Below, piece after piece: positions 1 to 64,000 of a stretch of 64,000 nt of DNA (positions are counted from its first letter, which is position 1; each line of letters opens with the position of its first letter). The notes under the pieces were generated by a model, which was not told the origin of the DNA, ran no database searches, and worked only from the letters and a program-made list of their open reading frames with translations. Source of the DNA: a virus; the IMG/VR virus record IMGVR_UViG_3300023174_000087, positions 1-64,000 of that record. The stretch is one strand, 5' to 3'. The position numbers were made by a program, and so were the translations under genes.

Positions 1-74
1 TGCTCTTCAATATCTAATTCAAGGTTAACATACTTAACCCATGGTTTGCGTAATGTATATGGTCCTATTTTCAT
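1..74 (-). CDS. partial hypothetical protein (N-terminus only)
   Basis: This is the first 24 or so codons of a leftward gene that runs off the left edge of the window. The peptide begins MKIGPYTLRKPWVKYVNLEL. Its ATG overlaps the stop codon of the upstream gene (ATGA arrangement), typical of translational coupling in this operon. The function is unknown. Confidence 0.55.
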   Translation of the reverse strand, partial: MKIGPYTLRKPWVKYVNLELDIEE

Positions 75-286
75 ATATCCATCATAGCACTAAGACCCTT
101 AGTTACGCAAGTCTCAATGCTATCTCCGTACCTATGATTAAACATTTGACCAGTCTCCCAAGGAAAGTCATCTTCTACAATTAGATAAGTATTGATTGAT
201 TCCTGGTCTGTACCACCTGAAACTCTCCCAATGTGATAGGTTTTAATTAGTTTATCATTAACATAAATAGGAACATGAATAGGCAC
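71..286 (-). CDS. small hypothetical protein
   Basis: This is a leftward gene of about 71 residues with no recognised domain. I chose the GTG at 286 because it shares a base with the TAG stop of the upstream gene and has GGGGG about 7 nt upstream as a ribosome binding site. A longer version from the GTG at 304 would overlap the upstream gene by 19 nt. The end overlaps the start of the next gene by 4 nt (ATGA). It contains the stretch DDFPWETGQMFNHRYGDSI. The function is unknown. Confidence 0.55.
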   Translation of the reverse strand: MPIHVPIYVNDKLIKTYHIGRVSGGTDQESINTYLIVEDDFPWETGQMFNHRYGDSIETCVTKGLSAMMDI

Positions 287-492
287 TAATAACCCCCAAG
301 ACACTCGTTGCGTGTGTGAAATAATCTAATCTTTGTCATAATTTTGCGGGACGGAGCATAAAGATCTTCCCTACAGGTAGCACACTTATAAGACCATTCA
401 CCAGCAAACCAGTCATGAACATAGCCTTTAGCATTAGAGTATTTTTTGGCTACAAAAGTTTGGAATGGATCAGGGATTTCCATATTAATCAT
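286..492 (-). CDS. small putative zinc-binding protein
   Basis: This is a 68-residue leftward gene. A CATC pair (C-x2-C) around residue 38 and a later His and Cys (HTRNEC) could form one zinc site. The start at 492 overlaps the stop of the upstream 47-residue gene, and an in-frame ATG three codons later is equally possible. It belongs to the leftward cluster of tiny genes. The function is unknown. Confidence 0.6.
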   Translation of the reverse strand: MINMEIPDPFQTFVAKKYSNAKGYVHDWFAGEWSYKCATCREDLYAPSRKIMTKIRLFHTRNECLGGY

Positions 493-632
493 AGTTTGGC
501 TACAAACTTAGAAGCCATCTTCAAACCCTTAACCAATCCATCATGGTAGTCTTGATTCTTGATAACACGAGCAGTATCCCAAATACGATAGGATTCTTTG
601 TTTAATAACTCTGCTATTTCTTCATTAGTCAT
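489..632 (-). CDS. small hypothetical protein, leaderless start
   Basis: This 47-residue protein begins MTNEEIAELLNKESYRIWDT. The ATG follows a TATACT -10 box (639-644, minus strand) after exactly 6 nt and has no ribosome binding site, so the transcript is probably leaderless. Its TGA overlaps the start of the following gene. The sequence looks helical and charged, with no recognised family. Confidence 0.6.
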   Translation of the reverse strand: MTNEEIAELLNKESYRIWDTARVIKNQDYHDGLVKGLKMASKFVAKL

Positions 633-638
633 ATATTA

Positions 639-644
639 AGTATA
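639..644 (-). promoter_or_regulatory. leaderless -10 box for the 489-632 gene
   Basis: TATACT is followed by 6 nt and then the ATG at 632. The same spacing recurs upstream of genes starting at 840, 1610, 3908, 4440 and 8691. Confidence 0.55.
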
Positions 645-693
645 GCAAAATCTGCGGGGGAAGTCAAGAATGACCCAATTACCCCTATAGTAA

Positions 694-840
694 CTACGCT
701 GTAAGACAAACTACTTTAGTAATAGTCATATGTGGTTCTTCTCTTAGTGCCATAGCCTTGGCTTCTTCTTCAGTTGAGGCAAACATTTCTAAATCCAGTG
801 ATCGGTCATAATCTAATAGTGATATTTTATATATGTTCAT
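694..840 (-). CDS. small hypothetical protein, leaderless start
   Basis: This is a 48-residue protein beginning MNIYKISLLDYDRSLDLEMF, with an acidic EEEAKAM segment in the middle. It has the look of short phage proteins of the form beta-strand, helix, beta-strand (compare the gene at 2846-3031, which has ESEEEAIAEV). The ATG at 840 lies 6 nt after TATAAT (847-852) with no ribosome binding site. The function is unknown. Confidence 0.6.
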   Translation of the reverse strand: MNIYKISLLDYDRSLDLEMFASTEEEAKAMALREEPHMTITKVVCLTA

Positions 841-846
841 AATCTA

Positions 847-852
847 ATTATA
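847..852 (-). promoter_or_regulatory. leaderless -10 box for the 694-840 gene
   Basis: TATAAT lies 6 nt before the ATG at 840 on the minus strand. Confidence 0.5.
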
Positions 853-880
853 GAATGGTTTGCATGGTTTGTCAATATTG

Positions 881-951
881 CTTCAGGTGAAGGAATCGGA
901 CCTTCATTATCAGTTTCGGAAACTGCTCTACGGCCACTATAGTAACCTGAA
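881..951 (-). tRNA. tRNA-Arg (anticodon CCG), slightly atypical
   Basis: On the minus strand this folds as a cloverleaf. The 7-bp acceptor stem is perfect (TTCAGGT with ACCTGAA), the D loop contains GG, and the T stem is perfect (GAAGG with CCTTC). The anticodon loop is TTCCGAA, giving anticodon CCG at 917-919 (reads CGG, Arg). Odd points: the T loop is TCCGATT rather than TTCRANN, the outer anticodon-stem pair is G-A, and CCA is not encoded. A tRNA-scan score would decide whether it is functional. Confidence 0.7.
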
Positions 952-995
952 TTAACTTTCAGTATAGCACTGATATAGGTTCCGTGCAAAAAAAG

Positions 996-1049
996 TTATC
1001 CACAGGTTTTATATCCTTAAAATGTTAGTTATACACAGGTTTATCCACA
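996..1049. promoter_or_regulatory. cluster of three DnaA-box-like sites
   Basis: TTATCCACA occurs at 996-1004 and 1041-1049 and TTATACACA at 1029-1037, all in the same orientation. TTATCCACA is the consensus bacterial DnaA box. The cluster sits at the edge of the AT-rich repeat region and just upstream of the tRNA-Arg. Confidence 0.65.
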
Positions 1050-1195
1050 GATAAATGTTACTGATTATGTTGTTTGACATTCTAGAAGTGGAGTATTGTG
1101 GAGGATAGTGGAGTACTGAGCATTTTCATGAAGGGCGTCGTAATCCCAACGGGCCAAACCCCATATCCAAACATCTTATACCATATATCCAAACC

Positions 1196-1668
1196 TTTGT
1201 CAAACCTTATATCTCATATGCCCGATAGCGGATTATATACCAAACATTAGTGTTTGTCAAGTTCAAATTGATACAATTTGATGTGACAATTTTCTACGAA
1301 TTTGTCGATAAATAAAAGAAAACCCTTATAAAAATATATAAAGGTTTGATAATGTTTTATAAATCAGGAAAAAGTTATTGTCTTCGTAATACTATGTTTA
1401 TCTATAGAGGTTTGAGTGATTTACTTTTTGATCCCCGCCTGCAGCGGGATCTTCGATAGGATTATTAGACATGGCCACGGCAGGGGATTCAGTAAAATAC
1501 TTACCCAAACCTATAGCAACAGTAAAGGAAGTAAAAGCATTAGCCAAATCCTGATCTTGTTGTCTTGCCATTTTAGGATTAAGCATTCTTGAAAAATGTC
1601 TTGGGCTCATACATTTATTATACACCTATTTGACAAACAAAGGTTTGTATGATATAAGGTTTGACAAA
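1196..1668. repeat. 18-bp perfect inverted repeat pair (arms 1196-1213 and 1651-1668)
   Basis: TTTGTCAAACCTTATATC at 1196-1213 recurs in reverse complement at 1651-1668. The two arms bracket the small ORF 1398-1610. Neighbouring sequence is also partly conserved (CAAACCTTTG on both sides). It may be a binding-site pair for a replication or partition protein. Confidence 0.6.
1398..1610 (-). CDS. small hypothetical protein inside the origin-like region
   Basis: This 70-residue ORF starts MSPRHFSRMLNPKMARQQDQ. I chose the ATG at 1610, not the earlier in-frame ATG at 1625, because TATAAT (1617-1622) overlaps the latter and sits exactly 6 nt before 1610. The C-terminal half is Pro/Asn-rich and probably disordered. 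Lying between the arms of an inverted repeat, it could encode an origin-linked protein, but nothing in it identifies a function. Confidence 0.5.
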   Translation of the reverse strand: MSPRHFSRMLNPKMARQQDQDLANAFTSFTVAIGLGKYFTESPAVAMSNNPIEDPAAGGDQKVNHSNLYR

Positions 1669-1685
1669 ACAATGTTTGTCTGGTA

Positions 1686-1770
1686 TGGGGAAAAGAATTT
1701 GTCTTTCGTAATCTTTATTTGAGAAAATTGTTTGTCCATGATTGGGGAAAAGGATTTGATCTTCGTAATC
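1686..1770. repeat. tandem iteron-like repeat, 57-bp period
   Basis: TGGGGAAAAG...TTTGTCTTTCGTAATC begins at 1686 and a near copy begins at 1743. A third, more diverged copy lies at about 1365-1390 (GGAAAAAG...GTCTTCGTAAT). All three are in the same orientation. Confidence 0.55.
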
Positions 1771-1859
1771 TTGTTTGGATATAATGTTTGACATGTCCGA
1801 TATGTCCGAATTCACGTCCCACACCCCCAGGCTTTTGTCAAGCCCAGGGGAATGTAAAA

Positions 1860-2162
1860 CTATTCTGTTTCTTCTGTGTTCTGTTTCTTATTATAAGCAA
1901 AAATCAAAATTGCACTAAGGTTTACTTCAGGCAAAACATCAATCTCTTGCTCTGATATATTTAACAACTGTAAAAACATCTTGAAGGTTTCTTCTAGCAT
2001 TTCCTCACCAACAGGAGATAACTCACTAATTAGTCCTTCTGCTACCATATATGCTAATGGACAACCTAGGTCGTTATATTCCATAAATGCCGTGAAATCT
2101 TCGTCATTACGAAACTCAATCCATAACTGACCAATAATGCCAGCCTTGTTTGCTAATTCCAT
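1860..2162 (-). CDS. hypothetical protein
   Basis: This 100-residue acidic protein (MELANKAGIIGQLWIEFRND...) has no recognised domain. It is read with the upstream 73-residue gene: the upstream stop and this ATG share a base (TAATG). Predicted helices in the middle (EEMLEETFKMFLQLL) suggest a small soluble fold. The charged tail is low complexity. It is the last gene of its operon before the repeat-rich region. Confidence 0.65.
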   Translation of the reverse strand: MELANKAGIIGQLWIEFRNDEDFTAFMEYNDLGCPLAYMVAEGLISELSPVGEEMLEETFKMFLQLLNISEQEIDVLPEVNLSAILIFAYNKKQNTEETE

Positions 2163-2383
2163 TACTTCCCCTTTATCTCTTCCATAAGTTTATCATACTC
2201 TTCTTGTGCGGTCAAGGCTAAAACATCAAACCTGTGAAATACAATCAGAGGTAGATTTCTAACTAAATAATAACCAACTCGTTCCAAGTCAATAGAAAAA
2301 TCTTCCGTGAGGAGTTTTGCTAATTGCTCTGCTTTCTTAGACTCTTTTGTTTGGGTTGCCGTTCGTCTTACTGAATAAGCCAT
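2162..2383 (-). CDS. hypothetical protein
   Basis: This 73-residue protein has a basic N-terminus (MAYSVRRTATQTKESKKAEQ). The start has a good ribosome binding site (GAGGAGT about 6 nt upstream) and a TGGTACAAT -10-like box about 25 nt upstream, just beyond the terminator hairpin of the preceding operon, so this two-gene unit may have its own promoter. The function is unknown. Confidence 0.65.
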   Translation of the reverse strand: MAYSVRRTATQTKESKKAEQLAKLLTEDFSIDLERVGYYLVRNLPLIVFHRFDVLALTAQEEYDKLMEEIKGK

Positions 2384-2411
2384 TGGATACTCCTCTCATC
2401 TCCATTGTACC

Positions 2412-2453
2412 AAAAAAGTAGGGGGAACGCAAGCCTACGAAAACTTGCGTCCC
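2412..2453 (-). terminator. rho-independent terminator, leftward
   Basis: Read leftward, GGGACGCAAG and CTTGCGTTCCC form a strong stem with a loop of about 10 nt, followed by CCTACTTTTTT. It lies downstream of the 2481-4440 gene block and upstream of the 2383 start. Confidence 0.7.
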
Positions 2454-2480
2454 ACCCTGTTAATCTAAGGGACCCACTCC

Positions 2481-2846
2481 CTAGATCTGCTCAACTAAAA
2501 CTTTTGGTGCATATGCATTAATAAAATCTGGCCATGTAACAACATTTCCATTGTCATCAATGATAGTTTCTTTAGCAATATCGATAACTACCGTCGTATC
2601 TCCTAGGTCGTATACAGTGCCAGTTATGGCATAAATTCCAAATCCTGTTTCATCCAAAATAGAATCTTGCATAAGATAACTAATCATCATACGGTTAAAG
2701 TATGCGTAGTCACTCCATCTAGGCTTTGAATGCTCCAGGGCCATTGCTAGGTCCCGCTGCCATTCAGTCTCACCCCAATGGCTATAAAGCACTACAGAGG
2801 CCTCGTCTTCAACATCCTTGAATACGTAGTGGATCCGTGCTCCCAT
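2481..2846 (-). CDS. conserved actinophage-type hypothetical protein
   Basis: This 121-residue protein begins MGARIHYVFKDVEDEASVVL and continues with a YSHWGETEWQRDLAMAL segment. I recall very similar short proteins (MGARINYVFKD...YSHWG) in many actinobacteriophage genomes, where they are annotated only as hypothetical. The start overlaps the stop of the preceding gene by one base (TAATG). It is the last gene before the terminator at 2412-2453. Confidence 0.75.
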   Translation of the reverse strand: MGARIHYVFKDVEDEASVVLYSHWGETEWQRDLAMALEHSKPRWSDYAYFNRMMISYLMQDSILDETGFGIYAITGTVYDLGDTTVVIDIAKETIIDDNGNVVTWPDFINAYAPKVLVEQI

Positions 2847-3031
2847 TACGATAACTCCTCTTCCTCTTCAATATCTGTGATTTCTAGCGGGTACCAATCA
2901 TAGGCGTATTCCTCAACATCTTCAGTTAATTCAATACGGTTAACTTCAGCAATTGCCTCTTCTTCAGATTCAGCCTCAAAGTTAAACTCATAGATAGTTT
3001 CTCTTTTAGCAATTATTGTATAGAGTGGCAT
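2846..3031 (-). CDS. small acidic hypothetical protein
   Basis: This 61-residue protein has the pattern strand (PLYTIIAKRETIYEFNF), acidic helix (EAESEEEAIAEVNRI) and strand, like small DpnD/PcfM-type proteins found in phages and conjugative elements. That resemblance is only structural. The C-terminal EEEEE tail is very acidic. It overlaps both neighbours by one base. Confidence 0.65.
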   Translation of the reverse strand: MPLYTIIAKRETIYEFNFEAESEEEAIAEVNRIELTEDVEEYAYDWYPLEITDIEEEEELS

Positions 3032-3489
3032 TATAACTGCACCACCTTTTCTCCAAAAGAATGAAATACATACTCATCCTCATCTTGCTCTACTTCATTT
3101 GTTGGGTTATCATTCATTAGGGTCTCCTCGCATTTGTGGGTTAGTTCTTCATCAAGTATATCACCGCAGTCATCACAAGTCAAATCAGGCTCTCCAACCA
3201 TAACCTGAATGTCTGTGTCAGATGGGCAGGGCACTTCAGTAATAAAGTATCCTAATCTATTTACAAATCCCCAGCCATTCCAAACATATGTGCCACCATC
3301 ATCACCTTGTCCATACATCCAGATTTTATCGGGGGATTGTGATTTAACAAACTCTACCTCATCACCATATGTCTCAAACATAATGCCGCCCTCCCCATTA
3401 TCAAATGAGGCATGTTCGTCTATATGATTAATGATTGGCTTGTATACTTCACACCATGTATCAAAATCCATTTCAATAAAGTTATTCAC
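3031..3489 (-). CDS. conserved hypothetical protein with Cys-pair motif
   Basis: This 152-residue protein has an N-terminal part (MDFDTWCEVYKPIINHIDEH...FETYGDEVEFV...IWMYGQGDDGGTY) of a type I recall from actinophage hypotheticals. The C-terminal part has CDDCGD followed by HKCEE, a plausible C2HC zinc site. It overlaps the upstream gene by 8 nt. The function is unknown. Confidence 0.7.
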   Translation of the reverse strand: MNNFIEMDFDTWCEVYKPIINHIDEHASFDNGEGGIMFETYGDEVEFVKSQSPDKIWMYGQGDDGGTYVWNGWGFVNRLGYFITEVPCPSDTDIQVMVGEPDLTCDDCGDILDEELTHKCEETLMNDNPTNEVEQDEDEYVFHSFGEKVVQL

Positions 3490-3766
3490 CTAGAATCTCC
3501 TTGCGGTTCTTGATATCTTCCTTGGCAAAAGCGATAGCATAAGTTAAGGCATATACCTCAGACAATGCGTCAAGATAACCTGAAGCCTCAGTACGAGCCA
3601 TAGAGTCCATTGCTTCTTCTGAGTACTCCTCTGCCTCAATGCACAGGTCTAACTGTTGTTCAGCCTCATACATAAGAGTTTTAAGATGTCCGTGCAGGAT
3701 ATCTGCTCCGTCCATACCCATTTCTACCTGTTTCATTAGATATGGGTCTAGTGTCATGTTATCCAT
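3482..3766 (-). CDS. hypothetical helical protein
   Basis: This 94-residue acidic protein is predicted to be largely helical (QLDLCIEAEEYSEEAMDSMARTEASG). Start codons at 3766 and three codons later are both possible. It overlaps the upstream 49-residue gene by 8 nt and the downstream gene by 8 nt, as expected within a coupled operon. Confidence 0.65.
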   Translation of the reverse strand: MDNMTLDPYLMKQVEMGMDGADILHGHLKTLMYEAEQQLDLCIEAEEYSEEAMDSMARTEASGYLDALSEVYALTYAIAFAKEDIKNRKEILGE

Positions 3767-3908
3767 TAAGAACCTCGATTAGATGTTTAGTAGCATAGAT
3801 TTGTCCCTCTATATCTACCACATGGATAGAAGCAGGGTTTTCTTCAAGGTCTTGTTCAAGACTTATTAGGTGTAGGTTTATATATTCTTTGAATGTGTTT
3901 AGGTCCAT
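3759..3908 (-). CDS. small hypothetical protein, leaderless start
   Basis: This 49-residue protein starts MDLNTFKEYINLHLISLEQD. Its ATG is 6 nt after TATAAT (3915-3920, minus strand). That -10 box is made of the last codons of the upstream gene (Tyr-Asn-stop), so the promoter is embedded in coding sequence. The function is unknown. Confidence 0.6.
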   Translation of the reverse strand: MDLNTFKEYINLHLISLEQDLEENPASIHVVDIEGQIYATKHLIEVLNG

Positions 3909-3911
3909 ATA

Positions 3912-4127
3912 TTAATTATAGGGGTTGGTATTGATTTTGACAACTTGTGTAGGTGTGACCTTGCTCACATCAGTAATGATAGGGGCATTGCCATCTGACA
4001 CTCCTATATTAATAAGATTAGCAGATCCACAAGAGCACCATCCTCGCCACTCTCTGATATCTACAGGGGTAGTGATTTCCATAAGGGCATCACAATCAGT
4101 ACAAAGATAATCATACTTAGTCCACAT
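3912..4127 (-). CDS. conserved small zinc-ribbon-like protein
   Basis: This 71-residue protein begins MWTKYDYLCTDCDALMEITT, with a later CSCG, giving C-x2-C and C-x-C pairs typical of a zinc ribbon. Similar WTKYDYLC..C proteins are, as I recall, common in actinobacteriophages. Its ATG shares a base with the upstream stop. It may bind nucleic acid or protein. The role is unknown. Confidence 0.7.
   Translation of the reverse strand: MWTKYDYLCTDCDALMEITTPVDIREWRGWCSCGSANLINIGVSDGNAPIITDVSKVTPTQVVKINTNPYN
3915..3920 (-). promoter_or_regulatory. leaderless -10 box within the upstream gene's end
   Basis: TATAAT lies 6 nt before the ATG at 3908 and overlaps the final TAT AAT codons of the 3912-4127 gene. 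Confidence 0.5.
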
Positions 4128-4276
4128 TAGTCAAAATACCCTTCTGCCCATAGTCCTTGTAAGAAACTAGATACTTCATCTAGCCCCTTAGCAATACCTG
4201 AATTACCCAATTGCTCAGAAGCAATGTTTACATTAGCAATCATCATGTTTAAATCAGATAGTTCATAGCCTAGCAT
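4127..4276 (-). CDS. small hypothetical protein
   Basis: This 49-residue protein begins MLGYELSDLNMMIANVNIAS. A GAGGTAGGAT ribosome binding site lies just upstream, and its ATG overlaps the stop of the gene at 4276-4440. It has no recognised domain. Confidence 0.6.
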   Translation of the reverse strand: MLGYELSDLNMMIANVNIASEQLGNSGIAKGLDEVSSFLQGLWAEGYFD

Positions 4277-4440
4277 TATCCTACCTCAATTCCTGCATAT
4301 TTAGCAATAGTGTTTAGTGTAATATGGATATGGCAGTCACAATCTGTTCCCCCCATATTTTCTTCAAACTCAAGGTGAGAGAAGTTGCTTTCATATATTT
4401 CATTGATTAGATCATTTATAGTATTTATTGTTTGGGTCAT
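4276..4440 (-). CDS. small conserved protein with CDCHIHITLN motif
   Basis: This 54-residue protein contains DCDCHIHITLNTIAKYAG, a Cys/His cluster that could bind metal and that I recall from actinophage hypotheticals. The start is leaderless-like: GATAAT (4447-4452) ends 6 nt before the ATG at 4440. It is the first gene of the 2481-4440 operon. Confidence 0.65.
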   Translation of the reverse strand: MTQTINTINDLINEIYESNFSHLEFEENMGGTDCDCHIHITLNTIAKYAGIEVG

Positions 4441-4446
4441 GTATTA

Positions 4447-4452
4447 ATTATC
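4447..4452 (-). promoter_or_regulatory. leaderless -10 box heading the 2481-4440 operon
   Basis: GATAAT lies 6 nt before the ATG at 4440. Confidence 0.5.
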
Positions 4453-4487
4453 GCATGAACTGGGGAAAAAAGCAAGCCTTCATAAAG

Positions 4488-4533
4488 TTATCCACAAGAA
4501 ATGTCATGTGATTTACATCACAGGTGACGTCCC
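4488..4533. promoter_or_regulatory. DnaA box, CRP/GlxR-like site and GACGTC motif
   Basis: TTATCCACA is at 4488-4496. A perfect TGTGA-N6-TCACA palindrome is at 4507-4522, the consensus of CRP-family regulators (GlxR in actinobacteria). TGACGTCCC is at 4525-4533, half of the GGGACGTCCC palindrome seen in other gaps. They lie between the tRNA-Asp and the first gene of the operon. Confidence 0.6.
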
Positions 4534-4570
4534 GCATTTTTATGCACTGCATTGCATATTTATTTACTTG

Positions 4571-4644
4571 CGATCCGTACGGGACTTGAACCCGTGACCT
4601 CTACCGTGACAGGGTAGCGAACTAACCAACTATTCTAACGGACC
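4571..4644 (-). tRNA. tRNA-Asp (anticodon GTC)
   Basis: It forms a clear cloverleaf on the minus strand: acceptor GGTCCGT with ACGGATC (one G-T pair), anticodon stem CTACC/GGTAG with loop CTGTCAC (anticodon GTC), and T arm ACGGG-TTCAAGT-CCCGT. CCA is not encoded. A stop-associated hairpin (4648-4672) lies immediately upstream of its 5' end, and a DUF932 gene lies before that. Confidence 0.93.
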
Positions 4645-4647
4645 ATG

Positions 4648-4672
4648 TGAGCAGTTTTTATTCATGCTCAGG
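4648..4672. repeat. stop-associated inverted repeat, copy 1
   Basis: TGAGCAGTTT-N7-TGCTCAGG forms a hairpin with a GAGCA/TGCTC stem. It lies 19 nt after the stop of the DUF932 gene and 3 nt before the 5' end of the tRNA-Asp. Confidence 0.6.
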
Positions 4673-4691
4673 AATCTTTATTCAGTTGTTA

Positions 4692-5714
4692 TTATGCGAG
4701 AGACATTACGCCTTGCACAACTTTTAGTAAGCGATTTTTTTCTGCGTTGATAGCAGGGTCAAATCCACTCGCACTTGCAAGAATAGACTCGTTAGAACCA
4801 CCACGAGCAGAACGATACCAGTCAAGGCGCTCAGTTAGTGCATTGAACGCACCCCAAGCATTGCCAGCAATCATTCCATTGAATTCACCAGTGTAAATAT
4901 CATTGATTACATCAACTTTATTTTCCCACTTTTTGAAAGCACCCTTAGCATCTTTTTCTGGCTTAGGATAAGCAGCAAGAATGATTTTGTTGAAATCAAT
5001 CGCATTGACTTCTTTTTCAATCATTGCCTTAGCCATAGTATCAAATTCGTCCATGTAAGCATTAGCAAGACCAAGAGTCTCACGAGCAATTTGCACCTTG
5101 CCATTAGCAGTTTGTGTATGACGAATTTTGAATGATTGCTTGATGCCCTTGTTCTTCTTGCGACCAACGCCACCAAGAGCAAGGTTTAGAGTATTAGCGC
5201 ACACAACACGAACGGGTGTTATGCTTGCTTGAATAGCGATTGAGCCATCGTGTGATGTATTGATGAGCAAATAAGTTTTTACCTTATCAGATACACCATT
5301 AGGGTCAAGAATTGTTTCACGCTCAAGAGCAAGAGCGCCAAATACTACACGCCCACCCTTGATTGAGCCAGCAGTCTCCCAACGACCTCCGCCGTCTAGG
5401 ATATTATCACCAAATGAAAATAAATCTTCATTCTGCAATACATGGTAGCGCTCACCAACTACGCCAAGAATATCGGTTTGTGTATTGTCGGTAGGGTTTG
5501 TTCGCAATACATATTGATAGTTTTTGTCGCTTGTTAGATGTGATGGGGTTTCCAAATCTTCAAGACGAACATTCCAACCATTGAGACTTGCAGCCTCTAA
5601 CATTTCTGCGGTTGTTTTTTCTTCTGTGAATACGGTTCCCAATCCATGCCAAGCAGGTTCACGGAAAGATGCAAAAGATGTTTTTCCGTTTTGTATTTCT
5701 AGGTCATGTGCCAT
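4692..5714 (-). CDS. DUF932 family protein
   Basis: This 340-residue protein matches the DUF932 (phage/plasmid-like) family in length and in motifs I recall: an N-terminal PAWHGLGT segment, GVVGERYHVLQNEDLFSF near residue 90, and RVVCANTLNLAL near residue 178. The family is widespread in phages and plasmids of many bacteria. A role in DNA metabolism or anti-restriction has been suggested but not established. It has its own TGTCRG-type promoter (5752-5775) and is followed by a stop-associated hairpin and the tRNA-Asp. Confidence 0.88.
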   Translation of the reverse strand: MAHDLEIQNGKTSFASFREPAWHGLGTVFTEEKTTAEMLEAASLNGWNVRLEDLETPSHLTSDKNYQYVLRTNPTDNTQTDILGVVGERYHVLQNEDLFSFGDNILDGGGRWETAGSIKGGRVVFGALALERETILDPNGVSDKVKTYLLINTSHDGSIAIQASITPVRVVCANTLNLALGGVGRKKNKGIKQSFKIRHTQTANGKVQIARETLGLANAYMDEFDTMAKAMIEKEVNAIDFNKIILAAYPKPEKDAKGAFKKWENKVDVINDIYTGEFNGMIAGNAWGAFNALTERLDWYRSARGGSNESILASASGFDPAINAEKNRLLKVVQGVMSLA

Positions 5715-5751
5715 GAGTTATTTTTTCCTTTTCTGTTTGTTGATATAGATA

Positions 5752-5775
5752 ACTATACACTACCCAGCCGACAAA
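5752..5775 (-). promoter_or_regulatory. TGTCRG-N10 promoter for the DUF932 gene
   Basis: Read leftward, TTTGTCGG-N10-TATAGT. It shares the motif and the exact 10-nt spacing with six other leftward promoters. The transcript would have a leader of about 30 nt before the ATG at 5714. Confidence 0.65.
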
Positions 5776-5803
5776 TGCAAATCGGTATAGTTAAACATGG
5801 TAT

Positions 5804-5889
5804 AAATTGGACATTTTGATCATGTGACTAAAATAACATTCGTAAACACGGCGTGTCAATTTGACAAAGTTATCCACAGGCGGGACGTC
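5804..5889. promoter_or_regulatory. regulatory cluster upstream of the DUF932 gene
   Basis: In order: AATGTCCAATTT (minus strand, 5804-5815), an imperfect CRP-like site TGTGA-N6-TAACA (5823-5838), GCGTGTC (5851-5857), a DnaA box TTATCCACA (5870-5878) and GGGACGTC (5882-5889). The same elements recur in other leftward gaps. Confidence 0.5.
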
Positions 5890-5897
5890 AAAATTTT

Positions 5898-5922
5898 TGA
5901 GCCTTTTTAATTCATGCTCAGG
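5898..5922. repeat. stop-associated inverted repeat, copy 2
   Basis: TGAGCCTTTTTAATTCATGCTCAGG. One stem base differs from the others (GAGC/GCTC retained). Unlike the other copies it does not directly follow a stop codon. Confidence 0.5.
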
Positions 5923-5982
5923 AATTTTCACTACCATGTATATGGAACCAATATCCATATGTATGGTTCTTGTGAAATATAT

Positions 5983-6009
5983 TAAGCAGTTTACGTAGAC
6001 ATGCTCAGG
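5983..6009. repeat. stop-associated inverted repeat, copy 3
   Basis: TAAGCAGTTT...ATGCTCAGG lies 21 nt after the stop of the 6031-6450 gene. Confidence 0.5.
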
Positions 6010-6030
6010 TCCTTTATTAGTAGCCCCCTA

Positions 6031-6450
6031 CTAAATATCTACTCTGTCAACACTGGATGACAAGTAAGTTACACCTTGCGGTTCTGATACTGAATCAAAA
6101 TCAATATCATGAATTAAATTAATTGCTGATTCTTCATCTCTTGCATTAACTGTAATTGAATACATGACTGTAACTTCAACTTCGAATTCTTTTGTTAATT
6201 CAAAGCCCATAATTTCAGCAATTTCTTCTGCTTCTGTTTCATTAATTGAACCATGCTCAAGTGCATTGAGGGTCCATTCTTGCATTGATTCAACCATACG
6301 GTTTTTGTCTGCAGAATCTGCATATGAGCGCTGGGTTACCTTTTGAATGTGCTCTTCTAGTTCTGCAACACGCAATGTTGTTTTGGCTAAAGAATCACGA
6401 AGAAAGTCTTCTGTTGCATTTATAATTGTTGGGTATGTCTCTTGGTCCAT
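6031..6450 (-). CDS. conserved hypothetical protein
   Basis: This 139-residue acidic protein has an N-terminal coiled-coil-like region (residues about 10-60) and a C-terminal beta-rich half (EVEVTVMYSITVNARDEESA) resembling small phage proteins of unknown role. The promoter at 6484-6507 belongs to the TGTCRG family. The ribosome binding site is AGAAAGAGGC upstream of the ATG. Confidence 0.7.
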   Translation of the reverse strand: MDQETYPTIINATEDFLRDSLAKTTLRVAELEEHIQKVTQRSYADSADKNRMVESMQEWTLNALEHGSINETEAEEIAEIMGFELTKEFEVEVTVMYSITVNARDEESAINLIHDIDFDSVSEPQGVTYLSSSVDRVDI

Positions 6451-6483
6451 GGGGGCCTCTTTCTGTTAGTTGTAATATATTCA

Positions 6484-6507
6484 ATTGTACTGTTGGGCAC
6501 TGACAAA
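6484..6507 (-). promoter_or_regulatory. TGTCRG-N10 promoter for the 6031-6450 gene
   Basis: Leftward TTTGTCAG-N10-TACAAT, about 35 nt before the ATG at 6450. Confidence 0.6.
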
Positions 6508-6566
6508 TAGGGCCATACCCCTAGGGGATCCTTGCTAACCATAGCGTCAAACGCAAGGGGTAAGGC

Positions 6567-6591
6567 TGAGCAGTTTAGCGACATACTCAGG
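6567..6591. repeat. stop-associated inverted repeat, copy 4
   Basis: TGAGCAGTTTAGCGACATACTCAGG lies 36 nt after the stop of the 6628-7050 gene. Here flanking GGGTAAGG and CCTTACCC add an outer stem, making a longer hairpin. Confidence 0.55.
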
Positions 6592-6627
6592 TCGTTTTAG
6601 GAGAGGCTCTGAACCCCTTACCCTAAA

Positions 6628-7050
6628 TTATAGGTAGCGAGCCACCGCATTGTATGTAGAAGTATTTACAACTTCCTCATCTGTCATTTTGAGAATACGA
6701 ATTGCGTTAGTCATTTCGTCTTTCATCTCACGATAAGTGTGAGAGTGAATTACCTCAAAATCTTTTTCAGGTTCTGTTGGGAAGTTTCCTTCTTTTACTG
6801 TAATGTCAAAATCAACATTGAGGTTATTGTTCCAAGAGCGATAGTTTGTTCGTAGGTTTTCAGCCTTTGAGAAGTTAGCAATAGCCCACTCACCAATTTG
6901 CTTTTTCCAAGCCTCATAAGTAAGTTTGTATTGTGCTTCTTTTGCTTCTTGTGTTGCGTAGTCCATCTCTAACTTTGCTAGTGATGTTTCTAGTCCTGCG
7001 ATTACTCGTTGAGTAGGGATTTTTACTGAGATTGCTTTGCCTCTTGCCAT
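6628..7050 (-). CDS. conserved hypothetical protein
   Basis: This 140-residue protein (MARGKAISVKIPTQRVIAGL...) is mostly helical: an N-terminal coiled coil around residues 18-50, then LTYEAWKKQIGEWAIANFSK. Similar short proteins are familiar from actinophages without a known function. The start has AGAAAAGAGAAA upstream. It may be co-transcribed from the promoter at 7340-7363 through the hairpin at 7098-7122. Confidence 0.7.
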   Translation of the reverse strand: MARGKAISVKIPTQRVIAGLETSLAKLEMDYATQEAKEAQYKLTYEAWKKQIGEWAIANFSKAENLRTNYRSWNNNLNVDFDITVKEGNFPTEPEKDFEVIHSHTYREMKDEMTNAIRILKMTDEEVVNTSTYNAVARYL

Positions 7051-7097
7051 TTGTATTTCTCTTTTCTGTTTGTGGGTTATTTTTTAGGGGGTTTGTT

Positions 7098-7122
7098 TGA
7101 GCAGTTTTACATCTTGCTCAGG
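7098..7122. repeat. stop-associated inverted repeat, copy 5
   Basis: TGAGCAGTTTTACATCTTGCTCAGG lies 19 nt after the stop of the 7142-7306 gene and about 48 nt before the next ATG. Confidence 0.6.
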
Positions 7123-7141
7123 ATAGTTTCTCAGGTGAGAA

Positions 7142-7306
7142 TTACTTAGATGTCCAAGTTGTGTAACGAATTGTTCCATCAACATTGAGTTTTACACGAA
7201 CATTTCCATTTGCTTGTGGAGTGATTTCCTGAATTGTTCCTGTAACCTTTGACTTCTGTGTTGTGTAGAGGTCGCCTACCTTGTATGTGTTTGTTGCTAC
7301 TGACAT
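7142..7306 (-). CDS. small SH3-like/beta-barrel-type hypothetical protein
   Basis: This 54-residue protein (MSVATNTYKVGDLYTTQKSK...) alternates short strands (VGDLY, VTGTIQEI, VRVKLN, IRYTTW), suggesting a small beta barrel. I chose the ATG at 7306 because it follows an AAAGGAG ribosome binding site and the TGTCRG promoter at 7340-7363. An in-frame ATG at 7420 would add 38 residues and has its own leaderless-type TATTAT box (7427-7432), so two products are possible. Confidence 0.6.
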   Translation of the reverse strand: MSVATNTYKVGDLYTTQKSKVTGTIQEITPQANGNVRVKLNVDGTIRYTTWTSK

Positions 7307-7339
7307 TTTTGTTTCTCCTTTTGTTTGGTTGATAATCCA

Positions 7340-7363
7340 AGTATAACATTTCCTACTGACATT
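7340..7363 (-). promoter_or_regulatory. TGTCRG-N10 promoter for the 7142-7306 gene
   Basis: Leftward AATGTCAG-N10-TATACT, about 33 nt before the ATG at 7306. Confidence 0.65.
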
Positions 7364-7470
7364 TCGCAAGTCAGCCAAGAAAAATCTCACATCTTGGACT
7401 ACGGGGGTTGTTTTGTTCATAACTTAATAATAGCAAATAAATGTCATAAATACAAATCATAAATAGGATA

Positions 7471-7550
7471 AATCGGACATTGCTATGTGAGAAACATCAC
7501 AAAAAATATGCGTGTCGTAACTTGACAAATGGGGGTCGGCGGGACGTCCC
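7471..7550. promoter_or_regulatory. AATGTCC, CRP-like, GCGTGTCG and GGGACGTCCC cluster
   Basis: AATGTCCGATT on the minus strand (7471-7481), a perfect TGTGA-N6-TCACA palindrome (7486-7501), GCGTGTCG (7510-7517) and a perfect GGGACGTCCC palindrome (7541-7550). The order matches the gap at 5804-5889. Confidence 0.6.
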
Positions 7551-7568
7551 AAAATTCCAGGGGATCTG

Positions 7569-7640
7569 CTAGGACCCACTAGAACCAAGGAGTGCACTCA
7601 GAGTTATAGTTACAATAAATAACCAAAATAAAATATTCAT
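7569..7640 (-). CDS. tiny membrane protein
   Basis: This 23-residue peptide, MNILFWLFIVTITLSALLGS plus three residues, is one hydrophobic helix. The ATG directly follows the stop of the GP88 gene, so translation is probably coupled. A similar tiny membrane ORF lies at 11302-11403. A membrane role is inferred from hydrophobicity only. Confidence 0.5.
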   Translation of the reverse strand: MNILFWLFIVTITLSALLGSSGS

Positions 7641-8375
7641 TTATTTTTTACTTGCGCTAAATATAACATCACTCTTAGAGTATACACACAATGAACAAGA
7701 AACGCAAGCGCTACCGTTATTTGAAATAAGTGGAATTTGTTTATTATTCTCAGGACACTTAGCAGCAGGGCGCCCGATCATTTCTTTCATATCTGCTTGA
7801 CCAATAGCAAAGTTTTTAGCAAGGTATGCAAGGCGCACACCAGAATTAATCTTTAGGTCAACGCCTACCTTTACATTCTCGCTATCAGTACTAAAGTAAA
7901 GAGACAGGTTATCAATATCTTTTAGCATAAGGGCTGCAGATTGTACACGAGTGTATACCCAAAATTGAATATCAGTATTGTTTAGGATGACATTCTTCCA
8001 GGCCTGCGTATACGTATCGTTGAAGAAATCTCCGTCCCAGTGGATACGAAATAGCATAGGGGCGTCTTTCTTGATACAGTCTGCCTTGAAATCATTTATC
8101 ATATCAGTAAGCAGGTCCTGCATAGTATCTTGATCAGCGTCTTTTAGTAATTCCCAATTATGTAATAGGTTAGCCTTTACACCCTTGAAGAGTTTTTCGA
8201 GTTTACCTGCATAGCAGACACTCTCGCAAACAGTCGTTGCGCCAGGGCAAGAATAAGCCTTTCCTGCAGGGAGACCGAATGTGTTAGCAATTGCGGCTTG
8301 CTTTCCATTTTTTGTGACAAGGTTAGCCACCTTTCTATCATTAGAGCGTTTTAGTGTAAGTGTATTAGTAGTCAA
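7641..8375 (-). CDS. GP88-family (gene product 88-like) cysteine-rich protein
   Basis: This 244-residue protein has a Cys cluster near residues 43-55 (SCPGATTVCESVCYAGK) after an LPAGKAY segment and a C-terminal CVSCSLC cluster. The pattern matches the phage/plasmid family I recall as gene product 88 (Pfam GP88), whose fold and cysteines suggest metal or Fe-S binding. The biochemical role is not established. The likely start is TTG at 8375, overlapping the upstream stop by 11 nt. No in-frame ATG lies near the N-terminus. Confidence 0.7.
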   Translation of the reverse strand: MTTNTLTLKRSNDRKVANLVTKNGKQAAIANTFGLPAGKAYSCPGATTVCESVCYAGKLEKLFKGVKANLLHNWELLKDADQDTMQDLLTDMINDFKADCIKKDAPMLFRIHWDGDFFNDTYTQAWKNVILNNTDIQFWVYTRVQSAALMLKDIDNLSLYFSTDSENVKVGVDLKINSGVRLAYLAKNFAIGQADMKEMIGRPAAKCPENNKQIPLISNNGSACVSCSLCVYSKSDVIFSASKK

Positions 8376-8541
8376 GACCTAGACTCATTTCTAGAGCAAT
8401 GTCTTCATTATATGTAACGGACATTTCTTCTAGTAAGCAATGAGTGCATTTTTCTTCATATTCATCTACCGCATTTTCTTTGCATGACGGACAGACAGTT
8501 GCGTAGTATTCATCTAACATTTCATCGTTTTCGTAGGTCAT
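8365..8541 (-). CDS. small zinc-ribbon protein
   Basis: This 58-residue acidic protein, MTYENDEMLDEYYATVCPSC..., has CPSC and CTHC pairs about 15 residues apart, a compact zinc ribbon. An AAAGGAGAATAGCCC leader gives a strong ribosome binding site for the ATG at 8541. It overlaps the GP88 gene. Confidence 0.65.
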   Translation of the reverse strand: MTYENDEMLDEYYATVCPSCKENAVDEYEEKCTHCLLEEMSVTYNEDIALEMSLGLDY

Positions 8542-8544
8542 GGG

Positions 8545-8691
8545 CTATTCTCCTTTTTGTTGATATTTATATTGTAACAGTTCAGACTGACATTTCTTTC
8601 GATTGTAAGCCTTTTTAGATTGGACAGCAGAGGCTGCATTAGAACGGCGAAGTTCCATAAGCCTGCGTAATTCCTCAGATGTCTTTTTCAT
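8545..8691 (-). CDS. small basic hypothetical protein, leaderless start
   Basis: This 48-residue Lys/Arg-rich protein begins MKKTSEELRRLMELRRSNAA. Its promoter is near consensus (TTGACA-N18-TAGTAT, 8698-8727) and the ATG is 6 nt after the -10 box. A TGTCRG promoter (8571-8594) and the ribosome binding site of the next gene are embedded in its 3' end. It may bind nucleic acid through its charge (inference). Confidence 0.6.
   Translation of the reverse strand: MKKTSEELRRLMELRRSNAASAVQSKKAYNRKKCQSELLQYKYQQKGE
8571..8594 (-). promoter_or_regulatory. TGTCRG-N10 promoter for the 8541 gene, inside coding sequence
   Basis: Leftward AATGTCAG-N10-TACAAT, 30 nt before the ATG at 8541. It is internal to the 8545-8691 gene. 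Confidence 0.55.
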
Positions 8692-8697
8692 ATAACA

Positions 8698-8727
8698 ATA
8701 CTAACACACATAAAGTAAAAATGTCAA
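8698..8727 (-). promoter_or_regulatory. consensus-like -35/-10 promoter, leaderless
   Basis: TTGACA-N18-TAGTAT on the minus strand. The -10 box ends 6 nt before the ATG at 8691. Confidence 0.65.
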
Positions 8728-8737
8728 ATCTTATTTA

Positions 8738-8766
8738 TGTGATAAATCTCACATGCGGGACGTCCC
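8738..8766. promoter_or_regulatory. CRP/GlxR-like palindrome plus GGGACGTCCC
   Basis: A perfect TGTGA-N6-TCACA at 8738-8753 is followed 3 nt later by the perfect palindrome GGGACGTCCC at 8757-8766, just upstream (leftward sense) of the promoter at 8698-8727. Confidence 0.6.
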
Positions 8767-8785
8767 ATTTTTTGAAAGTATTTAG

Positions 8786-9031
8786 TTATTCAATTTCATC
8801 TTCACGATAAACATAAAGTTCAATTATATCTGTGTGAATAAATTCTGCAACATCTTTATCACCAAACTCATCTTGATAACCAATGTAATAAATATCTCCT
8901 GTTGCATCTGATTCAATAGCAAGCACTTCAACGATGCTATCACCAAACTTAATTATGTCATCAATCATTATTTGATCTGGTGTTAGATTATCTGCGTGGA
9001 TCAATTCCATAGTTTTTATTGTAGCAGACAT
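8786..9031 (-). CDS. small hypothetical protein
   Basis: This 81-residue acidic protein starts MSATIKTMELIHADNLTPDQ. I chose the ATG at 9031 because GAGGATTAAA precedes it and it starts just after the upstream stop. The in-frame ATG at 9049 lies inside the upstream gene. Alternating strands (SIVEVLAIE, DIYYIGYQD) suggest a small beta fold of a type often seen in actinophages. Confidence 0.65.
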   Translation of the reverse strand: MSATIKTMELIHADNLTPDQIMIDDIIKFGDSIVEVLAIESDATGDIYYIGYQDEFGDKDVAEFIHTDIIELYVYREDEIE

Positions 9032-9032
9032 T

Positions 9033-9320
9033 TTAATCCTCATCTTCATAGTTATCTACTGGGTCAATAAACCAAGATAGATGGTGCTGGTCTACAATAG
9101 CGTGTGCAGGTGCGTGACTCATTCCTTTATAAAATACGCCTTCAGGCATAGCAATAAATCGGTCATAGTCCTCATCATAGTATGCGTCAATAGCCTCGAT
9201 GCAAGGTTGCACCATAGAAAGTGGAACGGGCGGGTAATGATTACCCTGTAAGTGATAGGCTAATTGTGTTTCTAAATCTAATACGCTATCGGCTAATCCA
9301 ATTGCTGTTACTGATCCCAT
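9033..9320 (-). CDS. conserved actinophage-type hypothetical protein
   Basis: This 95-residue protein carries the segment YHLQGNHYPPVPLSMVQPCI and later MPEGVFYKG and HAIVDQHHLSWF. I recall this protein as one of the most widely shared small genes in actinobacteriophages. It is of unknown function. The start shares a base with the upstream stop (TAATG). Confidence 0.8.
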   Translation of the reverse strand: MGSVTAIGLADSVLDLETQLAYHLQGNHYPPVPLSMVQPCIEAIDAYYDEDYDRFIAMPEGVFYKGMSHAPAHAIVDQHHLSWFIDPVDNYEDED

Positions 9321-9463
9321 TATATTTTCTCCTCTATATCTGCGACATATATGTCATTCTTATTTAGTAGTCCGTATCTGATATTGCTATCAAACATTTC
9401 AATTGCTGAGTCATAGTCGTCTGCTTCAACATTTATGAAAGTGGTAAATTCAAATAGTGCCAT
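9320..9463 (-). CDS. small hypothetical protein
   Basis: This 47-residue protein, MALFEFTTFINVEADDYDSA..., has the strand, acidic helix, strand pattern seen in several of its neighbours. It overlaps the genes on both sides by one base. It has no recognised family. Confidence 0.6.
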   Translation of the reverse strand: MALFEFTTFINVEADDYDSAIEMFDSNIRYGLLNKNDIYVADIEEKI

Positions 9464-9672
9464 TACTTCACACTCACATTTCCATTACGATAGAAAGTCT
9501 TAGTATACATTTTACCCATTGGGTCTGATAAGTTATAGGTTGCGTATTCTTTAGCATCTCCAAAGTCTACACACTTATTCCACGCAGATACCATTTCAAG
9601 CATATCTCCGCTTCGTGTTGTTGATACAAGTTCTCCGTCATAGGAGATAGTTAGTGAGTAGTTATATTCCAT
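9463..9672 (-). CDS. small hypothetical protein
   Basis: This 69-residue protein begins MEYNYSLTISYDGELVSTTR. It is probably all-beta. It is translationally coupled to the genes on both sides. The function is unknown. Confidence 0.65.
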   Translation of the reverse strand: MEYNYSLTISYDGELVSTTRSGDMLEMVSAWNKCVDFGDAKEYATYNLSDPMGKMYTKTFYRNGNVSVK

Positions 9673-9815
9673 TAGTTAGCCTCTTTCGTTGTAAATAGTG
9701 CGCCTTCATTTAGTAAGCCCACTTCTAAAGTAAATAGTTCATTGGGTGTTGCTTCGGATAAGTCTACCCAACCCGCACCCTCATTGTCAATTCTAAAAAT
9801 CTCAATATATCCCAT
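9672..9815 (-). CDS. small hypothetical protein
   Basis: This 47-residue acidic protein begins MGYIEIFRIDNEGAGWVDLS. It is coupled to its neighbours through TAATG overlaps. The function is unknown. Confidence 0.6.
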   Translation of the reverse strand: MGYIEIFRIDNEGAGWVDLSEATPNELFTLEVGLLNEGALFTTKEAN

Positions 9816-10042
9816 TAGTTATCTCCAACCTTTACGACTACTGTCGCATAGAAATCAGGCTTAGGAAAACCTTCACCTTTATAGGTAGGGCGAACCTTTA
9901 CGACATATGCGTCATAGCCTTCACCATAGTAGACATTATCACGCTTTTCTGCGTATTGGATAAGTCCGTCAATATGTCGTGATAGTGAGCGATAGTATTT
10001 TCCCTCTAGTAGGGTTGGGATATCATATTTATAACTAGCCAT
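9815..10042 (-). CDS. small hypothetical protein
   Basis: This 75-residue protein, MASYKYDIPTLLEGKYYRSL..., is rich in Tyr and Lys and ends in a strand-rich segment (DFYATVVVKVGDN). It is the first gene of the leftward operon 8786-10042. AGAAAGAGGTC lies before its ATG and the TGTCRG promoter at 10076-10099 is about 35 nt upstream. Confidence 0.65.
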   Translation of the reverse strand: MASYKYDIPTLLEGKYYRSLSRHIDGLIQYAEKRDNVYYGEGYDAYVVKVRPTYKGEGFPKPDFYATVVVKVGDN

Positions 10043-10075
10043 TAGTAAGACCTCTTTCTTTTTGTTGATATAAAT

Positions 10076-10099
10076 ATCTTAGCATATATGACCGACATT
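10076..10099 (-). promoter_or_regulatory. TGTCRG-N10 promoter for the 8786-10042 operon
   Basis: Leftward AATGTCGG-N10-TAAGAT. GCGTGTCG follows a few bases further upstream. Confidence 0.65.
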
Positions 10100-10221
10100 T
10101 CCTAAACGACACGCCGTAATTGCTAAACTATTTATTTTTTCTTACTATGTAAGTCTATCTGATTAGTCTAAAAATATCAAGTTACTAGCCCGTAATTCCA
10201 TATAATGAGACGCTCAAATGG

Positions 10222-10263
10222 TGTGATAAATCTCACATGCGACACGCCCGAACGCGACGTCGC
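10222..10263. promoter_or_regulatory. CRP/GlxR-like palindrome plus GCGACGTCGC
   Basis: A perfect TGTGA-N6-TCACA lies at 10222-10237, with CGACACGCC next, then the 10-bp palindrome GCGACGTCGC at 10254-10263. The rest of the gap 10043-10317 contains nothing else I can support. Confidence 0.6.
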
Positions 10264-10317
10264 AAAAATTTTCCCACCGATCAAAATGGGAAAACTTTTT
10301 TTGCTACATAATCCGTT

Positions 10318-10488
10318 TTATTTTTCGCAGGCTAATCTAAAAGTTTCAAATTTGAAATTTGGATTATCTGCTTCAAACATAGAACCAAACTCATCAACCA
10401 AATCGTGATAAGTAAATTCATCACCGATCAAATCTTTGAAAGATGAAAGAATTTCGGCTACGGCTACATAGTCTTTGCGTGTCATCAT
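10318..10488 (-). CDS. conserved actinophage-type protein (MTRKDYVAV family)
   Basis: This 56-residue protein, MMTRKDYVAVAEILSSFKDL..., ends with EADNPNFKFETFRLACEK. I recall this short protein from very many actinobacteriophages. Its function is unknown. The start could be either of two adjacent ATGs. It directly follows the stop of the gene at 10489-10695. Confidence 0.75.
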   Translation of the reverse strand: MMTRKDYVAVAEILSSFKDLIGDEFTYHDLVDEFGSMFEADNPNFKFETFRLACEK

Positions 10489-10695
10489 TTATTCTGCCAC
10501 CTTTAGAATTGCGTAAGACCCATTAGCATTTATTTCATCAAGCGCAGGCTGAATGCGCTTAGCGAGTAAATCTTTTAGCATTGACTCTAACATATGGATT
10601 TGAGAAACTTCATCAAGTCTCAAGAATTGTTGTGCTACTGGGTGAGTTTCATCAAACTCGGTTACAAATCTTAGTGCGTGATTTACCTTTATCAT
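10489..10695 (-). CDS. small hypothetical helical protein
   Basis: This 68-residue protein, MIKVNHALRFVTEFDETHPV..., appears largely helical (FLRLDEVSQIHMLESMLKDL). A strong AAAGGAG ribosome binding site precedes its ATG. The function is unknown. Confidence 0.65.
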   Translation of the reverse strand: MIKVNHALRFVTEFDETHPVAQQFLRLDEVSQIHMLESMLKDLLAKRIQPALDEINANGSYAILKVAE

Positions 10696-10842
10696 TTATT
10701 TATTCTCCTTTGATAGTTGAACGCAAGCGCATTGTGTTATTTCTATGCCCGAAGGCTCTACCGAAACATAAGCAATAGTTTCGCAATTATCGCAAATCCA
10801 CATACCAGCGATTTCACCAATTACATCAAATAGGTTTCCCAT
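10696..10842 (-). CDS. small cysteine-motif protein
   Basis: This 48-residue protein has WICDNCET and CACV, a C-x2-C and C-x-C arrangement likely to bind zinc. It is coupled to the upstream gene by a TAATG overlap. The function is unknown. Confidence 0.6.
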   Translation of the reverse strand: MGNLFDVIGEIAGMWICDNCETIAYVSVEPSGIEITQCACVQLSKENK

Positions 10843-11027
10843 TATAGAACCGCCTTACCGCGTAGTGTTCCGCTAACGCCTAACTGGTCGCAAGATACTT
10901 TTACCGCAACGCCAACTGGTAGTTGAGTTGGATAGTTTGAGATGAATTGAGCAACTGCACCTTTAGAGGATAGGTTGATTTTTTTGGTAGAACCTGAAAA
11001 GGTTTCTAGTGTTATAGTGTAAGTCAT
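10842..11027 (-). CDS. small beta-rich protein, paralogue of the 12956-13141 product
   Basis: This 61-residue protein aligns along its whole length with the rightward gene at 12956-13141: both share the pattern T-x-x-x-x-SG-x-T and then F-I-x-x-Y-x-x-x-LP-x-G-x-AV. It heads a leftward operon behind the TGTCRG promoter at 11060-11083. The function is unknown. The pair probably arose by duplication and inversion around the control region. Confidence 0.65.
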   Translation of the reverse strand: MTYTITLETFSGSTKKINLSSKGAVAQFISNYPTQLPVGVAVKVSCDQLGVSGTLRGKAVL

Positions 11028-11059
11028 TCTTTGACTTCCTTTCTTTATTTGATAAGACT

Positions 11060-11083
11060 ATCTTATCATTGGGGGCTGACATT
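11060..11083 (-). promoter_or_regulatory. TGTCRG-N10 promoter for the 10318-11027 operon
   Basis: Leftward AATGTCAG-N10-TAAGAT, about 33 nt before the ATG at 11027. Confidence 0.65.
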
Positions 11084-11109
11084 TTGGCTACTTATTTGCT
11101 AAGGCTCAC

Positions 11110-11125
11110 TGTGATACTAGTCACA
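11110..11125. promoter_or_regulatory. CRP/GlxR-like palindrome
   Basis: A perfect TGTGA-N6-TCACA (TGTGATACTAGTCACA), 27 bp upstream of the TGTCRG element at 11060-11083. Confidence 0.6.
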
Positions 11126-11216
11126 TTTATTTGCTTAGGCTCATTAGCCAAACTGTCCTTTATTTATTTATAAGAAAATACTATCAGAGAAATGTCAAAA
11201 AGTCAAATTATTTCTC

Positions 11217-11279
11217 GGCGTGTCGGGTATGAGTTACATCACATTAGTTATACACAGCCTGTGGATAACTCCACGTCCC
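11217..11279. promoter_or_regulatory. GCGTGTCG, CRP-like site and inverted DnaA-box pair
   Basis: GGCGTGTCG at 11217-11225, a one-mismatch CRP-like site at 11228-11243, TTATACACA (11248-11256) facing TGTGGATAA (11260-11268) as an inverted DnaA-box pair, then CACGTCCC (11272-11279). Confidence 0.55.
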
Positions 11280-11301
11280 ATTTTTTGCAGGGAAATTAAA
11301 T

Positions 11302-11403
11302 TTATTCTTTTACGAATAAATAAAATCCACTAAGTAAACAGATCATACAGAACCAGAATAGTGCATTACCACTTGCAAAGAATGTTTGATAAAAGTTATT
11401 CAT
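11302..11403 (-). CDS. tiny membrane protein
   Basis: This 33-residue peptide beginning MNNFYQTFFASGNALFWFCM carries one hydrophobic helix. Its ATG overlaps the stop of the upstream gene by one base. It resembles the 23-residue ORF at 7569-7640 in size, placement and hydrophobicity. Confidence 0.5.
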   Translation of the reverse strand: MNNFYQTFFASGNALFWFCMICLLSGFYLFVKE

Positions 11404-11567
11404 TATTTTTTATCCTTGTATAAAAAATCCCAAGCCTTACGGCATAACACAATAGACTTACAGTTATCGCAACAGATAACACCGTGAGGGTTTAGGTCTA
11501 AGTCATAGATGTCTATGCTAGTGCTCACCGCACCGCATACTGATTTGATAGGTACATAGGTACTCAT
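11403..11567 (-). CDS. small Cys-rich protein
   Basis: This 54-residue protein contains VICCDNCKSIVLCRKAWDF, a probable zinc site, and one further Cys near residue 11. It overlaps the upstream gene by 4 nt. The function is unknown. Confidence 0.6.
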   Translation of the reverse strand: MSTYVPIKSVCGAVSTSIDIYDLDLNPHGVICCDNCKSIVLCRKAWDFLYKDKK

Positions 11568-11740
11568 TTAGATACATTCCAATCAGTCCACATAGGTAGA
11601 CGCTCAGGGTCGGTATCGTTATACCAACGCTCAATGTTATTTTCACACTCAGTACAGAATGTGTATTGTGTATCTGATACCTCAGAGATAGCAGATACCA
11701 TAGGTGTATGCTCTTTACATACTGTTATTAGTATAGTCAT
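11564..11740 (-). CDS. small zinc-ribbon-like protein
   Basis: This 58-residue protein has VCKEH near the N-terminus and FCTECENNIERW in the middle, a C-x2-H plus C-x2-C arrangement. Similar short proteins are, as I recall, common in actinophages. It is coupled to its neighbours. Confidence 0.65.
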   Translation of the reverse strand: MTILITVCKEHTPMVSAISEVSDTQYTFCTECENNIERWYNDTDPERLPMWTDWNVSK

Positions 11741-11913
11741 TATTTGACCACCTTTCCTAGTAAATTGTGTTCGGTATAGTTACCGCCACACATTGTGCAG
11801 AGTGACCAAGCGGTTACTCTACCGCAACCTGCTGAGCAGGATACATAGCCAAGACGCTTAGCGTCACTTTCATTAGTGTAATCATTTACACTTTCCCAAA
11901 TACGATTTGTCAT
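11740..11913 (-). CDS. small zinc-ribbon-like protein
   Basis: This 57-residue protein begins MTNRIWESVNDYTNESDAKR and has CSAGCG and CTMCGG pairs, a classic zinc ribbon. I chose the ATG at 11913, which follows AGAAAGGTC, over the longer in-frame ORF from 11949. It is the first gene of the leftward block nearest the control region. Confidence 0.65.
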   Translation of the reverse strand: MTNRIWESVNDYTNESDAKRLGYVSCSAGCGRVTAWSLCTMCGGNYTEHNLLGKVVK

Positions 11914-11965
11914 TTTATTGACCTTTCTAAGTTTGATAACCTTTATCAACTTTCTTTATACTAGA

Positions 11966-11989
11966 AGTATAACAGGGGGGTCTGACATT
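11966..11989 (-). promoter_or_regulatory. TGTCRG-N10 promoter for the 11302-11913 operon
   Basis: Leftward AATGTCAG-N10-TATACT, about 50 nt before the ATG at 11913. Confidence 0.65.
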
Positions 11990-12011
11990 TATGGGTGTAC
12001 AAAACGCATAA

Positions 12012-12143
12012 AACGGACATTTGGGATTGTGATGTAGGTCATGTGGATAACTTACGCTCAATTATGAATGTGATGTGTACCATGTGGATAACTTCACGTT
12101 CAAATGTCCGATTTGTCTTATATGTACTGTGGTGTATATCACA
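12012..12143. promoter_or_regulatory. divergent control region with two DnaA boxes and CRP-like sites
   Basis: It holds AATGTCCGTTT (minus, about 12012-12021), CRP-like half sites at 12028 and 12069, DnaA boxes TGTGGATAA at 12042-12050 and 12083-12091, AATGTCCGATTT (plus, 12103-12114) and a one-mismatch CRP-like site at 12128-12143. It separates the leftward and rightward early operons and is partly symmetric. Confidence 0.55.
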
Positions 12144-12164
12144 TGCGACACGCCGTGTTAGAAC

Positions 12165-12193
12165 TTGACTTTTGGGGTTAGGTATGCTAGAAT
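12165..12193 (+). promoter_or_regulatory. rightward promoter for the 12243 gene
   Basis: TTGACT-N17-TAGAAT, preceded by GCGACACGCC. The leader to the ATG at 12243 is about 43 nt. Confidence 0.7.
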
Positions 12194-12242
12194 ACTAGTA
12201 TTAGAAAGTTAGAGAAGGTCTCTAAACTAGAAAGGGTCAAAA

Positions 12243-12413
12243 ATGACTAAAGTATTATCACATCAAGTAAGTAAGTGCCTATCCTGTAATTGGACAGGTG
12301 ATAGTTGGGACAGGTTCTGTTCAGTAGATAAATCCCATAAAACCGAACAGATGTTCGCATACTATGAGGCAGGCGTAGGCTACACCTACGATAAGTCTCC
12401 TAGTGTGGTCTAA
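12243..12413 (+). CDS. small protein with Cys pair
   Basis: This 56-residue protein beginning MTKVLSHQVSKCLSCNWTGD has a C-x2-C pair (CLSC) and a later Cys and His (FCSVDKSHK), a plausible zinc site. The ribosome binding site is GAAAGGGTC. It is the first rightward gene after the divergent control region. The function is unknown. Confidence 0.6.
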   Translation: MTKVLSHQVSKCLSCNWTGDSWDRFCSVDKSHKTEQMFAYYEAGVGYTYDKSPSVV

Positions 12414-12440
12414 ATCACACAGCGCCTACGGCGTGTCGCC

Positions 12441-12469
12441 TTGACTTTTCAGGGTATGTGTGTTAGTAT
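12441..12469 (+). promoter_or_regulatory. rightward promoter with structured leader
   Basis: TTGACT-N17-TAGTAT, preceded by a one-mismatch CRP-like site (12404-12419) and GGCGTGTCG. The leader to the ATG at 12629 is about 150 nt and contains small hairpins (CCGCCTAGCGGG; GTTAGC...GCTAAC), so post-transcriptional control is possible. Confidence 0.65.
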
Positions 12470-12628
12470 TACTACATACAAAAACTAAATAATAGAAAAT
12501 CCTAGTGAGCCTCTTGAGCCTACCAAATAAACCGCCTAGCGGGTGAGCGTAGCAAATAAAGAGCAAATAACCTAGGTCAGCAAAATAGTTAGCACAAGGC
12601 TAACGAATAAAAAGAAAGGTAGTCTATT

Positions 12629-12817
12629 ATGAACTACACTAACGAAATCCGCAAGGAAATAGCCCTAGAGTTTGGGTTAGAAGCAGCAGGTTACGCACCT
12701 GCACCTAAATACGCATTGACTATTCGCCAATGCCAAATCCTAAATAACAAATACGGGTTTGAGAAGGCTCAAGAAATAGTCAAGCGCTATGTAGCCCTAA
12801 AGAAAGTATCTAAATAA
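12629..12817 (+). CDS. small hypothetical protein
   Basis: This 62-residue helical protein, MNYTNEIRKEIALEFGLEAA..., ends in a basic helix (QEIVKRYVALKKVSK). The start has AAAGAAAGG upstream. Size and charge are consistent with a small regulator, but there is no clear helix-turn-helix. Confidence 0.65.
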   Translation: MNYTNEIRKEIALEFGLEAAGYAPAPKYALTIRQCQILNNKYGFEKAQEIVKRYVALKKVSK

Positions 12818-12955
12818 ATGGAAGATACATATTGCGAAGAGTGTCTTAGAATAACTAAGGATGAAGACTTTCACTATCGCTTTGAGCGACCAGTTTGCCA
12901 AGAGTGTGTATATAAATTAAAACTAACACCAGATATTTTAGAAGGAGAATACTAA
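12818..12955 (+). CDS. small zinc-ribbon-like protein
   Basis: This 45-residue protein has CEEC and CQEC pairs about 20 residues apart with His between, a minimal zinc ribbon. Its ATG directly follows the upstream stop, and its own last codons contain GAAGGAG, the ribosome binding site of the next gene. Confidence 0.6.
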   Translation: MEDTYCEECLRITKDEDFHYRFERPVCQECVYKLKLTPDILEGEY

Positions 12956-13141
12956 ATGATAAATGTAAAACTAACAACAGTTAGCGGTAACACTAGAGGA
13001 ATGCAATTCGATACTAAAGAACATGTATTAGAATTCATTGAACTATATGGCGCAACACTACCTGCAGGCACTGCAGTAAATATAGATGCACCCCTAATTG
13101 GAATCCACTCAGGTTGGATTCAGGGTAAAAGCAGGGTATAG
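12956..13141 (+). CDS. small beta-rich protein, paralogue of the 10842-11027 product
   Basis: This 61-residue protein beginning MINVKLTTVSGNTRGMQFDT aligns end to end with the leftward 10842-11027 product. It is the last gene of the rightward operon and is followed by a terminator-like hairpin. The function is unknown. Confidence 0.65.
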   Translation: MINVKLTTVSGNTRGMQFDTKEHVLEFIELYGATLPAGTAVNIDAPLIGIHSGWIQGKSRV

Positions 13142-13162
13142 TGCTAAACACTTAGCGGGGTG

Positions 13163-13203
13163 TAGTGGGCATTGATCTCTAAAAAAGTGCTCACTATTCT
13201 TTT
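13163..13203 (+). terminator. terminator-like hairpin
   Basis: TAGTGGGCA pairs with TGCTCACTA (one mismatch) around a loop, followed by TTCTTTT. It closes the 12243-13141 operon. Confidence 0.5.
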
Positions 13204-13296
13204 GCTATATTGTTTTCTATTTACTGTATCATACATCTCAGAAAAATATTCAGATTTTAAGCAAATTGGATTTTAAAATTATTTTCAGATTTGAGG

Positions 13297-13302
13297 TATA
13301 AT
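13297..13302 (+). promoter_or_regulatory. leaderless -10 box
   Basis: TATAAT lies 6 nt before the ATG at 13309. Confidence 0.55.
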
Positions 13303-13308
13303 AAAACC

Positions 13309-13434
13309 ATGGGTATGTTAGACAATTTAGAAAATTACTTGGACATAGAAAATGAATCAAAACCTATGGCTGTTACTGATGCTATGGGTAGAGAAATTTT
13401 TTGGGAAGACTTAGGAAGACCTACCAACGCATAG
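13309..13434 (+). CDS. small hypothetical protein, leaderless start
   Basis: This 41-residue acidic protein beginning MGMLDNLENYLDIENESKPM has its ATG 6 nt after TATAAT with no ribosome binding site. It ends with a 14-nt tail-to-tail overlap with the convergent gene at 13421-13603. The function is unknown. Confidence 0.5.
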   Translation: MGMLDNLENYLDIENESKPMAVTDAMGREIFWEDLGRPTNA

Positions 13435-13603
13435 GGTGTTTGTCGTGATTATACTTACGATAAATCCTAAAATCATTTAAGGCTTGGATAATAACTTTTT
13501 TGTCAACATTTGCCATTTGTGCAAGGGCATCTAAAGACTTCTCGTTATCAACATATTGCTCAGTTAACCAAGACTCATCTTGATGTTTAGGCAATGACGC
13601 CAT
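13421..13603 (-). CDS. small putative DNA-binding protein
   Basis: This protein of about 60 residues contains YVDNEKSLDALAQMANVDKK followed by VIIQALNDFRIYRK, which reads as a helix-turn-helix of the type in small phage regulators or homing-endonuclease associated DNA-binding domains. I preferred the ATG at 13603 over 13633, which would lie deeper inside the upstream gene. It is the last gene of the leftward unit 13421-14809. Confidence 0.55.
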   Translation of the reverse strand: MASLPKHQDESWLTEQYVDNEKSLDALAQMANVDKKVIIQALNDFRIYRKYNHDKHPMRW

Positions 13604-13799
13604 TGGCCTCAAGTACATCGTAAATAATTCCACTAATGATATTCATCTGAGGAGCAGACTCTTCTGCCATTCTCATAATGCTTTCTTCTGGTACATTGTT
13701 TTTACGTGCTAGTTCAATATTCATATCACGAACTGTATTAGTAATAAGGTTTACTACTTCTTGCTTTTCCATTTTATTCACCATTTCTCTATAGGGCAT
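13587..13799 (-). CDS. small helical hypothetical protein
   Basis: This protein has up to 70 residues and an alternative start at 13772 (MEKQEVVNLITNTVRDMNIE). It is helical and acidic with no known family. It overlaps the upstream gene by 22 nt if the first ATG is used, or starts just after it if the ATG at 13772 is used. Confidence 0.6.
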   Translation of the reverse strand: MPYREMVNKMEKQEVVNLITNTVRDMNIELARKNNVPEESIMRMAEESAPQMNIISGIIYDVLEANGVIA

Positions 13800-13978
13800 T
13801 TAGCCTGTTTTAAGGTTGATTTTAATTTCATAAAACAACCACATTTCTTACATGTTACAAACTTTTTGTTAAACCATTCACAAGAGTTACATATTTTCAA
13901 ACGGGACTCAATTAACTCTTGATCACTTCTTGGCTGACTAGGATCAAATAAATCAGTAAACTTTACATCATCTGACAT
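13778..13978 (-). CDS. small zinc-ribbon protein (CKKCGC...CPIEKW type)
   Basis: This 66-residue protein has a C-terminus of form C-x2-C, C-x2-CGC-x-MK, then CPIEKW. It is clearly related to the rightward gene at 20006-20245, whose tail reads CPIGKW. Similar short Cys-rich proteins are familiar near tail genes in T4-like and other phages, with unknown function. The four Cys pairs suggest two zinc sites or one binuclear site. Confidence 0.75.
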   Translation of the reverse strand: MSDDVKFTDLFDPSQPRSDQELIESRLKICNSCEWFNKKFVTCKKCGCFMKLKSTLKQAKCPIEKW

Positions 13979-14048
13979 TATGCCAAATCCAAGCAGCCAA
14001 AGAAATTACAAGGATATAGGGAAGAACAACAAACAGTGTTATCTCCAT
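13968..14048 (-). CDS. tiny membrane protein
   Basis: This 26-residue ORF beginning MEITLFVVLPYILVISLAAW is one hydrophobic helix. The ribosome binding site AAGGAGGAGAT is very strong. Start and stop overlap the neighbouring genes. A membrane role is inferred from hydrophobicity. Confidence 0.55.
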   Translation of the reverse strand: MEITLFVVLPYILVISLAAWIWHNVR

Positions 14049-14809
14049 TCTATCTCCTCCTTATATGTTACAGAGTACTCTCCTGTAAATATCTCTGCAT
14101 ATGAAATTATATCAGACATATAGCGCTTTACTGTATTTACCCCGACTTTATCAGACATATATTTTTTACCATCAGACAAAGGCCTGTGGATAAGTCCTTC
14201 AGAGACAAATGCATCATTTAAGGTTTGGATATATCTTTCTTTGCCAAACCTCTTAGATGCAAACTCTTGTCTCATATACTTTTCACGAAAATTATTATCT
14301 GCTTGTTGGGTTTCATCTGTATTACAGATAACATATGAAACAGCATCATGACTCATCCTATTAGACCAATTTCGCATATTGTCTCCGTACTTCTCCATGT
14401 TTCTTAGAGTTGAATCGGAGAAAGACATGCGTATTTTGTCATCAGGGGATGTTGTCACCTCTGTTGCAAACGAAATTAAAAACGCGGTTGCGTATGGAAA
14501 TTTTTCATAATATTTGTCAACCTTGTAGTGTTGATTTGGATTAAATGACTCTACTGAGTTTGCGTCGTCTAAAAGCCTCATATGATTTCCAATTGAAACA
14601 TAATCTGAATGATTCATATCTACGTCGACGAAAAGACATTCTTTTGGATCTATCCCATCGGCGAGACATAAAAGATTTTTATCGTATGTGCCGACGACTT
14701 CAGAACCGTTAAACCTATTTATCAATTGCGCCGACATAAAACCATCCATGTCTGGAGAAATTATTAATTTATTTGAAAAACTTAAAGTATCCAATATGTC
14801 CGTTTTCAT
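14039..14809 (-). CDS. putative DHH-like phosphoesterase
   Basis: This 256-residue protein has an N-terminal IISPDMDGFMSAQL motif (D20, D22), then LFVDVDMNHSDY (D62, D64, H67), and HDAVSYV further on. These resemble the D-x-D and D-H-x motifs of DHH-family phosphoesterases (RecJ/NrnA-like), in a divergent form. If correct it would cleave phosphodiesters, for example nano-RNAs. AAGGGGAATTT gives the start. The TATTAT box for this gene overlaps the divergent TATAAT box of the holin-like gene. Confidence 0.45.
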   Translation of the reverse strand: MKTDILDTLSFSNKLIISPDMDGFMSAQLINRFNGSEVVGTYDKNLLCLADGIDPKECLFVDVDMNHSDYVSIGNHMRLLDDANSVESFNPNQHYKVDKYYEKFPYATAFLISFATEVTTSPDDKIRMSFSDSTLRNMEKYGDNMRNWSNRMSHDAVSYVICNTDETQQADNNFREKYMRQEFASKRFGKERYIQTLNDAFVSEGLIHRPLSDGKKYMSDKVGVNTVKRYMSDIISYAEIFTGEYSVTYKEEIEWR

Positions 14810-14826
14810 TTTTAATAAATTCCCCT

Positions 14827-14832
14827 TATAAT
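14827..14832 (+). promoter_or_regulatory. -10 box shared by divergent genes
   Basis: TATAAT lies 9 nt before the ATG at 14842. The overlapping TTATAATAATACA also reads as TATTAT on the minus strand, upstream of the 14809 start, so one short AT segment serves both directions. Confidence 0.5.
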
Positions 14833-14841
14833 AATACAGTT

Positions 14842-15117
14842 ATGAATATCCAAGATTGGGCTTCCCTTATTGTAGCGATACTTACAATTGTATCATCTAT
14901 AGCCTTTTCAATCAAGTGGCTTGTAAAACATTATTTGAGCGAACTTAAAACAAATGGTGGCTCAAGTGTTAAAGATCAAATTAATAGATTAGAGGCTCGC
15001 CTTAATGAGGCTGATATAAAAAGAAGCCAAATGAAAGAAGATCACAAAGTTATGAAAGCCAAACTTGATCATATGTATGATATTCTTTTAGATTATATAT
15101 CTAAAAGTGGAAAATGA
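14842..15117 (+). CDS. holin-like membrane protein
   Basis: This 91-residue protein has one N-terminal transmembrane helix (about residues 7-30, WASLIVAILTIVSSIAF), a basic stretch, and a C-terminal coiled coil (about 45-85). One-helix holins and phage membrane proteins of this size have this form. I chose the ATG at 14842 because it sits 9 nt after TATAAT; an in-frame ATG at 14773 would read through the promoter. It may permit the transglycosylase at 20941-21504 to reach the wall (inference). Confidence 0.55.
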   Translation: MNIQDWASLIVAILTIVSSIAFSIKWLVKHYLSELKTNGGSSVKDQINRLEARLNEADIKRSQMKEDHKVMKAKLDHMYDILLDYISKSGK

Positions 15118-15332
15118 TAGACTTCTGGTCTTTGATATATATAATATATTTAATATAAAAACCTTTTAAAGATAGTTCTTTTTTCTTATATATATTTAAG
15201 TATACACTATCCCGTTCCTGACATTCTATTACTTAATAGACAAAATGGACATTTACAATTATAACAATTTGATAACTTTTATAAAATCCTTTATACTCTT
15301 GATTAATTATTTAGTGGTATAATCTTTATACT
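15118..15332. other. AT-rich gap with promoter elements
   Basis: No gene is seen. On the minus strand AATGTCAG (15218-15225) is followed by TGTATAC with 10-13 nt spacing, a possible variant of the TGTCRG promoter. AATGGACATTT (about 15243) matches the AATGTCC motif. TATAAT (15318-15323) serves the 15333 gene. Confidence 0.4.
15318..15323 (+). promoter_or_regulatory. extended -10 box, near-leaderless
   Basis: TGGTATAAT, with the -10 hexamer ending 9 nt before the ATG at 15333. Confidence 0.55.
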
Positions 15333-15719
15333 ATGAGCAATTGTTGTAATCCTGAGATTTTTGGTGCTGATCCTGTAAATATTAAATGGAATGTTGTTAG
15401 AGGAGATAAAGCATCTTTGCGTGTTGAGTTTTTAAATGATGATGAAGTTACATACTTTGATATTTCTGACTGGGATTTTAAATCTTTTGCCTATGATCCT
15501 AAAGGTGATATTATTGATGAACTATTAGTTACCCAAGGGGTTGGCTATGTTGATATTATTGCAAATTCTGATGTTACTCAATTTTGGGGAACAGGATATT
15601 CTTCAGTAGTTGCAGAACTTTCTTTTGACCTTCAAGTAACACTTGATGACTCAACTACATGGACCCCCGTAATTGGCTTTATAAGGGTATTAGGAGATGT
15701 TTCAGGAGGAAGTCTATAG
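15333..15719 (+). CDS. BppU-like baseplate/fibre anchor protein
   Basis: This 128-residue beta-rich protein has the pattern KWNVVRGDKASLRVEFLNDD at residues about 18-37, very like the TVVRGDTSGFKVYVTDD stretch in the 22151-22561 protein and the YYKGDTQEFALYPK stretch in the 16565-16927 protein. That signature is typical of the N-terminal domain of phage baseplate upper proteins (BppU-like), which anchor receptor-binding proteins. It opens the fibre island. Confidence 0.6.
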   Translation: MSNCCNPEIFGADPVNIKWNVVRGDKASLRVEFLNDDEVTYFDISDWDFKSFAYDPKGDIIDELLVTQGVGYVDIIANSDVTQFWGTGYSSVVAELSFDLQVTLDDSTTWTPVIGFIRVLGDVSGGSL

Positions 15720-15721
15720 TC

Positions 15722-15808
15722 ATGGCTGTAATCAAAGTTTCTAATACCCCAAAACCAATACCAGCAATTATTCGAATTGGTAAAAAGGTTTTTAAAGTAA
15801 AAAATTAA
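15722..15808 (+). CDS. tiny basic hypothetical protein
   Basis: This 28-residue ORF, MAVIKVSNTPKPIPAIIRIG and eight more, starts two bases after the previous stop and ends just before the collagen-like gene. It could be a small structural peptide or an accidental ORF. Confidence 0.4.
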   Translation: MAVIKVSNTPKPIPAIIRIGKKVFKVKN

Positions 15809-15829
15809 ATACAATGAGATAATGTCCCT

Positions 15830-16558
15830 ATGGCTGTTTCTAAATCCGTAGATTTTCCAGGTGAAAAAAAATCTTCTTATGCTGCTCAAGTCGAGCAAAG
15901 TCAAGCAAGTCCTTATCAAGAAAATACACTCTCATTTCTTCCCGTTCCTGGACCAGTTGGTCCTCAAGGACCATCAGGCAAAGATGGAAAAGATGGCGCA
16001 CCTGGTCCTCAAGGTCCAGAAGGAAAACAAGGTGCTAAAGGTGAAAAAGGTCCTAAAGGAAATGATGGATTAAGTTCATTGTCATCTTCTGGTCAACAAG
16101 CAGGTTGGGCATCATATTTTAATAAACTAAAAAATAGCCATAAACTTGGTGTAACTCAGGGTGAAGATGGATGGGTTACAGTTTATATCAATTCTGAAGG
16201 ATATAAAAATGAAACGTATTTACCAAAAAATACAGTAAGTTTATGGAATGATCATGCAAGAATGTTAAACTTTAAAGGACTAAAAGAGGGTGCACAGGTA
16301 TTTATTACATACAATTTTGAGTTAACAACATATACTAGCAATACTGAAGTATGGATTAGAACATTTTTTTCAAACTCAGATACAGAGATATCACAGTTTG
16401 TGGCATCATTAAAGTATCAACACACATACCCCATATCTGTTACTCAGCAAATATTTATTGAGGACCAAAAAATGTGGGGAAATGGAGCATATCCACAAAT
16501 CAGAACAGACTATGATGCTTCAGTAATTATGAAATCTATATATGTCAGCGTGGTATAA
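15830..16558 (+). CDS. collagen-like tail fibre protein
   Basis: This 242-residue protein has Gly-X-Y repeats at residues about 40-76 (GPVGPQGPSGKDGKDGAPGP and on), with the Pro/Lys/Asp/Gln-rich triplets usual in phage and bacterial collagen-like fibres that form trimeric stalks. The C-terminal 150 residues look like a beta-rich tip domain. It likely extends from the virion toward the host. A cupin oxygenase-like gene sits downstream at 20255. Confidence 0.8.
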   Translation: MAVSKSVDFPGEKKSSYAAQVEQSQASPYQENTLSFLPVPGPVGPQGPSGKDGKDGAPGPQGPEGKQGAKGEKGPKGNDGLSSLSSSGQQAGWASYFNKLKNSHKLGVTQGEDGWVTVYINSEGYKNETYLPKNTVSLWNDHARMLNFKGLKEGAQVFITYNFELTTYTSNTEVWIRTFFSNSDTEISQFVASLKYQHTYPISVTQQIFIEDQKMWGNGAYPQIRTDYDASVIMKSIYVSVV

Positions 16559-16559
16559 T
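16554..16559 (+). promoter_or_regulatory. leaderless extended -10 box
   Basis: TGGTATAAT ends 5 nt before the ATG at 16565, inside the end of the collagen-like gene. Confidence 0.6.
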
Positions 16560-16564
16560 AAAGT

Positions 16565-16927
16565 ATGGCATTTCCAGGTGAACTAAACATAAGTTATTAT
16601 AAAGGCGACACACAAGAGTTTGCTCTTTACCCAAAACAAAATAATGGAAGACCATTTGTCATGACTGGCTATACAATTAAATTTTCTATTGCAACAACAA
16701 GAGGTTCATCTACAACAATTAACTGTTATGCAGCAATTGACTCAAGTGATCCAACAAAAGCGTTATGTGTTATTAGACCAGCAGATGGAGCACAACTTAC
16801 AGCAGGAACAGAATACGTTTATGATGTTCAAATATCAAGGTCTTCAACACCATATCCAATTGTCTACACTATTCTTACAGGAACGGTTTCAGTAACTGAA
16901 CAAGTAGTTCAGTATACCCCTTCATAA
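16565..16927 (+). CDS. BppU-like/immunoglobulin-like fibre protein
   Basis: This 120-residue all-beta protein, MAFPGELNISYYKGDTQEFA..., resembles BppU-type N-terminal domains (strand, KGDT, strand). It is followed by a TAATG overlap to the next gene. The likely role is a virion surface or fibre anchor component. Confidence 0.6.
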   Translation: MAFPGELNISYYKGDTQEFALYPKQNNGRPFVMTGYTIKFSIATTRGSSTTINCYAAIDSSDPTKALCVIRPADGAQLTAGTEYVYDVQISRSSTPYPIVYTILTGTVSVTEQVVQYTPS

Positions 16928-17511
16928 TGGCAAATTTATATTCTTCAGATGACATTACTGTTTTGGGTGGACCATCAACAATAAATATTGATTTAGACTT
17001 TGGACCAACTGGTCAAAGAGGAAGCAAGTTCTTTGTTGGTAATGGAAACCCAAACTCTACTCCAAGCCCAATTTCAACATCTATTCCTCTTTTTGTTTTT
17101 GACATGTATTTAAATCTTAACCCTGCAACTAGTGAGTATAGGTCCTTATACCAATACCAAAATGTTTCAGGAACAAATACTTGGGTCAAATTAATTAATT
17201 TAATTCCAAATATTTATAGTTTAAACATTTCTTTAAATTTTGTTAATGGCATTGCTTCTACTACGCTTCCAGTTATTAGTCTTGTAGACTCTGATCAAGT
17301 ATCATCTATCACTGCCTCAAGATTTAATGTTCAGCACTCTTTGGTTAACAATGGAAAGCCAAACATGACAGATGTTACAGTATCAGAAATAGTTGTTGCT
17401 GATGGAACAAGGGTTTTGCCTTTATCTTTTTCTGCTTATCAGTTAAATAATGGAATTATAGAAAGTGTTACAGGTCAGAAGATGGTCCATATCTTTATTT
17501 CTGTGGTATAA
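16927..17511 (+). CDS. putative minor tail/fibre protein
   Basis: This 194-residue beta-rich protein has LDFGPTGQRGSKFFVGNGNP near the N-terminus, a short Gly-rich segment like those in tail-tip proteins. Like the collagen-like protein, its C-terminus ends in ISVV. No catalytic motif is visible. It is coupled to the 16565 gene. Confidence 0.6.
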   Translation: MANLYSSDDITVLGGPSTINIDLDFGPTGQRGSKFFVGNGNPNSTPSPISTSIPLFVFDMYLNLNPATSEYRSLYQYQNVSGTNTWVKLINLIPNIYSLNISLNFVNGIASTTLPVISLVDSDQVSSITASRFNVQHSLVNNGKPNMTDVTVSEIVVADGTRVLPLSFSAYQLNNGIIESVTGQKMVHIFISVV

Positions 17512-17529
17512 TTTTGGGGGAGATGACAA

Positions 17530-17958
17530 ATGGCTGAAGATATTAATCCTACTGGACCCTATAACACAAAAGTGCCTGGCTATAACGAGGCTGCTGATAT
17601 TCAACAGGCTTTAAAATTGTTCCTATATGGAACTACAACCCTACCCTCAACAACTTCCGAAATTCAATCAGCATCATTAGCGGGTAACTTAAAAAGAATA
17701 GATGCAAGCATTGAAACATTAAACAATAAGGGCATTGGTTCAGCAATTGCAGCAAGCCAACCAACAGGAATAACAAATGGTCATATTTGGGTAGATTCAA
17801 CAAGTTCTGTTACATCAGGTGTTCAATATGCAACATCTTCATATCAAATATCTGCACCAGCATCTCCTAGCACAGGTGCTTTGTGGGTTGATTCAGATAC
17901 CACACCATTAAAAATGTATGTTTGGTCTGGTTCTGCATGGAGAGAGATTGGTGCATAA
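17530..17958 (+). CDS. putative tail fibre protein
   Basis: This 142-residue protein contains two similar segments of the kind GHIWVDSTSSVTSGVQYATS and GALWVDSDTTPLKMYVWSGS, a tandem of the small repeat often seen in phage fibres (x-LWVDSDT-x-x-x-Y-x-W). TATAAT at 17507-17512 and GGGGGAG give a promoter and ribosome binding site. Confidence 0.6.
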   Translation: MAEDINPTGPYNTKVPGYNEAADIQQALKLFLYGTTTLPSTTSEIQSASLAGNLKRIDASIETLNNKGIGSAIAASQPTGITNGHIWVDSTSSVTSGVQYATSSYQISAPASPSTGALWVDSDTTPLKMYVWSGSAWREIGA

Positions 17959-18080
17959 TGGCTAAAGAAAAAACATCAGAGCAGGAATTAAAAGAACTTG
18001 GTATTGCAAAGTTAGTTGGACTTGGTTTGACTGAAGCAGAGTTAAGAGCATTGGGGTTGACATCAAATGACAACAATTAA
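17958..18080 (+). CDS. small hypothetical protein
   Basis: This 40-residue protein beginning MAKEKTSEQELKELGIAKLV is helical, with LGLTEAELRALGL resembling a helix-hairpin or C-terminal chaperone segment. It overlaps its neighbours (TAATG and 14 nt). It could assist folding of the flanking fibres, but this is a guess. Confidence 0.5.
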   Translation: MAKEKTSEQELKELGIAKLVGLGLTEAELRALGLTSNDNN

Positions 18081-18699
18081 TTCAGATGGTAAGATAGCAT
18101 ATATTTATAATCAAAGCAATGATACTTGGTATGCACTAGGTGGCGCAGTAAACACAAATGCTCAATACACTTGGACTGCAGATCAAAAATTTTCTTCAGT
18201 AGTTACTTTTGATACTGTTGCAAAGGCAAAAGCAGGAATAAATAACTTTCAAAATCCAACTGCAAGGGCTGCAGCAATTCCATCTCCAACAAATGGAGTT
18301 GTTTGTTTTATACAGCAAAAAGATGACGGAACAGTAATTAATCAAATTCAATATTACTATAACGGTGAGTGGCGGTTTATAAATGACTCAATTGATTTTG
18401 TTGCAAAAACAGCCAATTATACAATTACAAAAGAAGATGCTGGTAAAACAATATCAGTTACATCCTCATCTGATGTAGTTATTACAATTCCAGCAAATAG
18501 CACAACGCCTTTTATTGTAGGTCAAAAAATTGAAATAATTAGAAACGGTTCTGGAAATGTTAGTATTGCTGGAGCAACTGGAGCAGTAATCATTAATAGC
18601 AAAAATTCAAATAAAAAAATTGCATCTCAATACTCTGGTGCAATAATTTCCAAAATGGATACCAATACCTGGATTCTTATTGGCGATTTGACGGCGTAG
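18067..18699 (+). CDS. tail fibre protein with shared C-terminal domain
   Basis: This 210-residue protein has a C-terminal 100 residues (TANYTITKEDAGKTISVTSS... to WILIGDLTA) that match the end of the 26972-28963 fibre (TAAYTLSALTERDSLIEVSS... to WVVYGDLSA). Shared C-termini on different stalks are typical of swapped adhesin tips. The same end domain is common in phage fibres, as I recall. Confidence 0.7.
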   Translation: MTTINSDGKIAYIYNQSNDTWYALGGAVNTNAQYTWTADQKFSSVVTFDTVAKAKAGINNFQNPTARAAAIPSPTNGVVCFIQQKDDGTVINQIQYYYNGEWRFINDSIDFVAKTANYTITKEDAGKTISVTSSSDVVITIPANSTTPFIVGQKIEIIRNGSGNVSIAGATGAVIINSKNSNKKIASQYSGAIISKMDTNTWILIGDLTA

Positions 18700-18706
18700 G
18701 TTTAAT

Positions 18707-19738
18707 ATGCCAAATTTTGGATTGTGGTCTTCTTCAAAAGGTATGGTCTTAGTACCAAGTCTTTCTGGATTAACCGTGCAGGGTGCAACATCTTCAATTC
18801 AAGCAGCAGGATTAGTTGCGGTAAACAATGGAACAACAAACACATCTGATAGCAATTTAAATGGAAAAATTGCATCACAATCACCTGTAGCAGCAGAATT
18901 AGTTAATTATGAAACATCAGTTTCTTTTACATCTTATAATTATATTGGCGTTACTCCCGTTACCCCAGTAACTCCAGTTACACCCGTAACCCCTGTAACC
19001 CCTGTAACACCTGTAACACCAGTTACACCACCTACAGCGTTACCAGTTCCAACACTTTCTGTAGCAAATGCTGGTTGGAATGTTTATCCAAATACAGTTT
19101 ATGCAAACATTCATGTAGGTAACTTTGATTACGGATCTGGAATATCTTATTCATCAACTCTAGGAAGTCAGAATCCAGAATTTCCTTATGAATGGAATCT
19201 TGAAAATTTATCGCCTAATACATCTTACACAGTTTCAATAACAGCATCTAAGGCTGGATTTACAAGTTCTACTGGAACATTAACATTTACATCACACTCA
19301 ACATCTGCAGTTACTCCAGTTACTCCTGTAACACCAGTTACTCCTGTAACTCCAGTAACACCAGTTACACCAGCCGTTACTCCAGCACCAGTATGTGATT
19401 ATACAGATGGAACAGTATATTGTTTAAATGTTAATGCTCAAGGTTACGGAACAGCATATCAAAGATCATGGACGGCTGGATGTCCAGATATGAACTTAGG
19501 GTATACTTTTTGCGGAGTACCAGCCGTTACACCAGCCGTTACACCAGCCGTTACACCAGCCGTTACACCAGCCGTTACACCAGCCGTTACACCAGCCGTT
19601 ACACCAGCAGGTGGAGGGACAGTAACATGTACATGCTATTATGGCTGTTTAGATGCAAATGGAAACCTAACTGATTGTACATATACCTACACCGAGTCTG
19701 CTGAGGCAAATGCAGCCAACGGTGGCTGCTGTGGCTAA
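18707..19738 (+). CDS. PASTA/VTP-repeat/FN3-like cysteine-rich adhesin
   Basis: This 343-residue modular protein has a PASTA-like N-terminal domain (residues about 17-80, VPSLSGLTVQGATSSIQAAG), then VTP repeats (about 83-108), an FN3-like domain (about 110-205), more VTP repeats, a Cys-bearing segment, seven AVTP repeats (about 273-300) and a C-terminal segment with many Cys (CTCYYGC ... GGCCG). PASTA domains bind peptidoglycan or beta-lactams in cellular proteins, so a cell-wall binding role is plausible. It is probably a surface fibre. Confidence 0.7.
   Translation: MPNFGLWSSSKGMVLVPSLSGLTVQGATSSIQAAGLVAVNNGTTNTSDSNLNGKIASQSPVAAELVNYETSVSFTSYNYIGVTPVTPVTPVTPVTPVTPVTPVTPVTPPTALPVPTLSVANAGWNVYPNTVYANIHVGNFDYGSGISYSSTLGSQNPEFPYEWNLENLSPNTSYTVSITASKAGFTSSTGTLTFTSHSTSAVTPVTPVTPVTPVTPVTPVTPAVTPAPVCDYTDGTVYCLNVNAQGYGTAYQRSWTAGCPDMNLGYTFCGVPAVTPAVTPAVTPAVTPAVTPAVTPAVTPAGGGTVTCTCYYGCLDANGNLTDCTYTYTESAEANAANGGCCG
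19523..19606 (+). repeat. 12-bp tandem repeat, seven identical copies
   Basis: GCCGTTACACCA is repeated seven times without a single difference, encoding (AVTP)7. Identity of all copies implies recent slippage or expansion. A shorter, degenerate VTP array lies at about 18950-19030. Confidence 0.9.
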
Positions 19739-19754
19739 AAAATATTTGCTATGA

Positions 19755-19760
19755 TACAAT
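19755..19760 (+). promoter_or_regulatory. leaderless -10 box
   Basis: TACAAT ends 7 nt before the ATG at 19768. Confidence 0.45.
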
Positions 19761-19767
19761 AGATTGT

Positions 19768-20013
19768 ATGAAAATTAACATATACAAAGACGAATCATTA
19801 TTCATTTTTTTTACTGGAACAAATAATCCACTGGCTATTTTTTTTATTAATAGGGATTCTATTAATAAATATGACATGAGTCCAGACTTTTCTGAACAAG
19901 ATAGACATTTTTTAAAATATTCTTTTAATGAAAAAGACTATTCTTTAAATATAAATTCTAGTATGGCTGAGGCTATATTAAATGAATATAGAGTGGAATT
20001 GTTAGATGAGTGA
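19768..20013 (+). CDS. hypothetical protein
   Basis: This 81-residue protein beginning MKINIYKDESLFIFFTGTNN has no known domain. The N-terminal half is hydrophobic. It overlaps the downstream zinc-ribbon gene by 8 nt. The function is unknown. Confidence 0.6.
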   Translation: MKINIYKDESLFIFFTGTNNPLAIFFINRDSINKYDMSPDFSEQDRHFLKYSFNEKDYSLNINSSMAEAILNEYRVELLDE

Positions 20014-20245
20014 AGAACTTACCCCTTGGGAAAGATATAAACAGCGTTTAGGTGAAACAAGGCCTTGGGATGTTGTTAATCCAAATACAGAATGGGCTAC
20101 TGAAGAAAAAACAAAAGAAAGGTTTGATATTTGCCAAGAATGCCCAGAACTTATAAAATTGACAACACAATGCAAGCAATGTGGCTGTATTATGAAAATA
20201 AAAACTAAATTAGAAAAAGCAACATGCCCCATAGGAAAATGGTAA
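20006..20245 (+). CDS. small zinc-ribbon protein (CKQCGC...CPIGKW type)
   Basis: This 79-residue protein has CQEC, CKQCGC and CPIGKW motifs. It is a clear paralogue of the 13778-13978 product. Proteins of this kind accompany tail-fibre or hydroxylase genes in many phages, as I recall. Its direct neighbour is the cupin-like gene at 20255, to which it may be functionally linked. Confidence 0.75.
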   Translation: MSEELTPWERYKQRLGETRPWDVVNPNTEWATEEKTKERFDICQECPELIKLTTQCKQCGCIMKIKTKLEKATCPIGKW

Positions 20246-20254
20246 TTTTAAAAA

Positions 20255-20893
20255 ATGAGTTTGGAAGAAAAAAAAATATCTCCATGGGAAGAATACAAAA
20301 ATAAATCATTAAATAGCCTAGGCATAGATATGTTATTGGTAGAGCAAGCCCGTAAAGAAAATAAAGTTCATATATTTAAAAACCCTTTTCCAAAACTTCC
20401 ATCCTGGGACACATTAATTTCTGTTGTTTCCCAGTATGTGGAAGAAGATTTAAAAAAATTTCCAAATAGATCATATCTTTTAAGTGATTTTATTGAGGGA
20501 GAATCTTCTGATATGAAACTAAAATGTCGTTTTTGGTCAAGAATGGCTTTTCAACTTTATGATCCAAATGACAAATACATGTCTATAATTCCAGAACTTG
20601 ATCAAGTAACTAGATGGGGTCTTTCTCAATATTCGTCAGATGTTTATGATGGCAACTTTGCTTTAGTTACTCTTATGAAAAATCGTGGGGTTGTAGGAAA
20701 CAAACATAGTGATTACGTAGATCAGTTTCAATGGGTAGTTAAAGGTGAGATGATCTGGCGTACAGGTGATAACCTAGAAAATGAATATCATCTTGTAGAA
20801 GGAGATTTTGTATTTATTCCCAAAAATTTGCAGCATGAGGTTGAAACTTTAGTAGCACCAAGAGCAGCCATTAATTTAATTTTAAGAAACTAA
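20255..20893 (+). CDS. cupin / Fe(II)-dependent oxygenase-like protein
   Basis: This 212-residue protein has a C-terminal cupin with H151-S-D153 (NKHSDYVDQFQWVVKGEMIW) and H194 (FIPKNLQHEVETL), the H-x-D...H facial triad of Fe(II)/2-oxoglutarate dioxygenases of the JmjC/cupin type. An Arg for 2-oxoglutarate is not certain. It may hydroxylate a protein; the collagen-like fibre at 15830 is a candidate substrate (inference). Both this protein and the preceding one contain a PWE-x-Y-K motif near the N-terminus. Confidence 0.6.
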   Translation: MSLEEKKISPWEEYKNKSLNSLGIDMLLVEQARKENKVHIFKNPFPKLPSWDTLISVVSQYVEEDLKKFPNRSYLLSDFIEGESSDMKLKCRFWSRMAFQLYDPNDKYMSIIPELDQVTRWGLSQYSSDVYDGNFALVTLMKNRGVVGNKHSDYVDQFQWVVKGEMIWRTGDNLENEYHLVEGDFVFIPKNLQHEVETLVAPRAAINLILRN

Positions 20894-20896
20894 AAA

Positions 20897-20930
20897 GCAC
20901 CTATAGGTTTTACCCCATAGGTGCCTTTAG
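20897..20930. terminator. bidirectional terminator
   Basis: GCACCTATAGG pairs with CCATAGGTGC (one bulge). It is flanked by A-runs on the left and CTTTAGTT on the right, between the convergent cupin and transglycosylase genes. Confidence 0.75.
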
Positions 20931-20940
20931 TTATTATAAT

Positions 20941-21504
20941 TTACTTAGGAAATTTGTTCATCCACATTCTAGTCTTTGGCGTAATGCCTTTCCAAGAAGA
21001 CCAATTTTCTCCCCCATTTGTCATGTAGTATGCAATCTCTGCATTTTTGACGGGATTGAATAACTCAACATTAGAATTAAGATCAAACTTGTTTCTACGA
21101 TCAGGACCAAGGTCATCAATCATATTAATTTGAAACATTCCATAAGACGAGTCGCCAGTCTTACGGTTGTCGGTAAAAGCAAATGGTCTCCCATTAGATT
21201 CTTTTTTAGCAACTGCCCAAGCAACTACAAGGTCTTTACCCTTGAAGCCTACTAAAGAGAGCAGTTCTTTTAGTTCTAGATCAGTCAGAGAAGTCTTATT
21301 CTCAAAACTCTCTAGTTTTTTTGCTTTAGAAACCAAAAAAACCTCTTGCGAGGTATTGTTCGATTGCTGAGCCTGTTCCAGGCTAAGATTATTTTTGGTA
21401 TCTAGTTCTGTTGTAGCATTAGCAGCATTAGAAGATACGGCTACTAATAATACAATGCTGAGTGTGCTAATGATCTCTTTGTTTCTTTCGATAAATTTAA
21501 TCAT
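20941..21504 (-). CDS. secreted lytic transglycosylase (SLT-like)
   Basis: This 187-residue protein has an N-terminal signal sequence (residues about 10-30, ISTLSIVLLVAVSSNAANA), a linker, then a lysozyme-like SLT domain: AVAKKESNGRPF with catalytic Glu (about E102) and SSYGMFQINM. It probably cleaves the peptidoglycan glycan strand, as endolysin or as a host-wall modifying enzyme. I chose the ATG at 21504 because AAGGAGGAAACT precedes it. It is the only leftward gene in the late region and has its own promoter. Confidence 0.8.
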   Translation of the reverse strand: MIKFIERNKEIISTLSIVLLVAVSSNAANATTELDTKNNLSLEQAQQSNNTSQEVFLVSKAKKLESFENKTSLTDLELKELLSLVGFKGKDLVVAWAVAKKESNGRPFAFTDNRKTGDSSYGMFQINMIDDLGPDRRNKFDLNSNVELFNPVKNAEIAYYMTNGGENWSSWKGITPKTRMWMNKFPK

Positions 21505-21553
21505 AGTTTCCTCCTTAGAAAACAATAACACCCTGGCAGGTGTCTACTGATAA

Positions 21554-21582
21554 GTATAACACAAATTTTACCTAAAAGTCAA
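21554..21582 (-). promoter_or_regulatory. promoter for the transglycosylase
   Basis: TTGACT-N17-TTATAC on the minus strand with TG before the -10 (extended). The leader is about 50 nt. The back-to-back rightward TATAAT (21596-21601) is only a few bases away. Confidence 0.7.
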
Positions 21583-21595
21583 CTTTATGACATGG

Positions 21596-21601
21596 TATAA
21601 T
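21596..21601 (+). promoter_or_regulatory. near-leaderless extended -10 box
   Basis: TGGTATAAT ends 9 nt before the ATG at 21611. Confidence 0.6.
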
Positions 21602-21610
21602 AAAATTACT

Positions 21611-22132
21611 ATGGCTACAGGAAATACAGACGATGGATTATTTAATTTACCATACCCAATTGCAGATGATCCAGTTAATGTTCATGGAGATATTCAATCA
21701 TTAGTCAATAGATTATTGACAATACTTCCCCCACTTGGATTATCGCAATTTCAATTAGGTGTATTCAATGGTACTGGTCAAAACTTACCAGCAGGAACTC
21801 CTGTATATGCAACAGGATATAATAATGAAAGAGCAAGAACAATTATTGATAAATCTTTGGCAAGTACATCTTCACCAGTCTTAGGATTAACAAAAACAAA
21901 TATTCCAATTGGATCATCAGGAATAGTTGTAGTTGCTGGAGTTATGGAAAACATAAATACATCTGGATTCAATAATGGAGATGTTTTATATGTTGGAACT
22001 TCTGGTGGACTGACAAACACTCCTGGTTCTGGTGCTGTTGGAATAGTTGCACATGCAGCAAATAATGGAGTAATTATTGTTGAGGCAAAAGGCAACGGCA
22101 CATGGGGGGCATTAAAGGCTGGATTAGCCTAA
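21611..22132 (+). CDS. putative tail fibre/decoration protein
   Basis: This 173-residue Gly/Thr-rich beta protein beginning MATGNTDDGLFNLPYPIADD looks like phage fibre-associated proteins of the kind that have GDVLYVGTSGGLTN. I chose the ATG at 21611 because the longer reading frame starts within the promoter. Confidence 0.6.
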   Translation: MATGNTDDGLFNLPYPIADDPVNVHGDIQSLVNRLLTILPPLGLSQFQLGVFNGTGQNLPAGTPVYATGYNNERARTIIDKSLASTSSPVLGLTKTNIPIGSSGIVVVAGVMENINTSGFNNGDVLYVGTSGGLTNTPGSGAVGIVAHAANNGVIIVEAKGNGTWGALKAGLA

Positions 22133-22138
22133 TGGTGA

Positions 22139-22144
22139 TATAAT
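22139..22144 (+). promoter_or_regulatory. leaderless -10 box
   Basis: TATAAT ends 6 nt before the ATG at 22151, overlapping the intergenic gap of 18 nt. Confidence 0.6.
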
Positions 22145-22150
22145 TAAACA

Positions 22151-22561
22151 ATGGCAACCTTAAGAGGATCTCAAACATCATACGACATAGGAAATAAACC
22201 TCCTACAGTTGTTTGGACTGTTGTCCGTGGAGATACTTCTGGCTTTAAAGTTTATGTAACAGATGATGCAAAGGTTCCGTTAATTTTAAAAGGAGCAGGA
22301 TCTGAATGGGATATTGCTATGAAAATTAAAAGACCAAATTCTACTCCTGGAGTAATCACTGATGACGCTGTTACAGTAATGGCACTACATCCAAGAGCAG
22401 ACGAAGATGATCTAGTTGGAGAGTTTACAGTTTGGCTTACAGCAGAAGAATCCAATGTTTTACAAACAGGAGACATCTTTGATATTCAAGTTTCAGATCC
22501 TACAAGAGTTTGGACAGTTGCTCAGGGTAGCATGAAGATTCTTGAAGATGTAACAGATTAA
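22151..22561 (+). CDS. BppU-like fibre anchor protein
   Basis: This 136-residue beta-rich protein has TVVWTVVRGDTSGFKVYVTD near residues 18-37, homologous to the 15333 product. It is coupled by TAATG to the next gene. It likely anchors a receptor-binding protein to the tail. Confidence 0.65.
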   Translation: MATLRGSQTSYDIGNKPPTVVWTVVRGDTSGFKVYVTDDAKVPLILKGAGSEWDIAMKIKRPNSTPGVITDDAVTVMALHPRADEDDLVGEFTVWLTAEESNVLQTGDIFDIQVSDPTRVWTVAQGSMKILEDVTD

Positions 22562-22785
22562 TGGCTACAGCATTAATACTTGATGAATTAAATAATAAAA
22601 CAAATTCAGTATTTTCAATTGATTATCCATTAGTTGAGATAAAAGATTTTACAAGAAATGCAGTTCTTAGTGATGTGCTTCCATTTAGAGTTAAGTTTAC
22701 AGCAATACAAATTCAAGCAATTGGCTTAGGCAATACTCCAGCAATTCCACTACAAGTTATTGGCTACAGCAACTATATTCTTTAA
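22561..22785 (+). CDS. small structural hypothetical protein
   Basis: This 74-residue beta-rich protein, MATALILDELNNKTNSVFSI..., has no known family. It is coupled to the BppU-like gene upstream and is probably a virion component by context. Confidence 0.6.
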   Translation: MATALILDELNNKTNSVFSIDYPLVEIKDFTRNAVLSDVLPFRVKFTAIQIQAIGLGNTPAIPLQVIGYSNYIL

Positions 22786-22806
22786 TTAATTAATTAAAAA
22801 GCGTGT

Positions 22807-22812
22807 TATAAT
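22807..22812 (+). promoter_or_regulatory. leaderless -10 box
   Basis: TATAAT ends 6 nt before the ATG at 22819. Confidence 0.6.
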
Positions 22813-22818
22813 TACCAC

Positions 22819-23265
22819 ATGGCTAAAATATCAGTTCCAGGAGTAAAAAGTCTATTTCAAACAGGTGATAGACCAACTCAAGAAAATTATGTAGATTTAA
22901 TTGATACCCTTGTTGCTCAATCAACAGATTTGGGGTCAGCAGGTAATAATGAAAATACAATCAATGGTATTGAGAATGTAACTGTGGTTGATAATTTTGA
23001 CGCCACAGTTTGGCGTATGGTCAAGTACATTGTTTCAATCTCAAAGACCTCTGCAGGGGACAATAAGTTCTATGCAACCGAACTAACAATTCTCGTTGAC
23101 GGTACAGATGTATCAGTCAGCGAATATGGCACTATCGACAATGATGGGAATATTGGCACCATTAATGTCTCTCGCACTGGAAATACCGTGGCTTTAACAG
23201 TCACTCCAGATCCTGCGATCAAGCCAGTCACTGTACGTTTTGCACGTATGGGACTTAAGGCATAA
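22819..23265 (+). CDS. virion structural protein sharing a domain with the 23283 fibre
   Basis: This 148-residue protein has a C-terminal half (AELTILVDGTDVSVSEYGTI-like pattern) similar to the last 80 residues of the 23283-25271 protein (KVLLTLDSSDNIAITEYGIV). Such end domains in T4-like and other phages occur in structural proteins that sit on fibres. Codons are more C-ending than in neighbours, which may mean high expression. Confidence 0.65.
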   Translation: MAKISVPGVKSLFQTGDRPTQENYVDLIDTLVAQSTDLGSAGNNENTINGIENVTVVDNFDATVWRMVKYIVSISKTSAGDNKFYATELTILVDGTDVSVSEYGTIDNDGNIGTINVSRTGNTVALTVTPDPAIKPVTVRFARMGLKA

Positions 23266-23282
23266 CTAAGGAGATATAAAAA

Positions 23283-25271
23283 ATGGCAACAGTAAATAAA
23301 GATTTTAAAATCAAGAGTGGACTTATCGTTGAAGGTACAACAGCGACAGTTAATGGATATGACATTCTTACAAAGAAGCAAGGCGATCAAGATTACATAG
23401 TTAATCTTATTGGTGGTACAGCAACATCTGCTAACACGGCAAATACAGTTGTAAAGCGTGATGGCAGTGGTAATTTTGCTGCAGGAACCATTACAGCAGA
23501 TCTAGTTGGTGATGTAACTGGTCAAGTATCAGATATTTCAAATCACTCAACAACAGATCTTGGTGAAGGCTCAAACCTTTACTTTACAAACCAAAGAGCA
23601 CTTGATGCAACATCTGCAGCATACGATGCAGCAGGTTTAGCAGGAGATGTTCAGGATAACCTTGATGATCACACAGGTGCTTCTTCAGGAGTACACGGAG
23701 TAACTGGAAGTGTTGTAGGAACTACAGACTCACAGGTTCTTACTAACAAAACAATCAACGATGAACTTTACTTCACTAACCCATCAACACAAGCAAGTGA
23801 TGGTGGAATTAAGATCGATGATAGCAACGAAGATTTAGTAATTCGTGCTTATACAGCAGACCTTGAAGTAATTGCTTTGGGAGATGTAAATATTGCATCA
23901 CAGAATGGTGACATTAACCTTAACCCAGATGGAAACGTATTTATTAATGGCTCAACTGCAGCAGCACAAGTTGCTACACAGGGTTATGTAGATACTCAAA
24001 CAGGAAATGTTCAGACAAATCTTGACAACCACGCAACAGATACATCAACACACGGTGTTACAGAAATTCTTGGTGCTACAGAATCACAGACAATTTCTAA
24101 TAAGACACTTGGTAGCGATCTTGCTGCTGGTGGATACAAGGTTTCAGGTCTTGCACAACCTTCAGCAAATCAAGATGCAGCAACAAAGGCATACGTTGAT
24201 ACAGCCGTTGCAGATCTAGTTAATGGTGCACCAGCACTGCTAGACACTCTTAATGAGTTGGCACAAGCAATTGGTGACGATGAAGATTTCATTACAACAG
24301 TTACAACATCAATTGGTGAAAAGGTAGCAAAGGCTGGCGACAGCATGTCTGGCAACCTTGACTTTGGCGGAACAAACAAGGTAACAAGCCTTGCAACACC
24401 AACAAACTCAGGCGATGCTGCAACTAAGGGTTATGTTGATACAGAGATCTCAGATCTTGATACAGCAGCCCAGGGTTATGCTAATACAGCACAAGATAAT
24501 GCTGCAGATTATACAAATCAAGCAATTACTGACCTTAATCTTGGCTCAACATACGATGCATTTGGAGCAGCAGGACAGGCTTACACAGATGCAGTAAATG
24601 ATGCACAAGATTATACAAACTCTGCAATTACAACAGAAGTTTCAGATCGTAACTCTGCAATCACATCAGCAGTTAATGCACTTACAACATCTGATATTGA
24701 AGAAGGTTCAAACCTTTACTTCACAGATTCTCGTGCTAAGTCTTCAGCAGCAGATCTTTTGGCTGGTGCTTCACTTACAAATATTACAATCACAGGTACA
24801 GGTGCAGGACTTACTATTACCGCAGAAAACGGTGTAGCAGACTCTGATACTGACGATCTTGATGAAGGTACAACAAATAAGTACTTTACAGCAGAAAGAG
24901 CAGTAAATGCTCTTGAAGCAGTTGTTCCAAACTTTACAGCAGTTGAGGTTAACTCAGTTGCTAAGCAGGTTGCAGCAACAGTTTCTGCTCCAGTAGCAGG
25001 AATTAATCAGGCTTATGGATTTGATCCAGAAGTTTACCGTTCAGCAGAATTCCTTGTGAAGGTTGCTTACGGATCACACACTGAAATCTCAAAGGTTCTT
25101 TTGACACTTGATTCTTCAGATAATATTGCAATCACAGAATATGGAATTGTTGGAACTAATGGTTCGGCATCATCAATTTCAGCAGATATTTCTGGTGGCG
25201 AAGTAAGACTACTAGCAACAACCGTTAACAATAACTCAACCGTTACTGTTATGGGAACACTAATAGTTTAA
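23283..25271 (+). CDS. large tail fibre protein
   Basis: This 662-residue protein has an N-terminal anchor-like motif MATVNKDFKIKSGLIVEG, repeats such as GDAATKGYVDTEISDLDTA and repeated NLYFT-type blocks (EGSNLYFTNQRA, EGSNLYFTDSRA, TTNKYFTAERA), a helical segment rich in Asn/Ala (about 390-460), and a C-terminal domain shared with the 22819 product. This is the usual composition of a long trimeric fibre. Confidence 0.85.
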   Translation: MATVNKDFKIKSGLIVEGTTATVNGYDILTKKQGDQDYIVNLIGGTATSANTANTVVKRDGSGNFAAGTITADLVGDVTGQVSDISNHSTTDLGEGSNLYFTNQRALDATSAAYDAAGLAGDVQDNLDDHTGASSGVHGVTGSVVGTTDSQVLTNKTINDELYFTNPSTQASDGGIKIDDSNEDLVIRAYTADLEVIALGDVNIASQNGDINLNPDGNVFINGSTAAAQVATQGYVDTQTGNVQTNLDNHATDTSTHGVTEILGATESQTISNKTLGSDLAAGGYKVSGLAQPSANQDAATKAYVDTAVADLVNGAPALLDTLNELAQAIGDDEDFITTVTTSIGEKVAKAGDSMSGNLDFGGTNKVTSLATPTNSGDAATKGYVDTEISDLDTAAQGYANTAQDNAADYTNQAITDLNLGSTYDAFGAAGQAYTDAVNDAQDYTNSAITTEVSDRNSAITSAVNALTTSDIEEGSNLYFTDSRAKSSAADLLAGASLTNITITGTGAGLTITAENGVADSDTDDLDEGTTNKYFTAERAVNALEAVVPNFTAVEVNSVAKQVAATVSAPVAGINQAYGFDPEVYRSAEFLVKVAYGSHTEISKVLLTLDSSDNIAITEYGIVGTNGSASSISADISGGEVRLLATTVNNNSTVTVMGTLIV

Positions 25272-25335
25272 TGTATTAAAGGTTAGGGGATCCTTTTAAA
25301 ATCCCCCACAAAAAAGCATTACAGAGGAGAAGTAA

Positions 25336-25785
25336 ATGGCAACAGTCGAAAAAGACTTCAAAGTTAAGAATGGACTCATCGTTGCAAACGGTGGTTCTTT
25401 TGGCGGGGCAGTTGAAGTAGGAACACCTACTCTTAATGCTCACGCAGCAACTAAGGAGTATGTCGATTCAAGATCAATGGCTGTTGGAGATACTGCTCCT
25501 TCTTCACCAATAAATGGAACAATGTGGTTAGATACTCTAACAAATAGAGTAAACTTCTACTACGAAGGATCATGGTATACACAAGCAACAATTCAAGATA
25601 CAATTAATATTCCAGATCACATTCACGATACTGCAATTGATGGCACAGGCCTTATTGTAAGTATGTTTATGGACTCTGGTTTTTTTGATAGCCCAATGAC
25701 ATCTAGTACAGATTCTGGAAATGCATCAGATACAGTTTTTACCTCTACCATAGATGGTGGATTAGCAATAGATAATTTCAATTAA
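25336..25785 (+). CDS. short tail fibre sharing the N-terminal module of the 23283 protein
   Basis: This 149-residue protein has MATVEKDFKVKNGLIVANGG, which matches the N-terminus of the 23283 product, and then a single WLDTLTNRVNFYYEGSW repeat. It has the same anchor with a different, short tip. The ribosome binding site is AGAGGAG. It probably competes with, or substitutes for, the long fibre. Confidence 0.75.
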   Translation: MATVEKDFKVKNGLIVANGGSFGGAVEVGTPTLNAHAATKEYVDSRSMAVGDTAPSSPINGTMWLDTLTNRVNFYYEGSWYTQATIQDTINIPDHIHDTAIDGTGLIVSMFMDSGFFDSPMTSSTDSGNASDTVFTSTIDGGLAIDNFN

Positions 25786-25839
25786 TAAATTGATGTTATA
25801 ATAAGATACATATGGGCAGCCCCCATAAGGAGGAAGTAA

Positions 25840-26910
25840 ATGGCAGTTAGACAACAGCAACGCAGAGGTACCGCAGCACAGTGGACATCAGCAAACCCAA
25901 TTCTTTCAGCAGCCGAAATTGGTTATGAAACAGATACAAATAAATTTAAGATTGGTGATGGAACCAATCGTTGGTCAACTCTAAGTTATTTTGTTGATCT
26001 TGATACAATGATTGCTGGTGCACCAGGACTTCTAAACTCTCTTGACGAAATTGCAGCCGCAATTAATGATGATCCAGCATTCTTTACAACAATTGCATCA
26101 TCACTTTCTTCAAAAGCACCACTTGCTTCCCCAACTTTTACAGGTACCGTTTCAGGTATTACAAAGTCAATGGTTGGACTAGGATCAGTAGATAATACTG
26201 CAGATTCAGCAAAGCCAGTATCTACAGCACAGGCAACAGCAATTGCAACAGCAAAGTCAGAAGCAGTATCAACTGCCTCATCTGATGCAACTACAAAGGC
26301 TAATAATGCTAAATCAGGTGCAGAGACAACAGCAGCAACTGCTCTTGCTTCACACGAATCAGACACAACAAATATTCACGGCATTGCAGACACATCTGCT
26401 TTGGCTACAAAAACATATGCAGACAATGCAGCATCTACTGCAGTTGCAGCCGTTGTAAATTCAGCGCCAGAAGCGCTTAATACACTAAAAGAACTTGCAG
26501 ATGCACTGACTGCAGACGAATCAACAGCAGCATCACTTGCTACTCTTGTTGGTACAAAAGCACCTTCTGCAAATCCAACCTTTACTGGAACAGTACAAGG
26601 TATCACAAAATCTATGGTAGGTCTAGGAAATGTTGATAACACATCTGATACCAATAAGCCAATATCATCAGCAACTCAGACAGCGCTTGATGCCAAACTT
26701 GCTTCTGCAACTGCAGCATCAACATACGAAACAATTTCAAATGTAGCACTTAAGGCGCCATTGGCATCTCCAGCACTTACTGGTACACCAACATCTCCAA
26801 CTGCATCAGTTGGAACTAATACAACACAAGTTGCCACAACAGCATTTGTTAAAGCAGCAATTGAGAATATTGCTTCACTAGACTTAGTACTTGATGGCGG
26901 TGGAGTATAA
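25840..26910 (+). CDS. tail fibre with Mtd-N-like module
   Basis: This 356-residue protein has an N-terminal module QQQRRGTAAQWTSANPILSA... ending GDGTNRWSTLSYF (about residues 4-50), the widespread fibre motif resembling the Bordetella phage Mtd N-terminal domain. After it come two blocks of the form TFTGTVxGITKSMVGLGxVDNT. The C-terminus ends LDLVLDGGGV. The ribosome binding site is AAGGAGG. Confidence 0.8.
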   Translation: MAVRQQQRRGTAAQWTSANPILSAAEIGYETDTNKFKIGDGTNRWSTLSYFVDLDTMIAGAPGLLNSLDEIAAAINDDPAFFTTIASSLSSKAPLASPTFTGTVSGITKSMVGLGSVDNTADSAKPVSTAQATAIATAKSEAVSTASSDATTKANNAKSGAETTAATALASHESDTTNIHGIADTSALATKTYADNAASTAVAAVVNSAPEALNTLKELADALTADESTAASLATLVGTKAPSANPTFTGTVQGITKSMVGLGNVDNTSDTNKPISSATQTALDAKLASATAASTYETISNVALKAPLASPALTGTPTSPTASVGTNTTQVATTAFVKAAIENIASLDLVLDGGGV

Positions 26911-26911
26911 A

Positions 26912-26971
26912 ATGAAAAATTTTAATACAAAAAAGAAAGTGTACGCAACCCGTACAGAAGGAGATAAATAA
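26912..26971 (+). CDS. possible 19-residue leader peptide
   Basis: MKNFNTKKKVYATRTEGDK ends immediately before the ATG at 26972 and contains the AGAAGGAG ribosome binding site of that gene. It could couple translation or be meaningless. Kept at low confidence. Confidence 0.2.
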   Translation: MKNFNTKKKVYATRTEGDK

Positions 26972-28963
26972 ATGACAACAAGAATGCAACAGCGTAGAGG
27001 AACCTCTGCACAATGGACTTCAGCAGATCCAATTTTAGCAAATGGTGAAATTGGAGTAGAAACAGACACTAACCAGTTTAAACTTGGAGATGGTGTTAAC
27101 GTATGGTCAGATCTCTCCTACTTTAAAAATCTTGATGACCTTGCTGGTTCTCTTGATGACTACGTATTATTAAGCACAAAGGGGCAAGCAAATGGAGTTG
27201 CAACTCTAGACTCTAATGCTCAAATTCCGCTTTCACAATTAGCAAATCTTATATCTTCAGCACCATTAGCACTAGACACATTAAACGAACTTGCAGCAGC
27301 ACTGGGAAATGATGCAAATTTTGCTACAACAATTTTAGCATCAGTTGCAACAAAACTTCCTACTAGTACATTTACAACACATGCAGCGACCACAACAAAT
27401 GTTCATGGAATTGCAGATACTTCAGTTCTAGCAACTGCTACAACGGTAGCAACCGCTAAAGCAGAAGCAATTTCAGCAGCAGCAACTTATACATCAACTG
27501 CAAAATCAGAAGCAATTTCTGCAGCAGCAACCGATGCAACAAGCAAAGCATCAAGTGCAGCAGCAGAAGCAGCAACTGATGCAACAACTAAAGCAGCAAC
27601 TGCAAAGTCAGAAGCAATAGCAGCAGCCGCTTCTGCAGCAGATACAAAAGTTTCAACACATAACACAGCAACAACAAACGTACATGGCATTACAGACACA
27701 GCAGCACTAGCGACTAAAACATATGCTGACTCAGCAGTATCAACTGCAGTTTCAGGACTTACAAAGTCTTCTGTAGGACTTTCAAACGTAGATAATACCT
27801 CTGACGCCAACAAGCCAGTTTCTACTGCAACTACAACAGCACTTGCACTTAAGGCTAATCTTGCCAGTCCAACTTTCACAGGAACAGTTTCTGGAATTAC
27901 AGCATCAATGGTAGGCCTTGGAAATGTCAATAACACAGCAGACACTGCAAAGCCTGTTTCAACAGCACAGCAAACAGCACTTGATGCTAAGTTGGCACTT
28001 TCTGGCGGAACAATGACAGGAGCACTTACACTATCAGCAGATCCTACATCAGCACTTCATGCGGTTACTAAACAGTATGCAGACGGACTTGCTGCTGGAA
28101 TTAACTTTCACCAAGCAGTAGTTGCAGCATCAGCAGGCAACCTTGCTGGTGTTTACAATAATGGAACAAATGGTCTTGGTGCAACAATTACAGCATCAGC
28201 AAATGGTGCTATTGGAACAATTGATGGTGCAACAGTTTCTGTTGGTTCTAGAATTCTTCTTCGTGCACAAACAGATGCAACTCAAAACGGTATTTACACA
28301 GTAACTGACCTTGGAAGCGGATCTACAAAGTGGGTTGTAACTCGTGCAACAGATGCAGATAATAATCCAGCAGGTGAACTTGCAACTGGTGACTTCTGTT
28401 TCGTAACAGCAGGCTCAACAAATGCTGCTAAGGGTTATATCCTAAGCACAACAGGAACAATTACAATTGGAACTACAAATGTTAACTACACACAGTTTAA
28501 TGCTTCTGAAGCCGTAACTGCTGGTACAAATATTACAAAGTCTGGTTCAACAATTTCTGTTGCAGATGCACCAACATTTGCTGGGCTTGTAACAGCCTCA
28601 GCAGCAGGTGTTGCATTCTCAGACGGTACACAAACAAAGGAAGGCGTAGTCTCACGTACACCAATTATTCAAAAGACAGCAGCCTACACACTATCAGCAC
28701 TTACAGAAAGAGACTCATTGATTGAAGTATCTTCTGCATCAGCAGTTACCTTAACAATCCCAACAAATGCAACACTAGCCTTGCCAGTAGGAACATCTAT
28801 AGATATTCTTCAGACTTCTACTGGACAAGTAACAATTGCAGGAGCAGCAGGAGTTACAGTTAACGCTACACCAGGTCTAAAACTACGCACACAGTGGTCT
28901 GGAGCAACTCTTTTTAAGAGAGCAACAGATACTTGGGTAGTTTACGGCGACCTATCAGCATAA
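26972..28963 (+). CDS. long tail fibre with Mtd-N-like module
   Basis: This 663-residue protein has an N-terminal module MQQRRGTSAQWTSADPILAN... (paralogous to 25840), an Ala-rich helical rod (about 155-240), blocks with SVGLSNVDNTSDANKPVS and MVGLGNVNNTADTAKPVS, a middle segment with LTLSADPTSALHAVTKQYAD, and a C-terminal domain shared with the 18067 product. It is probably trimeric and host binding. Confidence 0.85.
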   Translation: MTTRMQQRRGTSAQWTSADPILANGEIGVETDTNQFKLGDGVNVWSDLSYFKNLDDLAGSLDDYVLLSTKGQANGVATLDSNAQIPLSQLANLISSAPLALDTLNELAAALGNDANFATTILASVATKLPTSTFTTHAATTTNVHGIADTSVLATATTVATAKAEAISAAATYTSTAKSEAISAAATDATSKASSAAAEAATDATTKAATAKSEAIAAAASAADTKVSTHNTATTNVHGITDTAALATKTYADSAVSTAVSGLTKSSVGLSNVDNTSDANKPVSTATTTALALKANLASPTFTGTVSGITASMVGLGNVNNTADTAKPVSTAQQTALDAKLALSGGTMTGALTLSADPTSALHAVTKQYADGLAAGINFHQAVVAASAGNLAGVYNNGTNGLGATITASANGAIGTIDGATVSVGSRILLRAQTDATQNGIYTVTDLGSGSTKWVVTRATDADNNPAGELATGDFCFVTAGSTNAAKGYILSTTGTITIGTTNVNYTQFNASEAVTAGTNITKSGSTISVADAPTFAGLVTASAAGVAFSDGTQTKEGVVSRTPIIQKTAAYTLSALTERDSLIEVSSASAVTLTIPTNATLALPVGTSIDILQTSTGQVTIAGAAGVTVNATPGLKLRTQWSGATLFKRATDTWVVYGDLSA

Positions 28964-28993
28964 AAATTTAAATAGAAAAAAGGAGATATACCA

Positions 28994-30523
28994 ATGGCAG
29001 TTAATAAGAATATAGGTGGTCGTTCACAGGGAGCAAATGACTTTCTTACACCATATGCACCAACAATTGGAACAGCAACAGATGTAGGAACAGGTCGGGC
29101 ATACAATAATGGTGCTGCTACAGTAACTTTTACTGCTTCTGGTCCTAATGCAGCAACATCTTATACTGTTACATCTTCTCCAGGAGGATTTACTGCGACA
29201 GGTGCTTCATCTCCTTTGACAGTAACTGGTCTTCAATCTAATACAGCATATACATTTACTGTAACAGGAACAAATTCAGCAGGAACTGGAAGTGCATCAA
29301 GTGCATCTAACTCAATAACTGCAACAACTGTTCCTCAAGCACCAACAATTGGAACAGCAACAGATGTAGGAACAGGTCGTGCTTACAACAATGGCGCAGC
29401 AACAGTAGCATTTACTGCAAACGCAACTGGTGGAAAAACAATTTCTAATTTTACAATTACATCTACACCAGGTAATATAAATGCAACAGGATCAAGCAGC
29501 CCAATAACTGTTGAAAGCCAGTTATCAGCAGCAGCATATACTTATGCAGTTAAGGCAACAAATGCTAATGGAGACTCTTTATATTCTTCTGCATCAAACT
29601 CAATAACAACTACAACTGTTCCTAATACTCCTGACGCACCAGTTGCTTCATCACCTTCTGCAGGAACAGACTCTGTTTCATGGTCAGCCCCAGCAAATGG
29701 TGGAAAAGCAATTGATCTTTATTATTGGGCATCAAATGATGGAAAATCAGGAAATACATCATCTACATCAGTTTCAGTTTCACAAGAGCAAGGAACAGCA
29801 CAGACGTATACAGTTTATGCACATAATGCTAATGGAAACTCTGGAACATCAGCAGCATCAAACAACATTACAACAACATTTTCATTTACACCATTTGGTG
29901 CTTTTGGAGCATTCGGAGCATTCGGAGCATTCGGAGCATTTGGTGCTTTTGGAGCATTCGGAGCATTCGGAGCATTCGGAGCATTTGGAGCATTCGGAGC
30001 ATTCGGAGCAGTTTATGGTGGACCAGGATTCTTCTTCCACTGGTCACTTAACATTAATACAGAAGTGTTAATGTCTACTGTTGCAGGAGAACCACAGTCA
30101 TCAAAGCCTGCTGGAGAACTTGCAGTTGGAGACAAACTGGTTGCACTTGATTTGGGTTCAGGAGTTTCAGACTGGACAACTTGGCAGTCATCAACTATTG
30201 ACCTATCACAGGCACCAATTGTTGAAACAACAATTACAAGTATTGACATTGTTCCAGAAGATGAATTTGTTTACATCGATGGAGACTTGTTCTCTAAGTC
30301 ACACTGGATTCTTACTAAAAAAGACGGGATCGTTAAGTTTATAAAGTCTATGGATATAGATACTACATACCAGAGATACTCTCATGCAGACTCTGCTTTT
30401 GTAGACATTGTTTTAGTTGAAGTTGTAGATCTTCAAATGAATAAGGTTTCCATAAACTGTGAACCTTATGACAACTTCTTTACAAAGCAAATGTTAGTAT
30501 TTGACAGACCAGATACAAACTAA
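28994..30523 (+). CDS. adhesin with three Ig/FN3-like domains, (FGA)13 linker and C-terminal Hint-like domain
   Basis: This 509-residue protein has three Ig/FN3-like repeats of about 95 residues (APTIGTATDVGTGRAYNNGA occurs twice), a 39-residue FGA repeat (301-339), a short Gly/Phe/His segment, then a domain of about 155 residues with Hint (intein/hedgehog) features: S351-L-N-I-N-T356-E-V-L, ELAVGDKLVALD, S434-K-S-H437-W, and a final NCEPYDNFFTKQMLVFD. The last block lacks the usual His-Asn. If active it would cleave before S351 and release or crosslink the tip. It may instead be a degenerate anchor. Confidence 0.65.
   Translation: MAVNKNIGGRSQGANDFLTPYAPTIGTATDVGTGRAYNNGAATVTFTASGPNAATSYTVTSSPGGFTATGASSPLTVTGLQSNTAYTFTVTGTNSAGTGSASSASNSITATTVPQAPTIGTATDVGTGRAYNNGAATVAFTANATGGKTISNFTITSTPGNINATGSSSPITVESQLSAAAYTYAVKATNANGDSLYSSASNSITTTTVPNTPDAPVASSPSAGTDSVSWSAPANGGKAIDLYYWASNDGKSGNTSSTSVSVSQEQGTAQTYTVYAHNANGNSGTSAASNNITTTFSFTPFGAFGAFGAFGAFGAFGAFGAFGAFGAFGAFGAFGAFGAVYGGPGFFFHWSLNINTEVLMSTVAGEPQSSKPAGELAVGDKLVALDLGSGVSDWTTWQSSTIDLSQAPIVETTITSIDIVPEDEFVYIDGDLFSKSHWILTKKDGIVKFIKSMDIDTTYQRYSHADSAFVDIVLVEVVDLQMNKVSINCEPYDNFFTKQMLVFDRPDTN
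29894..30010 (+). repeat. 9-bp tandem repeat, 13 units, encoding (FGA)13
   Basis: TTYGGAGCA units (and TTTGGTGCT at units 1 and 6) give 13 Phe-Gly-Ala triplets. The recurrence of the TTTGGTGCT variant after five units suggests a higher-order duplication of about 45 bp. Confidence 0.9.
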
Positions 30524-30533
30524 CCGTTTGTGA

Positions 30534-30539
30534 TATACT
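30534..30539 (+). promoter_or_regulatory. leaderless -10 box
   Basis: TATACT ends 6 nt before the ATG at 30546. Confidence 0.55.
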
Positions 30540-30545
30540 GGTCTT

Positions 30546-31295
30546 ATGAGCAAAAAAAACAAAGCATCTAAAGTAAAATTTGTTAATACTTTGCCAAAAA
30601 TGGTAGATGTATTTCCTAAACCAGAGCCAGCATCTAAAAATATACCATCTTGGTTTAAAAAGGTTGATAGTTTTCACAATAATGATTCAACCCCAGTAAA
30701 CGGTAATCAAAACATTACTGTTAAAAGATGTGTAGCATTTTTAGATATGTTGTCAAGTGGATACATATTTAAAGCACCTTTTGATATATATGTTGATACA
30801 ACAGAGGGCAAAAAAGTTTTTGAAGTTCCAGCAGCCATGCAAGCCTTAGTTGCTCTCGGCACCAGACAACTTGTAGGAAGTCATGATTTAAATCAAGTTC
30901 CAGGTTATCCGTTCGACACAGATCAATACATAGAATATCTTTTTAGAGTTAATATGATTTGGATAATTCAAACAGAACCTGGATATAGCACTTTATATAT
31001 TCAGCCACAACACCACGAAGTTACTCCATTTTATGCAATTTCTGCAGTAATTGATTCAGATTCTTATCCATCAAATGGTTTGATGTCTTTTTTAGTTAAA
31101 AAAGATTTTAAGGGAATAATTCCAAAAGGTACACCTTTGTTACAAGTAATACCATTTAAAAGAGAAGATTATGAATCAGAGTATGTTGAAACTCAGCAAG
31201 CAGCAGATGTTATTCAAAAGGTAGGATATTTGATTAGAAGTGTTTTTAATTCTGGTTATAAAAAATTTATGTGGTCTAAAAAGTCATACAGGTAA
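30546..31295 (+). CDS. conserved phage protein of unknown function (DUF6065-like)
   Basis: This 249-residue protein has PKMVDVFPKPEPASKNIPSW near residue 20, KRCVAFLDMLSSGYIF, then WIIQTEPGYSTLYIQPQHHE and FKGIIPKGTPLLQVIPFKRE. I recall this layout from a family of unknown function common in cyanophages and marine phages (possibly DUF6065). Its position beside fibre genes fits either a virion or an assembly role. It is followed by a terminator. Confidence 0.6.
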   Translation: MSKKNKASKVKFVNTLPKMVDVFPKPEPASKNIPSWFKKVDSFHNNDSTPVNGNQNITVKRCVAFLDMLSSGYIFKAPFDIYVDTTEGKKVFEVPAAMQALVALGTRQLVGSHDLNQVPGYPFDTDQYIEYLFRVNMIWIIQTEPGYSTLYIQPQHHEVTPFYAISAVIDSDSYPSNGLMSFLVKKDFKGIIPKGTPLLQVIPFKREDYESEYVETQQAADVIQKVGYLIRSVFNSGYKKFMWSKKSYR

Positions 31296-31306
31296 TTTTT
31301 TTTATA

Positions 31307-31344
31307 AACTCTCTACTATAACTTTAAGTAGAGTTTTGTTTTTT
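31307..31344 (+). terminator. rho-independent terminator
   Basis: AACTCTCTACT pairs with AGTAGAGTT (bulged) followed by TTGTTTTTT, between the 30546 gene and the reductase gene. Confidence 0.75.
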
Positions 31345-31399
31345 ATAAAACTCTGCTATACTTAGGTCTTAATCCGTTTTTGAAAGGACGATACACATT

Positions 31400-33433
31400 A
31401 TGTCAGATTTTTTTAGTTTTAAACTTCCAGAGGACTTTGTAGAAAAGTACAAGAACCAAGAAAGCCCATTTGGGTTTAAGGATGCAGCAGAAAATTCACT
31501 TGGAGAGATTACTTTTATTCGTACGTATTCTCGCATGAAAGAAGATGGAACTAAGGAAAGATGGCATGAAGTTTGTCGTCGTGTAATCGAGGGTATGTAT
31601 TCAGTTCAAAAGAATCATGCTAAAGAAAACCGTTTGCCATGGAATGACTACAAGGCTCAGAAGTCTGCACAAGAAGCATTCCAAAGAATGTTTGAATTGA
31701 AGTGGACACCACCAGGACGAGGCATGTGGGCATTTGGAACTCCTATGACTATGGAGAAGAAGAACTCAGCAGCACTACAAAACTGTGCAATGGTATCTAC
31801 AAAGGACCTTGACAAGAATGATCCAGGAGCGTTGTTTGCTTGGGTTATGGATGCCCTTATGCTTGGCATTGGTGTAGGGTTTGATACAGTGGGACAGGAT
31901 AAGCATTTCTCAATCTATGCCCCAACAGAACCTGAACAGGTGTTCGAAATCCCAGACACTCGTGAAGGATGGGTAGAGTCAGTCAGACTTCTAATAAACT
32001 CATACCTAAGAGCAAACCAAAGTATTCAAAAGTTTAACTATAACTTGATCAGACCACTTGGATCCCCAATTAAGGGCTTTGGAGGCGTTGCATCAGGACC
32101 TGCACCCCTTATCAAGTTGCACAACCAGATAGACCGTGTAATAGGCTCCAGAGGGGGAGAAACACTAGATTCTCGTGCCATCGTAGACCTTGTAAACCTC
32201 ATTGGTACTTGCGTTGTATCAGGTAATGTTCGTAGATCAGCAACACTTGCTTTGGGAAATGCAGGTGATGAAACATTTATGAATCTAAAGAATGCAGAAC
32301 TATTCCCAGAGCGTAACTCGTTTGATCCAGAGAATCCAGGTTGGGCCTGGATGTCTAACAATTCTATTTCAGCAGAAGTAGGAACAAAGTACGAAGACTA
32401 TGTAGATTTAATTACAGAAAACGGAGAACCAGGTTTTATCTGGCTTGATGTTGCTCGTAATTATGGACGACTAAAGGATGCGCCAGACGGTAAAGATTAT
32501 CGTGTGATGGGATTTAACCCATGTGCGGAGCAGCCATTGGAGTCATACGAATTATGTACACTTGTAGAAGTGCACTTGAATCGTCATGAATCTAAGGAGG
32601 ACTTCCTGCGTACTCTGAAGTTTGCATACCTTTATGGAAAGACTGTAACACTTGTTCCAACACACTGGCCACAAACAAACGGCATCATGCAACGTAATCG
32701 TCGTATTGGTACATCTCTTACTGGTATTGCATCATTTGCAGATCAAAAGGGTTTACCAGTTGTTCGTGAGTGGATGGACGAAGGCTATAATAAAATTCGT
32801 CATTATGACCATCAGTATTCAGAATGGCTGTGTGTTCGTGAATCAATCCGTGTAACTACAGTAAAACCATCTGGCTCGGTTTCAATTCTTTCTGGTGCAA
32901 CTCCTGGAGTTCACTGGGGTCCTGGAGGAAACTTCTTCCTTCGTGCAGTTCGATTTGGAACTACAGATCCAATGATTCATTTGTTCAAAGCAGCAGGGTA
33001 TACAATCGAAGATGACGTAGTATCAGCAAATACATCGGTAGTTTATTTCCCAATTAAATCAGGTCATCCAAGATCTGAGAAAGATGTAACATTATTTGAA
33101 AAGATTGCTCTTGCTGCAACTGCTCAAAAATATTGGTCTGATAATGGAGTTTCTGTTACACTTTCATTTGACAAAGAAACAGAATCTAAGCACATCGTTC
33201 CAGCATTAAATATGTATGAGGGACAGTTGAAAGCAGTATCATTTCTTCCAATGGGAAACACTGTTTATCCACAGCAGCCATACACACAAATTACTGAAGA
33301 ACAGTATGAGTCGTATATTGGTAAATTAAAGCATATTGATTTTTCTGCAATTTACGACGGTGTAGATAATCTTGAGGCTCAAGGTGAAGCATACTGTACA
33401 ACAGATTATTGTGAAATTAAAATAAACAAGTAG
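31400..33433 (+). CDS. nrdJ: adenosylcobalamin-dependent (class II) ribonucleoside-triphosphate reductase
   Basis: This 677-residue protein reduces ribonucleotides to deoxyribonucleotides with vitamin B12. Matching the monomeric RTPR type: NC129A at the first redox Cys, the NPC375AE377QPL active-site loop (radical Cys with Asn and Glu), C386, and a C-terminal C666-x4-C671 redox pair. It is slightly shorter than the Lactobacillus enzyme (739). The ribosome binding site is GAAAGGAC. The codons are more GC-ending than those of neighbouring fibre genes, as expected for acquired or highly expressed genes. It supplies dNTPs during replication. Confidence 0.93.
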   Translation: MSDFFSFKLPEDFVEKYKNQESPFGFKDAAENSLGEITFIRTYSRMKEDGTKERWHEVCRRVIEGMYSVQKNHAKENRLPWNDYKAQKSAQEAFQRMFELKWTPPGRGMWAFGTPMTMEKKNSAALQNCAMVSTKDLDKNDPGALFAWVMDALMLGIGVGFDTVGQDKHFSIYAPTEPEQVFEIPDTREGWVESVRLLINSYLRANQSIQKFNYNLIRPLGSPIKGFGGVASGPAPLIKLHNQIDRVIGSRGGETLDSRAIVDLVNLIGTCVVSGNVRRSATLALGNAGDETFMNLKNAELFPERNSFDPENPGWAWMSNNSISAEVGTKYEDYVDLITENGEPGFIWLDVARNYGRLKDAPDGKDYRVMGFNPCAEQPLESYELCTLVEVHLNRHESKEDFLRTLKFAYLYGKTVTLVPTHWPQTNGIMQRNRRIGTSLTGIASFADQKGLPVVREWMDEGYNKIRHYDHQYSEWLCVRESIRVTTVKPSGSVSILSGATPGVHWGPGGNFFLRAVRFGTTDPMIHLFKAAGYTIEDDVVSANTSVVYFPIKSGHPRSEKDVTLFEKIALAATAQKYWSDNGVSVTLSFDKETESKHIVPALNMYEGQLKAVSFLPMGNTVYPQQPYTQITEEQYESYIGKLKHIDFSAIYDGVDNLEAQGEAYCTTDYCEIKINK

Positions 33434-33458
33434 TCTTCTGTGGTAAAATAGACCTATA

Positions 33459-36400
33459 ATGTCTAATTCATCAAACCTTTATGCTGACAAAGTTTTTTCA
33501 GAACACCCAATGGTTCTTTGGGCTTTAGACGACAATATTGATTATATTTCTTTAATATCAGAAAATAAACGAAGCATTTCTTCTTGGTCTAAAACTGCAG
33601 GAACAGTATCAGAGGTTGATTCTGGATTAAGCCCGTTTCCAAATAGCACAACTTCAAAGGTTACCCTAGCAAATCCAGAAGATGAGTTTAGCATAGCAAC
33701 ATTTAAAAGTGATGACATTATTAATTTTACATTAATGAATCAAGAATTAAAAACATTTTCTATTGGTGCCTATATAAATATTAATACTTCCGCTTTTGCT
33801 GGTTTTGAGTTAGGTTATGAATATATTGATTCAACAACAGCACAAACAATACAAAACTTAAAATATTTTGCAACATCTGTTACAGATTCTTGGATGTTTA
33901 TATCTGAAACATTTGATTTACCAGATGATAATACAACAATGAAGTTAGTAATTAAAGCAGTGTACTATTCTATTCCAGAGTTGACTGATCCATACATATT
34001 CTTAGTAAATGGAATAAGTCTTGGGCAATGGTCAGAAGAGTTTAACTCAACATCACTTGGTGTTACCGTTGGTGCCCCAATTTCTGGTGTTTTGAGAAAT
34101 GCAACATTTAAAGGCGTTCAGTCTTTATCTTATGGTTTAAACCAGGATCCTGCGTATTATGTTGTATCTAATAATTCACTATATGCAAAAAATACTGGAA
34201 TTCCGATGGTGTATGGAGCAACAGGACTTACCAGACTTTCTCCAAATACAAACATGCCATCATTGTTAATACCAGGTAATGGGTTTTTACATGAATATGG
34301 AAAGTTTAAAGAGTATACATTTGAAATGTGGCTTAGACTAACAAATGATTCATCAGAGCCTAAAAAAATATTTGGTCCAGTTGAAACAAGTGATGGACTT
34401 TGGGTAGATGGCCCATTTTTAATTTTAAAAATTAATGATTACATTGCAAGTCACTATGTTGGCGAATGGGGAAAGCCAATGCTAGTTGATATAAGGTACA
34501 GTTATAATGGAGCAAATCTTGTTATAAATGGTGAGCAAGTTGCAGAAATTTTGTTTAATGCAAAAGACTTGTCATTTTTATTAGGTCAAGAATATACAAT
34601 TGATTGGCTTGCTTTTTGGTCTTATGATGATGTATATCCAGTAGAAGTAGATGCTGTTGCAATATACTCTTATCAGGTTCCCAACATTGTTGCAAAAAGA
34701 AGATATGTTTACGGACAGGGTGTTGATTTTCCAGAAAACATTAATACAGCCTATAGTGGGTCTTCCGTTTTTATTGACTATCAATATGCAAATTATGCAA
34801 GTAATTACATATATCCAGATCTGGGCAGATGGAATCAAGGAGTTCTTGATAATATATCTATTGATAATAATGAACTATCAGCACCAAGTTATTCTTTGCC
34901 AGAGTTGGTAATTGAATCAGGTCGTACTTCTGATTTGACTGATTTAGTTTTTTCATCAAACTTACAATTAGAAAGCAACAATTTCTTTACATTTAAACCA
35001 AATAATGCTTGGAATAAAAATGGGCACCTAGTTTTTAATAATTTTAATTTTTTACAAGAAGAAATTAAAGCATTTTATTCAGTTATTAAATTTACTAATT
35101 TACCACAACAGGATGAAGTCATTATACAAATTAATTCTGCAACAAACTCTAATTATTTTTCAGTTATTGCAAATGGATCAAAAATAAAATATAATCTATT
35201 TTATAATGGAAGCCTAACAACAATACATGAAAACTCTGGAGTGCAGGTTGGAGAGGTTTTTCCTGTGGGCATTAATATCGATGATTTTACAAAACATTTT
35301 GGAGAAAACCTATATTCATTTTTTGGAAATAGGTCAGATCTAAAATTTTATGTTGGTGGAAATAAAGATTTTTCTAAAAGTTTTCACGGAAAGATTTATT
35401 CTGTAGGTTTTTGCAATTCATCAAATCTTTCTGAGGTATCTGAACTTTTTAATGCAAAAGGTTGTGTAATTGAACATGAAGATATTTTTGATCTATACAC
35501 TTCACAAATTGATGCAGACAGTGGAGAGTACACTGGAAGTAGTGAAGGCTTTTGGCAGTTTTTTATGGATGGAGGAGACCCATATTCTTATTCTAGTTAT
35601 AGATTAAAAAATCACACAGCAAGTTATACTTTAATTGTTAAAGAATATTTTGATAAATTTTATTTTGATATTGCAATAAGTGGATCATGGAAAGACTATT
35701 TACCACTTACTTATTTGGCAAAATATGTAACAGATACAACTGGAAGCAAATACTATGACTTAGATTTTATTCAGTTTAATGTTGATTACCCAGCACCATC
35801 TACTTTTTTAGAAAAAGAATCTACACCAATCGTATGGAATTATGGAAACCCAAGATCAATTACAACAGATGGTGTAACAACAGTTATCCCTTCATTAATG
35901 GAAGAATACTCTACTCCAATTCAAAAGAAATACTCCGCTTTAGACAATCATCTTTATACTGGATATAATGACTATACAGATCTACAAAATAAATCATTTA
36001 AAGACTATATTTATGATACTTCTAGTTCTTATGTAAGGTCGTATGTAAATTTTGAATATGTTTCTTCTGGGATCAACACTAATGATAATTATTTTATTAC
36101 AACAGAACTTCCGCCAAAAGATGGAGTAGTTTCACCAGGCTCCAATTGGTTGTCTACAAAATATGAAGTTGTTGATAATATGATTATCTATCCACCATCA
36201 GAAGATATCAACTCTTTGGCCATGGTAACAAAACTAGTTTTTAAAATTGATGGAATTTTTACCCATGGAGTAAGATTAAAAACTTTGGAGTATGCTTCTC
36301 AATCATTTAATGATTCTTCTCCAAACCCAGTTGGTACAAAGTTTGGAATTCCAATTTATCCATATAGGAAGAGCGGATACTATTATGATTATAAAGAAAA

Positions 36401-37187
36401 GAATCCTTTTTCTATTTATAAAAAAAGTTCTCCATATTTGTTTTTAACAAAGAATAGTGGCATTGAGTTACGTGGTAATTATGATCCAAACATTGACCGT
36501 GGCCTGTCAATACCAATTAATCAGTCTGTAGCAGAGTCTTTTAAGATAATGGCAATGCAAACTGCAATAAAATATGACAAGGACTATTTCCCATTTAGCC
36601 CAATGCAAATATTTGAGATAGAGTCTAAAGATCAAAATATTCAATTTTTTATGGTTGCAAATAGTCCTGACGGTAAAAGAGGAAAATTATATGCGGTAGA
36701 TTCTACAACTGGAAAACTTGAAGATGGAATTTCCTTTTATATAAATGGTAAAATTGTAAAAGATCCAGTAATAACAATTAAAGAATGGACTTTCCTTGGA
36801 ATTGGCTTCTCAAGCATTCTTGATTTTAAAAATACTGTAGGATCTATTAGGCTCACTGGCCCCATGATGTTTAATGTTTTATCTTATTATCAAACAACAA
36901 GTCTTCAGGAAGTTCAGCAAACATCTCTTAGACCTTGGTTTAAAGTTAAATATGCTGGAGTTTTGCCCCTTGATTGGAATTTTTGGAATCCCGCATATAT
37001 GTGGCAAGGAGTTTTGGTTATCTCAACAAAGAGTTATTATGGGGTTGAGCCAGACGTAATCTATAAAACTTATACGGGAACAAATAAAACAATTATTGAT
37101 ACTGATGATATTTTGACCCTTGGAAAATATGAGTACAACATATATCAGGATATATCTTGGCAACAAACAACCGTAATACCTGTTTAA
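33459..37187 (+). CDS. giant LamG-like virion protein
   Basis: This 1,242-residue protein opens with LYADKVFSEHPMVLWALDDN, typical of phage proteins with concanavalin A-like (LamG) lectin domains (YADxVxxxxPxxYWxLDE). Further LamG-like blocks occur (about residues 285-420, FEMWLRLTNDSSEPKKIFGP, and near 1050-1150). It is beta-rich throughout with no catalytic motif seen. The likely role is baseplate or fibre-tip carbohydrate binding. Its -10 box TAAAAT ends 9 nt before the ATG. Confidence 0.65.
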   Translation: MSNSSNLYADKVFSEHPMVLWALDDNIDYISLISENKRSISSWSKTAGTVSEVDSGLSPFPNSTTSKVTLANPEDEFSIATFKSDDIINFTLMNQELKTFSIGAYININTSAFAGFELGYEYIDSTTAQTIQNLKYFATSVTDSWMFISETFDLPDDNTTMKLVIKAVYYSIPELTDPYIFLVNGISLGQWSEEFNSTSLGVTVGAPISGVLRNATFKGVQSLSYGLNQDPAYYVVSNNSLYAKNTGIPMVYGATGLTRLSPNTNMPSLLIPGNGFLHEYGKFKEYTFEMWLRLTNDSSEPKKIFGPVETSDGLWVDGPFLILKINDYIASHYVGEWGKPMLVDIRYSYNGANLVINGEQVAEILFNAKDLSFLLGQEYTIDWLAFWSYDDVYPVEVDAVAIYSYQVPNIVAKRRYVYGQGVDFPENINTAYSGSSVFIDYQYANYASNYIYPDLGRWNQGVLDNISIDNNELSAPSYSLPELVIESGRTSDLTDLVFSSNLQLESNNFFTFKPNNAWNKNGHLVFNNFNFLQEEIKAFYSVIKFTNLPQQDEVIIQINSATNSNYFSVIANGSKIKYNLFYNGSLTTIHENSGVQVGEVFPVGINIDDFTKHFGENLYSFFGNRSDLKFYVGGNKDFSKSFHGKIYSVGFCNSSNLSEVSELFNAKGCVIEHEDIFDLYTSQIDADSGEYTGSSEGFWQFFMDGGDPYSYSSYRLKNHTASYTLIVKEYFDKFYFDIAISGSWKDYLPLTYLAKYVTDTTGSKYYDLDFIQFNVDYPAPSTFLEKESTPIVWNYGNPRSITTDGVTTVIPSLMEEYSTPIQKKYSALDNHLYTGYNDYTDLQNKSFKDYIYDTSSSYVRSYVNFEYVSSGINTNDNYFITTELPPKDGVVSPGSNWLSTKYEVVDNMIIYPPSEDINSLAMVTKLVFKIDGIFTHGVRLKTLEYASQSFNDSSPNPVGTKFGIPIYPYRKSGYYYDYKEKNPFSIYKKSSPYLFLTKNSGIELRGNYDPNIDRGLSIPINQSVAESFKIMAMQTAIKYDKDYFPFSPMQIFEIESKDQNIQFFMVANSPDGKRGKLYAVDSTTGKLEDGISFYINGKIVKDPVITIKEWTFLGIGFSSILDFKNTVGSIRLTGPMMFNVLSYYQTTSLQEVQQTSLRPWFKVKYAGVLPLDWNFWNPAYMWQGVLVISTKSYYGVEPDVIYKTYTGTNKTIIDTDDILTLGKYEYNIYQDISWQQTTVIPV

Positions 37188-37192
37188 TATGG

Positions 37193-37198
37193 TATACT
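37193..37198 (+). promoter_or_regulatory. leaderless extended -10 box
   Basis: TGGTATACT ends 7 nt before the ATG at 37206. The in-frame ATG at 37200 is too close to the box to be transcribed from it. Confidence 0.6.
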
Positions 37199-37205
37199 TA
37201 TGGTT

Positions 37206-37610
37206 ATGAATCAAGAAAATCCAAACAAAAAGCGTAAAGCATTGCCCAAGATGAAGGGGCAAGTAGGCGAATCTCGTGCAAGAATTATTGAAAAACATTA
37301 TGATTGGGGTTTATACGTTTATAAAAAAGCCAATGGAAGATGGTTTACAGACGGAACAGGATCTGTTTTAAACATTCCATCAATGAAAGGCGATATCTCC
37401 AAGATTTCTGAATTAAAGATTGCAGCAAAACATTATGGAGATGAAGGAGACGGAACATGCGTATTTGTTCCAGGCCTAACAAGAATTTCAGAAGAAGAGT
37501 ACTCTGAGCAAAAGCAAAGAATGGCAGAAGGACTCATTCCTTCTATGAATGACTTAGGTGCTGTACAAGCAGCCAAAGACACTATTGCAAAGTATGGAAG
37601 TGATGATTAA
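37206..37610 (+). CDS. conserved protein upstream of portal
   Basis: This 134-residue basic protein, MNQENPNKKRKALPKMKGQV..., has a beta-rich middle (YDWGLYVYKKANGRWFTDGT). It abuts the portal gene (TAATG). Short proteins here in other siphophages are often head or terminase-associated, but no family is recognised. I chose the ATG at 37206, matching the leaderless -10 box. Confidence 0.6.
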   Translation: MNQENPNKKRKALPKMKGQVGESRARIIEKHYDWGLYVYKKANGRWFTDGTGSVLNIPSMKGDISKISELKIAAKHYGDEGDGTCVFVPGLTRISEEEYSEQKQRMAEGLIPSMNDLGAVQAAKDTIAKYGSDD

Positions 37611-39226
37611 TGTCAGAAGAATACGAATACAAGATTCCAGCAAGAATTGATAACCTTCCAGAAATAGATGATACTTTTACAAAACAAGATTCATTTAATA
37701 AAAACTGGGACGAACTAAAAAATTTTCAAGGACTAGATAATAACTTTAAACGCCGTGCAAGCAGGGTTTCAAAAGTAGATGCTTCTCAAGGTTATATTGA
37801 TAGTTCTAGAGCAGAAAGCACTGGTATTGGTGGAGCAAAGTCAAAGGAGATTAATCCTGGACTTATTTATAGAAATGGATACGGTTTATTTGATGTAATC
37901 ACTCCGCCTTGGAACCTATATGAATTAGCAAACTATTACGATACATCTTTTGCTAATCATGCCGCTATTGATGCAAAAGTTGAAAACATTGTTGGACTAG
38001 GCTATGATTTTGAAGTATCAGCAAGAACAATGCTTAAGTTAGAATCTTCTACAGATTCAGATGCCGTTGGTCGTGCTAGAAAAAGAATTGAGCGAGCAAA
38101 GATTGAGGTTCGTGATTGGCTTGAATCTCTTAATGATGAAGACTCTTTTACTGCCTCAATGGAAAAAGTATTTACAGATCTTCAAGCAACAGGAAATGGT
38201 TATCTTGAAATTGGTAGAACTGTAAAAGGAGAGATTGGATATGTCGGTCATATTCCATCAACAACCATAAGAGTTCGTAGATTAAGAGATGGATTCGTTC
38301 AGTTAATTGGAAATAAGGTTGTTTACTTCCGTAATTTTGGAGCAACAAATCCAAATCCACTTGGAACAGATCCAAGACCAAATGAAATAATTCATTTTAA
38401 ATCTTATTCACCATTAAATACTTTTTACGGTGTTCCAGATATTCTTTCAGCAATAAATTCTCTTTATGGAGATTCACTTGCTTCACAATACAACATTGAT
38501 TTCTTTAGTAACAAGGCTGTTCCAAGATATGTTGTAACTCTTAAGGGTGCTAAGTTATCCACAGAAGCAGAAGATAAAATGTTTAGATTTTTACAAACTG
38601 GACTAAAAGGACAAAATCACAGGACACTTTATATTCCACTTCCAGGAGATTCAGATACCAACAAGGTTGAGTTTAAAATGGAGCCAATTGAAAATGGTGT
38701 TCAAGAAGGATCATTTAAAGAGTATCGCAAACAAAACCGTGATGACATTTTAGTTGCACATCAGGTACCACTATCAAAACTTGGAGGCGGAGACTCTTCT
38801 GCAGTGGCAGCAGCATTAGCACAAGACAGAACATTTAAAGAGCAGGTTTCAAGACCAGCACAGGATAAACTTAATAAGATGATTAACAAGATTATTCGTG
38901 AAAAAACAGATATTCTTGATTTTAAGTTTAATGAGTTAACTCTTACAGATGAGATTGCTCAATCACAAATTCTTGAGAGATATATTAAATCACAGATCAT
39001 GCTTCCAAATGAAGCAAGAACTATACTTGGTATGCCTCAAAGAGATGGTGGAGATGAGCCATTTTCTCCTAAGCCAGAACAAATAAATAACCCCGCAGAT
39101 CGTGCACGAGATGCACAAAGAACTAATAATCAGTCTGATGGCTCAGCAACAATTTCTGGCAGAAATCCAAAAGGCGAAGGAAGAAAATTTGATGAAATTG
39201 ATATTCTTTCCGAAATGTCCGAATAG
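37610..39226 (+). CDS. portal protein
   Basis: This 538-residue protein is typical of HK97/PBSX-type portals in length and motifs: HAAIDAKVENIVGLGYDF, GNGYLEIGRT, EIIHFKSYSPLNTFYGVPDI and DFFSNKAVPRYVVTLKG. Twelve copies should form the DNA channel at the capsid vertex and dock the neck. The C-terminal 60 residues are charged and disordered. It is followed by the protease gene. Confidence 0.92.
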   Translation: MSEEYEYKIPARIDNLPEIDDTFTKQDSFNKNWDELKNFQGLDNNFKRRASRVSKVDASQGYIDSSRAESTGIGGAKSKEINPGLIYRNGYGLFDVITPPWNLYELANYYDTSFANHAAIDAKVENIVGLGYDFEVSARTMLKLESSTDSDAVGRARKRIERAKIEVRDWLESLNDEDSFTASMEKVFTDLQATGNGYLEIGRTVKGEIGYVGHIPSTTIRVRRLRDGFVQLIGNKVVYFRNFGATNPNPLGTDPRPNEIIHFKSYSPLNTFYGVPDILSAINSLYGDSLASQYNIDFFSNKAVPRYVVTLKGAKLSTEAEDKMFRFLQTGLKGQNHRTLYIPLPGDSDTNKVEFKMEPIENGVQEGSFKEYRKQNRDDILVAHQVPLSKLGGGDSSAVAAALAQDRTFKEQVSRPAQDKLNKMINKIIREKTDILDFKFNELTLTDEIAQSQILERYIKSQIMLPNEARTILGMPQRDGGDEPFSPKPEQINNPADRARDAQRTNNQSDGSATISGRNPKGEGRKFDEIDILSEMSE

Positions 39227-39249
39227 TGATACTTTGATAAAAAAGGGCT

Positions 39250-39255
39250 TATAAT
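39250..39255 (+). promoter_or_regulatory. -10 box upstream of the protease
   Basis: TATAAT ends 10 nt before the ATG at 39266. A second TATAAT overlaps at 39257-39262. Confidence 0.5.
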
Positions 39256-39265
39256 ATATAATACG

Positions 39266-40615
39266 ATGACTATATCAAAAGCCCATTGGAATTCAGAGGG
39301 TGACAACCTTCGTTTTTCCATGCCATTCAGTAAAGTTGATAAAGAGAGGCGTACAGTCTCTGGTTTTGCATCCCTAGATAATCTTGACAAGCAAGATGAC
39401 ATTGTAACAGCAGAAGCATCAATGGATGCATTTGCAAAATTTCGTGGGAATATTAGAGAAATGCACCAACCATTAGCAGTAGGCAAAATGGTTTCATTTA
39501 AAGAAGACAAGTATTTTGATCCAGAAACAAAGAAATTTTATAATGGTGTTTTTGTTTCTGCATATGTTTCAAAGGGTGCACAAGATACTTGGGAAAAGGT
39601 TCTTGATGGAACATTAACTGGTTTTTCTATAGGCGGTAGAATGAACAAGTGGGACGACGCTTATGATGAGAAAGCAGATAAGACAATTAGAGTTATTAAG
39701 CAATATGATCTTGTTGAGTTGAGTCTTGTTGATTCCCCAGCAAATCAATTTGCAAATATTGTTTCAGTAGAGAAGGTAGACGGTGTTGATATGATTAAGG
39801 GCGATGAAACAGTTGTTGAAAATGTTTTTTGGGACAAGCAATCTGGTATTGTAACCGTATCAGAAAATGAATCAGAACTTAGCCCTGTTTCTGGTGAACC
39901 AATGCAAAACATAGGTTTCGTTGAAAAAACGGATAATGAAAAAACAGATATGATAAAATTCTTAGTCGATAGTGCTAAAGGCATTAATACTTCTAAGATT
40001 AACAAGGAGGAAAACCTTATGGCAAAAGCAACAAAAAATACAGTAGAAGAAATCGTTGAGAAATCTGATATTGTAGTTGAAATATCAGAGGTCGCTCCAG
40101 AGGCAGATGCAAAAGCAGATGTTGTAGTACCAGCAGATGAAGCAGAGACTGATGCAGAAAAGGCTATGAAAAAGCCTGCTACTGATGAATCTGAAACACC
40201 AGCAATGGATGCAGCAGAAACTCCAGCAGATGAAGAGGCAGAGGCTAAGAAGCCAATGGCCCCTAAGTCAGATGAGGTAGTTGCAGAAGCAGTTACAGAA
40301 ACAAATGACGGTCTTGAAAAAGCCTTTAGCGATCTAGTAGAAGTTGTTAAATCACTTCAATCAGAAGTAGAACTTTTAAAGTCTACTAAGGTTGATGTTG
40401 AAACAGCAAAACAATCATTTGAAGCAGTTGCAAAAGATATTGCATCAGCAACAAGTGTATTTAATGAATTTGGTAAGCGTGTGGAACTTGTAGAGCAAGA
40501 CACCGCTTTCCGAAAGTCTGGCGATCTCGGCGAGATAGTACAGAATCAGCCTGAAATGGTTGAAAAATCCCTATGGGGCGGTAGTTTCCTCAAAACAGCC
40601 GATCTATTAAATTAG
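39266..40615 (+). CDS. prohead protease fused to scaffold
   Basis: This 449-residue protein has an N-terminal HK97-type prohead protease (about residues 1-175) with H67 (IREMHQPLAVGK), S121 (GTLTGFSIGG) and then VELSLVDSPANQFANI, the usual His/Ser catalytic pair. From about residue 250 follows an Ala/Glu-rich coiled region like a scaffold. A strong internal ribosome binding site at 40004-40010 and ATG at 40019 give a separate scaffold product. It shapes and matures the procapsid. Confidence 0.9.
   Translation: MTISKAHWNSEGDNLRFSMPFSKVDKERRTVSGFASLDNLDKQDDIVTAEASMDAFAKFRGNIREMHQPLAVGKMVSFKEDKYFDPETKKFYNGVFVSAYVSKGAQDTWEKVLDGTLTGFSIGGRMNKWDDAYDEKADKTIRVIKQYDLVELSLVDSPANQFANIVSVEKVDGVDMIKGDETVVENVFWDKQSGIVTVSENESELSPVSGEPMQNIGFVEKTDNEKTDMIKFLVDSAKGINTSKINKEENLMAKATKNTVEEIVEKSDIVVEISEVAPEADAKADVVVPADEAETDAEKAMKKPATDESETPAMDAAETPADEEAEAKKPMAPKSDEVVAEAVTETNDGLEKAFSDLVEVVKSLQSEVELLKSTKVDVETAKQSFEAVAKDIASATSVFNEFGKRVELVEQDTAFRKSGDLGEIVQNQPEMVEKSLWGGSFLKTADLLN
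40019..40615 (+). CDS. nested capsid scaffold protein (internal start)
   Basis: This 198-residue product is in frame with the protease gene (codon 252) and preceded by AAGGAGG with 8 nt spacing, stronger than most starts here. The Ala/Glu/Lys-rich sequence with a coiled coil (SDLVEVVKSLQSEVELLKST) fits a scaffold, in the style of lambda Nu3 within C. Confidence 0.7.
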   Translation: MAKATKNTVEEIVEKSDIVVEISEVAPEADAKADVVVPADEAETDAEKAMKKPATDESETPAMDAAETPADEEAEAKKPMAPKSDEVVAEAVTETNDGLEKAFSDLVEVVKSLQSEVELLKSTKVDVETAKQSFEAVAKDIASATSVFNEFGKRVELVEQDTAFRKSGDLGEIVQNQPEMVEKSLWGGSFLKTADLLN

Positions 40616-40638
40616 AAAAAATCACAGGAGGTGACAAT

Positions 40639-41796
40639 ATGTCGGAACAAAATATAGAAAAAAACCAGCCAGGTGCTGCAGGTGGAGAACACATTGGTGG
40701 AAATATTCCAGGACTCTATCAGGGTCAGGGAGCATTTGCATCAGGTAATGAATCTCATCCATACACACCAGGTAACTACACAACTGGTGGAGTTCTAGGG
40801 AATATCCCAGAATCTACACTTGGTTCAGTAAGTGGTCCAAACGCAGTAAATCCTTCAGGTGAGGCTGGATCAGGTATCCTACGCCCAGAGCAAGCACGTC
40901 GTTTTATTGACTACGTGTGGGATGCTACCATTCTCGCCCAAGATGGCCGTCGCGTTACAATGAGAGCCAACACAATGGAACTCGAAAAGGTAAACGTCGG
41001 AGAGCGTGTAATCCGTTCTGCTACACAAGCACTCGGAGAGTACACAAACGCAGGAGCAACTTTCTCAAAGGTTGAATTGACTACAAAGAAGATTCGTCTT
41101 GACTGGGAAGTAACTTCAGAAGCACTAGAAGATAACATCGAAGGTGCAGCACTTGAAGATCACATCGTTCGTCTTATGACAAACGCATTTGGTAATGACA
41201 TCGAAGACCTTGCTATTAATGGTACAGGTTCAGGTGATGCATTTACATCAATCATGAACGGTTTCGTAAATCGTGTCAAGACTGGTGGAGACGCTCACGA
41301 AGCAGTCGTTACAGTTGCTAACGGAGGATGGACTCCAGAAGTTATGCAGAACATCATCCTTGCAATGCCACGTAAGTACCGTGCACTTAAGAACAATCTT
41401 AAGTTCTACGCAGGTACAGATGTATTCCAAGGTATCGTAAAGAATAACGGTACACTTGCTGATGCAATTGCAGAAGCATTTGGTTCACATGCAGGTGGTG
41501 CTGGTACTCCAGCAATGCGCCAATCATACTTAGATGGTAATGCACAGACATTCGGACAAGCACGTACAACTCGTGTTCTCGGAATTGACGTACAAGAAGT
41601 TCCTTACTACCCTGCAGGATATGTCGATTTGACATTCCCACAGAACCGTGTATGGGGCTTCCAGCGTGACATCACTGTTAACCGTGAATACAAGCCAAAG
41701 AAGGACACTGTAGAATATACAGTCTTCGTTCGCTTCGGTATTCAATGGGAAGAACAAGATGCAATCGCTTGGGCAGACGCTGCAGCAGATGCATAA
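40639..41796 (+). CDS. major capsid protein (HK97 fold)
   Basis: This 385-residue protein has a Gly-rich N-terminal arm (about 80 residues), then ARRFIDYVWDATILAQDGRR, VTSEALEDNIEGAALEDHIV and a C-terminal FVRFGIQWEEQDAIAWADAA, characteristic of HK97-fold capsids. AGGAGGTGAC gives a very strong start. Codon choice (CGT, GGT, GAC, ATC) differs from the surrounding AT-ending codons, as expected for the most abundant virion protein. A terminator follows. Confidence 0.92.
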   Translation: MSEQNIEKNQPGAAGGEHIGGNIPGLYQGQGAFASGNESHPYTPGNYTTGGVLGNIPESTLGSVSGPNAVNPSGEAGSGILRPEQARRFIDYVWDATILAQDGRRVTMRANTMELEKVNVGERVIRSATQALGEYTNAGATFSKVELTTKKIRLDWEVTSEALEDNIEGAALEDHIVRLMTNAFGNDIEDLAINGTGSGDAFTSIMNGFVNRVKTGGDAHEAVVTVANGGWTPEVMQNIILAMPRKYRALKNNLKFYAGTDVFQGIVKNNGTLADAIAEAFGSHAGGAGTPAMRQSYLDGNAQTFGQARTTRVLGIDVQEVPYYPAGYVDLTFPQNRVWGFQRDITVNREYKPKKDTVEYTVFVRFGIQWEEQDAIAWADAAADA

Positions 41797-41816
41797 TCTG
41801 TAAACAGTATAATTTA

Positions 41817-41850
41817 GGGGGAGTAGGAGTTAATTCTCCTGCTCCCCTTA
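41817..41850 (+). terminator. terminator after the capsid gene
   Basis: GGGGAGTAGGAG pairs with CTCCTGCTCCCC around TTAATT, then TTATCACTT. The T-run is weak, so part of transcription may read through. Confidence 0.65.
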
Positions 41851-41886
41851 TCACTTATAATGATATAATACTAACAAGGAGGAATC

Positions 41887-42342
41887 ATGGAAAATTTAGA
41901 TAATTCATTTGAAGAAAATAGTTTGACAGTTGAAGAAACTGTAACTTTTGAAGCACCAGTTGTAGAAGAAGTTCTAGCAGTAGAAGACGTATCTGTAGAA
42001 GCACCAGAAGTTGAAAATATTGTTGAAGCAGTAGAACCAGCAGAAACAATTGCAACAGATTCTTTTGCAAACACAGAAGAAGTTCAAGCAATTGGAACCG
42101 TTAATGGGGCCATCGGTGCAACAACTGCACCAAGAGAATCAAGAAAGCCTGCAAAGAGGGTTCCTGAAGAAAAGAAGGAAACAGTTGCCATCCATTCATC
42201 AAAAAATGTTTCTTGGGAAGGTGTTGGAAACGTAAATCGTGGTATCAACATTGTTTCAAAGGCTGCTGCTGATAAGTGGCTTACTCGCTCACATATTACA
42301 CTTGCTACACCAGAAGAAGTTGCCAGGGAATTTGGTAAGTAA
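41887..42342 (+). CDS. head-associated protein with acidic N-terminal tail
   Basis: This 151-residue protein has a very acidic, probably disordered first 75 residues (Glu/Val/Ala rich), then a basic stretch and a folded end (VAIHSSKNVSWEGVGNVNRG...REFGK). TATAAT and AAGGAGG precede it. Its place after the capsid gene suggests a head decoration or a head-to-tail factor. Confidence 0.6.
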   Translation: MENLDNSFEENSLTVEETVTFEAPVVEEVLAVEDVSVEAPEVENIVEAVEPAETIATDSFANTEEVQAIGTVNGAIGATTAPRESRKPAKRVPEEKKETVAIHSSKNVSWEGVGNVNRGINIVSKAAADKWLTRSHITLATPEEVAREFGK

Positions 42343-42345
42343 TTC

Positions 42346-43254
42346 ATGGAGGTCATGAGAGTTCCACCTTATCCTATTACAACAACTTGGACATTACCTA
42401 TACCTAATTATACGTATATCCAGTATGTTGAGGATTTGGTGGATCACTCAGTAGTAGAAACAGAAGTAACATCAGATGCTAATGGAATAGTCATATACGA
42501 ACTTCCACTAGATAAGGTTCAATACGATAGAAAATTTTATATTAAGTTTTATGATTCAGAACATATACATACTTTGCATGAAGAAAACTTAGACATTATT
42601 AGACCATATGTAAATGCCAACAAACTTGCAACAACTGCATCAGAAGTTACAGAGTATAGAATGCTTGAGTTAGTTGCAAGATCAATTATTGATACAATTA
42701 TTCCAAATGGTTTTTATAATCACAAACAAGTTATTCAAACAGTTGGACAAGGAACAGACTATTTTCCAGTATGGTTTGACACCAACAAAGTCTTAAAAGT
42801 TTATGAAAACAATGTTTTAGTTTACGATGTTGAAACACCAGAAACAAATATTTATGATTATATTATTACATTAGATAATTCAGCAATTCAAAGAGTTATT
42901 ACAGATCCTTACAATCGATCAGAACAATCACCGCCAAATGTTCCAGTTGCAAGAGGAGACCTTGGATACTATGGGTATCAATCAGTTGGTTTCCCCGCAG
43001 GATATGACTATACATTTATTGTAGATAGCGGATATAAAACCATTCCATCAGATGTAGAATATGCAACCCAAGTGCTACTTGAAGACATTAAATGTGGAAG
43101 ATTAGATTATTACAAGAGATATGTAACAAACTATAATACAGACCAATTTAGAATTCAGTTTGATAAGAGTTTATTTGATGGAACAGGAAATCTTTTAGTA
43201 GATAAGATATTAGATAAGTATGCAAATACTATTCTTAAACCAGGGATAATTTAA
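42346..43254 (+). CDS. neck / head-tail connector-like protein
   Basis: This 302-residue protein has a helical core (about 90-120) and beta segments. By position (after capsid, before neck proteins) it is likely a head-tail adaptor. An alternative start at 42355 lies right after GGAGG, but with very short spacing. Confidence 0.6.
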   Translation: MEVMRVPPYPITTTWTLPIPNYTYIQYVEDLVDHSVVETEVTSDANGIVIYELPLDKVQYDRKFYIKFYDSEHIHTLHEENLDIIRPYVNANKLATTASEVTEYRMLELVARSIIDTIIPNGFYNHKQVIQTVGQGTDYFPVWFDTNKVLKVYENNVLVYDVETPETNIYDYIITLDNSAIQRVITDPYNRSEQSPPNVPVARGDLGYYGYQSVGFPAGYDYTFIVDSGYKTIPSDVEYATQVLLEDIKCGRLDYYKRYVTNYNTDQFRIQFDKSLFDGTGNLLVDKILDKYANTILKPGII

Positions 43255-43700
43255 TGATTTGCGAAGAGCCAGACTTTGCTTTTCCTATGCAAGCAGACAT
43301 ATTTTATCCAATTGTTGATCAAGGCATTTATGGTGATTTAACAAAGCAGTGGGTATTAGATAGAACAATTGTAGGAAATTTTATTCCGCTCAGTCGCAAG
43401 GGTAAAGAAGAAATAACCCCCAATGTTAATATAACAAAAGAATCAATTCTTGTCGGCAGAGTAAAAACAGACATTAGAGTATCCACAAGAGAAGAAAGCA
43501 ACTCTGTAACAAATATTATCATTACAAATATTAAAGATAGAAGTTCAAATGAGGTATACACAGAAACATCTGGACCACGCAAAGGCAAATCTACAATATA
43601 CGAAATAGCCACCCAGGAGCCGTTCTTAGGGCCTTTTGGATCAATTGAGTACTACAACGTAGTTCTAAGAAGATCAGAGAACCAGGCGAGTGATGCATGA
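43254..43700 (+). CDS. putative head closure/neck protein
   Basis: This 148-residue beta-rich protein, MICEEPDFAFPMQADIFYPI..., fits the size of head-closure proteins. It overlaps its neighbours by 1 and 4 nt. The function is by position only. Confidence 0.6.
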   Translation: MICEEPDFAFPMQADIFYPIVDQGIYGDLTKQWVLDRTIVGNFIPLSRKGKEEITPNVNITKESILVGRVKTDIRVSTREESNSVTNIIITNIKDRSSNEVYTETSGPRKGKSTIYEIATQEPFLGPFGSIEYYNVVLRRSENQASDA

Positions 43701-44374
43701 TAACTTTAAAAATTGACTCAAAATCATTTCAAAAAGAAATGAAAAATATAATTGATTACTCTGTTGGATTTGTTGAGGGTATGGAATTAGGTAAAAAAGA
43801 ATTTTTTAATAGATTAGGTCCAGTAATCGCAGAACAAGCATCTCAATTTATTGATGCTAATGCAAGAATAGATTATCAATCATTACATCATGTTTATGAA
43901 TGGTCTCAGGTTGGAAGTCCATCAGGTAGGCTATTTGATATTACTTTTACTACAAGTAATTTAGGTCTATCTTTTATGTCAGAGTTTAGTCAATCAACAA
44001 CTATTAAGTCTGGATCTAATGTTCCATTTTCTGACAAGGCAAGAATTATGGAATCAGGAATCCCAGTAACAATTGCTCCAAGAAATGCTGATTCTTTAAG
44101 GTTTGAAGTTGGTGGAGAAATCGTATATACAAAGAAGCCAGTAGTTGTTGATAATCCTGGAGGCAGCACTCAGGGTCAATTTGCAAATGTATTTGATATG
44201 TTTTTTGGAAAATATTTTACACAAGCATTTTTAAGATCCAGCGGTTTATCAAATTACTTTAGTAATCCAGAAGTTTATAGAAAGAATTTAAAATCTGGAA
44301 AACGTGGAGGCAGACCTATTGGACTTAACACAGGATCTAGATGGGTAGCAAATGCAGGAAAGGTATCATTATGA
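43697..44374 (+). CDS. neck protein (HK97 gp10-like position)
   Basis: This 225-residue protein, MITLKIDSKSFQKEMKNIID..., has a middle beta segment (ARIMESGIPVTIAPRNADSL) and a basic C-terminus. Its position and size match gp10-like head-tail joining proteins. It is coupled by ATGA on both sides. Confidence 0.6.
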   Translation: MITLKIDSKSFQKEMKNIIDYSVGFVEGMELGKKEFFNRLGPVIAEQASQFIDANARIDYQSLHHVYEWSQVGSPSGRLFDITFTTSNLGLSFMSEFSQSTTIKSGSNVPFSDKARIMESGIPVTIAPRNADSLRFEVGGEIVYTKKPVVVDNPGGSTQGQFANVFDMFFGKYFTQAFLRSSGLSNYFSNPEVYRKNLKSGKRGGRPIGLNTGSRWVANAGKVSL

Positions 44375-44916
44375 CAGAATCAACATCTACACTAAATACA
44401 CCAGGTTTATGGGTAAATAAGTATCTACAAGAAAAGATTTTTGGATATACCGATATCGGAATTCCATTTTTTCCAACAAAGCCAACAACCATAGATGACC
44501 TAACACAACAATGGGTAACAATATTGGATGAGCGTGTAGCATATCAAGGGGTAGCCTGTACATATGACAGACTTATTAGAATGAGAAGATCTCCATTTCC
44601 ACACATTAAGTGTGAACAATTACTATACTATTTTTATGCAACACAAGAAAATGTTACACAAAATATGGTAAAAATTCAAGAGGCAGTGTTAAGGCTTATG
44701 GATAGAGCAGATGAGTCAGCAGAAGAATTAAACAATTGGGCAAGAAATCACGAGCCTATTGATGGAATGTCCTGTAAGTTTTATTTTCATAACTTTAAAG
44801 TTTACCAGTTAGAAGAAGTAAGAGATCTTATAGATTTTGGAACAGCCAGAACCTTTGGCGGTAACAAGATAATCATTGATTTTGACTACCATCAAGATAC
44901 CTCTATTTCTCAATAG
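44371..44916 (+). CDS. tail terminator-like protein
   Basis: This 181-residue protein, MTESTSTLNTPGLWVNKYLQ..., precedes the tail-tube gene, where tail terminators usually lie. The start at 44371 forms ATGA with the upstream stop. The longer frame from 44341 would overlap the previous gene. Confidence 0.55.
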   Translation: MTESTSTLNTPGLWVNKYLQEKIFGYTDIGIPFFPTKPTTIDDLTQQWVTILDERVAYQGVACTYDRLIRMRRSPFPHIKCEQLLYYFYATQENVTQNMVKIQEAVLRLMDRADESAEELNNWARNHEPIDGMSCKFYFHNFKVYQLEEVRDLIDFGTARTFGGNKIIIDFDYHQDTSISQ

Positions 44917-45012
44917 TGGCATTATACCACAAAAAACATTAAAATATGATGTTATAATTATAAATGAGGAAACAAGCCCTTTATTCTATAAGAAAAAAAG
45001 AGGTGAAATACT

Positions 45013-45654
45013 ATGGCAGATTATACAAGAGGTTCGAGCAACAACATTATCGTTGGTGCTGCAGCACTTTTCACATATGATCTAGGTGTCTTATCAGATG
45101 CCGATCTTCCAGCATACGAAGCAGCAACATCATTTAAGGATTCCCTTACAAACGATGCTGACTACACAAATGTTGGATATACAAGCAATGGTCTTGAAAT
45201 TCAGTTCCAACCAGACTTCGGTGAAGTTAAGGTTGATCAGGTTCTTGACGTTGCTAAGTTGTACAAGCAGGGAATGCAGGTCTCATTGAAGACAACATTC
45301 GCTGAGTCAACACTTGAGAACCTATTGTTCTCACTTGCAGGAAAAGACGCAGATCTAAACGCTTACAATACAGCAGGCGCAGGATCTAAGGCACTTAATC
45401 TTTCAGCAGGAGACATTGGAGAATGTCCAGTTGAAAAGGGACTAGTTGCAGTTGGACCAGGTACAGGTGACTGTGCTGCAGGATCAACCAAGGAGCGTAT
45501 TTATGTTGCATACCGTGCACTTTCAATTGAAAATGTTACAGTATCAGCAAAGCGTGACGAAGCAACAATGTTTGAAGTGAACTTCCGCCTTCTTCCAAAT
45601 GATAATGCATCATATGGTAAGATCGTAGATCGTACAATTCCAGCAGGCGCATAA
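45013..45654 (+). CDS. major tail tube protein
   Basis: This 213-residue protein begins MADYTRGSSNNIIVGAAALF, has VGYTSNGLEIQFQPDFGEVK and ends with INFRLLPN-type and IVDRTIP segments. Length, position and C-ending codons match an abundant tail tube (V) protein. It is preceded by TATAAT with a leader and an AAGAGGTG ribosome binding site. A strong terminator follows. Confidence 0.85.
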   Translation: MADYTRGSSNNIIVGAAALFTYDLGVLSDADLPAYEAATSFKDSLTNDADYTNVGYTSNGLEIQFQPDFGEVKVDQVLDVAKLYKQGMQVSLKTTFAESTLENLLFSLAGKDADLNAYNTAGAGSKALNLSAGDIGECPVEKGLVAVGPGTGDCAAGSTKERIYVAYRALSIENVTVSAKRDEATMFEVNFRLLPNDNASYGKIVDRTIPAGA

Positions 45655-45670
45655 TATAACTTAACATGAG

Positions 45671-45703
45671 AAGCCCAACCCTTCGGGGTTGGGTTTTTCT
45701 TTT
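45671..45703 (+). terminator. strong rho-independent terminator
   Basis: CCCAACCC-TTCG-GGGTTGGG followed by TTTTTCTTTT, right after the tail-tube gene. Confidence 0.92.
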
Positions 45704-45705
45704 GG

Positions 45706-45711
45706 TATACT
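45706..45711 (+). promoter_or_regulatory. leaderless extended -10 box
   Basis: TGGTATACT ends 6 nt before the ATG at 45718, directly after the terminator. Confidence 0.65.
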
Positions 45712-45717
45712 ATATAG

Positions 45718-46401
45718 ATGGCTACAGAAATCTATAAAACAAAAATAATTCAATTAATTGATGGCACAGAGTTAGAAATTTCTCCATTAAAAATTAAATA
45801 TTTAAGAAGATTTATGGATGAATTTGAAAATGTAAGATCATCAAAAGATGATATCGAAGCCATATCAGCATTAGCAGAATGTGCAAGAATTTGTATGCAA
45901 CAGTTTAAACCTGAAATATCAAAAACAATTGAATTACTTGAAGACTCTGTTGACTTAGCAACTATTTATGAAATTTTAGAGGCGTCAGCAGGAATTAAGA
46001 TTAATCAACAATCAGAAGAGCCTGTTAAAAAACAGGCAGTAGAGAGTGGTTCATCTTGGGAAGATTTAGATTTGGTCAAACTTGAGTCAGAAGTATTTTT
46101 GCTGGGTATATGGAAAGACTATAATGAACTTGAAGAATCTTTATCTATGCAAGAAATAACAGCAATACTAAATGTAAAAAGAGAAGAAGATTATACTCAT
46201 AAGAAATTTCTTGCAGCAATGCAAGGAGTAGATCTTGATAAAGGAAATAACAAATCTAATGCTTGGGAAGAAATGAAAGCCAGAGTGTTTAGCGGAGGGC
46301 AAGCAGCAAATGCAAATGACATAGTAGCACTACAAGGTGTAAATGCTCAAAGGGCTGGATTTGGTATTGGTATGGGATTAGATTACGAACAAATAGATTA
46401 A
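45718..46401 (+). CDS. long tail assembly chaperone (G-T-like)
   Basis: This 227-residue protein has an N-terminal domain (IQLIDGTELEISPLKIKYLR... to ASAGIKI) that aligns with the 46452 product. An extra C-terminal domain (about 105-227, WEDLDLVKLESEVFLLGIWK, ILNVKREEDYTHKKFLAAMQ) has no counterpart there. This resembles the G and G-T proteins that normally come from one frameshifting gene, but here the two are separate genes. It acts on the tape measure before tail assembly. Confidence 0.75.
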   Translation: MATEIYKTKIIQLIDGTELEISPLKIKYLRRFMDEFENVRSSKDDIEAISALAECARICMQQFKPEISKTIELLEDSVDLATIYEILEASAGIKINQQSEEPVKKQAVESGSSWEDLDLVKLESEVFLLGIWKDYNELEESLSMQEITAILNVKREEDYTHKKFLAAMQGVDLDKGNNKSNAWEEMKARVFSGGQAANANDIVALQGVNAQRAGFGIGMGLDYEQID

Positions 46402-46451
46402 AATACGCTTGTGCTATGGTATAATTAACTAACAAACCTAATGGAGGAATA

Positions 46452-46769
46452 ATGTCAGAAAAAGCATCAACAACAAAAAAGGTAACCCTTATTGATGGAA
46501 CAACCGTAGAAGTTCGTCCACTTAAGATTTCTTTGCTTAAGCCATTTATGAAGCGATTTGCAGATCTTGCAGGGGTATCAGAAGACAATGATCAGTCAAT
46601 GGATGTATTACTAGATTGCGTAGAGATTGCATTTAAGCAGTACATGAAGGAAGAGATTACTCGTGAAACACTTGAGGAAAATATTGATCTACCAACAGTG
46701 TACGAAGTAATTGATGCAGCATCAGGTATTCAACTTACTGATCCAACATCAATTTTGTCAGCACGATAA
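46452..46769 (+). CDS. short tail assembly chaperone (G-like)
   Basis: This 105-residue protein, VTLIDGTTVEVRPLKISLLK..., is paralogous to the first 95 or so residues of the 45718 product and lacks its C-terminal domain. It is preceded by TATAAT and AGGAGG and is followed immediately by the tape measure gene. I see no obvious slippery heptamer linking the two. Confidence 0.75.
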   Translation: MSEKASTTKKVTLIDGTTVEVRPLKISLLKPFMKRFADLAGVSEDNDQSMDVLLDCVEIAFKQYMKEEITRETLEENIDLPTVYEVIDAASGIQLTDPTSILSAR

Positions 46770-46793
46770 AAAAAGAATGGGGTGTTATGAAGA

Positions 46794-49700
46794 GTGTCAG
46801 ATGTAAACGCTAATATTGGTATACATTTTGATACTGCCAACGCCCTTGCACAACTAAGACAATTACAGGCTGGTCTTAGTAAGTTTAATCAATCCCTTAC
46901 TGAGGGAAATGTTGCATCAGCAAATGCTCAAAAAGGTTTAAATGCTCAACTGATGCAGTCTATAAATGCTACGGGCAAGTTTGTAGCATCTCAAAGAAGT
47001 ATTGCATCAAGTACAGCATCTTTTACTGATGCACTTGAAAAAAATAAACTTAGTATGGGGCAGTATTTTAAATACACCTCTGCTGCAGCATCCCTTAACA
47101 GTAAAATGCTTCAAGGGTTTTTTACAAAAGAAAAAGAAATTCTTAATCGTGCAAGTAAGGATAGAGTTAAGGCCCTACAAACACAATATGTTCAATTAAC
47201 TAATGCCAATGGTGAGTTAGTAAAGGTTCTTCAGGTTGTTCCAAAACATCTTCAAATGGTTAATGGACAATATGCAGATTATGCAACAAGAACACAGATG
47301 GCTGCACAAAGACAGCAATTTCTTAATCAATTATTAAAGCAAGGATCTACACAACTTTTAAATTTTGGTAAGAACACTCAGTGGGCTGGTCGCCAACTTA
47401 TGGTTGGTTTAACAATTCCTTTGGTTATGTTAGGATCTACAGCAGCAAAAACATTTAGAGATATGGAACAGGCTACTGTAAAGTTCCAGCGTGTTTATGG
47501 TGATATGCTTACAAGTGTTGCAGATACCGATAAAGCAGTAGAAGGCATAAAGGTGCTTGCAAAAGAATTTACAAAGTATGGAGTAGCAGCAACAGACACC
47601 ATGAATCTTGCTGCTCAGGCAGCAGCGATGGGTCTGACAGGTGCAGCACTTCAAGAACAGGTTACATCAGCAACAAAACTTGCAGTACTTGGACAGGTTG
47701 ATCAACAACAAGCGCTTGAAACTACAATTTCTTTACAAAATGCTTTTGGTATTTCTTCAGAACAACTAGCACAAAAAATTAATTTTCTTAACGCTGTTGA
47801 AAACCAAACTGTTCTTTCTATTGAAGATTTAACGGTAGCAATTCCAAAGGCTGGTCCTGTTGTAAAACAACTAGGTGGATCAGTAGAAGATTTAGCCTTC
47901 TTTATGACTGCAATGAAAGAAGGAGGCATTAACGCATCTGAAGGTGCAAATGCACTTAAATCTGGTCTTGCTTCTATGATTAATCCTTCAAAGAAAGCAA
48001 GCGATATGCTTGCAAGTCTTGGGGTTAACATAAAGGGAATTGTAAATGCAAATGCTGGAGATCTAAAAGGAACAGTTGTAGGGTTTGCAAGAGCACTAGA
48101 TACACTAGCGCCTCTTGAAAGATCTAGAGCAATTGAACAACTATTTGGTAAGTTTCAATTTGCACGTCTTTCAACTTTATTTCAAAATATCACAAAAGAT
48201 GGAAGTCAGGCTGCAAAGGCTTTTGGTTTAGCAGGAGCATCGGTAGAAGAACTTGCAATCCTATCTGAACGAGAATTAGGAAAAGTAGAAAACGCAGTTG
48301 GTGTTAAATTTCAAAAACAAATTGAAAATTTAAAAATTCAACTTATGCCAATAGGAAAAGCATTCCTTGAAGCAGTAACTCCAATTGTACAGTTTGCTGG
48401 AAAAATGCTTGAAAAATTTAATAATCTTAGTGATGGAACAAAAAAGTTTGTAGTTGGTTTTATTGCAGTTTTGGGTGGAATTGCTCCAGCCGTACTTATG
48501 ACTGTTGGTCTTGTTGCAAATGGCGCAGCAAACCTTATCAAGTTTTTTGCAATGCTCCGTGGCGGAATGGCAAAACTTAATGGGCAAAACAATGTTCTTG
48601 GCGGGGGATTTGATTATTTAACACAACAAGAAATTGAAAATTTAACTCAATCGCAAGCACTACATACATCACATAAACAACTTATTGAAACATTTAATGT
48701 TGAATCAACATCTGTAAACCTATTAGCAACAGCGTATGCCAATGCAGCATCACAGGCAAGATCTCTTGCTTCAGGGTCACCAGGACTATTTAATGGAAGT
48801 CCAGGTGCAGTTGGTGCAGTTTCAGGACTACCCAAGAAGTTTGCATCAGGTGGAGTGGTTCCAGGAACAGGAAATGGAGATACCGTTCCAGCACTCCTTA
48901 CACCAGGAGAATTTGTAGTAACAAAAGATGTTGTTAAGCAAAACCCAGAACTAATTGCTGCACTATCAAATAAAAATGTTCAAAAATTTGTAGATGGGGG
49001 AATTGTTGGTGGAAATTCAATGTTCCTTCAAAAAGAAAGAGATAGAATTGCAAATCTTGATGATTCACAACTTATTGCTTATGCAAGCAAGGTTGGCGTT
49101 GATATAGCAGATACATCCAAAACTGCACTAGAGGATATTAGAAAGATGATATCTTCAGAGTTTGAAAAAATATTACAGGATGTACAGTCAAAATTTGGCA
49201 AAATAACACAGTCTGGAATAACAGAGGTTGGAAAAAAGTTTGATCCAGAAAAGGGTTCAAGCAGAATGGGTGCCTATTATCCAAAGTTTGATCAATTGCA
49301 AGGACAAGAATTCTCACATGTTGGACAAACTAAAGCAGTAGATGCTACATATGGAGATAACCTAAACTTAATTCCGCAGGCTCGTAATCAAGTAGAACTT
49401 ATTAAAAAGTTTTATGGAGATGGTGGCGGTAGTGGTGAGATGCCACAACTCAAGGTTGCTGATGCTCATGGATTTATGTTAAAGGGCAAACTAAATAATG
49501 CAATGTCAACTTTAGGCAAATCTGCAAGTTATGAAAAAGCAAATGGAGCAGGAAGCCTAGGAAAAGATTTTCAGGCAGACTTTGAAAAAACTGGTGCTGA
49601 AAAATGGAGAGCAATGACCACCATGATGGGGGGAGATTTTGATCAGTTAAAGTCGCAAGCAGAGGTTTATGACAAACTATTAATAGATAAACTAAGTAAG

Positions 49701-52700
49701 TGGAATTCGGAAAATCTTGCAAAACCTATACCACAAATTTTTGATGATGCTACTTTTAAACAAATTGAATCTCAAGTAACTGCAGATATGCAAACGCTTG
49801 CTCCAGAATTTTCAAAGATTGTCGATCAAGCAAAAGAAAGTATTACAGCAATAAGAATAAGCCTTGGCAATGATTTTGAAGAAGTTAATGCAATGCTTAA
49901 AGCCAATGGCGCAGGAACACTTGGAACAAACCCAAACAATGCAAAAATACTAAATTATGAAGCAAGACCAGATAATGCAAAATTACTTGGAACAATGCAG
50001 GAGGGTGCATCTTTAGGCGATGCTGCAGTTAAGGGGGTAAGATCTAAATCTGGAACAGATGCTGGATCACCATCAAAGAAAGCAAAGTCTGCTGGAGAAG
50101 AAGTTGGCGATGGACTAATCGAAGGCATGAAGTCTAAAGAAGCAGAGGTTCAGTCTCAATCATCTAAACTCGGAAATGCTGCAGTACCAACAGAAAAAGA
50201 AATTAGAGATGGTGCAATAAAGTCTGTCAAAAAATCTGCTAAAAAAGCAAGCAAATCTAGAAACTCAGTTAAAGATTCAAACACTTCAACAATGGTTGTT
50301 GATGCAGAAAATGTAAGCGTATCACAAGATATTGTAAAATCAAAGAAAAAACAACTTGCACTTTCTGATGAAACAGTATTAGCACAGCAGGCTCAAACAC
50401 AAGGAACAATTACTGCAGCAGAACTAACACAAGCAGCATCACTTAACCTTGGAGACTCCGCAAGTAGTGCTGAGCAAATCAATACAGCACAACAAGATAT
50501 GCTTAATTCATCAATAGAATCTTCAAACCTTGAGGATCTTTCTGTTGTTGAAAAACAAAAACAAGTTGAACTATTAAAGAGATATAATGCTGAAATGGCT
50601 GCACAGGTAGCAGGAGTTCAAATACCTATTGGTTCACAGACTAACGGAATAAATCCTTCTACAGCACTCAGTTCAGTTGATGCCTACGAGTTAGCCTCAA
50701 CATATACAAGAGACAAAAATGGTAGCATCTTAATGGATCCAGAAACTGGCAATCCAACATCTATGAGCAAAAAACAGATTACTCAAAAAAAGCGTGGAAT
50801 GCGTAGAGAAAAGGCTGGAAAGTATTCTGGAAAAGCAGCAGGAGCACTCGGAGTTGCTACTATGGCAGCAGGCGCAGTTGGTGCACCTCCAGCAGTAACT
50901 GGGGCATTAGGAGCAGCATCAACAGTTGCATCTATGGCTCCAGCCCTTGCAGGCATGGGTCCAGTTGGCTGGACAGTTGCTGGAATAGCAGCACTTGGTG
51001 CTGGAGCATACATGCTAAATCAGCATTTTAATAAAATAGCAGAGGCATCAGCAAAACTTGCTACTGCAACATCTGCAACAAGAGAGAGCATGAAAAAGAT
51101 GGGTGAACTGACTGGAAAAGTCGGGGCATCTCAAATTATGGACAAGCGCAGATCAACAACACAATATGGAAAATACTCAGAATCTCTTAAACTAGATAGA
51201 ACATTTGGAAATACATTTTTAGGTTCAGATCTTGGTAAACAGGAAAAGAAAACATTTAAAGAAAACTCATCAAAGTTTGGTGTAGAGCAAGCAACCTCAG
51301 ATCTTGCTCTTAAGTTATCTGCACAAGTCGCAGATGGAGTTCTTGGTAAAGACCAAGCAGAAAGCATCGCAGCAGCGCTTGCATTATCATTAAAAAATCA
51401 AAAAATTGAAATGCAAGTAACTGGAAAAATGAGAACTATTTTGGGTCCAGATGGAGAAGATCTAAAAGATAAGCCATTAAAGACAAGAGTTTTACTTATT
51501 GCTACAGCAAGACAAAGAAGCGAAAAAGCATTAAAAACAATTGAAACAAAAAGAGAAAATGGGGATAGCGCTAGAAAAGATATAGCAGCGCTTGCTGCAT
51601 ACAATATTAATAATCTTGAACTTGCAACAATGCAAGCAGACGCTGTTCAGTATGAATATGAAACACAAAAGAAGAAACTTGAAATTGAAATTGCTTCAAC
51701 AGCAAATGCTCAAAGAAAAGTAGAACTTGAAACTCAACTTGGTACACTAAACTCTAATAATCTTAAAAATACTGAAACAATGAACAACCAAGTTCTTATG
51801 AATATTAAACAAGCAGAACTTGATTTCCAAAAAGTTTATAGTGGATCTGTTTTGGGAAGTCAGGCAAATAGAGAGGACGCTTTCTTCGATGCCTCTAGAA
51901 CTACAGTAACCAATGCTTATAAAGGTACAGATCAAGAAAAATCAGCATCCAATTTCTTAAAAAATACAAAGCAACTTGAGACTGGTGCAACATCTGGAAC
52001 CTATAATAGCAAAACAAGTTTATATGAAAAAAATGGTCTTGGAACTGCAAGAGCAGCACAAACATTCCAAGCAAAAATGGAACTATTGGTTGGCGGAAAA
52101 GTAATTAGTCCAGATGAAGCAAATTCATGGATGAAGATGTTTAAGGGAAAACTAAATGAACTTGATTTAGCAATTAATACAAGCATTAAATTAAATGGCG
52201 CAGGTAAGACAAAAGAACTATTTAATATGTTCTCAGGATTTAGAAACAAAAAAGTTGCAACAAATATGATTCAACAGATTCTTTTAACAAAGAAAAATCC
52301 TGCAGAATTTGATGCAATTATGGAAACATTAAAGAATCTACAGGCACTTGATGGAACAGCAATAGATATGGAAGTTTTAATTAAATCTATTGGTTTATCT
52401 GGAGTAGATAAAATTAAAAAAGAATTTGAGCAAATTGAAGCATTAAAAGAAAAAGCAAAAAAAGAAGGCAAAAAGATAGACTTAGAAGAAGTAAAGAAAA
52501 AAGGCGGAACTGTAAATCCCGCAATTGAAGCACTTCAAAAAGATACTAAAGCCTATAAGAAATTTACTGACTTAAATGTAGAGCAACAGGGCGAGTACTT
52601 ACAAAAACTAACTGCTGCATATGCTTATCAATCACAATTAACAGACACACAACTTGAAGAAGAAGCAGCAACATGGGCTGCAGCACAGTTATGGGAAGAG

Positions 52701-55565
52701 GGAATTTCACAAGATGATGCAAAATACAAAGATTCATTAGCAGCAAAAATTGCAACCTATCTTTCAAAAGGACCCCAACAAAGAGCAGTTGATTCTTTAA
52801 TACCATATCTAGATCCAACAATACCTTCAAAAACTGGAAATGGTGCAGGTGGTGGTGGTGGCGGAACAAGAGATGCAACTTATGATGATTTATTAAAGCG
52901 TTTGAGAAATGTTCGACTGGCTGCACTTAATGCAGCAGGAGGTTTTAAAGAACTTGAAAAAGCCATAGCAGCATCTGGAAGTAAAGCAATCAAGAATCAG
53001 TTTAATGGTTTAGAGCAACAACTTATTAAACTTGGAAAGTCTACTCAATTTTCTGATTATTTGGCGGGACTTGATCAAAAAGAATTAAATGTAATGGGCA
53101 AGGCTGCAACTAAAAATGGCATTGATCCAAATACAGGTAAAAAGAAAAAGGGTGTAAAGGCTGGAGACTTTATTCTTAGTGATAAAGGTCAAAAGATGGA
53201 AAAGGGCTTTGATAAAGCCGTTATAGGAGATTACAATAAAGAGCAGTTAAAATCTGTAACATTGGCCAAGCAGGAGATTGCAGCAAGAGGAAAACTTTTA
53301 GCACTGGGCTTTAAAGAAGTAGATATTCAGACAATGCTTGCAGATGAAAACTATAAGACACTTATTGCCACAGGCAAAGTAACTGATGCAGAATTAAAAA
53401 CAAATGCTGCACTAACCCAGCAAGCAAGAATTAGAAATCAAATTAATGGCGCAGTTGCTGGACAAAAAGAGTTGCAAAAAACTACAGAAAATCAAAAAAG
53501 AATTCCAGAAGTTATAAAAATGATGCAACAGGCAGGAATGGATGCAGAAGCAATCCGTGCAGCAATATCAGATCCAGCAATGTTAGATACGTTAATAACT
53601 GGAATGGATAATTTTGCTACTTTGGCCAAAGATGCTCAAGCAGAATTTAATCATCTATTGTCACAGATTAATGAAATTCCAGAAAGAAAAATTGTTGAAA
53701 TTGCTTTTACTCAAACAAGAGAAGAAAAAATAATTAATGCTGCAAATGCCGCAGCAGAAATGTTTGATGCCTATAAGATGATTGATGAAAATACAATAAA
53801 GAATGCACAAGGAAATACTTATGCCAGCATTCAAACTCAGATGGATAACTTAAACAATCAAGCAAAAATTGTTCAAGACAGCATAAATATAACACAATCA
53901 CAGATTGATACTCTTCAGCAAGAAGTAGATAAAGATCAAAGAAATATAGAAACAAACTTTACTCGTCCAATTGAAGCAAAGCAAAGAGCAATTGAAAAAC
54001 TAAATCGTACAGCAGAAATGAATTTTGTTCGTCCAATACAAACACTTCAAGATAGATCTGCTATTTTATCTCATGATTTAGAAGTAATGAGCCATGCAGC
54101 AGATCAGATTAATGAAAAATATGATAAGCAACAAGAAGCCCTTGCCAAGGTTTCTGAAATTAACCAACAAATTATTGAACAACAACAGCAACAACTTGGG
54201 TTAGCAGATGCATTATCCTCTGGAGATATTTCAGCAGCAGCAAAGGCTGTACAAGGAATGCGATCAACAAGTGCATCAAACTATGCACAAAATGCTGATA
54301 AGGCTTTGCAACAAGCAAGACAAAATGAAATTGATGGACTACGTGGTGGAGTAAGTGGAAAATCACAAAAAGATATTCAAGAAGAACAATATCAAATTGG
54401 GCAACAGGTTTATGATCTTGAACAAAAGAAGGCTGCCATTGATGTAGAGATACTTAAGATTCAGGATGAAATTTATAGTCTAGAGCAATCAAGACAAGTA
54501 GCACTTGATGCAATTCAAGTTAAAACAGATGCAATTGCTAAACTTCAATACGGAACACTTCTTGATCAGCAAAACCAACTTAAAACAATAAACGATCAAA
54601 ACCTTAAGTTACAGTTACAGAGTGATGTTCTTGCATTGCAAATAAGTCAAAATGATGCAAACAGAATTATTCAAGGCCAAACTAGAGCAGAGTGGGATCT
54701 TACATTAAAAGCAGCCCAGGCCGCAGAAAAACTTGCAAAGGGGGATCTTGCTCTTGCACTTGCTGGAATCAATACGGTTTCTGGTACAGTAAAGGGCGCA
54801 TGGGACTCTATCAAATCATCTTATGATGCAATCAAAGATAAATCCATTACCATAACTCAACATATTGTTACTACATATGGAACAGCACTTGGTTTACCAC
54901 CAGTCACACCAACAGTTCCACCGCCTTCAGGAGATCCAGCAAAGGCTCCAGGATCTGCTTGGGTTTCTGATGGCAACGGTGGCTGGAAGCAACCAACAAA
55001 ACCTGCTGGGGATTATGGTTGGGATGATAATCAAGGTTGGGTAAAGGGTTATTATAAAGATGATGCTAATATACCACAGCCAGGATCACAAACAGATTCA
55101 GCAGCAGAAGCAAATATGAGAGCAAAAGCACTTGAAGAAACAGCAAGAAGAGAAAAAGAAGCAGCAGACGCTAAAGTACAGGCAGAGGCTCTTGCATTGC
55201 TAAAAGCAAAAGAAGCAGCCTCAGCAAAAGCAGATCGCATTGCAACTGGATTTGGCTGGTATGGATTTGCTAAAGGTGGAATAGTTCCAAAATATTTTGC
55301 ATCAGGTGGTTTTGCTCGTGGAACAGATACAGTTCCAGCAATGCTAACCCCAGGAGAATTTGTAATGAGTAGATATGCTGTAAATAGCCATGGCATAAAT
55401 AATATGAGTGCTTTAAATTCAGGAACATCAATGGGCGATTCAGTGTATAATTATAACTTAAATGTAAGTGTAAGATCAGATGCTAGTCCAGACGAAATTG
55501 CAAGAACGGTAATGGCACAAATAAAGCAAGTAGACTCACAAAGAATTAAGGGGAATAGACTATAA
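46794..55565 (+). CDS. tail tape measure protein, giant
   Basis: This 2,923-residue protein with a GTG start determines tail length. Visible parts: an N-terminal coiled coil; a TP901-1-like core (about 195-330, MEQATVKFQRVYGDMLTSVA); hydrophobic segments near 545-580 and 1345-1405; an SPSK-x5-G-x3-GDGLIEGM motif near 1090; two repeats of the type GDTVPALLTPGEFVV (about 690 and 2845); long coiled coils at 2340-2650. It ends one base into the next gene. By the usual 0.15 nm per residue it predicts a tail of about 430 nm. Confidence 0.93.
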   Translation: MSDVNANIGIHFDTANALAQLRQLQAGLSKFNQSLTEGNVASANAQKGLNAQLMQSINATGKFVASQRSIASSTASFTDALEKNKLSMGQYFKYTSAAASLNSKMLQGFFTKEKEILNRASKDRVKALQTQYVQLTNANGELVKVLQVVPKHLQMVNGQYADYATRTQMAAQRQQFLNQLLKQGSTQLLNFGKNTQWAGRQLMVGLTIPLVMLGSTAAKTFRDMEQATVKFQRVYGDMLTSVADTDKAVEGIKVLAKEFTKYGVAATDTMNLAAQAAAMGLTGAALQEQVTSATKLAVLGQVDQQQALETTISLQNAFGISSEQLAQKINFLNAVENQTVLSIEDLTVAIPKAGPVVKQLGGSVEDLAFFMTAMKEGGINASEGANALKSGLASMINPSKKASDMLASLGVNIKGIVNANAGDLKGTVVGFARALDTLAPLERSRAIEQLFGKFQFARLSTLFQNITKDGSQAAKAFGLAGASVEELAILSERELGKVENAVGVKFQKQIENLKIQLMPIGKAFLEAVTPIVQFAGKMLEKFNNLSDGTKKFVVGFIAVLGGIAPAVLMTVGLVANGAANLIKFFAMLRGGMAKLNGQNNVLGGGFDYLTQQEIENLTQSQALHTSHKQLIETFNVESTSVNLLATAYANAASQARSLASGSPGLFNGSPGAVGAVSGLPKKFASGGVVPGTGNGDTVPALLTPGEFVVTKDVVKQNPELIAALSNKNVQKFVDGGIVGGNSMFLQKERDRIANLDDSQLIAYASKVGVDIADTSKTALEDIRKMISSEFEKILQDVQSKFGKITQSGITEVGKKFDPEKGSSRMGAYYPKFDQLQGQEFSHVGQTKAVDATYGDNLNLIPQARNQVELIKKFYGDGGGSGEMPQLKVADAHGFMLKGKLNNAMSTLGKSASYEKANGAGSLGKDFQADFEKTGAEKWRAMTTMMGGDFDQLKSQAEVYDKLLIDKLSKWNSENLAKPIPQIFDDATFKQIESQVTADMQTLAPEFSKIVDQAKESITAIRISLGNDFEEVNAMLKANGAGTLGTNPNNAKILNYEARPDNAKLLGTMQEGASLGDAAVKGVRSKSGTDAGSPSKKAKSAGEEVGDGLIEGMKSKEAEVQSQSSKLGNAAVPTEKEIRDGAIKSVKKSAKKASKSRNSVKDSNTSTMVVDAENVSVSQDIVKSKKKQLALSDETVLAQQAQTQGTITAAELTQAASLNLGDSASSAEQINTAQQDMLNSSIESSNLEDLSVVEKQKQVELLKRYNAEMAAQVAGVQIPIGSQTNGINPSTALSSVDAYELASTYTRDKNGSILMDPETGNPTSMSKKQITQKKRGMRREKAGKYSGKAAGALGVATMAAGAVGAPPAVTGALGAASTVASMAPALAGMGPVGWTVAGIAALGAGAYMLNQHFNKIAEASAKLATATSATRESMKKMGELTGKVGASQIMDKRRSTTQYGKYSESLKLDRTFGNTFLGSDLGKQEKKTFKENSSKFGVEQATSDLALKLSAQVADGVLGKDQAESIAAALALSLKNQKIEMQVTGKMRTILGPDGEDLKDKPLKTRVLLIATARQRSEKALKTIETKRENGDSARKDIAALAAYNINNLELATMQADAVQYEYETQKKKLEIEIASTANAQRKVELETQLGTLNSNNLKNTETMNNQVLMNIKQAELDFQKVYSGSVLGSQANREDAFFDASRTTVTNAYKGTDQEKSASNFLKNTKQLETGATSGTYNSKTSLYEKNGLGTARAAQTFQAKMELLVGGKVISPDEANSWMKMFKGKLNELDLAINTSIKLNGAGKTKELFNMFSGFRNKKVATNMIQQILLTKKNPAEFDAIMETLKNLQALDGTAIDMEVLIKSIGLSGVDKIKKEFEQIEALKEKAKKEGKKIDLEEVKKKGGTVNPAIEALQKDTKAYKKFTDLNVEQQGEYLQKLTAAYAYQSQLTDTQLEEEAATWAAAQLWEEGISQDDAKYKDSLAAKIATYLSKGPQQRAVDSLIPYLDPTIPSKTGNGAGGGGGGTRDATYDDLLKRLRNVRLAALNAAGGFKELEKAIAASGSKAIKNQFNGLEQQLIKLGKSTQFSDYLAGLDQKELNVMGKAATKNGIDPNTGKKKKGVKAGDFILSDKGQKMEKGFDKAVIGDYNKEQLKSVTLAKQEIAARGKLLALGFKEVDIQTMLADENYKTLIATGKVTDAELKTNAALTQQARIRNQINGAVAGQKELQKTTENQKRIPEVIKMMQQAGMDAEAIRAAISDPAMLDTLITGMDNFATLAKDAQAEFNHLLSQINEIPERKIVEIAFTQTREEKIINAANAAAEMFDAYKMIDENTIKNAQGNTYASIQTQMDNLNNQAKIVQDSINITQSQIDTLQQEVDKDQRNIETNFTRPIEAKQRAIEKLNRTAEMNFVRPIQTLQDRSAILSHDLEVMSHAADQINEKYDKQQEALAKVSEINQQIIEQQQQQLGLADALSSGDISAAAKAVQGMRSTSASNYAQNADKALQQARQNEIDGLRGGVSGKSQKDIQEEQYQIGQQVYDLEQKKAAIDVEILKIQDEIYSLEQSRQVALDAIQVKTDAIAKLQYGTLLDQQNQLKTINDQNLKLQLQSDVLALQISQNDANRIIQGQTRAEWDLTLKAAQAAEKLAKGDLALALAGINTVSGTVKGAWDSIKSSYDAIKDKSITITQHIVTTYGTALGLPPVTPTVPPPSGDPAKAPGSAWVSDGNGGWKQPTKPAGDYGWDDNQGWVKGYYKDDANIPQPGSQTDSAAEANMRAKALEETARREKEAADAKVQAEALALLKAKEAASAKADRIATGFGWYGFAKGGIVPKYFASGGFARGTDTVPAMLTPGEFVMSRYAVNSHGINNMSALNSGTSMGDSVYNYNLNVSVRSDASPDEIARTVMAQIKQVDSQRIKGNRL

Positions 55566-56224
55566 TGGCATCAGCATCATATTTATCGGGAAGAAAAAAA
55601 TATGGCAGACCACAAGCAGCCTTATGGTCAAATAATGCTGGAACCCTAGTAAATGGTGTATATATACCAACAGGATATGAAATAGGTGCAGATCAAACTG
55701 GCGCTTTAAGTCAATCATATTTAGATCAATTTTTAATATTGTCTGATCACAATAGATCTCCAATTAATGTTGGAAATGAAAGAATTGAAAAACGTGAAAG
55801 AATGATTAATGGAAGAATGCGCTCTTATCATGTTGCCGATAAACTTAAATTTGATTTTAGTTGGGATATGTTGCCATCCAGGTCTTATGCAGGAGTTCCT
55901 GAATTTAATAAAGATACTGGCAAAAGTTCTATGTTTGGTGGATCTGGTCTATCAACTGGGCCAGACTCAGAGTACACCATTGATGGTGGTGCAGGTGGAG
56001 CAGAATTATTAGACTGGTACGAAAATCATACTGGGTCATTTTGGATGTTTTTAGCATATGATAAATATACAAACTTTGGATCAGACGATAATGCATACGG
56101 ACATCTTGCACAGTATAATCAAATAGTTGAGGTTTTCTTTTCAAAGTTTGACTATTCTGTACAAAAAAGAGGAAATTCTAATATGGATCTTTGGAATGTA
56201 TCTGTGTCTTTGGAAGAAGTTTAA
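55565..56224 (+). CDS. distal tail-like protein
   Basis: This 219-residue protein follows the tape measure gene, where Dit-type proteins lie. ISPLM-type motifs are absent; it contains RMRSYHVADKLKFDFSWDML and LAQYNQIVEVFFSKFDYSVQ, a beta-rich pattern compatible with the Dit core. It probably caps the tail tube and organises the tip. Confidence 0.6.
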   Translation: MASASYLSGRKKYGRPQAALWSNNAGTLVNGVYIPTGYEIGADQTGALSQSYLDQFLILSDHNRSPINVGNERIEKRERMINGRMRSYHVADKLKFDFSWDMLPSRSYAGVPEFNKDTGKSSMFGGSGLSTGPDSEYTIDGGAGGAELLDWYENHTGSFWMFLAYDKYTNFGSDDNAYGHLAQYNQIVEVFFSKFDYSVQKRGNSNMDLWNVSVSLEEV

Positions 56225-59200
56225 TGTTTGATAACAAAGAACTTCAAGATCACTTGGAACAATCATCAACAGTAAAAACCCAATCTGCTGTAATTGCAGA
56301 GTGGAACATGAATATTCCCACAAACATTTTAAAAATCGGAAACTATAGATATAGACCAACAGTTACAGATTCAAAATACTCACTATTACCTAACACATTT
56401 GATCCAAATGATGCTGGAAATTATTACACAGATGCTACTGATGCAGATATCACCATTGACGGCGGTATTGAAGATTCAGGGCTTCCCATATCTTTAACCA
56501 CCAAAAAAGATAAATTAAAAATGTTATATTCATTAGAGGATTGTTTTAAACAATTTAGACCTAGATCTGGAATTAATAAGGCTAAGTATTTTAGTGGATT
56601 ATTCTTGCACCATGCCAATATGCAAATGGCTGATAGACCAAGATATTATATGTCAGATAGGCAAGACATTTTTAAATATTGGACATCCTTTAGAACTGAG
56701 TCTGGCAGCGAATATGGTATTGCAAATAAAACATCTAACGGACAAAGAATAATTGAAGACTCTGTTCCATTTGTTGTTTACAAAGAAACAATTCCAGCAA
56801 ACAGAATTGTTGTGAAGATGCAAACTCATATTGGAAGCGTTGATCTTGGAAATATTGTTTATAATTCAAAATCAATACCAGACCCACTATACGGAGATGC
56901 AAATAAATCAACCCCACTTAAATGGAAGATACAGGTGCTCAAAGGTTCTAACTGGGTAGATGGTTTATCTTTTGCTGTAGGAGAACTTAGAGCAAACGGA
57001 AAACCTATAATTGGTTCAGATGGATATGTAGAACTATCGTATGGTCTAAAGATTCCACAAAAATATAAAAGCAATTTTATTTTTGCAGAAAGGCTTTCTT
57101 CAGAAACACTTTTGCCAGAAACAAATATAGATGGATATGCCTATTTAATTGTTTCAAATAGCAATACTCGTGGTACATTTCATATTTGGAATAAAACAAT
57201 GTATGAAACTTTTTCTCCAGAATATACTTGGCAATTAGCAGAAGATGTTGTTGATAGTTTTACAAACTTTGTCACAGACCTTACATCCCCAGACTATTAT
57301 AATTCAACCACTGATAATTCATTAAAGTACCGTGAGTTTGAATATATTCGTGGTGTTCGAGTTGTTGTTGATTCAATGACAAAAGCAGATGCAACATTTG
57401 ATTTGATTGAAATATCTCCAAGACTTTCAGTCAATTTAACAGATAAAGTTTTACAGTATTCTGTAAATAAAAGTGCATCAGATCTTGGAGTAAGCGGTTT
57501 ACCAGTTGGACAATTACTTGCTTCAACTGGAAGCATAAAACTTTTTGACTACGATGATTCATTTAATCAAAATAACTCTAATAGTATAATTAAAAACTAT
57601 GTCTCAAGGCACATACAGTTTAAGTTATACGAAGTGATTGTAGATATAAATGGATACGATTATTATGTTCCATTAAAAACTTTGTATTCTGAAGACTTTC
57701 CAAAAATATCAAATGCTGATAGAACTGTAGAACTTAGTTTAAGGGATATGTTTTTTTATCTTGAGTCTATTACTGCTCCACAAATTTTAATGACAAATGT
57801 ATCTATAAGTTCTGCAGTCTCCCTTCTTCTTGACTATGTAGGTTTTTCAAATTATTCTTTTAAAAGGGTAAACGGAGAATCTGAAGTTACAATTCCTTAT
57901 TTTTTTATTCCACCCGATATGACAGTTGCACAAGTATTACAAGACCTTGCTGTATCAACACAAACAGCAATGTTCTTTGATGAATATAATAATTTTATAA
58001 TGATGAGTAAAAATTATACTATGCCTTTAGAGTCAGAGAGATCAACAAGCATAACACTTTATGGAACTAAAGACTTTGAAGATCAAGGGGTTCGTGAAAA
58101 TTACCCATTAAATAATAAACTAACAAATATTATAGAATTAAGCAATCAAGACTCAAAAGTATATAATGATGGATCAATCAATTATACTTCAAGATATATT
58201 CAAAGATCTGTTGGTTCCATAAAACAGGCGGGATTAATTGATAATGAAAAAACATGGATATATAAGCCAGTATTGCTATGGGAAGTTACGGGAACAGATA
58301 ATACAAAATCCGTAAATGGTCAAGTTGGAAATCAGTCAACATATGTTCTTGGTGCTATTGCATTAAATTCTGATCTATCAAATTTGGTGCCATATGTTTC
58401 AAACAATAAAATTTTAAATAATACTATCGACTTTGGTGAGTCAGTGTATTGGATGACAAGATATAATGGGTATTTTTATGCAAATGGAGAAGTTATTAAA
58501 TTTGATGCAGTTGAGTATAATGTTGCTGGTGTTGGAAATGTTTGGATTTCGGATGTACAGGAGTATCAGACTTATTTTTCAAAAATACCATTTAACGGAA
58601 AAATTTATCCAACAGGTCTTGTAAGAATATACTCAGAGCCAAATTATCAAGAAGTAAATGGTGTTTTAAAATTTAAAAATGGTGACGTTGCAAAACATGG
58701 ACGAGGACAGTTTGGAACATCTATTGTAAATCATTATGCTGGACTATCTACACATTGGACAGACAGTGAAAATCTTCGTGGTTGCACCATGACTGGAGAT
58801 GTTCTATTTAGTTCTATTGCAACAGAACTACCACAACCAGAAACAGGGCTATCAGTTGCAGCAGCAGGTCTTTCTACTTTTATAAATAGTGGCACACCAC
58901 CTGAAACTGAACAGCCAACAAGTAATTCTATTTCTCAAAAAGCAACAAGAAATGGAATCATTAAAAACTTTTTGTCTTCAACATATATTGATCAATCAGT
59001 AACGAATAGACTGCAAAGCACACAATCTGGATCAATTCAATCATCAGCATTTGTTATGAACGGTCCAGCACTTACAACCTCTCCAAGACCAAAAGACTTT
59101 ATTTCTTATGTATACAAACCATTAGAAGATAAATTTAAGCATTTTGGAACAAGGGTTAGAATTATTGGAAAGATAGAAAACAATATGGATCGTGGTCAAA

Positions 59201-60555
59201 GTGCTATAGGCAGTTCAAACTACTATATTATTCCAGGCACGACTCCAGAAAAAAGCATTAGCATTTCTGGTGGATCTGGTGGAATGGCAGTTATGATTAA
59301 CCCAGATACAAATATCGGTTATTATTTTGAAATTGCAGCACTTGGTATTTCAGACATAAAAAAAACAGATACAAGCAATGTAAATAATGTTTTCTTTTAT
59401 AAACTTTTAAAAGATGCCAATGGCAATGCTGTACCAGTAAAACTGTGGGAAGGGCTGTCAAAGATTATTGTTGATGATGGAAATTTTGTTGGTCAATATA
59501 GGGTTGCTGCTGAAGAAAATCCAACGGTATACGATCTTTCAGTTGAATACCAAGATATAGGAAAGACAAGAAGGTTTTATTTATATATAAATAATACTTT
59601 AATTAAGACTGTTGATGATACAAACCCACTACCTATATACAAAAATATGGCTCTTTTTGTAAGAGGGGCTTCTAGACTTATGTTTGAAAATGTTTATGCA
59701 CTTACAAATAATTACTCTCAAAACACTACTTTTGCTTTAGACACACCAGTAAATTCAATATTTGATGGAAAAGAAATTAATGCCAACGACTCATTTAGAA
59801 AATATGCTATGAGTGGAATTGTGCAAGGAACTCACCTTTCGGGAATATCTTCTTCGGAGGGGCCAAAGTACAATATATACTTTGAAGAATTTGGAACAAT
59901 TATGAGAGAGGCAGCAGCATTTAACATTCGATACGATAAGGCATATCCTGCACTTTATGCAAAAATATCTCCAACTTTTAATAGGCTCAAAGGCTATACT
60001 GTTTCTGGTTTTAGATCTGGTTCTTATGGCGCAGAATTTTTAATATTTAATGCTACAGACACTGCTCTTAGTTTAGATGAAACATCTGGAAACTATTTAA
60101 GAATTCAGGGTATTACTTTTACTCAACAATCTCAAAATATTTTAAAGGTAGATGATTATTTTTCTAAATATTCAGATTTATCAGATCCAGATGTAAGTGG
60201 AACCACCGTTATTACATCTCCATTTAAAATAGCAAAAGATTATGAAGATATAAAATTAAGTAGAATGACTTATGGAAATAAAGCATTTAGTTTAAATGTT
60301 CCATATGTTCAAACGACAGATGATGCCAACAACCTAATGAAGTGGATGATTTCAAAAATAATGAAACCAAGAAGATCCATTGGTGTAAAGATTTTTGCTA
60401 ACCCAATGATTCAATTAGGAGATATAGTTTCAGTAGACTATACTGAAAATGAAATAAAAAAGGGTGGACCTTCTAGATATGTTGTATACAATATTGAGTA
60501 CTCAAAAGATAAAAATGGACCAAGCATGCAATTATTTTTAAGTGAGGTAGTTTAA
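56224..60555 (+). CDS. tail-tip hub / baseplate protein, giant
   Basis: This 1,443-residue protein has a gp27-like hub region (about 470-660: YVPLKTLYSEDFPKISNADR, LLDYVGFSNYSFKR, TVAQVLQDLAVST) and a C-terminal PhageD-like end (IFANPMIQLGDIVSVDYTEN ... YVVYNIEYSKDKNG). A LamG-like insertion sits at about 970-1170. I chose the ATG at 56224, which overlaps the upstream stop; the longer frame starts inside the upstream gene. It probably forms the tail tip channel and binds the cell. Confidence 0.7.
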   Translation: MFDNKELQDHLEQSSTVKTQSAVIAEWNMNIPTNILKIGNYRYRPTVTDSKYSLLPNTFDPNDAGNYYTDATDADITIDGGIEDSGLPISLTTKKDKLKMLYSLEDCFKQFRPRSGINKAKYFSGLFLHHANMQMADRPRYYMSDRQDIFKYWTSFRTESGSEYGIANKTSNGQRIIEDSVPFVVYKETIPANRIVVKMQTHIGSVDLGNIVYNSKSIPDPLYGDANKSTPLKWKIQVLKGSNWVDGLSFAVGELRANGKPIIGSDGYVELSYGLKIPQKYKSNFIFAERLSSETLLPETNIDGYAYLIVSNSNTRGTFHIWNKTMYETFSPEYTWQLAEDVVDSFTNFVTDLTSPDYYNSTTDNSLKYREFEYIRGVRVVVDSMTKADATFDLIEISPRLSVNLTDKVLQYSVNKSASDLGVSGLPVGQLLASTGSIKLFDYDDSFNQNNSNSIIKNYVSRHIQFKLYEVIVDINGYDYYVPLKTLYSEDFPKISNADRTVELSLRDMFFYLESITAPQILMTNVSISSAVSLLLDYVGFSNYSFKRVNGESEVTIPYFFIPPDMTVAQVLQDLAVSTQTAMFFDEYNNFIMMSKNYTMPLESERSTSITLYGTKDFEDQGVRENYPLNNKLTNIIELSNQDSKVYNDGSINYTSRYIQRSVGSIKQAGLIDNEKTWIYKPVLLWEVTGTDNTKSVNGQVGNQSTYVLGAIALNSDLSNLVPYVSNNKILNNTIDFGESVYWMTRYNGYFYANGEVIKFDAVEYNVAGVGNVWISDVQEYQTYFSKIPFNGKIYPTGLVRIYSEPNYQEVNGVLKFKNGDVAKHGRGQFGTSIVNHYAGLSTHWTDSENLRGCTMTGDVLFSSIATELPQPETGLSVAAAGLSTFINSGTPPETEQPTSNSISQKATRNGIIKNFLSSTYIDQSVTNRLQSTQSGSIQSSAFVMNGPALTTSPRPKDFISYVYKPLEDKFKHFGTRVRIIGKIENNMDRGQSAIGSSNYYIIPGTTPEKSISISGGSGGMAVMINPDTNIGYYFEIAALGISDIKKTDTSNVNNVFFYKLLKDANGNAVPVKLWEGLSKIIVDDGNFVGQYRVAAEENPTVYDLSVEYQDIGKTRRFYLYINNTLIKTVDDTNPLPIYKNMALFVRGASRLMFENVYALTNNYSQNTTFALDTPVNSIFDGKEINANDSFRKYAMSGIVQGTHLSGISSSEGPKYNIYFEEFGTIMREAAAFNIRYDKAYPALYAKISPTFNRLKGYTVSGFRSGSYGAEFLIFNATDTALSLDETSGNYLRIQGITFTQQSQNILKVDDYFSKYSDLSDPDVSGTTVITSPFKIAKDYEDIKLSRMTYGNKAFSLNVPYVQTTDDANNLMKWMISKIMKPRRSIGVKIFANPMIQLGDIVSVDYTENEIKKGGPSRYVVYNIEYSKDKNGPSMQLFLSEVV

Positions 60556-61046
60556 TGGCAACAGATGCAGTAGCAAATCAAGCAGCAAGTACTCCAAGCA
60601 CATCTTCTAATGGAGTAAAAATTGCAACACCAGATTTATTTATCTTTAAAGATGAAGTTGTACCTATTGAAATAATGACAGATCTTATTTTTGAAAATAT
60701 TGGTGGTCAAGAATTAATTACAATTTCAAGAAATGATATAATTTCTGGTCAGTCAATATATTATCAGCCAATTAAAAATATTAGTCATCTTTATATTCAA
60801 TATAATCCACAAAATATATTAAACTTGCAAGACACATCTGCAACCTTCTTTAAAAATTATCCTATTAAATTTGAAAAATCAATCCCAATATCGGGAACTG
60901 GCCCAAACGGTGAGATTGTTTATTTAGATCCAGTAACTGGTGATCTTGTGATAAACGTAATTAATCTTGAAAGTGATGAACAGGTAGATGTTCAAATTTT
61001 GATTGATGGCAAACTACTTAATGGTACAATATATGGGGCGGTATAA
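60555..61046 (+). CDS. tail-tip protein
   Basis: This 163-residue beta-rich protein has an N-terminal disordered Thr/Ser/Ala part and then FKDEVVPIEIMTDLIFENIG. It abuts the hub gene (TAATG). By position it is a tail-tip or baseplate component. No family is recognised. Confidence 0.6.
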   Translation: MATDAVANQAASTPSTSSNGVKIATPDLFIFKDEVVPIEIMTDLIFENIGGQELITISRNDIISGQSIYYQPIKNISHLYIQYNPQNILNLQDTSATFFKNYPIKFEKSIPISGTGPNGEIVYLDPVTGDLVINVINLESDEQVDVQILIDGKLLNGTIYGAV

Positions 61047-61049
61047 AAA

Positions 61050-62207
61050 ATGATAACTAAAACAGGCAAAGGAATAATCACTAAATATCTTATTGGACAG
61101 GCACCAGCCTATGCTTCTTATGTTGCTGTAGGGTGTGGTCCTAATGCTATTAGCGGAAGTTTGGGTGATTACTCAGATCAGACATCCCTTGATTTTGAGA
61201 TGTTTCGTGTTCCAATTACATCAAGGGGTTTTGTAACTGAGGATGGCATAAATAAAGTTGTTTTGACAGCAGAACTACCTACAGAAGAAAGGTATGAAAT
61301 AACAGAAATTGGAATTTATTCTGCAGGATCAAATCCATCTGCTGGATCTTATGATAGCAGAAATCTTTTTTCTTTTACAGAAAATGAAAATTGGGAACAT
61401 CATACAAGCACGGCAGCAGGTGCAATTGATTCTATTACTACACCGTTAAATGAAGACAGTGGAAATAATACAATTACAACAACAAAAAAAGTTTTTCAAA
61501 CAAATGCAGATAATGTTGTCTTTACAAATACACAAAGACTAAACAGAAATGAAAGATGTAGGTTTTTAAATAATATTATTGTCATGTCTGGAGACTCATC
61601 TAAAATTGATTTGCTACCAAGCGGTAAACTTGATTTAGTATCTACATGGGGTACTGGACAAAATATTAAGAACTCTTCACATATACATCTTAATGGAACG
61701 CCTCCAGATTTTAATAAGCAATCTCCAAAAGATGAAATTCGTTTTGCATTTTCTGTAATTAATAAAAATGGAACAGATGGAACCAAGCCCAAAAAGATTA
61801 GATTAATGGTAGAGTTTGCAGAAGATGATGCTTACAGCGTAGGACAATATGCAAGATTTGAAGTAGATATTTCTCATATTGATAATGATCCAGTTTATGA
61901 TTTTTCAGATAATAGATATTTTGTTGTATCTAAAAAATTAGAAGAACTAACAAAGACTTCTGCTTTTTCTTGGGGATCTATGAAACTTGTAAAAATACAT
62001 GCATGCATTTTAGATCAAAACGATGAGCCATCTGAAAACTTTTTAGTTTGTCTTGATGCAATTAGATTAGAAAATACATATAGTCAAAATCCATTATATG
62101 GTCTTACAGGTTATTCTGTTGTAAAGAATACAAATGCAAGACCAATTATTAAGTCTGCAAACACATCAAATTTTATTGAGTTTAGATTTAATGTTGGTGT
62201 TGCGTAG
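61050..62207 (+). CDS. tail-tip/baseplate protein
   Basis: This 385-residue protein has an N-terminal part (MITKTGKGIITKYLIGQAPA, YASYVAVGCG) typical of phage wedge or tip proteins, then TEERYEITEIGIYSAGSNPS. The C-terminal 200 residues look like a carbohydrate-binding beta sandwich. It shares a base with the next gene's GTG start. Confidence 0.65.
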   Translation: MITKTGKGIITKYLIGQAPAYASYVAVGCGPNAISGSLGDYSDQTSLDFEMFRVPITSRGFVTEDGINKVVLTAELPTEERYEITEIGIYSAGSNPSAGSYDSRNLFSFTENENWEHHTSTAAGAIDSITTPLNEDSGNNTITTTKKVFQTNADNVVFTNTQRLNRNERCRFLNNIIVMSGDSSKIDLLPSGKLDLVSTWGTGQNIKNSSHIHLNGTPPDFNKQSPKDEIRFAFSVINKNGTDGTKPKKIRLMVEFAEDDAYSVGQYARFEVDISHIDNDPVYDFSDNRYFVVSKKLEELTKTSAFSWGSMKLVKIHACILDQNDEPSENFLVCLDAIRLENTYSQNPLYGLTGYSVVKNTNARPIIKSANTSNFIEFRFNVGVA

Positions 62208-62647
62208 TGGCAGACTCAAAAATAAAAAAGGTAGTTATACCAAAATCTAAACTACCATCAGTTAGTGGAAATGAAAAGGGCTATACTGTAAGATATAGAA
62301 TTGTTTCAGAAGATAAAAATAGAACATCTCACTGGTCAGCACAATATAAACTTGGTGTACAAAATCAAACTCCAATAGATTATGCAATATCTGTTGATAC
62401 TACTGGAAAAATAATCAATGTTGTTTGGACACCACCAACTGGATCAACAAGTATTTTTGATGTATATGTTAAATGGGATAATCAAGATTGGAAATCTGTT
62501 GGTCAGGTTTTATCTCCAAACTACTCTGCCCTAGTGCCAGTTGGGTCAACATCTGTAAAAGTTGCTGTTCAGATTCCAACATTTCCAAAAAGTAGATTTG
62601 TGTTTGCCACACTGTTTGAAACAACAGCAACCTCTGTAGTGGTATAA
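62207..62647 (+). CDS. FN3-like tail-tip protein
   Basis: This 146-residue protein with a GTG start has KGYTVRYRIVSEDKNRTSHW and IINVVWTPPTGSTSIFDVYV, strands of FN3-like domains. It is basic at the N-terminus. It is probably a virion surface protein. Confidence 0.65.
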   Translation: MADSKIKKVVIPKSKLPSVSGNEKGYTVRYRIVSEDKNRTSHWSAQYKLGVQNQTPIDYAISVDTTGKIINVVWTPPTGSTSIFDVYVKWDNQDWKSVGQVLSPNYSALVPVGSTSVKVAVQIPTFPKSRFVFATLFETTATSVVV

Positions 62648-62648
62648 T
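62643..62648 (+). promoter_or_regulatory. leaderless extended -10 box
   Basis: TGGTATAAT ends 5 nt before the ATG at 62654, overlapping the end of the upstream gene. Confidence 0.6.
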
Positions 62649-62653
62649 AGATT

Positions 62654-63097
62654 ATGGCAAAAATTCCTGTACCTGACCGTGGTCAACCACTAGATGTTTC
62701 TTATATTTCTACATTAGCAGAAGCAGTTAATAGCCTTTCAGAGCAGATCACCCCAGCACTGTACAAGTATGTAACAGTAGACACTCCAAATGTCGGCAAG
62801 CAAAGTGTGAAGGCTTCTGAAGCACGTATTTTGGGTGGGTATGTAGAAGTTGTTAACAGTGCAGCAAAAACAAAAGGAGATACTGTAGCATTCTCATATG
62901 ATTTTGCAACAGATTTTAAGTATGCCCCGATTGCAACAGCAACACCTGTAAATATTGGAAATACATCTGCAGGTAAAAATGTTTCAGTAGTTTTAAAAAC
63001 AGTAACGACATCAAAGGTTGAGGGTGTTGTTATTTTTAATGAAACTGGTGACCTAACAGTTGGAGTCAATCTAATAGTTGTTGGAATTCCTAATTAA
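62654..63097 (+). CDS. virion structural protein
   Basis: This 147-residue protein begins MAKIPVPDRGQPLDVSYIST and is beta-rich. Proteins of this kind close the tip operon of many actinophages. The end overlaps the next gene (TTAATG). Confidence 0.65.
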   Translation: MAKIPVPDRGQPLDVSYISTLAEAVNSLSEQITPALYKYVTVDTPNVGKQSVKASEARILGGYVEVVNSAAKTKGDTVAFSYDFATDFKYAPIATATPVNIGNTSAGKNVSVVLKTVTTSKVEGVVIFNETGDLTVGVNLIVVGIPN

Positions 63098-63288
63098 TGC
63101 TAAGATGCGACAAATGCAAAGGAAGAATGTTTCTTGATAGACAATACAGTAGCCCAGGTCATCTAGAATCTTACTGCATGATGTGTGGCAATAGAAGATT
63201 CTTTAATCCACCACAGAATTCATCGGAGGGAAGATGGCTCTTAAAAAAGGAAGTATCCAGAGCGAAGGCTACAATCTCGCCCCTGTAA
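63097..63288 (+). CDS. small zinc-ribbon protein
   Basis: This 63-residue protein has RCDKCKGRMF and SYCMMCGNRRFF, two C-x2-C pairs of a zinc ribbon. The C-terminal 18 codons overlap the 63234 gene. The function is unknown; small ribbons of this type are frequent between tail genes and DNA-handling genes. Confidence 0.65.
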   Translation: MLRCDKCKGRMFLDRQYSSPGHLESYCMMCGNRRFFNPPQNSSEGRWLLKKEVSRAKATISPL

Positions 63289-63776
63289 TCCCAGGTAATA
63301 AAAAAGTTTGGTTTCTTAATGGAGACCTTGTTAGAGTTCATCACCTAAATAGATCTAATGGGATAATGTCTGTTTATAACATTACAAAAGATCAAATTGA
63401 AAGTTGCTTAATTGGTGATTTTAAGAAAAAAAGAGAAAGAGCATATACTGTTGGTGAAACTGCTACTCTTGTGAATAGACATAAAAAATATATGCCATCA
63501 TTAATGAAACGAGGAATCATTCCTTTTCCCACTGGGTCTCAAAAGGGAGGGGCAAGGGGATTTCAAGTAAGATCATACTATTCAGAATCACAAGTAAGGG
63601 CTATACGTGATATACTTGCTACGTACCATATTGGAAGACCAAGAAAAGATAATTTAATAACAAATGACATGACGCCAAGTGTGCAAGAGTTGACAAGGCG
63701 TATGGGAGACGGTATACTTACATATGTAAGAACTGAAGATGGACGATTCATTCCAGTGTGGTCTGAGTCTATTTAA
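63234..63776 (+). CDS. MerR/excisionase-like DNA-binding protein
   Basis: This 180-residue protein has a middle part (ERAYTVGETATLVNRHKKYM, PSLMKRGIIPFPTGSQKGGA, RSYYSESQVRAIRDI) that is a winged helix-turn-helix like MerR or excisionase domains. It could be a small terminase-like or regulatory protein. GGAGGGAAG precedes the ATG. It is the best transcription-factor candidate in the window. Confidence 0.6.
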   Translation: MALKKGSIQSEGYNLAPVIPGNKKVWFLNGDLVRVHHLNRSNGIMSVYNITKDQIESCLIGDFKKKRERAYTVGETATLVNRHKKYMPSLMKRGIIPFPTGSQKGGARGFQVRSYYSESQVRAIRDILATYHIGRPRKDNLITNDMTPSVQELTRRMGDGILTYVRTEDGRFIPVWSESI

Positions 63777-63789
63777 CGAAGGGTATAAA

Positions 63790-63999
63790 ATGGAAAATGA
63801 TTTAACTAAGGTATCCGTAACACTAGGATATACACTCAATTTAGGAAATTTTCAGTCTTTGAGACTTGATCTTGGAGTTATTGATTCCAAGCGTGATGGT
63901 GAAAATACAGAGCAGGCTTTTGAGCGTGTATATAAGTTTGTTGAAGACAAACTAACTGATAAGATTAAAGAAGCGCAGTTAGAAGCATCTGATTCATAA
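63790..63999 (+). CDS. small conserved hypothetical protein
   Basis: This 69-residue protein, MENDLTKVSVTLGYTLNLGN..., is a strand-helix type resembling phage proteins of unknown function. I chose the ATG at 63790 with GAAGGG upstream, since the longer frame starts inside the upstream gene. It ends one base before the right edge of the window. Confidence 0.65.
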   Translation: MENDLTKVSVTLGYTLNLGNFQSLRLDLGVIDSKRDGENTEQAFERVYKFVEDKLTDKIKEAQLEASDS

Positions 64000-64000
64000 T

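Follow-up and report, generated by a model that had tools for sequence, protein, structure and literature searches.

Long-tailed phages conserve a −1 frameshift in their tail assembly chaperone genes (Xu, Hendrix and Duda 2004; reviewed in PMC5009743), and in lambda the two resulting products, gpG and gpG-T, are needed at about 30:1 (PMC5009743). The locus described here, in which the short and the long form are encoded by two separate genes, raises the question of whether a gene duplication can take the place of this frameshift. It lies in a stretch of 64,000 nucleotides (hereafter the window; positions 1 to 64,000 of IMG/VR record IMGVR_UViG_3300023174_000087), which belongs to a viral contig of 115 kb.

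The gene pair and its domains

Both ORFs which a sequence-only reading of the window had placed at 45718 and 46452 are present (Table 1), and the long gene stands, as had been described, 5′ of the short one and ends 50 nt before it. The same reading called the genes divergent, which holds for their sequences but not for their orientation, as both lie on the + strand. The pair stands between the gene for the major tail protein and that for the tape measure protein, the same position as in relatives that use a frameshift. At about 0.15 nm per residue, the tape measure protein would correspond to a tail of about 440 nm.

Table 1. Features of the tail assembly chaperone locus (positions in the window)
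Feature	Position	Strand	Details
Major tail protein gene (upstream neighbour)	45013..45654	+	phrog_885 major tail protein, E 2.8e-7; phrog_2175 Ig-domain protein, E 3e-33
Predicted intrinsic terminator of the major tail gene	45671..45703	+	Stem AAGCCCAACCC, loop TTCG, GGGTTGGGTTT, then T run; directly before the long-gene promoter
Extended -10 element of the long gene	45703..45711	+	TGGTATACT; ends 6 nt before ATG; no Shine-Dalgarno sequence
Long tail assembly chaperone gene (G-T equivalent)	45718..46401	+	227 aa; ORF, PHROG, BLASTP
Extended -10 element of the short gene	46417..46425	+	TGGTATAAT; 26 nt before ATG
Shine-Dalgarno sequence of the short gene	46443..46447	+	GGAGG
Short tail assembly chaperone gene (G equivalent)	46452..46769	+	105 aa; N domain only
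Tape measure protein gene (downstream neighbour)	46794..55565	+	2923 aa; phrog_10030, E 3.6e-97; Pfam PhageMin_Tail, E 7.8e-28

The long protein comprises, in one reading frame, an N domain (approximately residues 1–98), a linker and a C domain (approximately residues 114–227). Its N domain shares 37% identity with that of the short protein over 101 aa (BLASTP, E 4e-21). In the profile search, a negative outcome of which would have spoken against homology of the two, both the long and the short protein match phrog_10504 (E 4e-21 and 1e-18, respectively), whereas phrog_10474 is matched by the long protein only (residues 131–210). The long product thus indeed consists of the short-form domain plus a C-terminal domain. 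Both PHROG families are listed as of unknown function and gain a likely role here, phrog_10504 as the chaperone N domain and phrog_10474 as the chaperone C domain.

Homology extends to proteins already named tail assembly chaperone, with tblastn matches to Streptomyces phage chaperones at E 4e-32 for the long and E 2e-13 for the short protein. Pfam matches were sub-threshold only (Phage_TAC_19; E 0.036 for the short protein of the window and 7.7e-4 for the best relative). The predicted structures (pLDDT 72 for the short and 76 for the long protein) both contain a beta hairpin and four helices, to which the long protein adds a helical C part. For both models the best solved match is the tail assembly chaperone of HK97 (2ob9), a weak similarity with Z-scores of 4.2 and 4.4. 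In a comparison with viral models, that of the long protein is matched to the G-T protein of N15 (E 9e-3) and to a chaperone of an Arthrobacter phage (E 5e-3).

In its position before the tape measure gene, its common N domain and the C-terminal extension on the longer product only, the pair resembles gpG and gpG-T of lambda, and presumably the two proteins have the same two roles. The differences are that here two genes are used without recoding and with the long gene first, and that frameshifting gives lambda identical N parts, whereas the N domains here are only 37% identical. A programmed frameshift close to the 3′ end of the short ORF, as is typical of G and G-T chaperones, was not found. 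The sole X XXY YYZ heptamer of the short gene in the window is located near its start (46475), and a frameshift out of this gene, including one into the tape measure gene, was rejected as stop codons interrupt both alternative frames at its 3′ end. A frameshift product of the gene at 46452, the detection of which would have contradicted the sequence-only reading, can hence not be derived from the sequence.

Two exclusive layouts among relatives

The long protein was searched against 50,697 GenBank phage records and matched 132 of them, all from Streptomyces or Rhodococcus phages and at one site per record. Eight records were inspected in detail or in part (EGole, Annadreamy, Francesca, Coruscant, Wakanda, Karp, Ankus and the distant Jenst). 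In the first seven, a single N-domain ORF, usually annotated as tail assembly chaperone, is followed by the C domain in the −1 frame, and for Rhodococcus phage Francesca, which is of this frameshift type, the depositors annotated the chaperone as a joined gene. The Stanwilliamsviridae of Streptomyces (EGole, Annadreamy, Coruscant and Karp) and Francesca share the phrog_10504 and phrog_10474 domains and the position of the locus with the window, but differ from it in that a single N ORF is followed by a C domain read in −1. The C domain of the long gene is 36–52% identical to the −1-frame C domain of the frameshift relatives, with many residues being invariant across both. Several phages of the Stanwilliamsviridae and Francesca type have CCCAAAT as slippery site, and −1 reading from this site gives a Gly/Ser-rich linker and then the C domain; EGole and Coruscant have CCCGGAA. 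In one branch of Streptomyces phages (L153, L158, L164 and L169), CCCGGAA replaces the usual heptamer at the same place, with the C domain still in the −1 frame.

Profile searches yielded the long plus short layout, in which N and C domain in one frame are followed by a short N gene, at 258 loci (187 distinct nucleotide stretches) and the single-ORF layout at 128 loci (107 distinct), where the C domain is in −1 in every case; the distinct counts are to be preferred, as the loci include repeated copies of some contigs. CCCAAAC, CCCAAAT or GGGAAAC lies in the open overlap of both frames in 120 of the 128 frameshift loci. Slippery heptamers in the last 90 nt were found in 7 of 61 short genes and 9 of 61 long genes of the duplicated layout. 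The other 16 loci are contig-end truncations, frameshift loci with a split N or C match, or the distant Jenst (L162, N only). Hybrids, either a frameshift gene with an extra short gene or a long gene without a short one, were absent from all fetched loci, and 124 of the 128 frameshift loci extend far enough past the C domain to reveal a second copy. Apparent cases of a long gene without a short one were rejected as transition steps, as all of them stop at a contig border. A second C domain after the short gene was found in none of the 258 loci.

The relatives with the duplicated layout are all uncultured contigs, and the nearest relatives found of the gene pair are frameshift-type actinophages. 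A scan of bacterial genomes gave a single match, of the frameshift type, in a bin labelled cyanobacterium. From the relatives among Streptomyces and Rhodococcus phages and from the leaderless genes described below, our guess is that the host is a low-GC freshwater actinobacterium. Elsewhere in the window, two neighbouring proteins (25840–26910 and 26972–28963) contain Mtd_N, the N-terminal domain of the major tropism determinant (E 4e-14 and 5e-13), and a B12-dependent (class II) ribonucleotide reductase is encoded by the phage at 31400–33433.

The survey also touches on existing annotations. In five Stanwilliamsviridae records (L153, L154 and L158–L160), the second ORF is entered as a gene of its own that begins at an internal start and is often called a hypothetical protein; its frame and its overlap identify it as the C-terminal portion of a chaperone made by frameshifting. 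The gene JENST_33 of Brevibacillus phage Jenst bears the name DNA polymerase III subunit gamma/tau, but its product is matched by the profile of the chaperone N domain (E 2e-9) and it stands shortly before the tape measure gene. It is probably a misnamed tail assembly chaperone.

Start signals, terminators and codon use

The start signals were surveyed in 61 diverse genomes with the long plus short layout. A Shine-Dalgarno sequence precedes the long gene in none of these 61 genomes, and a -10 element, often TATACT, ends 5–9 nt before its ATG in 60 of them (exactly 6 nt in 45). Control ATGs reach the same -10 score in 10.6% of cases, and a stricter score is reached by 53 of the 61 long genes against 0.7% of controls. 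With the -10 element only 6 nt from the ATG, the transcript is predicted to be leaderless. The long gene had been credited with a leaderless promoter of its own, and as a conserved signal this promoter is real. The short gene, on the other hand, has TGnTATAAT 24–42 nt upstream as well as a Shine-Dalgarno sequence of at least 4 nt in all 61 genomes. The genes of the frameshift type resemble the short gene in this respect (Shine-Dalgarno sequence in 27 of 28, far -10 element in 21 of 28).

In the gap before the long gene, a terminator-like hairpin was found in all 59 of 59 relatives, compared to 0 of 177 shuffles. No such hairpin occurs between the long and the short gene (0/61) and none after the short gene either. 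As there is no terminator between the genes, transcripts of the long gene would also carry the short gene. Two promoters are thus predicted to feed the short gene and one the long gene, and the predicted -10 hexamer has the consensus sequence for the short gene but is often weaker for the long one. Codon adaptation, with the major tail proteins as reference, is higher for the short than for the long gene in each of the 61 genomes (means 0.634 and 0.501), as one would expect with a greater demand for the short product.

The pattern of an extended -10 box (TGnTATAAT or TATACT) ending 5–9 nt before the ATG without a Shine-Dalgarno sequence was also observed at the window gene starts 15333, 16565, 21611, 22151, 22819, 30546 and 62654, and leaderless starts therefore appear to be a general habit of this phage. 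Actinobacteria can translate leaderless genes well, so that a leaderless start alone is no proof of a low expression of the long form. Taken together, the promoters, -10 elements, Shine-Dalgarno sequences and codons are independent signals which all favour an excess of the short form, and they suggest a corresponding ratio of the two proteins. G and G-T chaperones are characterised by a large excess of the short form, by the absence of both products from the virion and by their binding to the tape measure and major tail proteins; of these traits, the sequences show signals for unequal expression. The proposal that this ratio is controlled by transcription holds at the level of conserved signals (opposite promoters and starts, codon bias); the same signals also point to translation initiation and codon usage.

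Origin of the pair and probable replacement of the frameshift

In a tree of N domains (61 long, 61 short and 28 frameshift sequences), the long ones form one clade (support 97) and the short ones another (support 95), which indicates one old duplication. The nearest frameshift phages (L192, L196, L222 and L226) are 58% identical to the short proteins but only 41% to the long ones and join the short clade; the alternative with long and short as sisters, at about 100 columns, has an AU p of 0.55. A duplication just before or just after the split from these phages would therefore both fit the tree. Most simply, this is read as one duplication, after which the long copy changed more than the short one. 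For the major tail protein and the C domain, the trees require two and four layout changes, respectively, of which only one is forced by well supported branches, and they are thus neutral with regard to a single origin.

The long N domains sit on a long stem branch and evolve faster than the short ones (mean pairwise identity 0.51 and 0.63). This would also fit a long paralogue that has given up the G-T chaperone function for a different one in tail assembly, such as baseplate initiation or capping, leaving the short protein as the only chaperone. We consider this improbable, as the C domain, which is specific to G-T, shows the highest conservation (0.67) and belongs to the same family as that of the frameshift type, and as no genome with the long plus short layout has lost the long gene. 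Even less credible is an additional origin of the short form from recoding within the long gene, with an early end at the AAAAAA run of the linker (46027–46032) and the second gene as a supplement with another task. The long gene of the window does have GTT AAA AAA CAG at the domain boundary, where a +1 shift at the run would reach a TAG two codons later. However, the run is not a proper in-frame X XXY YYZ heptamer, and the Lys-Lys pair of the linker is not conserved in relatives (KD, KS, KE, KN and others), for which reasons slippage at this site was rejected; the small number of slippery heptamers near the end of the long genes speaks against it as well. The layout occurs in 187 distinct sequences from many metagenomes, with both genes under purifying selection (dN/dS 0.06–0.08), which refutes an artefact of assembly as well as a chance local duplication confined to a single genome.

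It is highly probable that a duplication with unequal expression replaced the frameshift and that the two genes make both chaperone forms without recoding. That gene duplication substitutes for the frameshift had already been proposed from the window, and the two exclusive layouts (258 and 128 loci), the loss of the heptamer and the homology of the C domain to the −1 part all bear this out.

The replacement may have started from an ancestor with a −1 frameshift, whose chaperone locus would have been duplicated in tandem. The upstream copy would then have been fused in frame, so that it always gives the long form, and would have lost its leader, which placed the -10 box and the putative transcription start next to the ATG. 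The downstream copy would have lost its C domain, so that it always gives the short form, while keeping the ancestral promoter, leader and Shine-Dalgarno sequence. An excess of the short form, which lambda achieves because slippage is rare, could then result from the second, consensus promoter of the short gene, from the read-through of long-gene transcripts, from a Shine-Dalgarno sequence as opposed to a leaderless start, and from better codons. A large number of short molecules would cover the tape measure protein and a few long ones would bring in the major tail protein, for which both genes are probably needed. A more specific idea, which we regard as rather unlikely, is that the frameshift was replaced by two modes of initiation, with a scarce long form made from a leaderless and an abundant short form from a leadered, Shine-Dalgarno-bearing start. 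If this was true, the ratio of short to long form could follow the balance of leaderless and Shine-Dalgarno initiation in the host (growth state, ribosome pool), a host-tuned ratio that goes beyond what a fixed slippery site offers.

Separate chaperone genes have been described before. T4-like phages are reported to encode the short form and a long fusion form in separate genes instead of using a frameshift (Vladimirov et al. 2022, as cited in PMC10885494), which is, as far as described there, also the arrangement in the window. In contrast to the T4-like phages, which are myophages, the present group has close relatives that still use the frameshift, so that the change can be placed on a tree. 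Its two genes furthermore have conserved opposite start signals, leaderless and Shine-Dalgarno, whereas the T4-like pair is represented here by its published description only. For Microbacterium phages of cluster EA, the part of PMC7302621 that concerns them reports some subclusters with two chaperone ORFs, apparently expressed separately and without evident frameshift; a repeat of the N domain in the second ORF is not part of that description. Going by these accounts, the principle of separate genes is already known. In the literature available to us, we did not find a description of this phage group, of a switch from frameshift to duplication among close relatives or of conserved opposite start signals.

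Few instances of programmed recoding are as well conserved as the chaperone frameshift, which raises the question of what maintains it. A large phage group that lacks the frameshift, beside close relatives that have it, amounts to a natural experiment on its benefits. As the frameshift supplies a fixed ratio and identical N domains, this group allows to ask whether promoter, start signal and codons can replace these.
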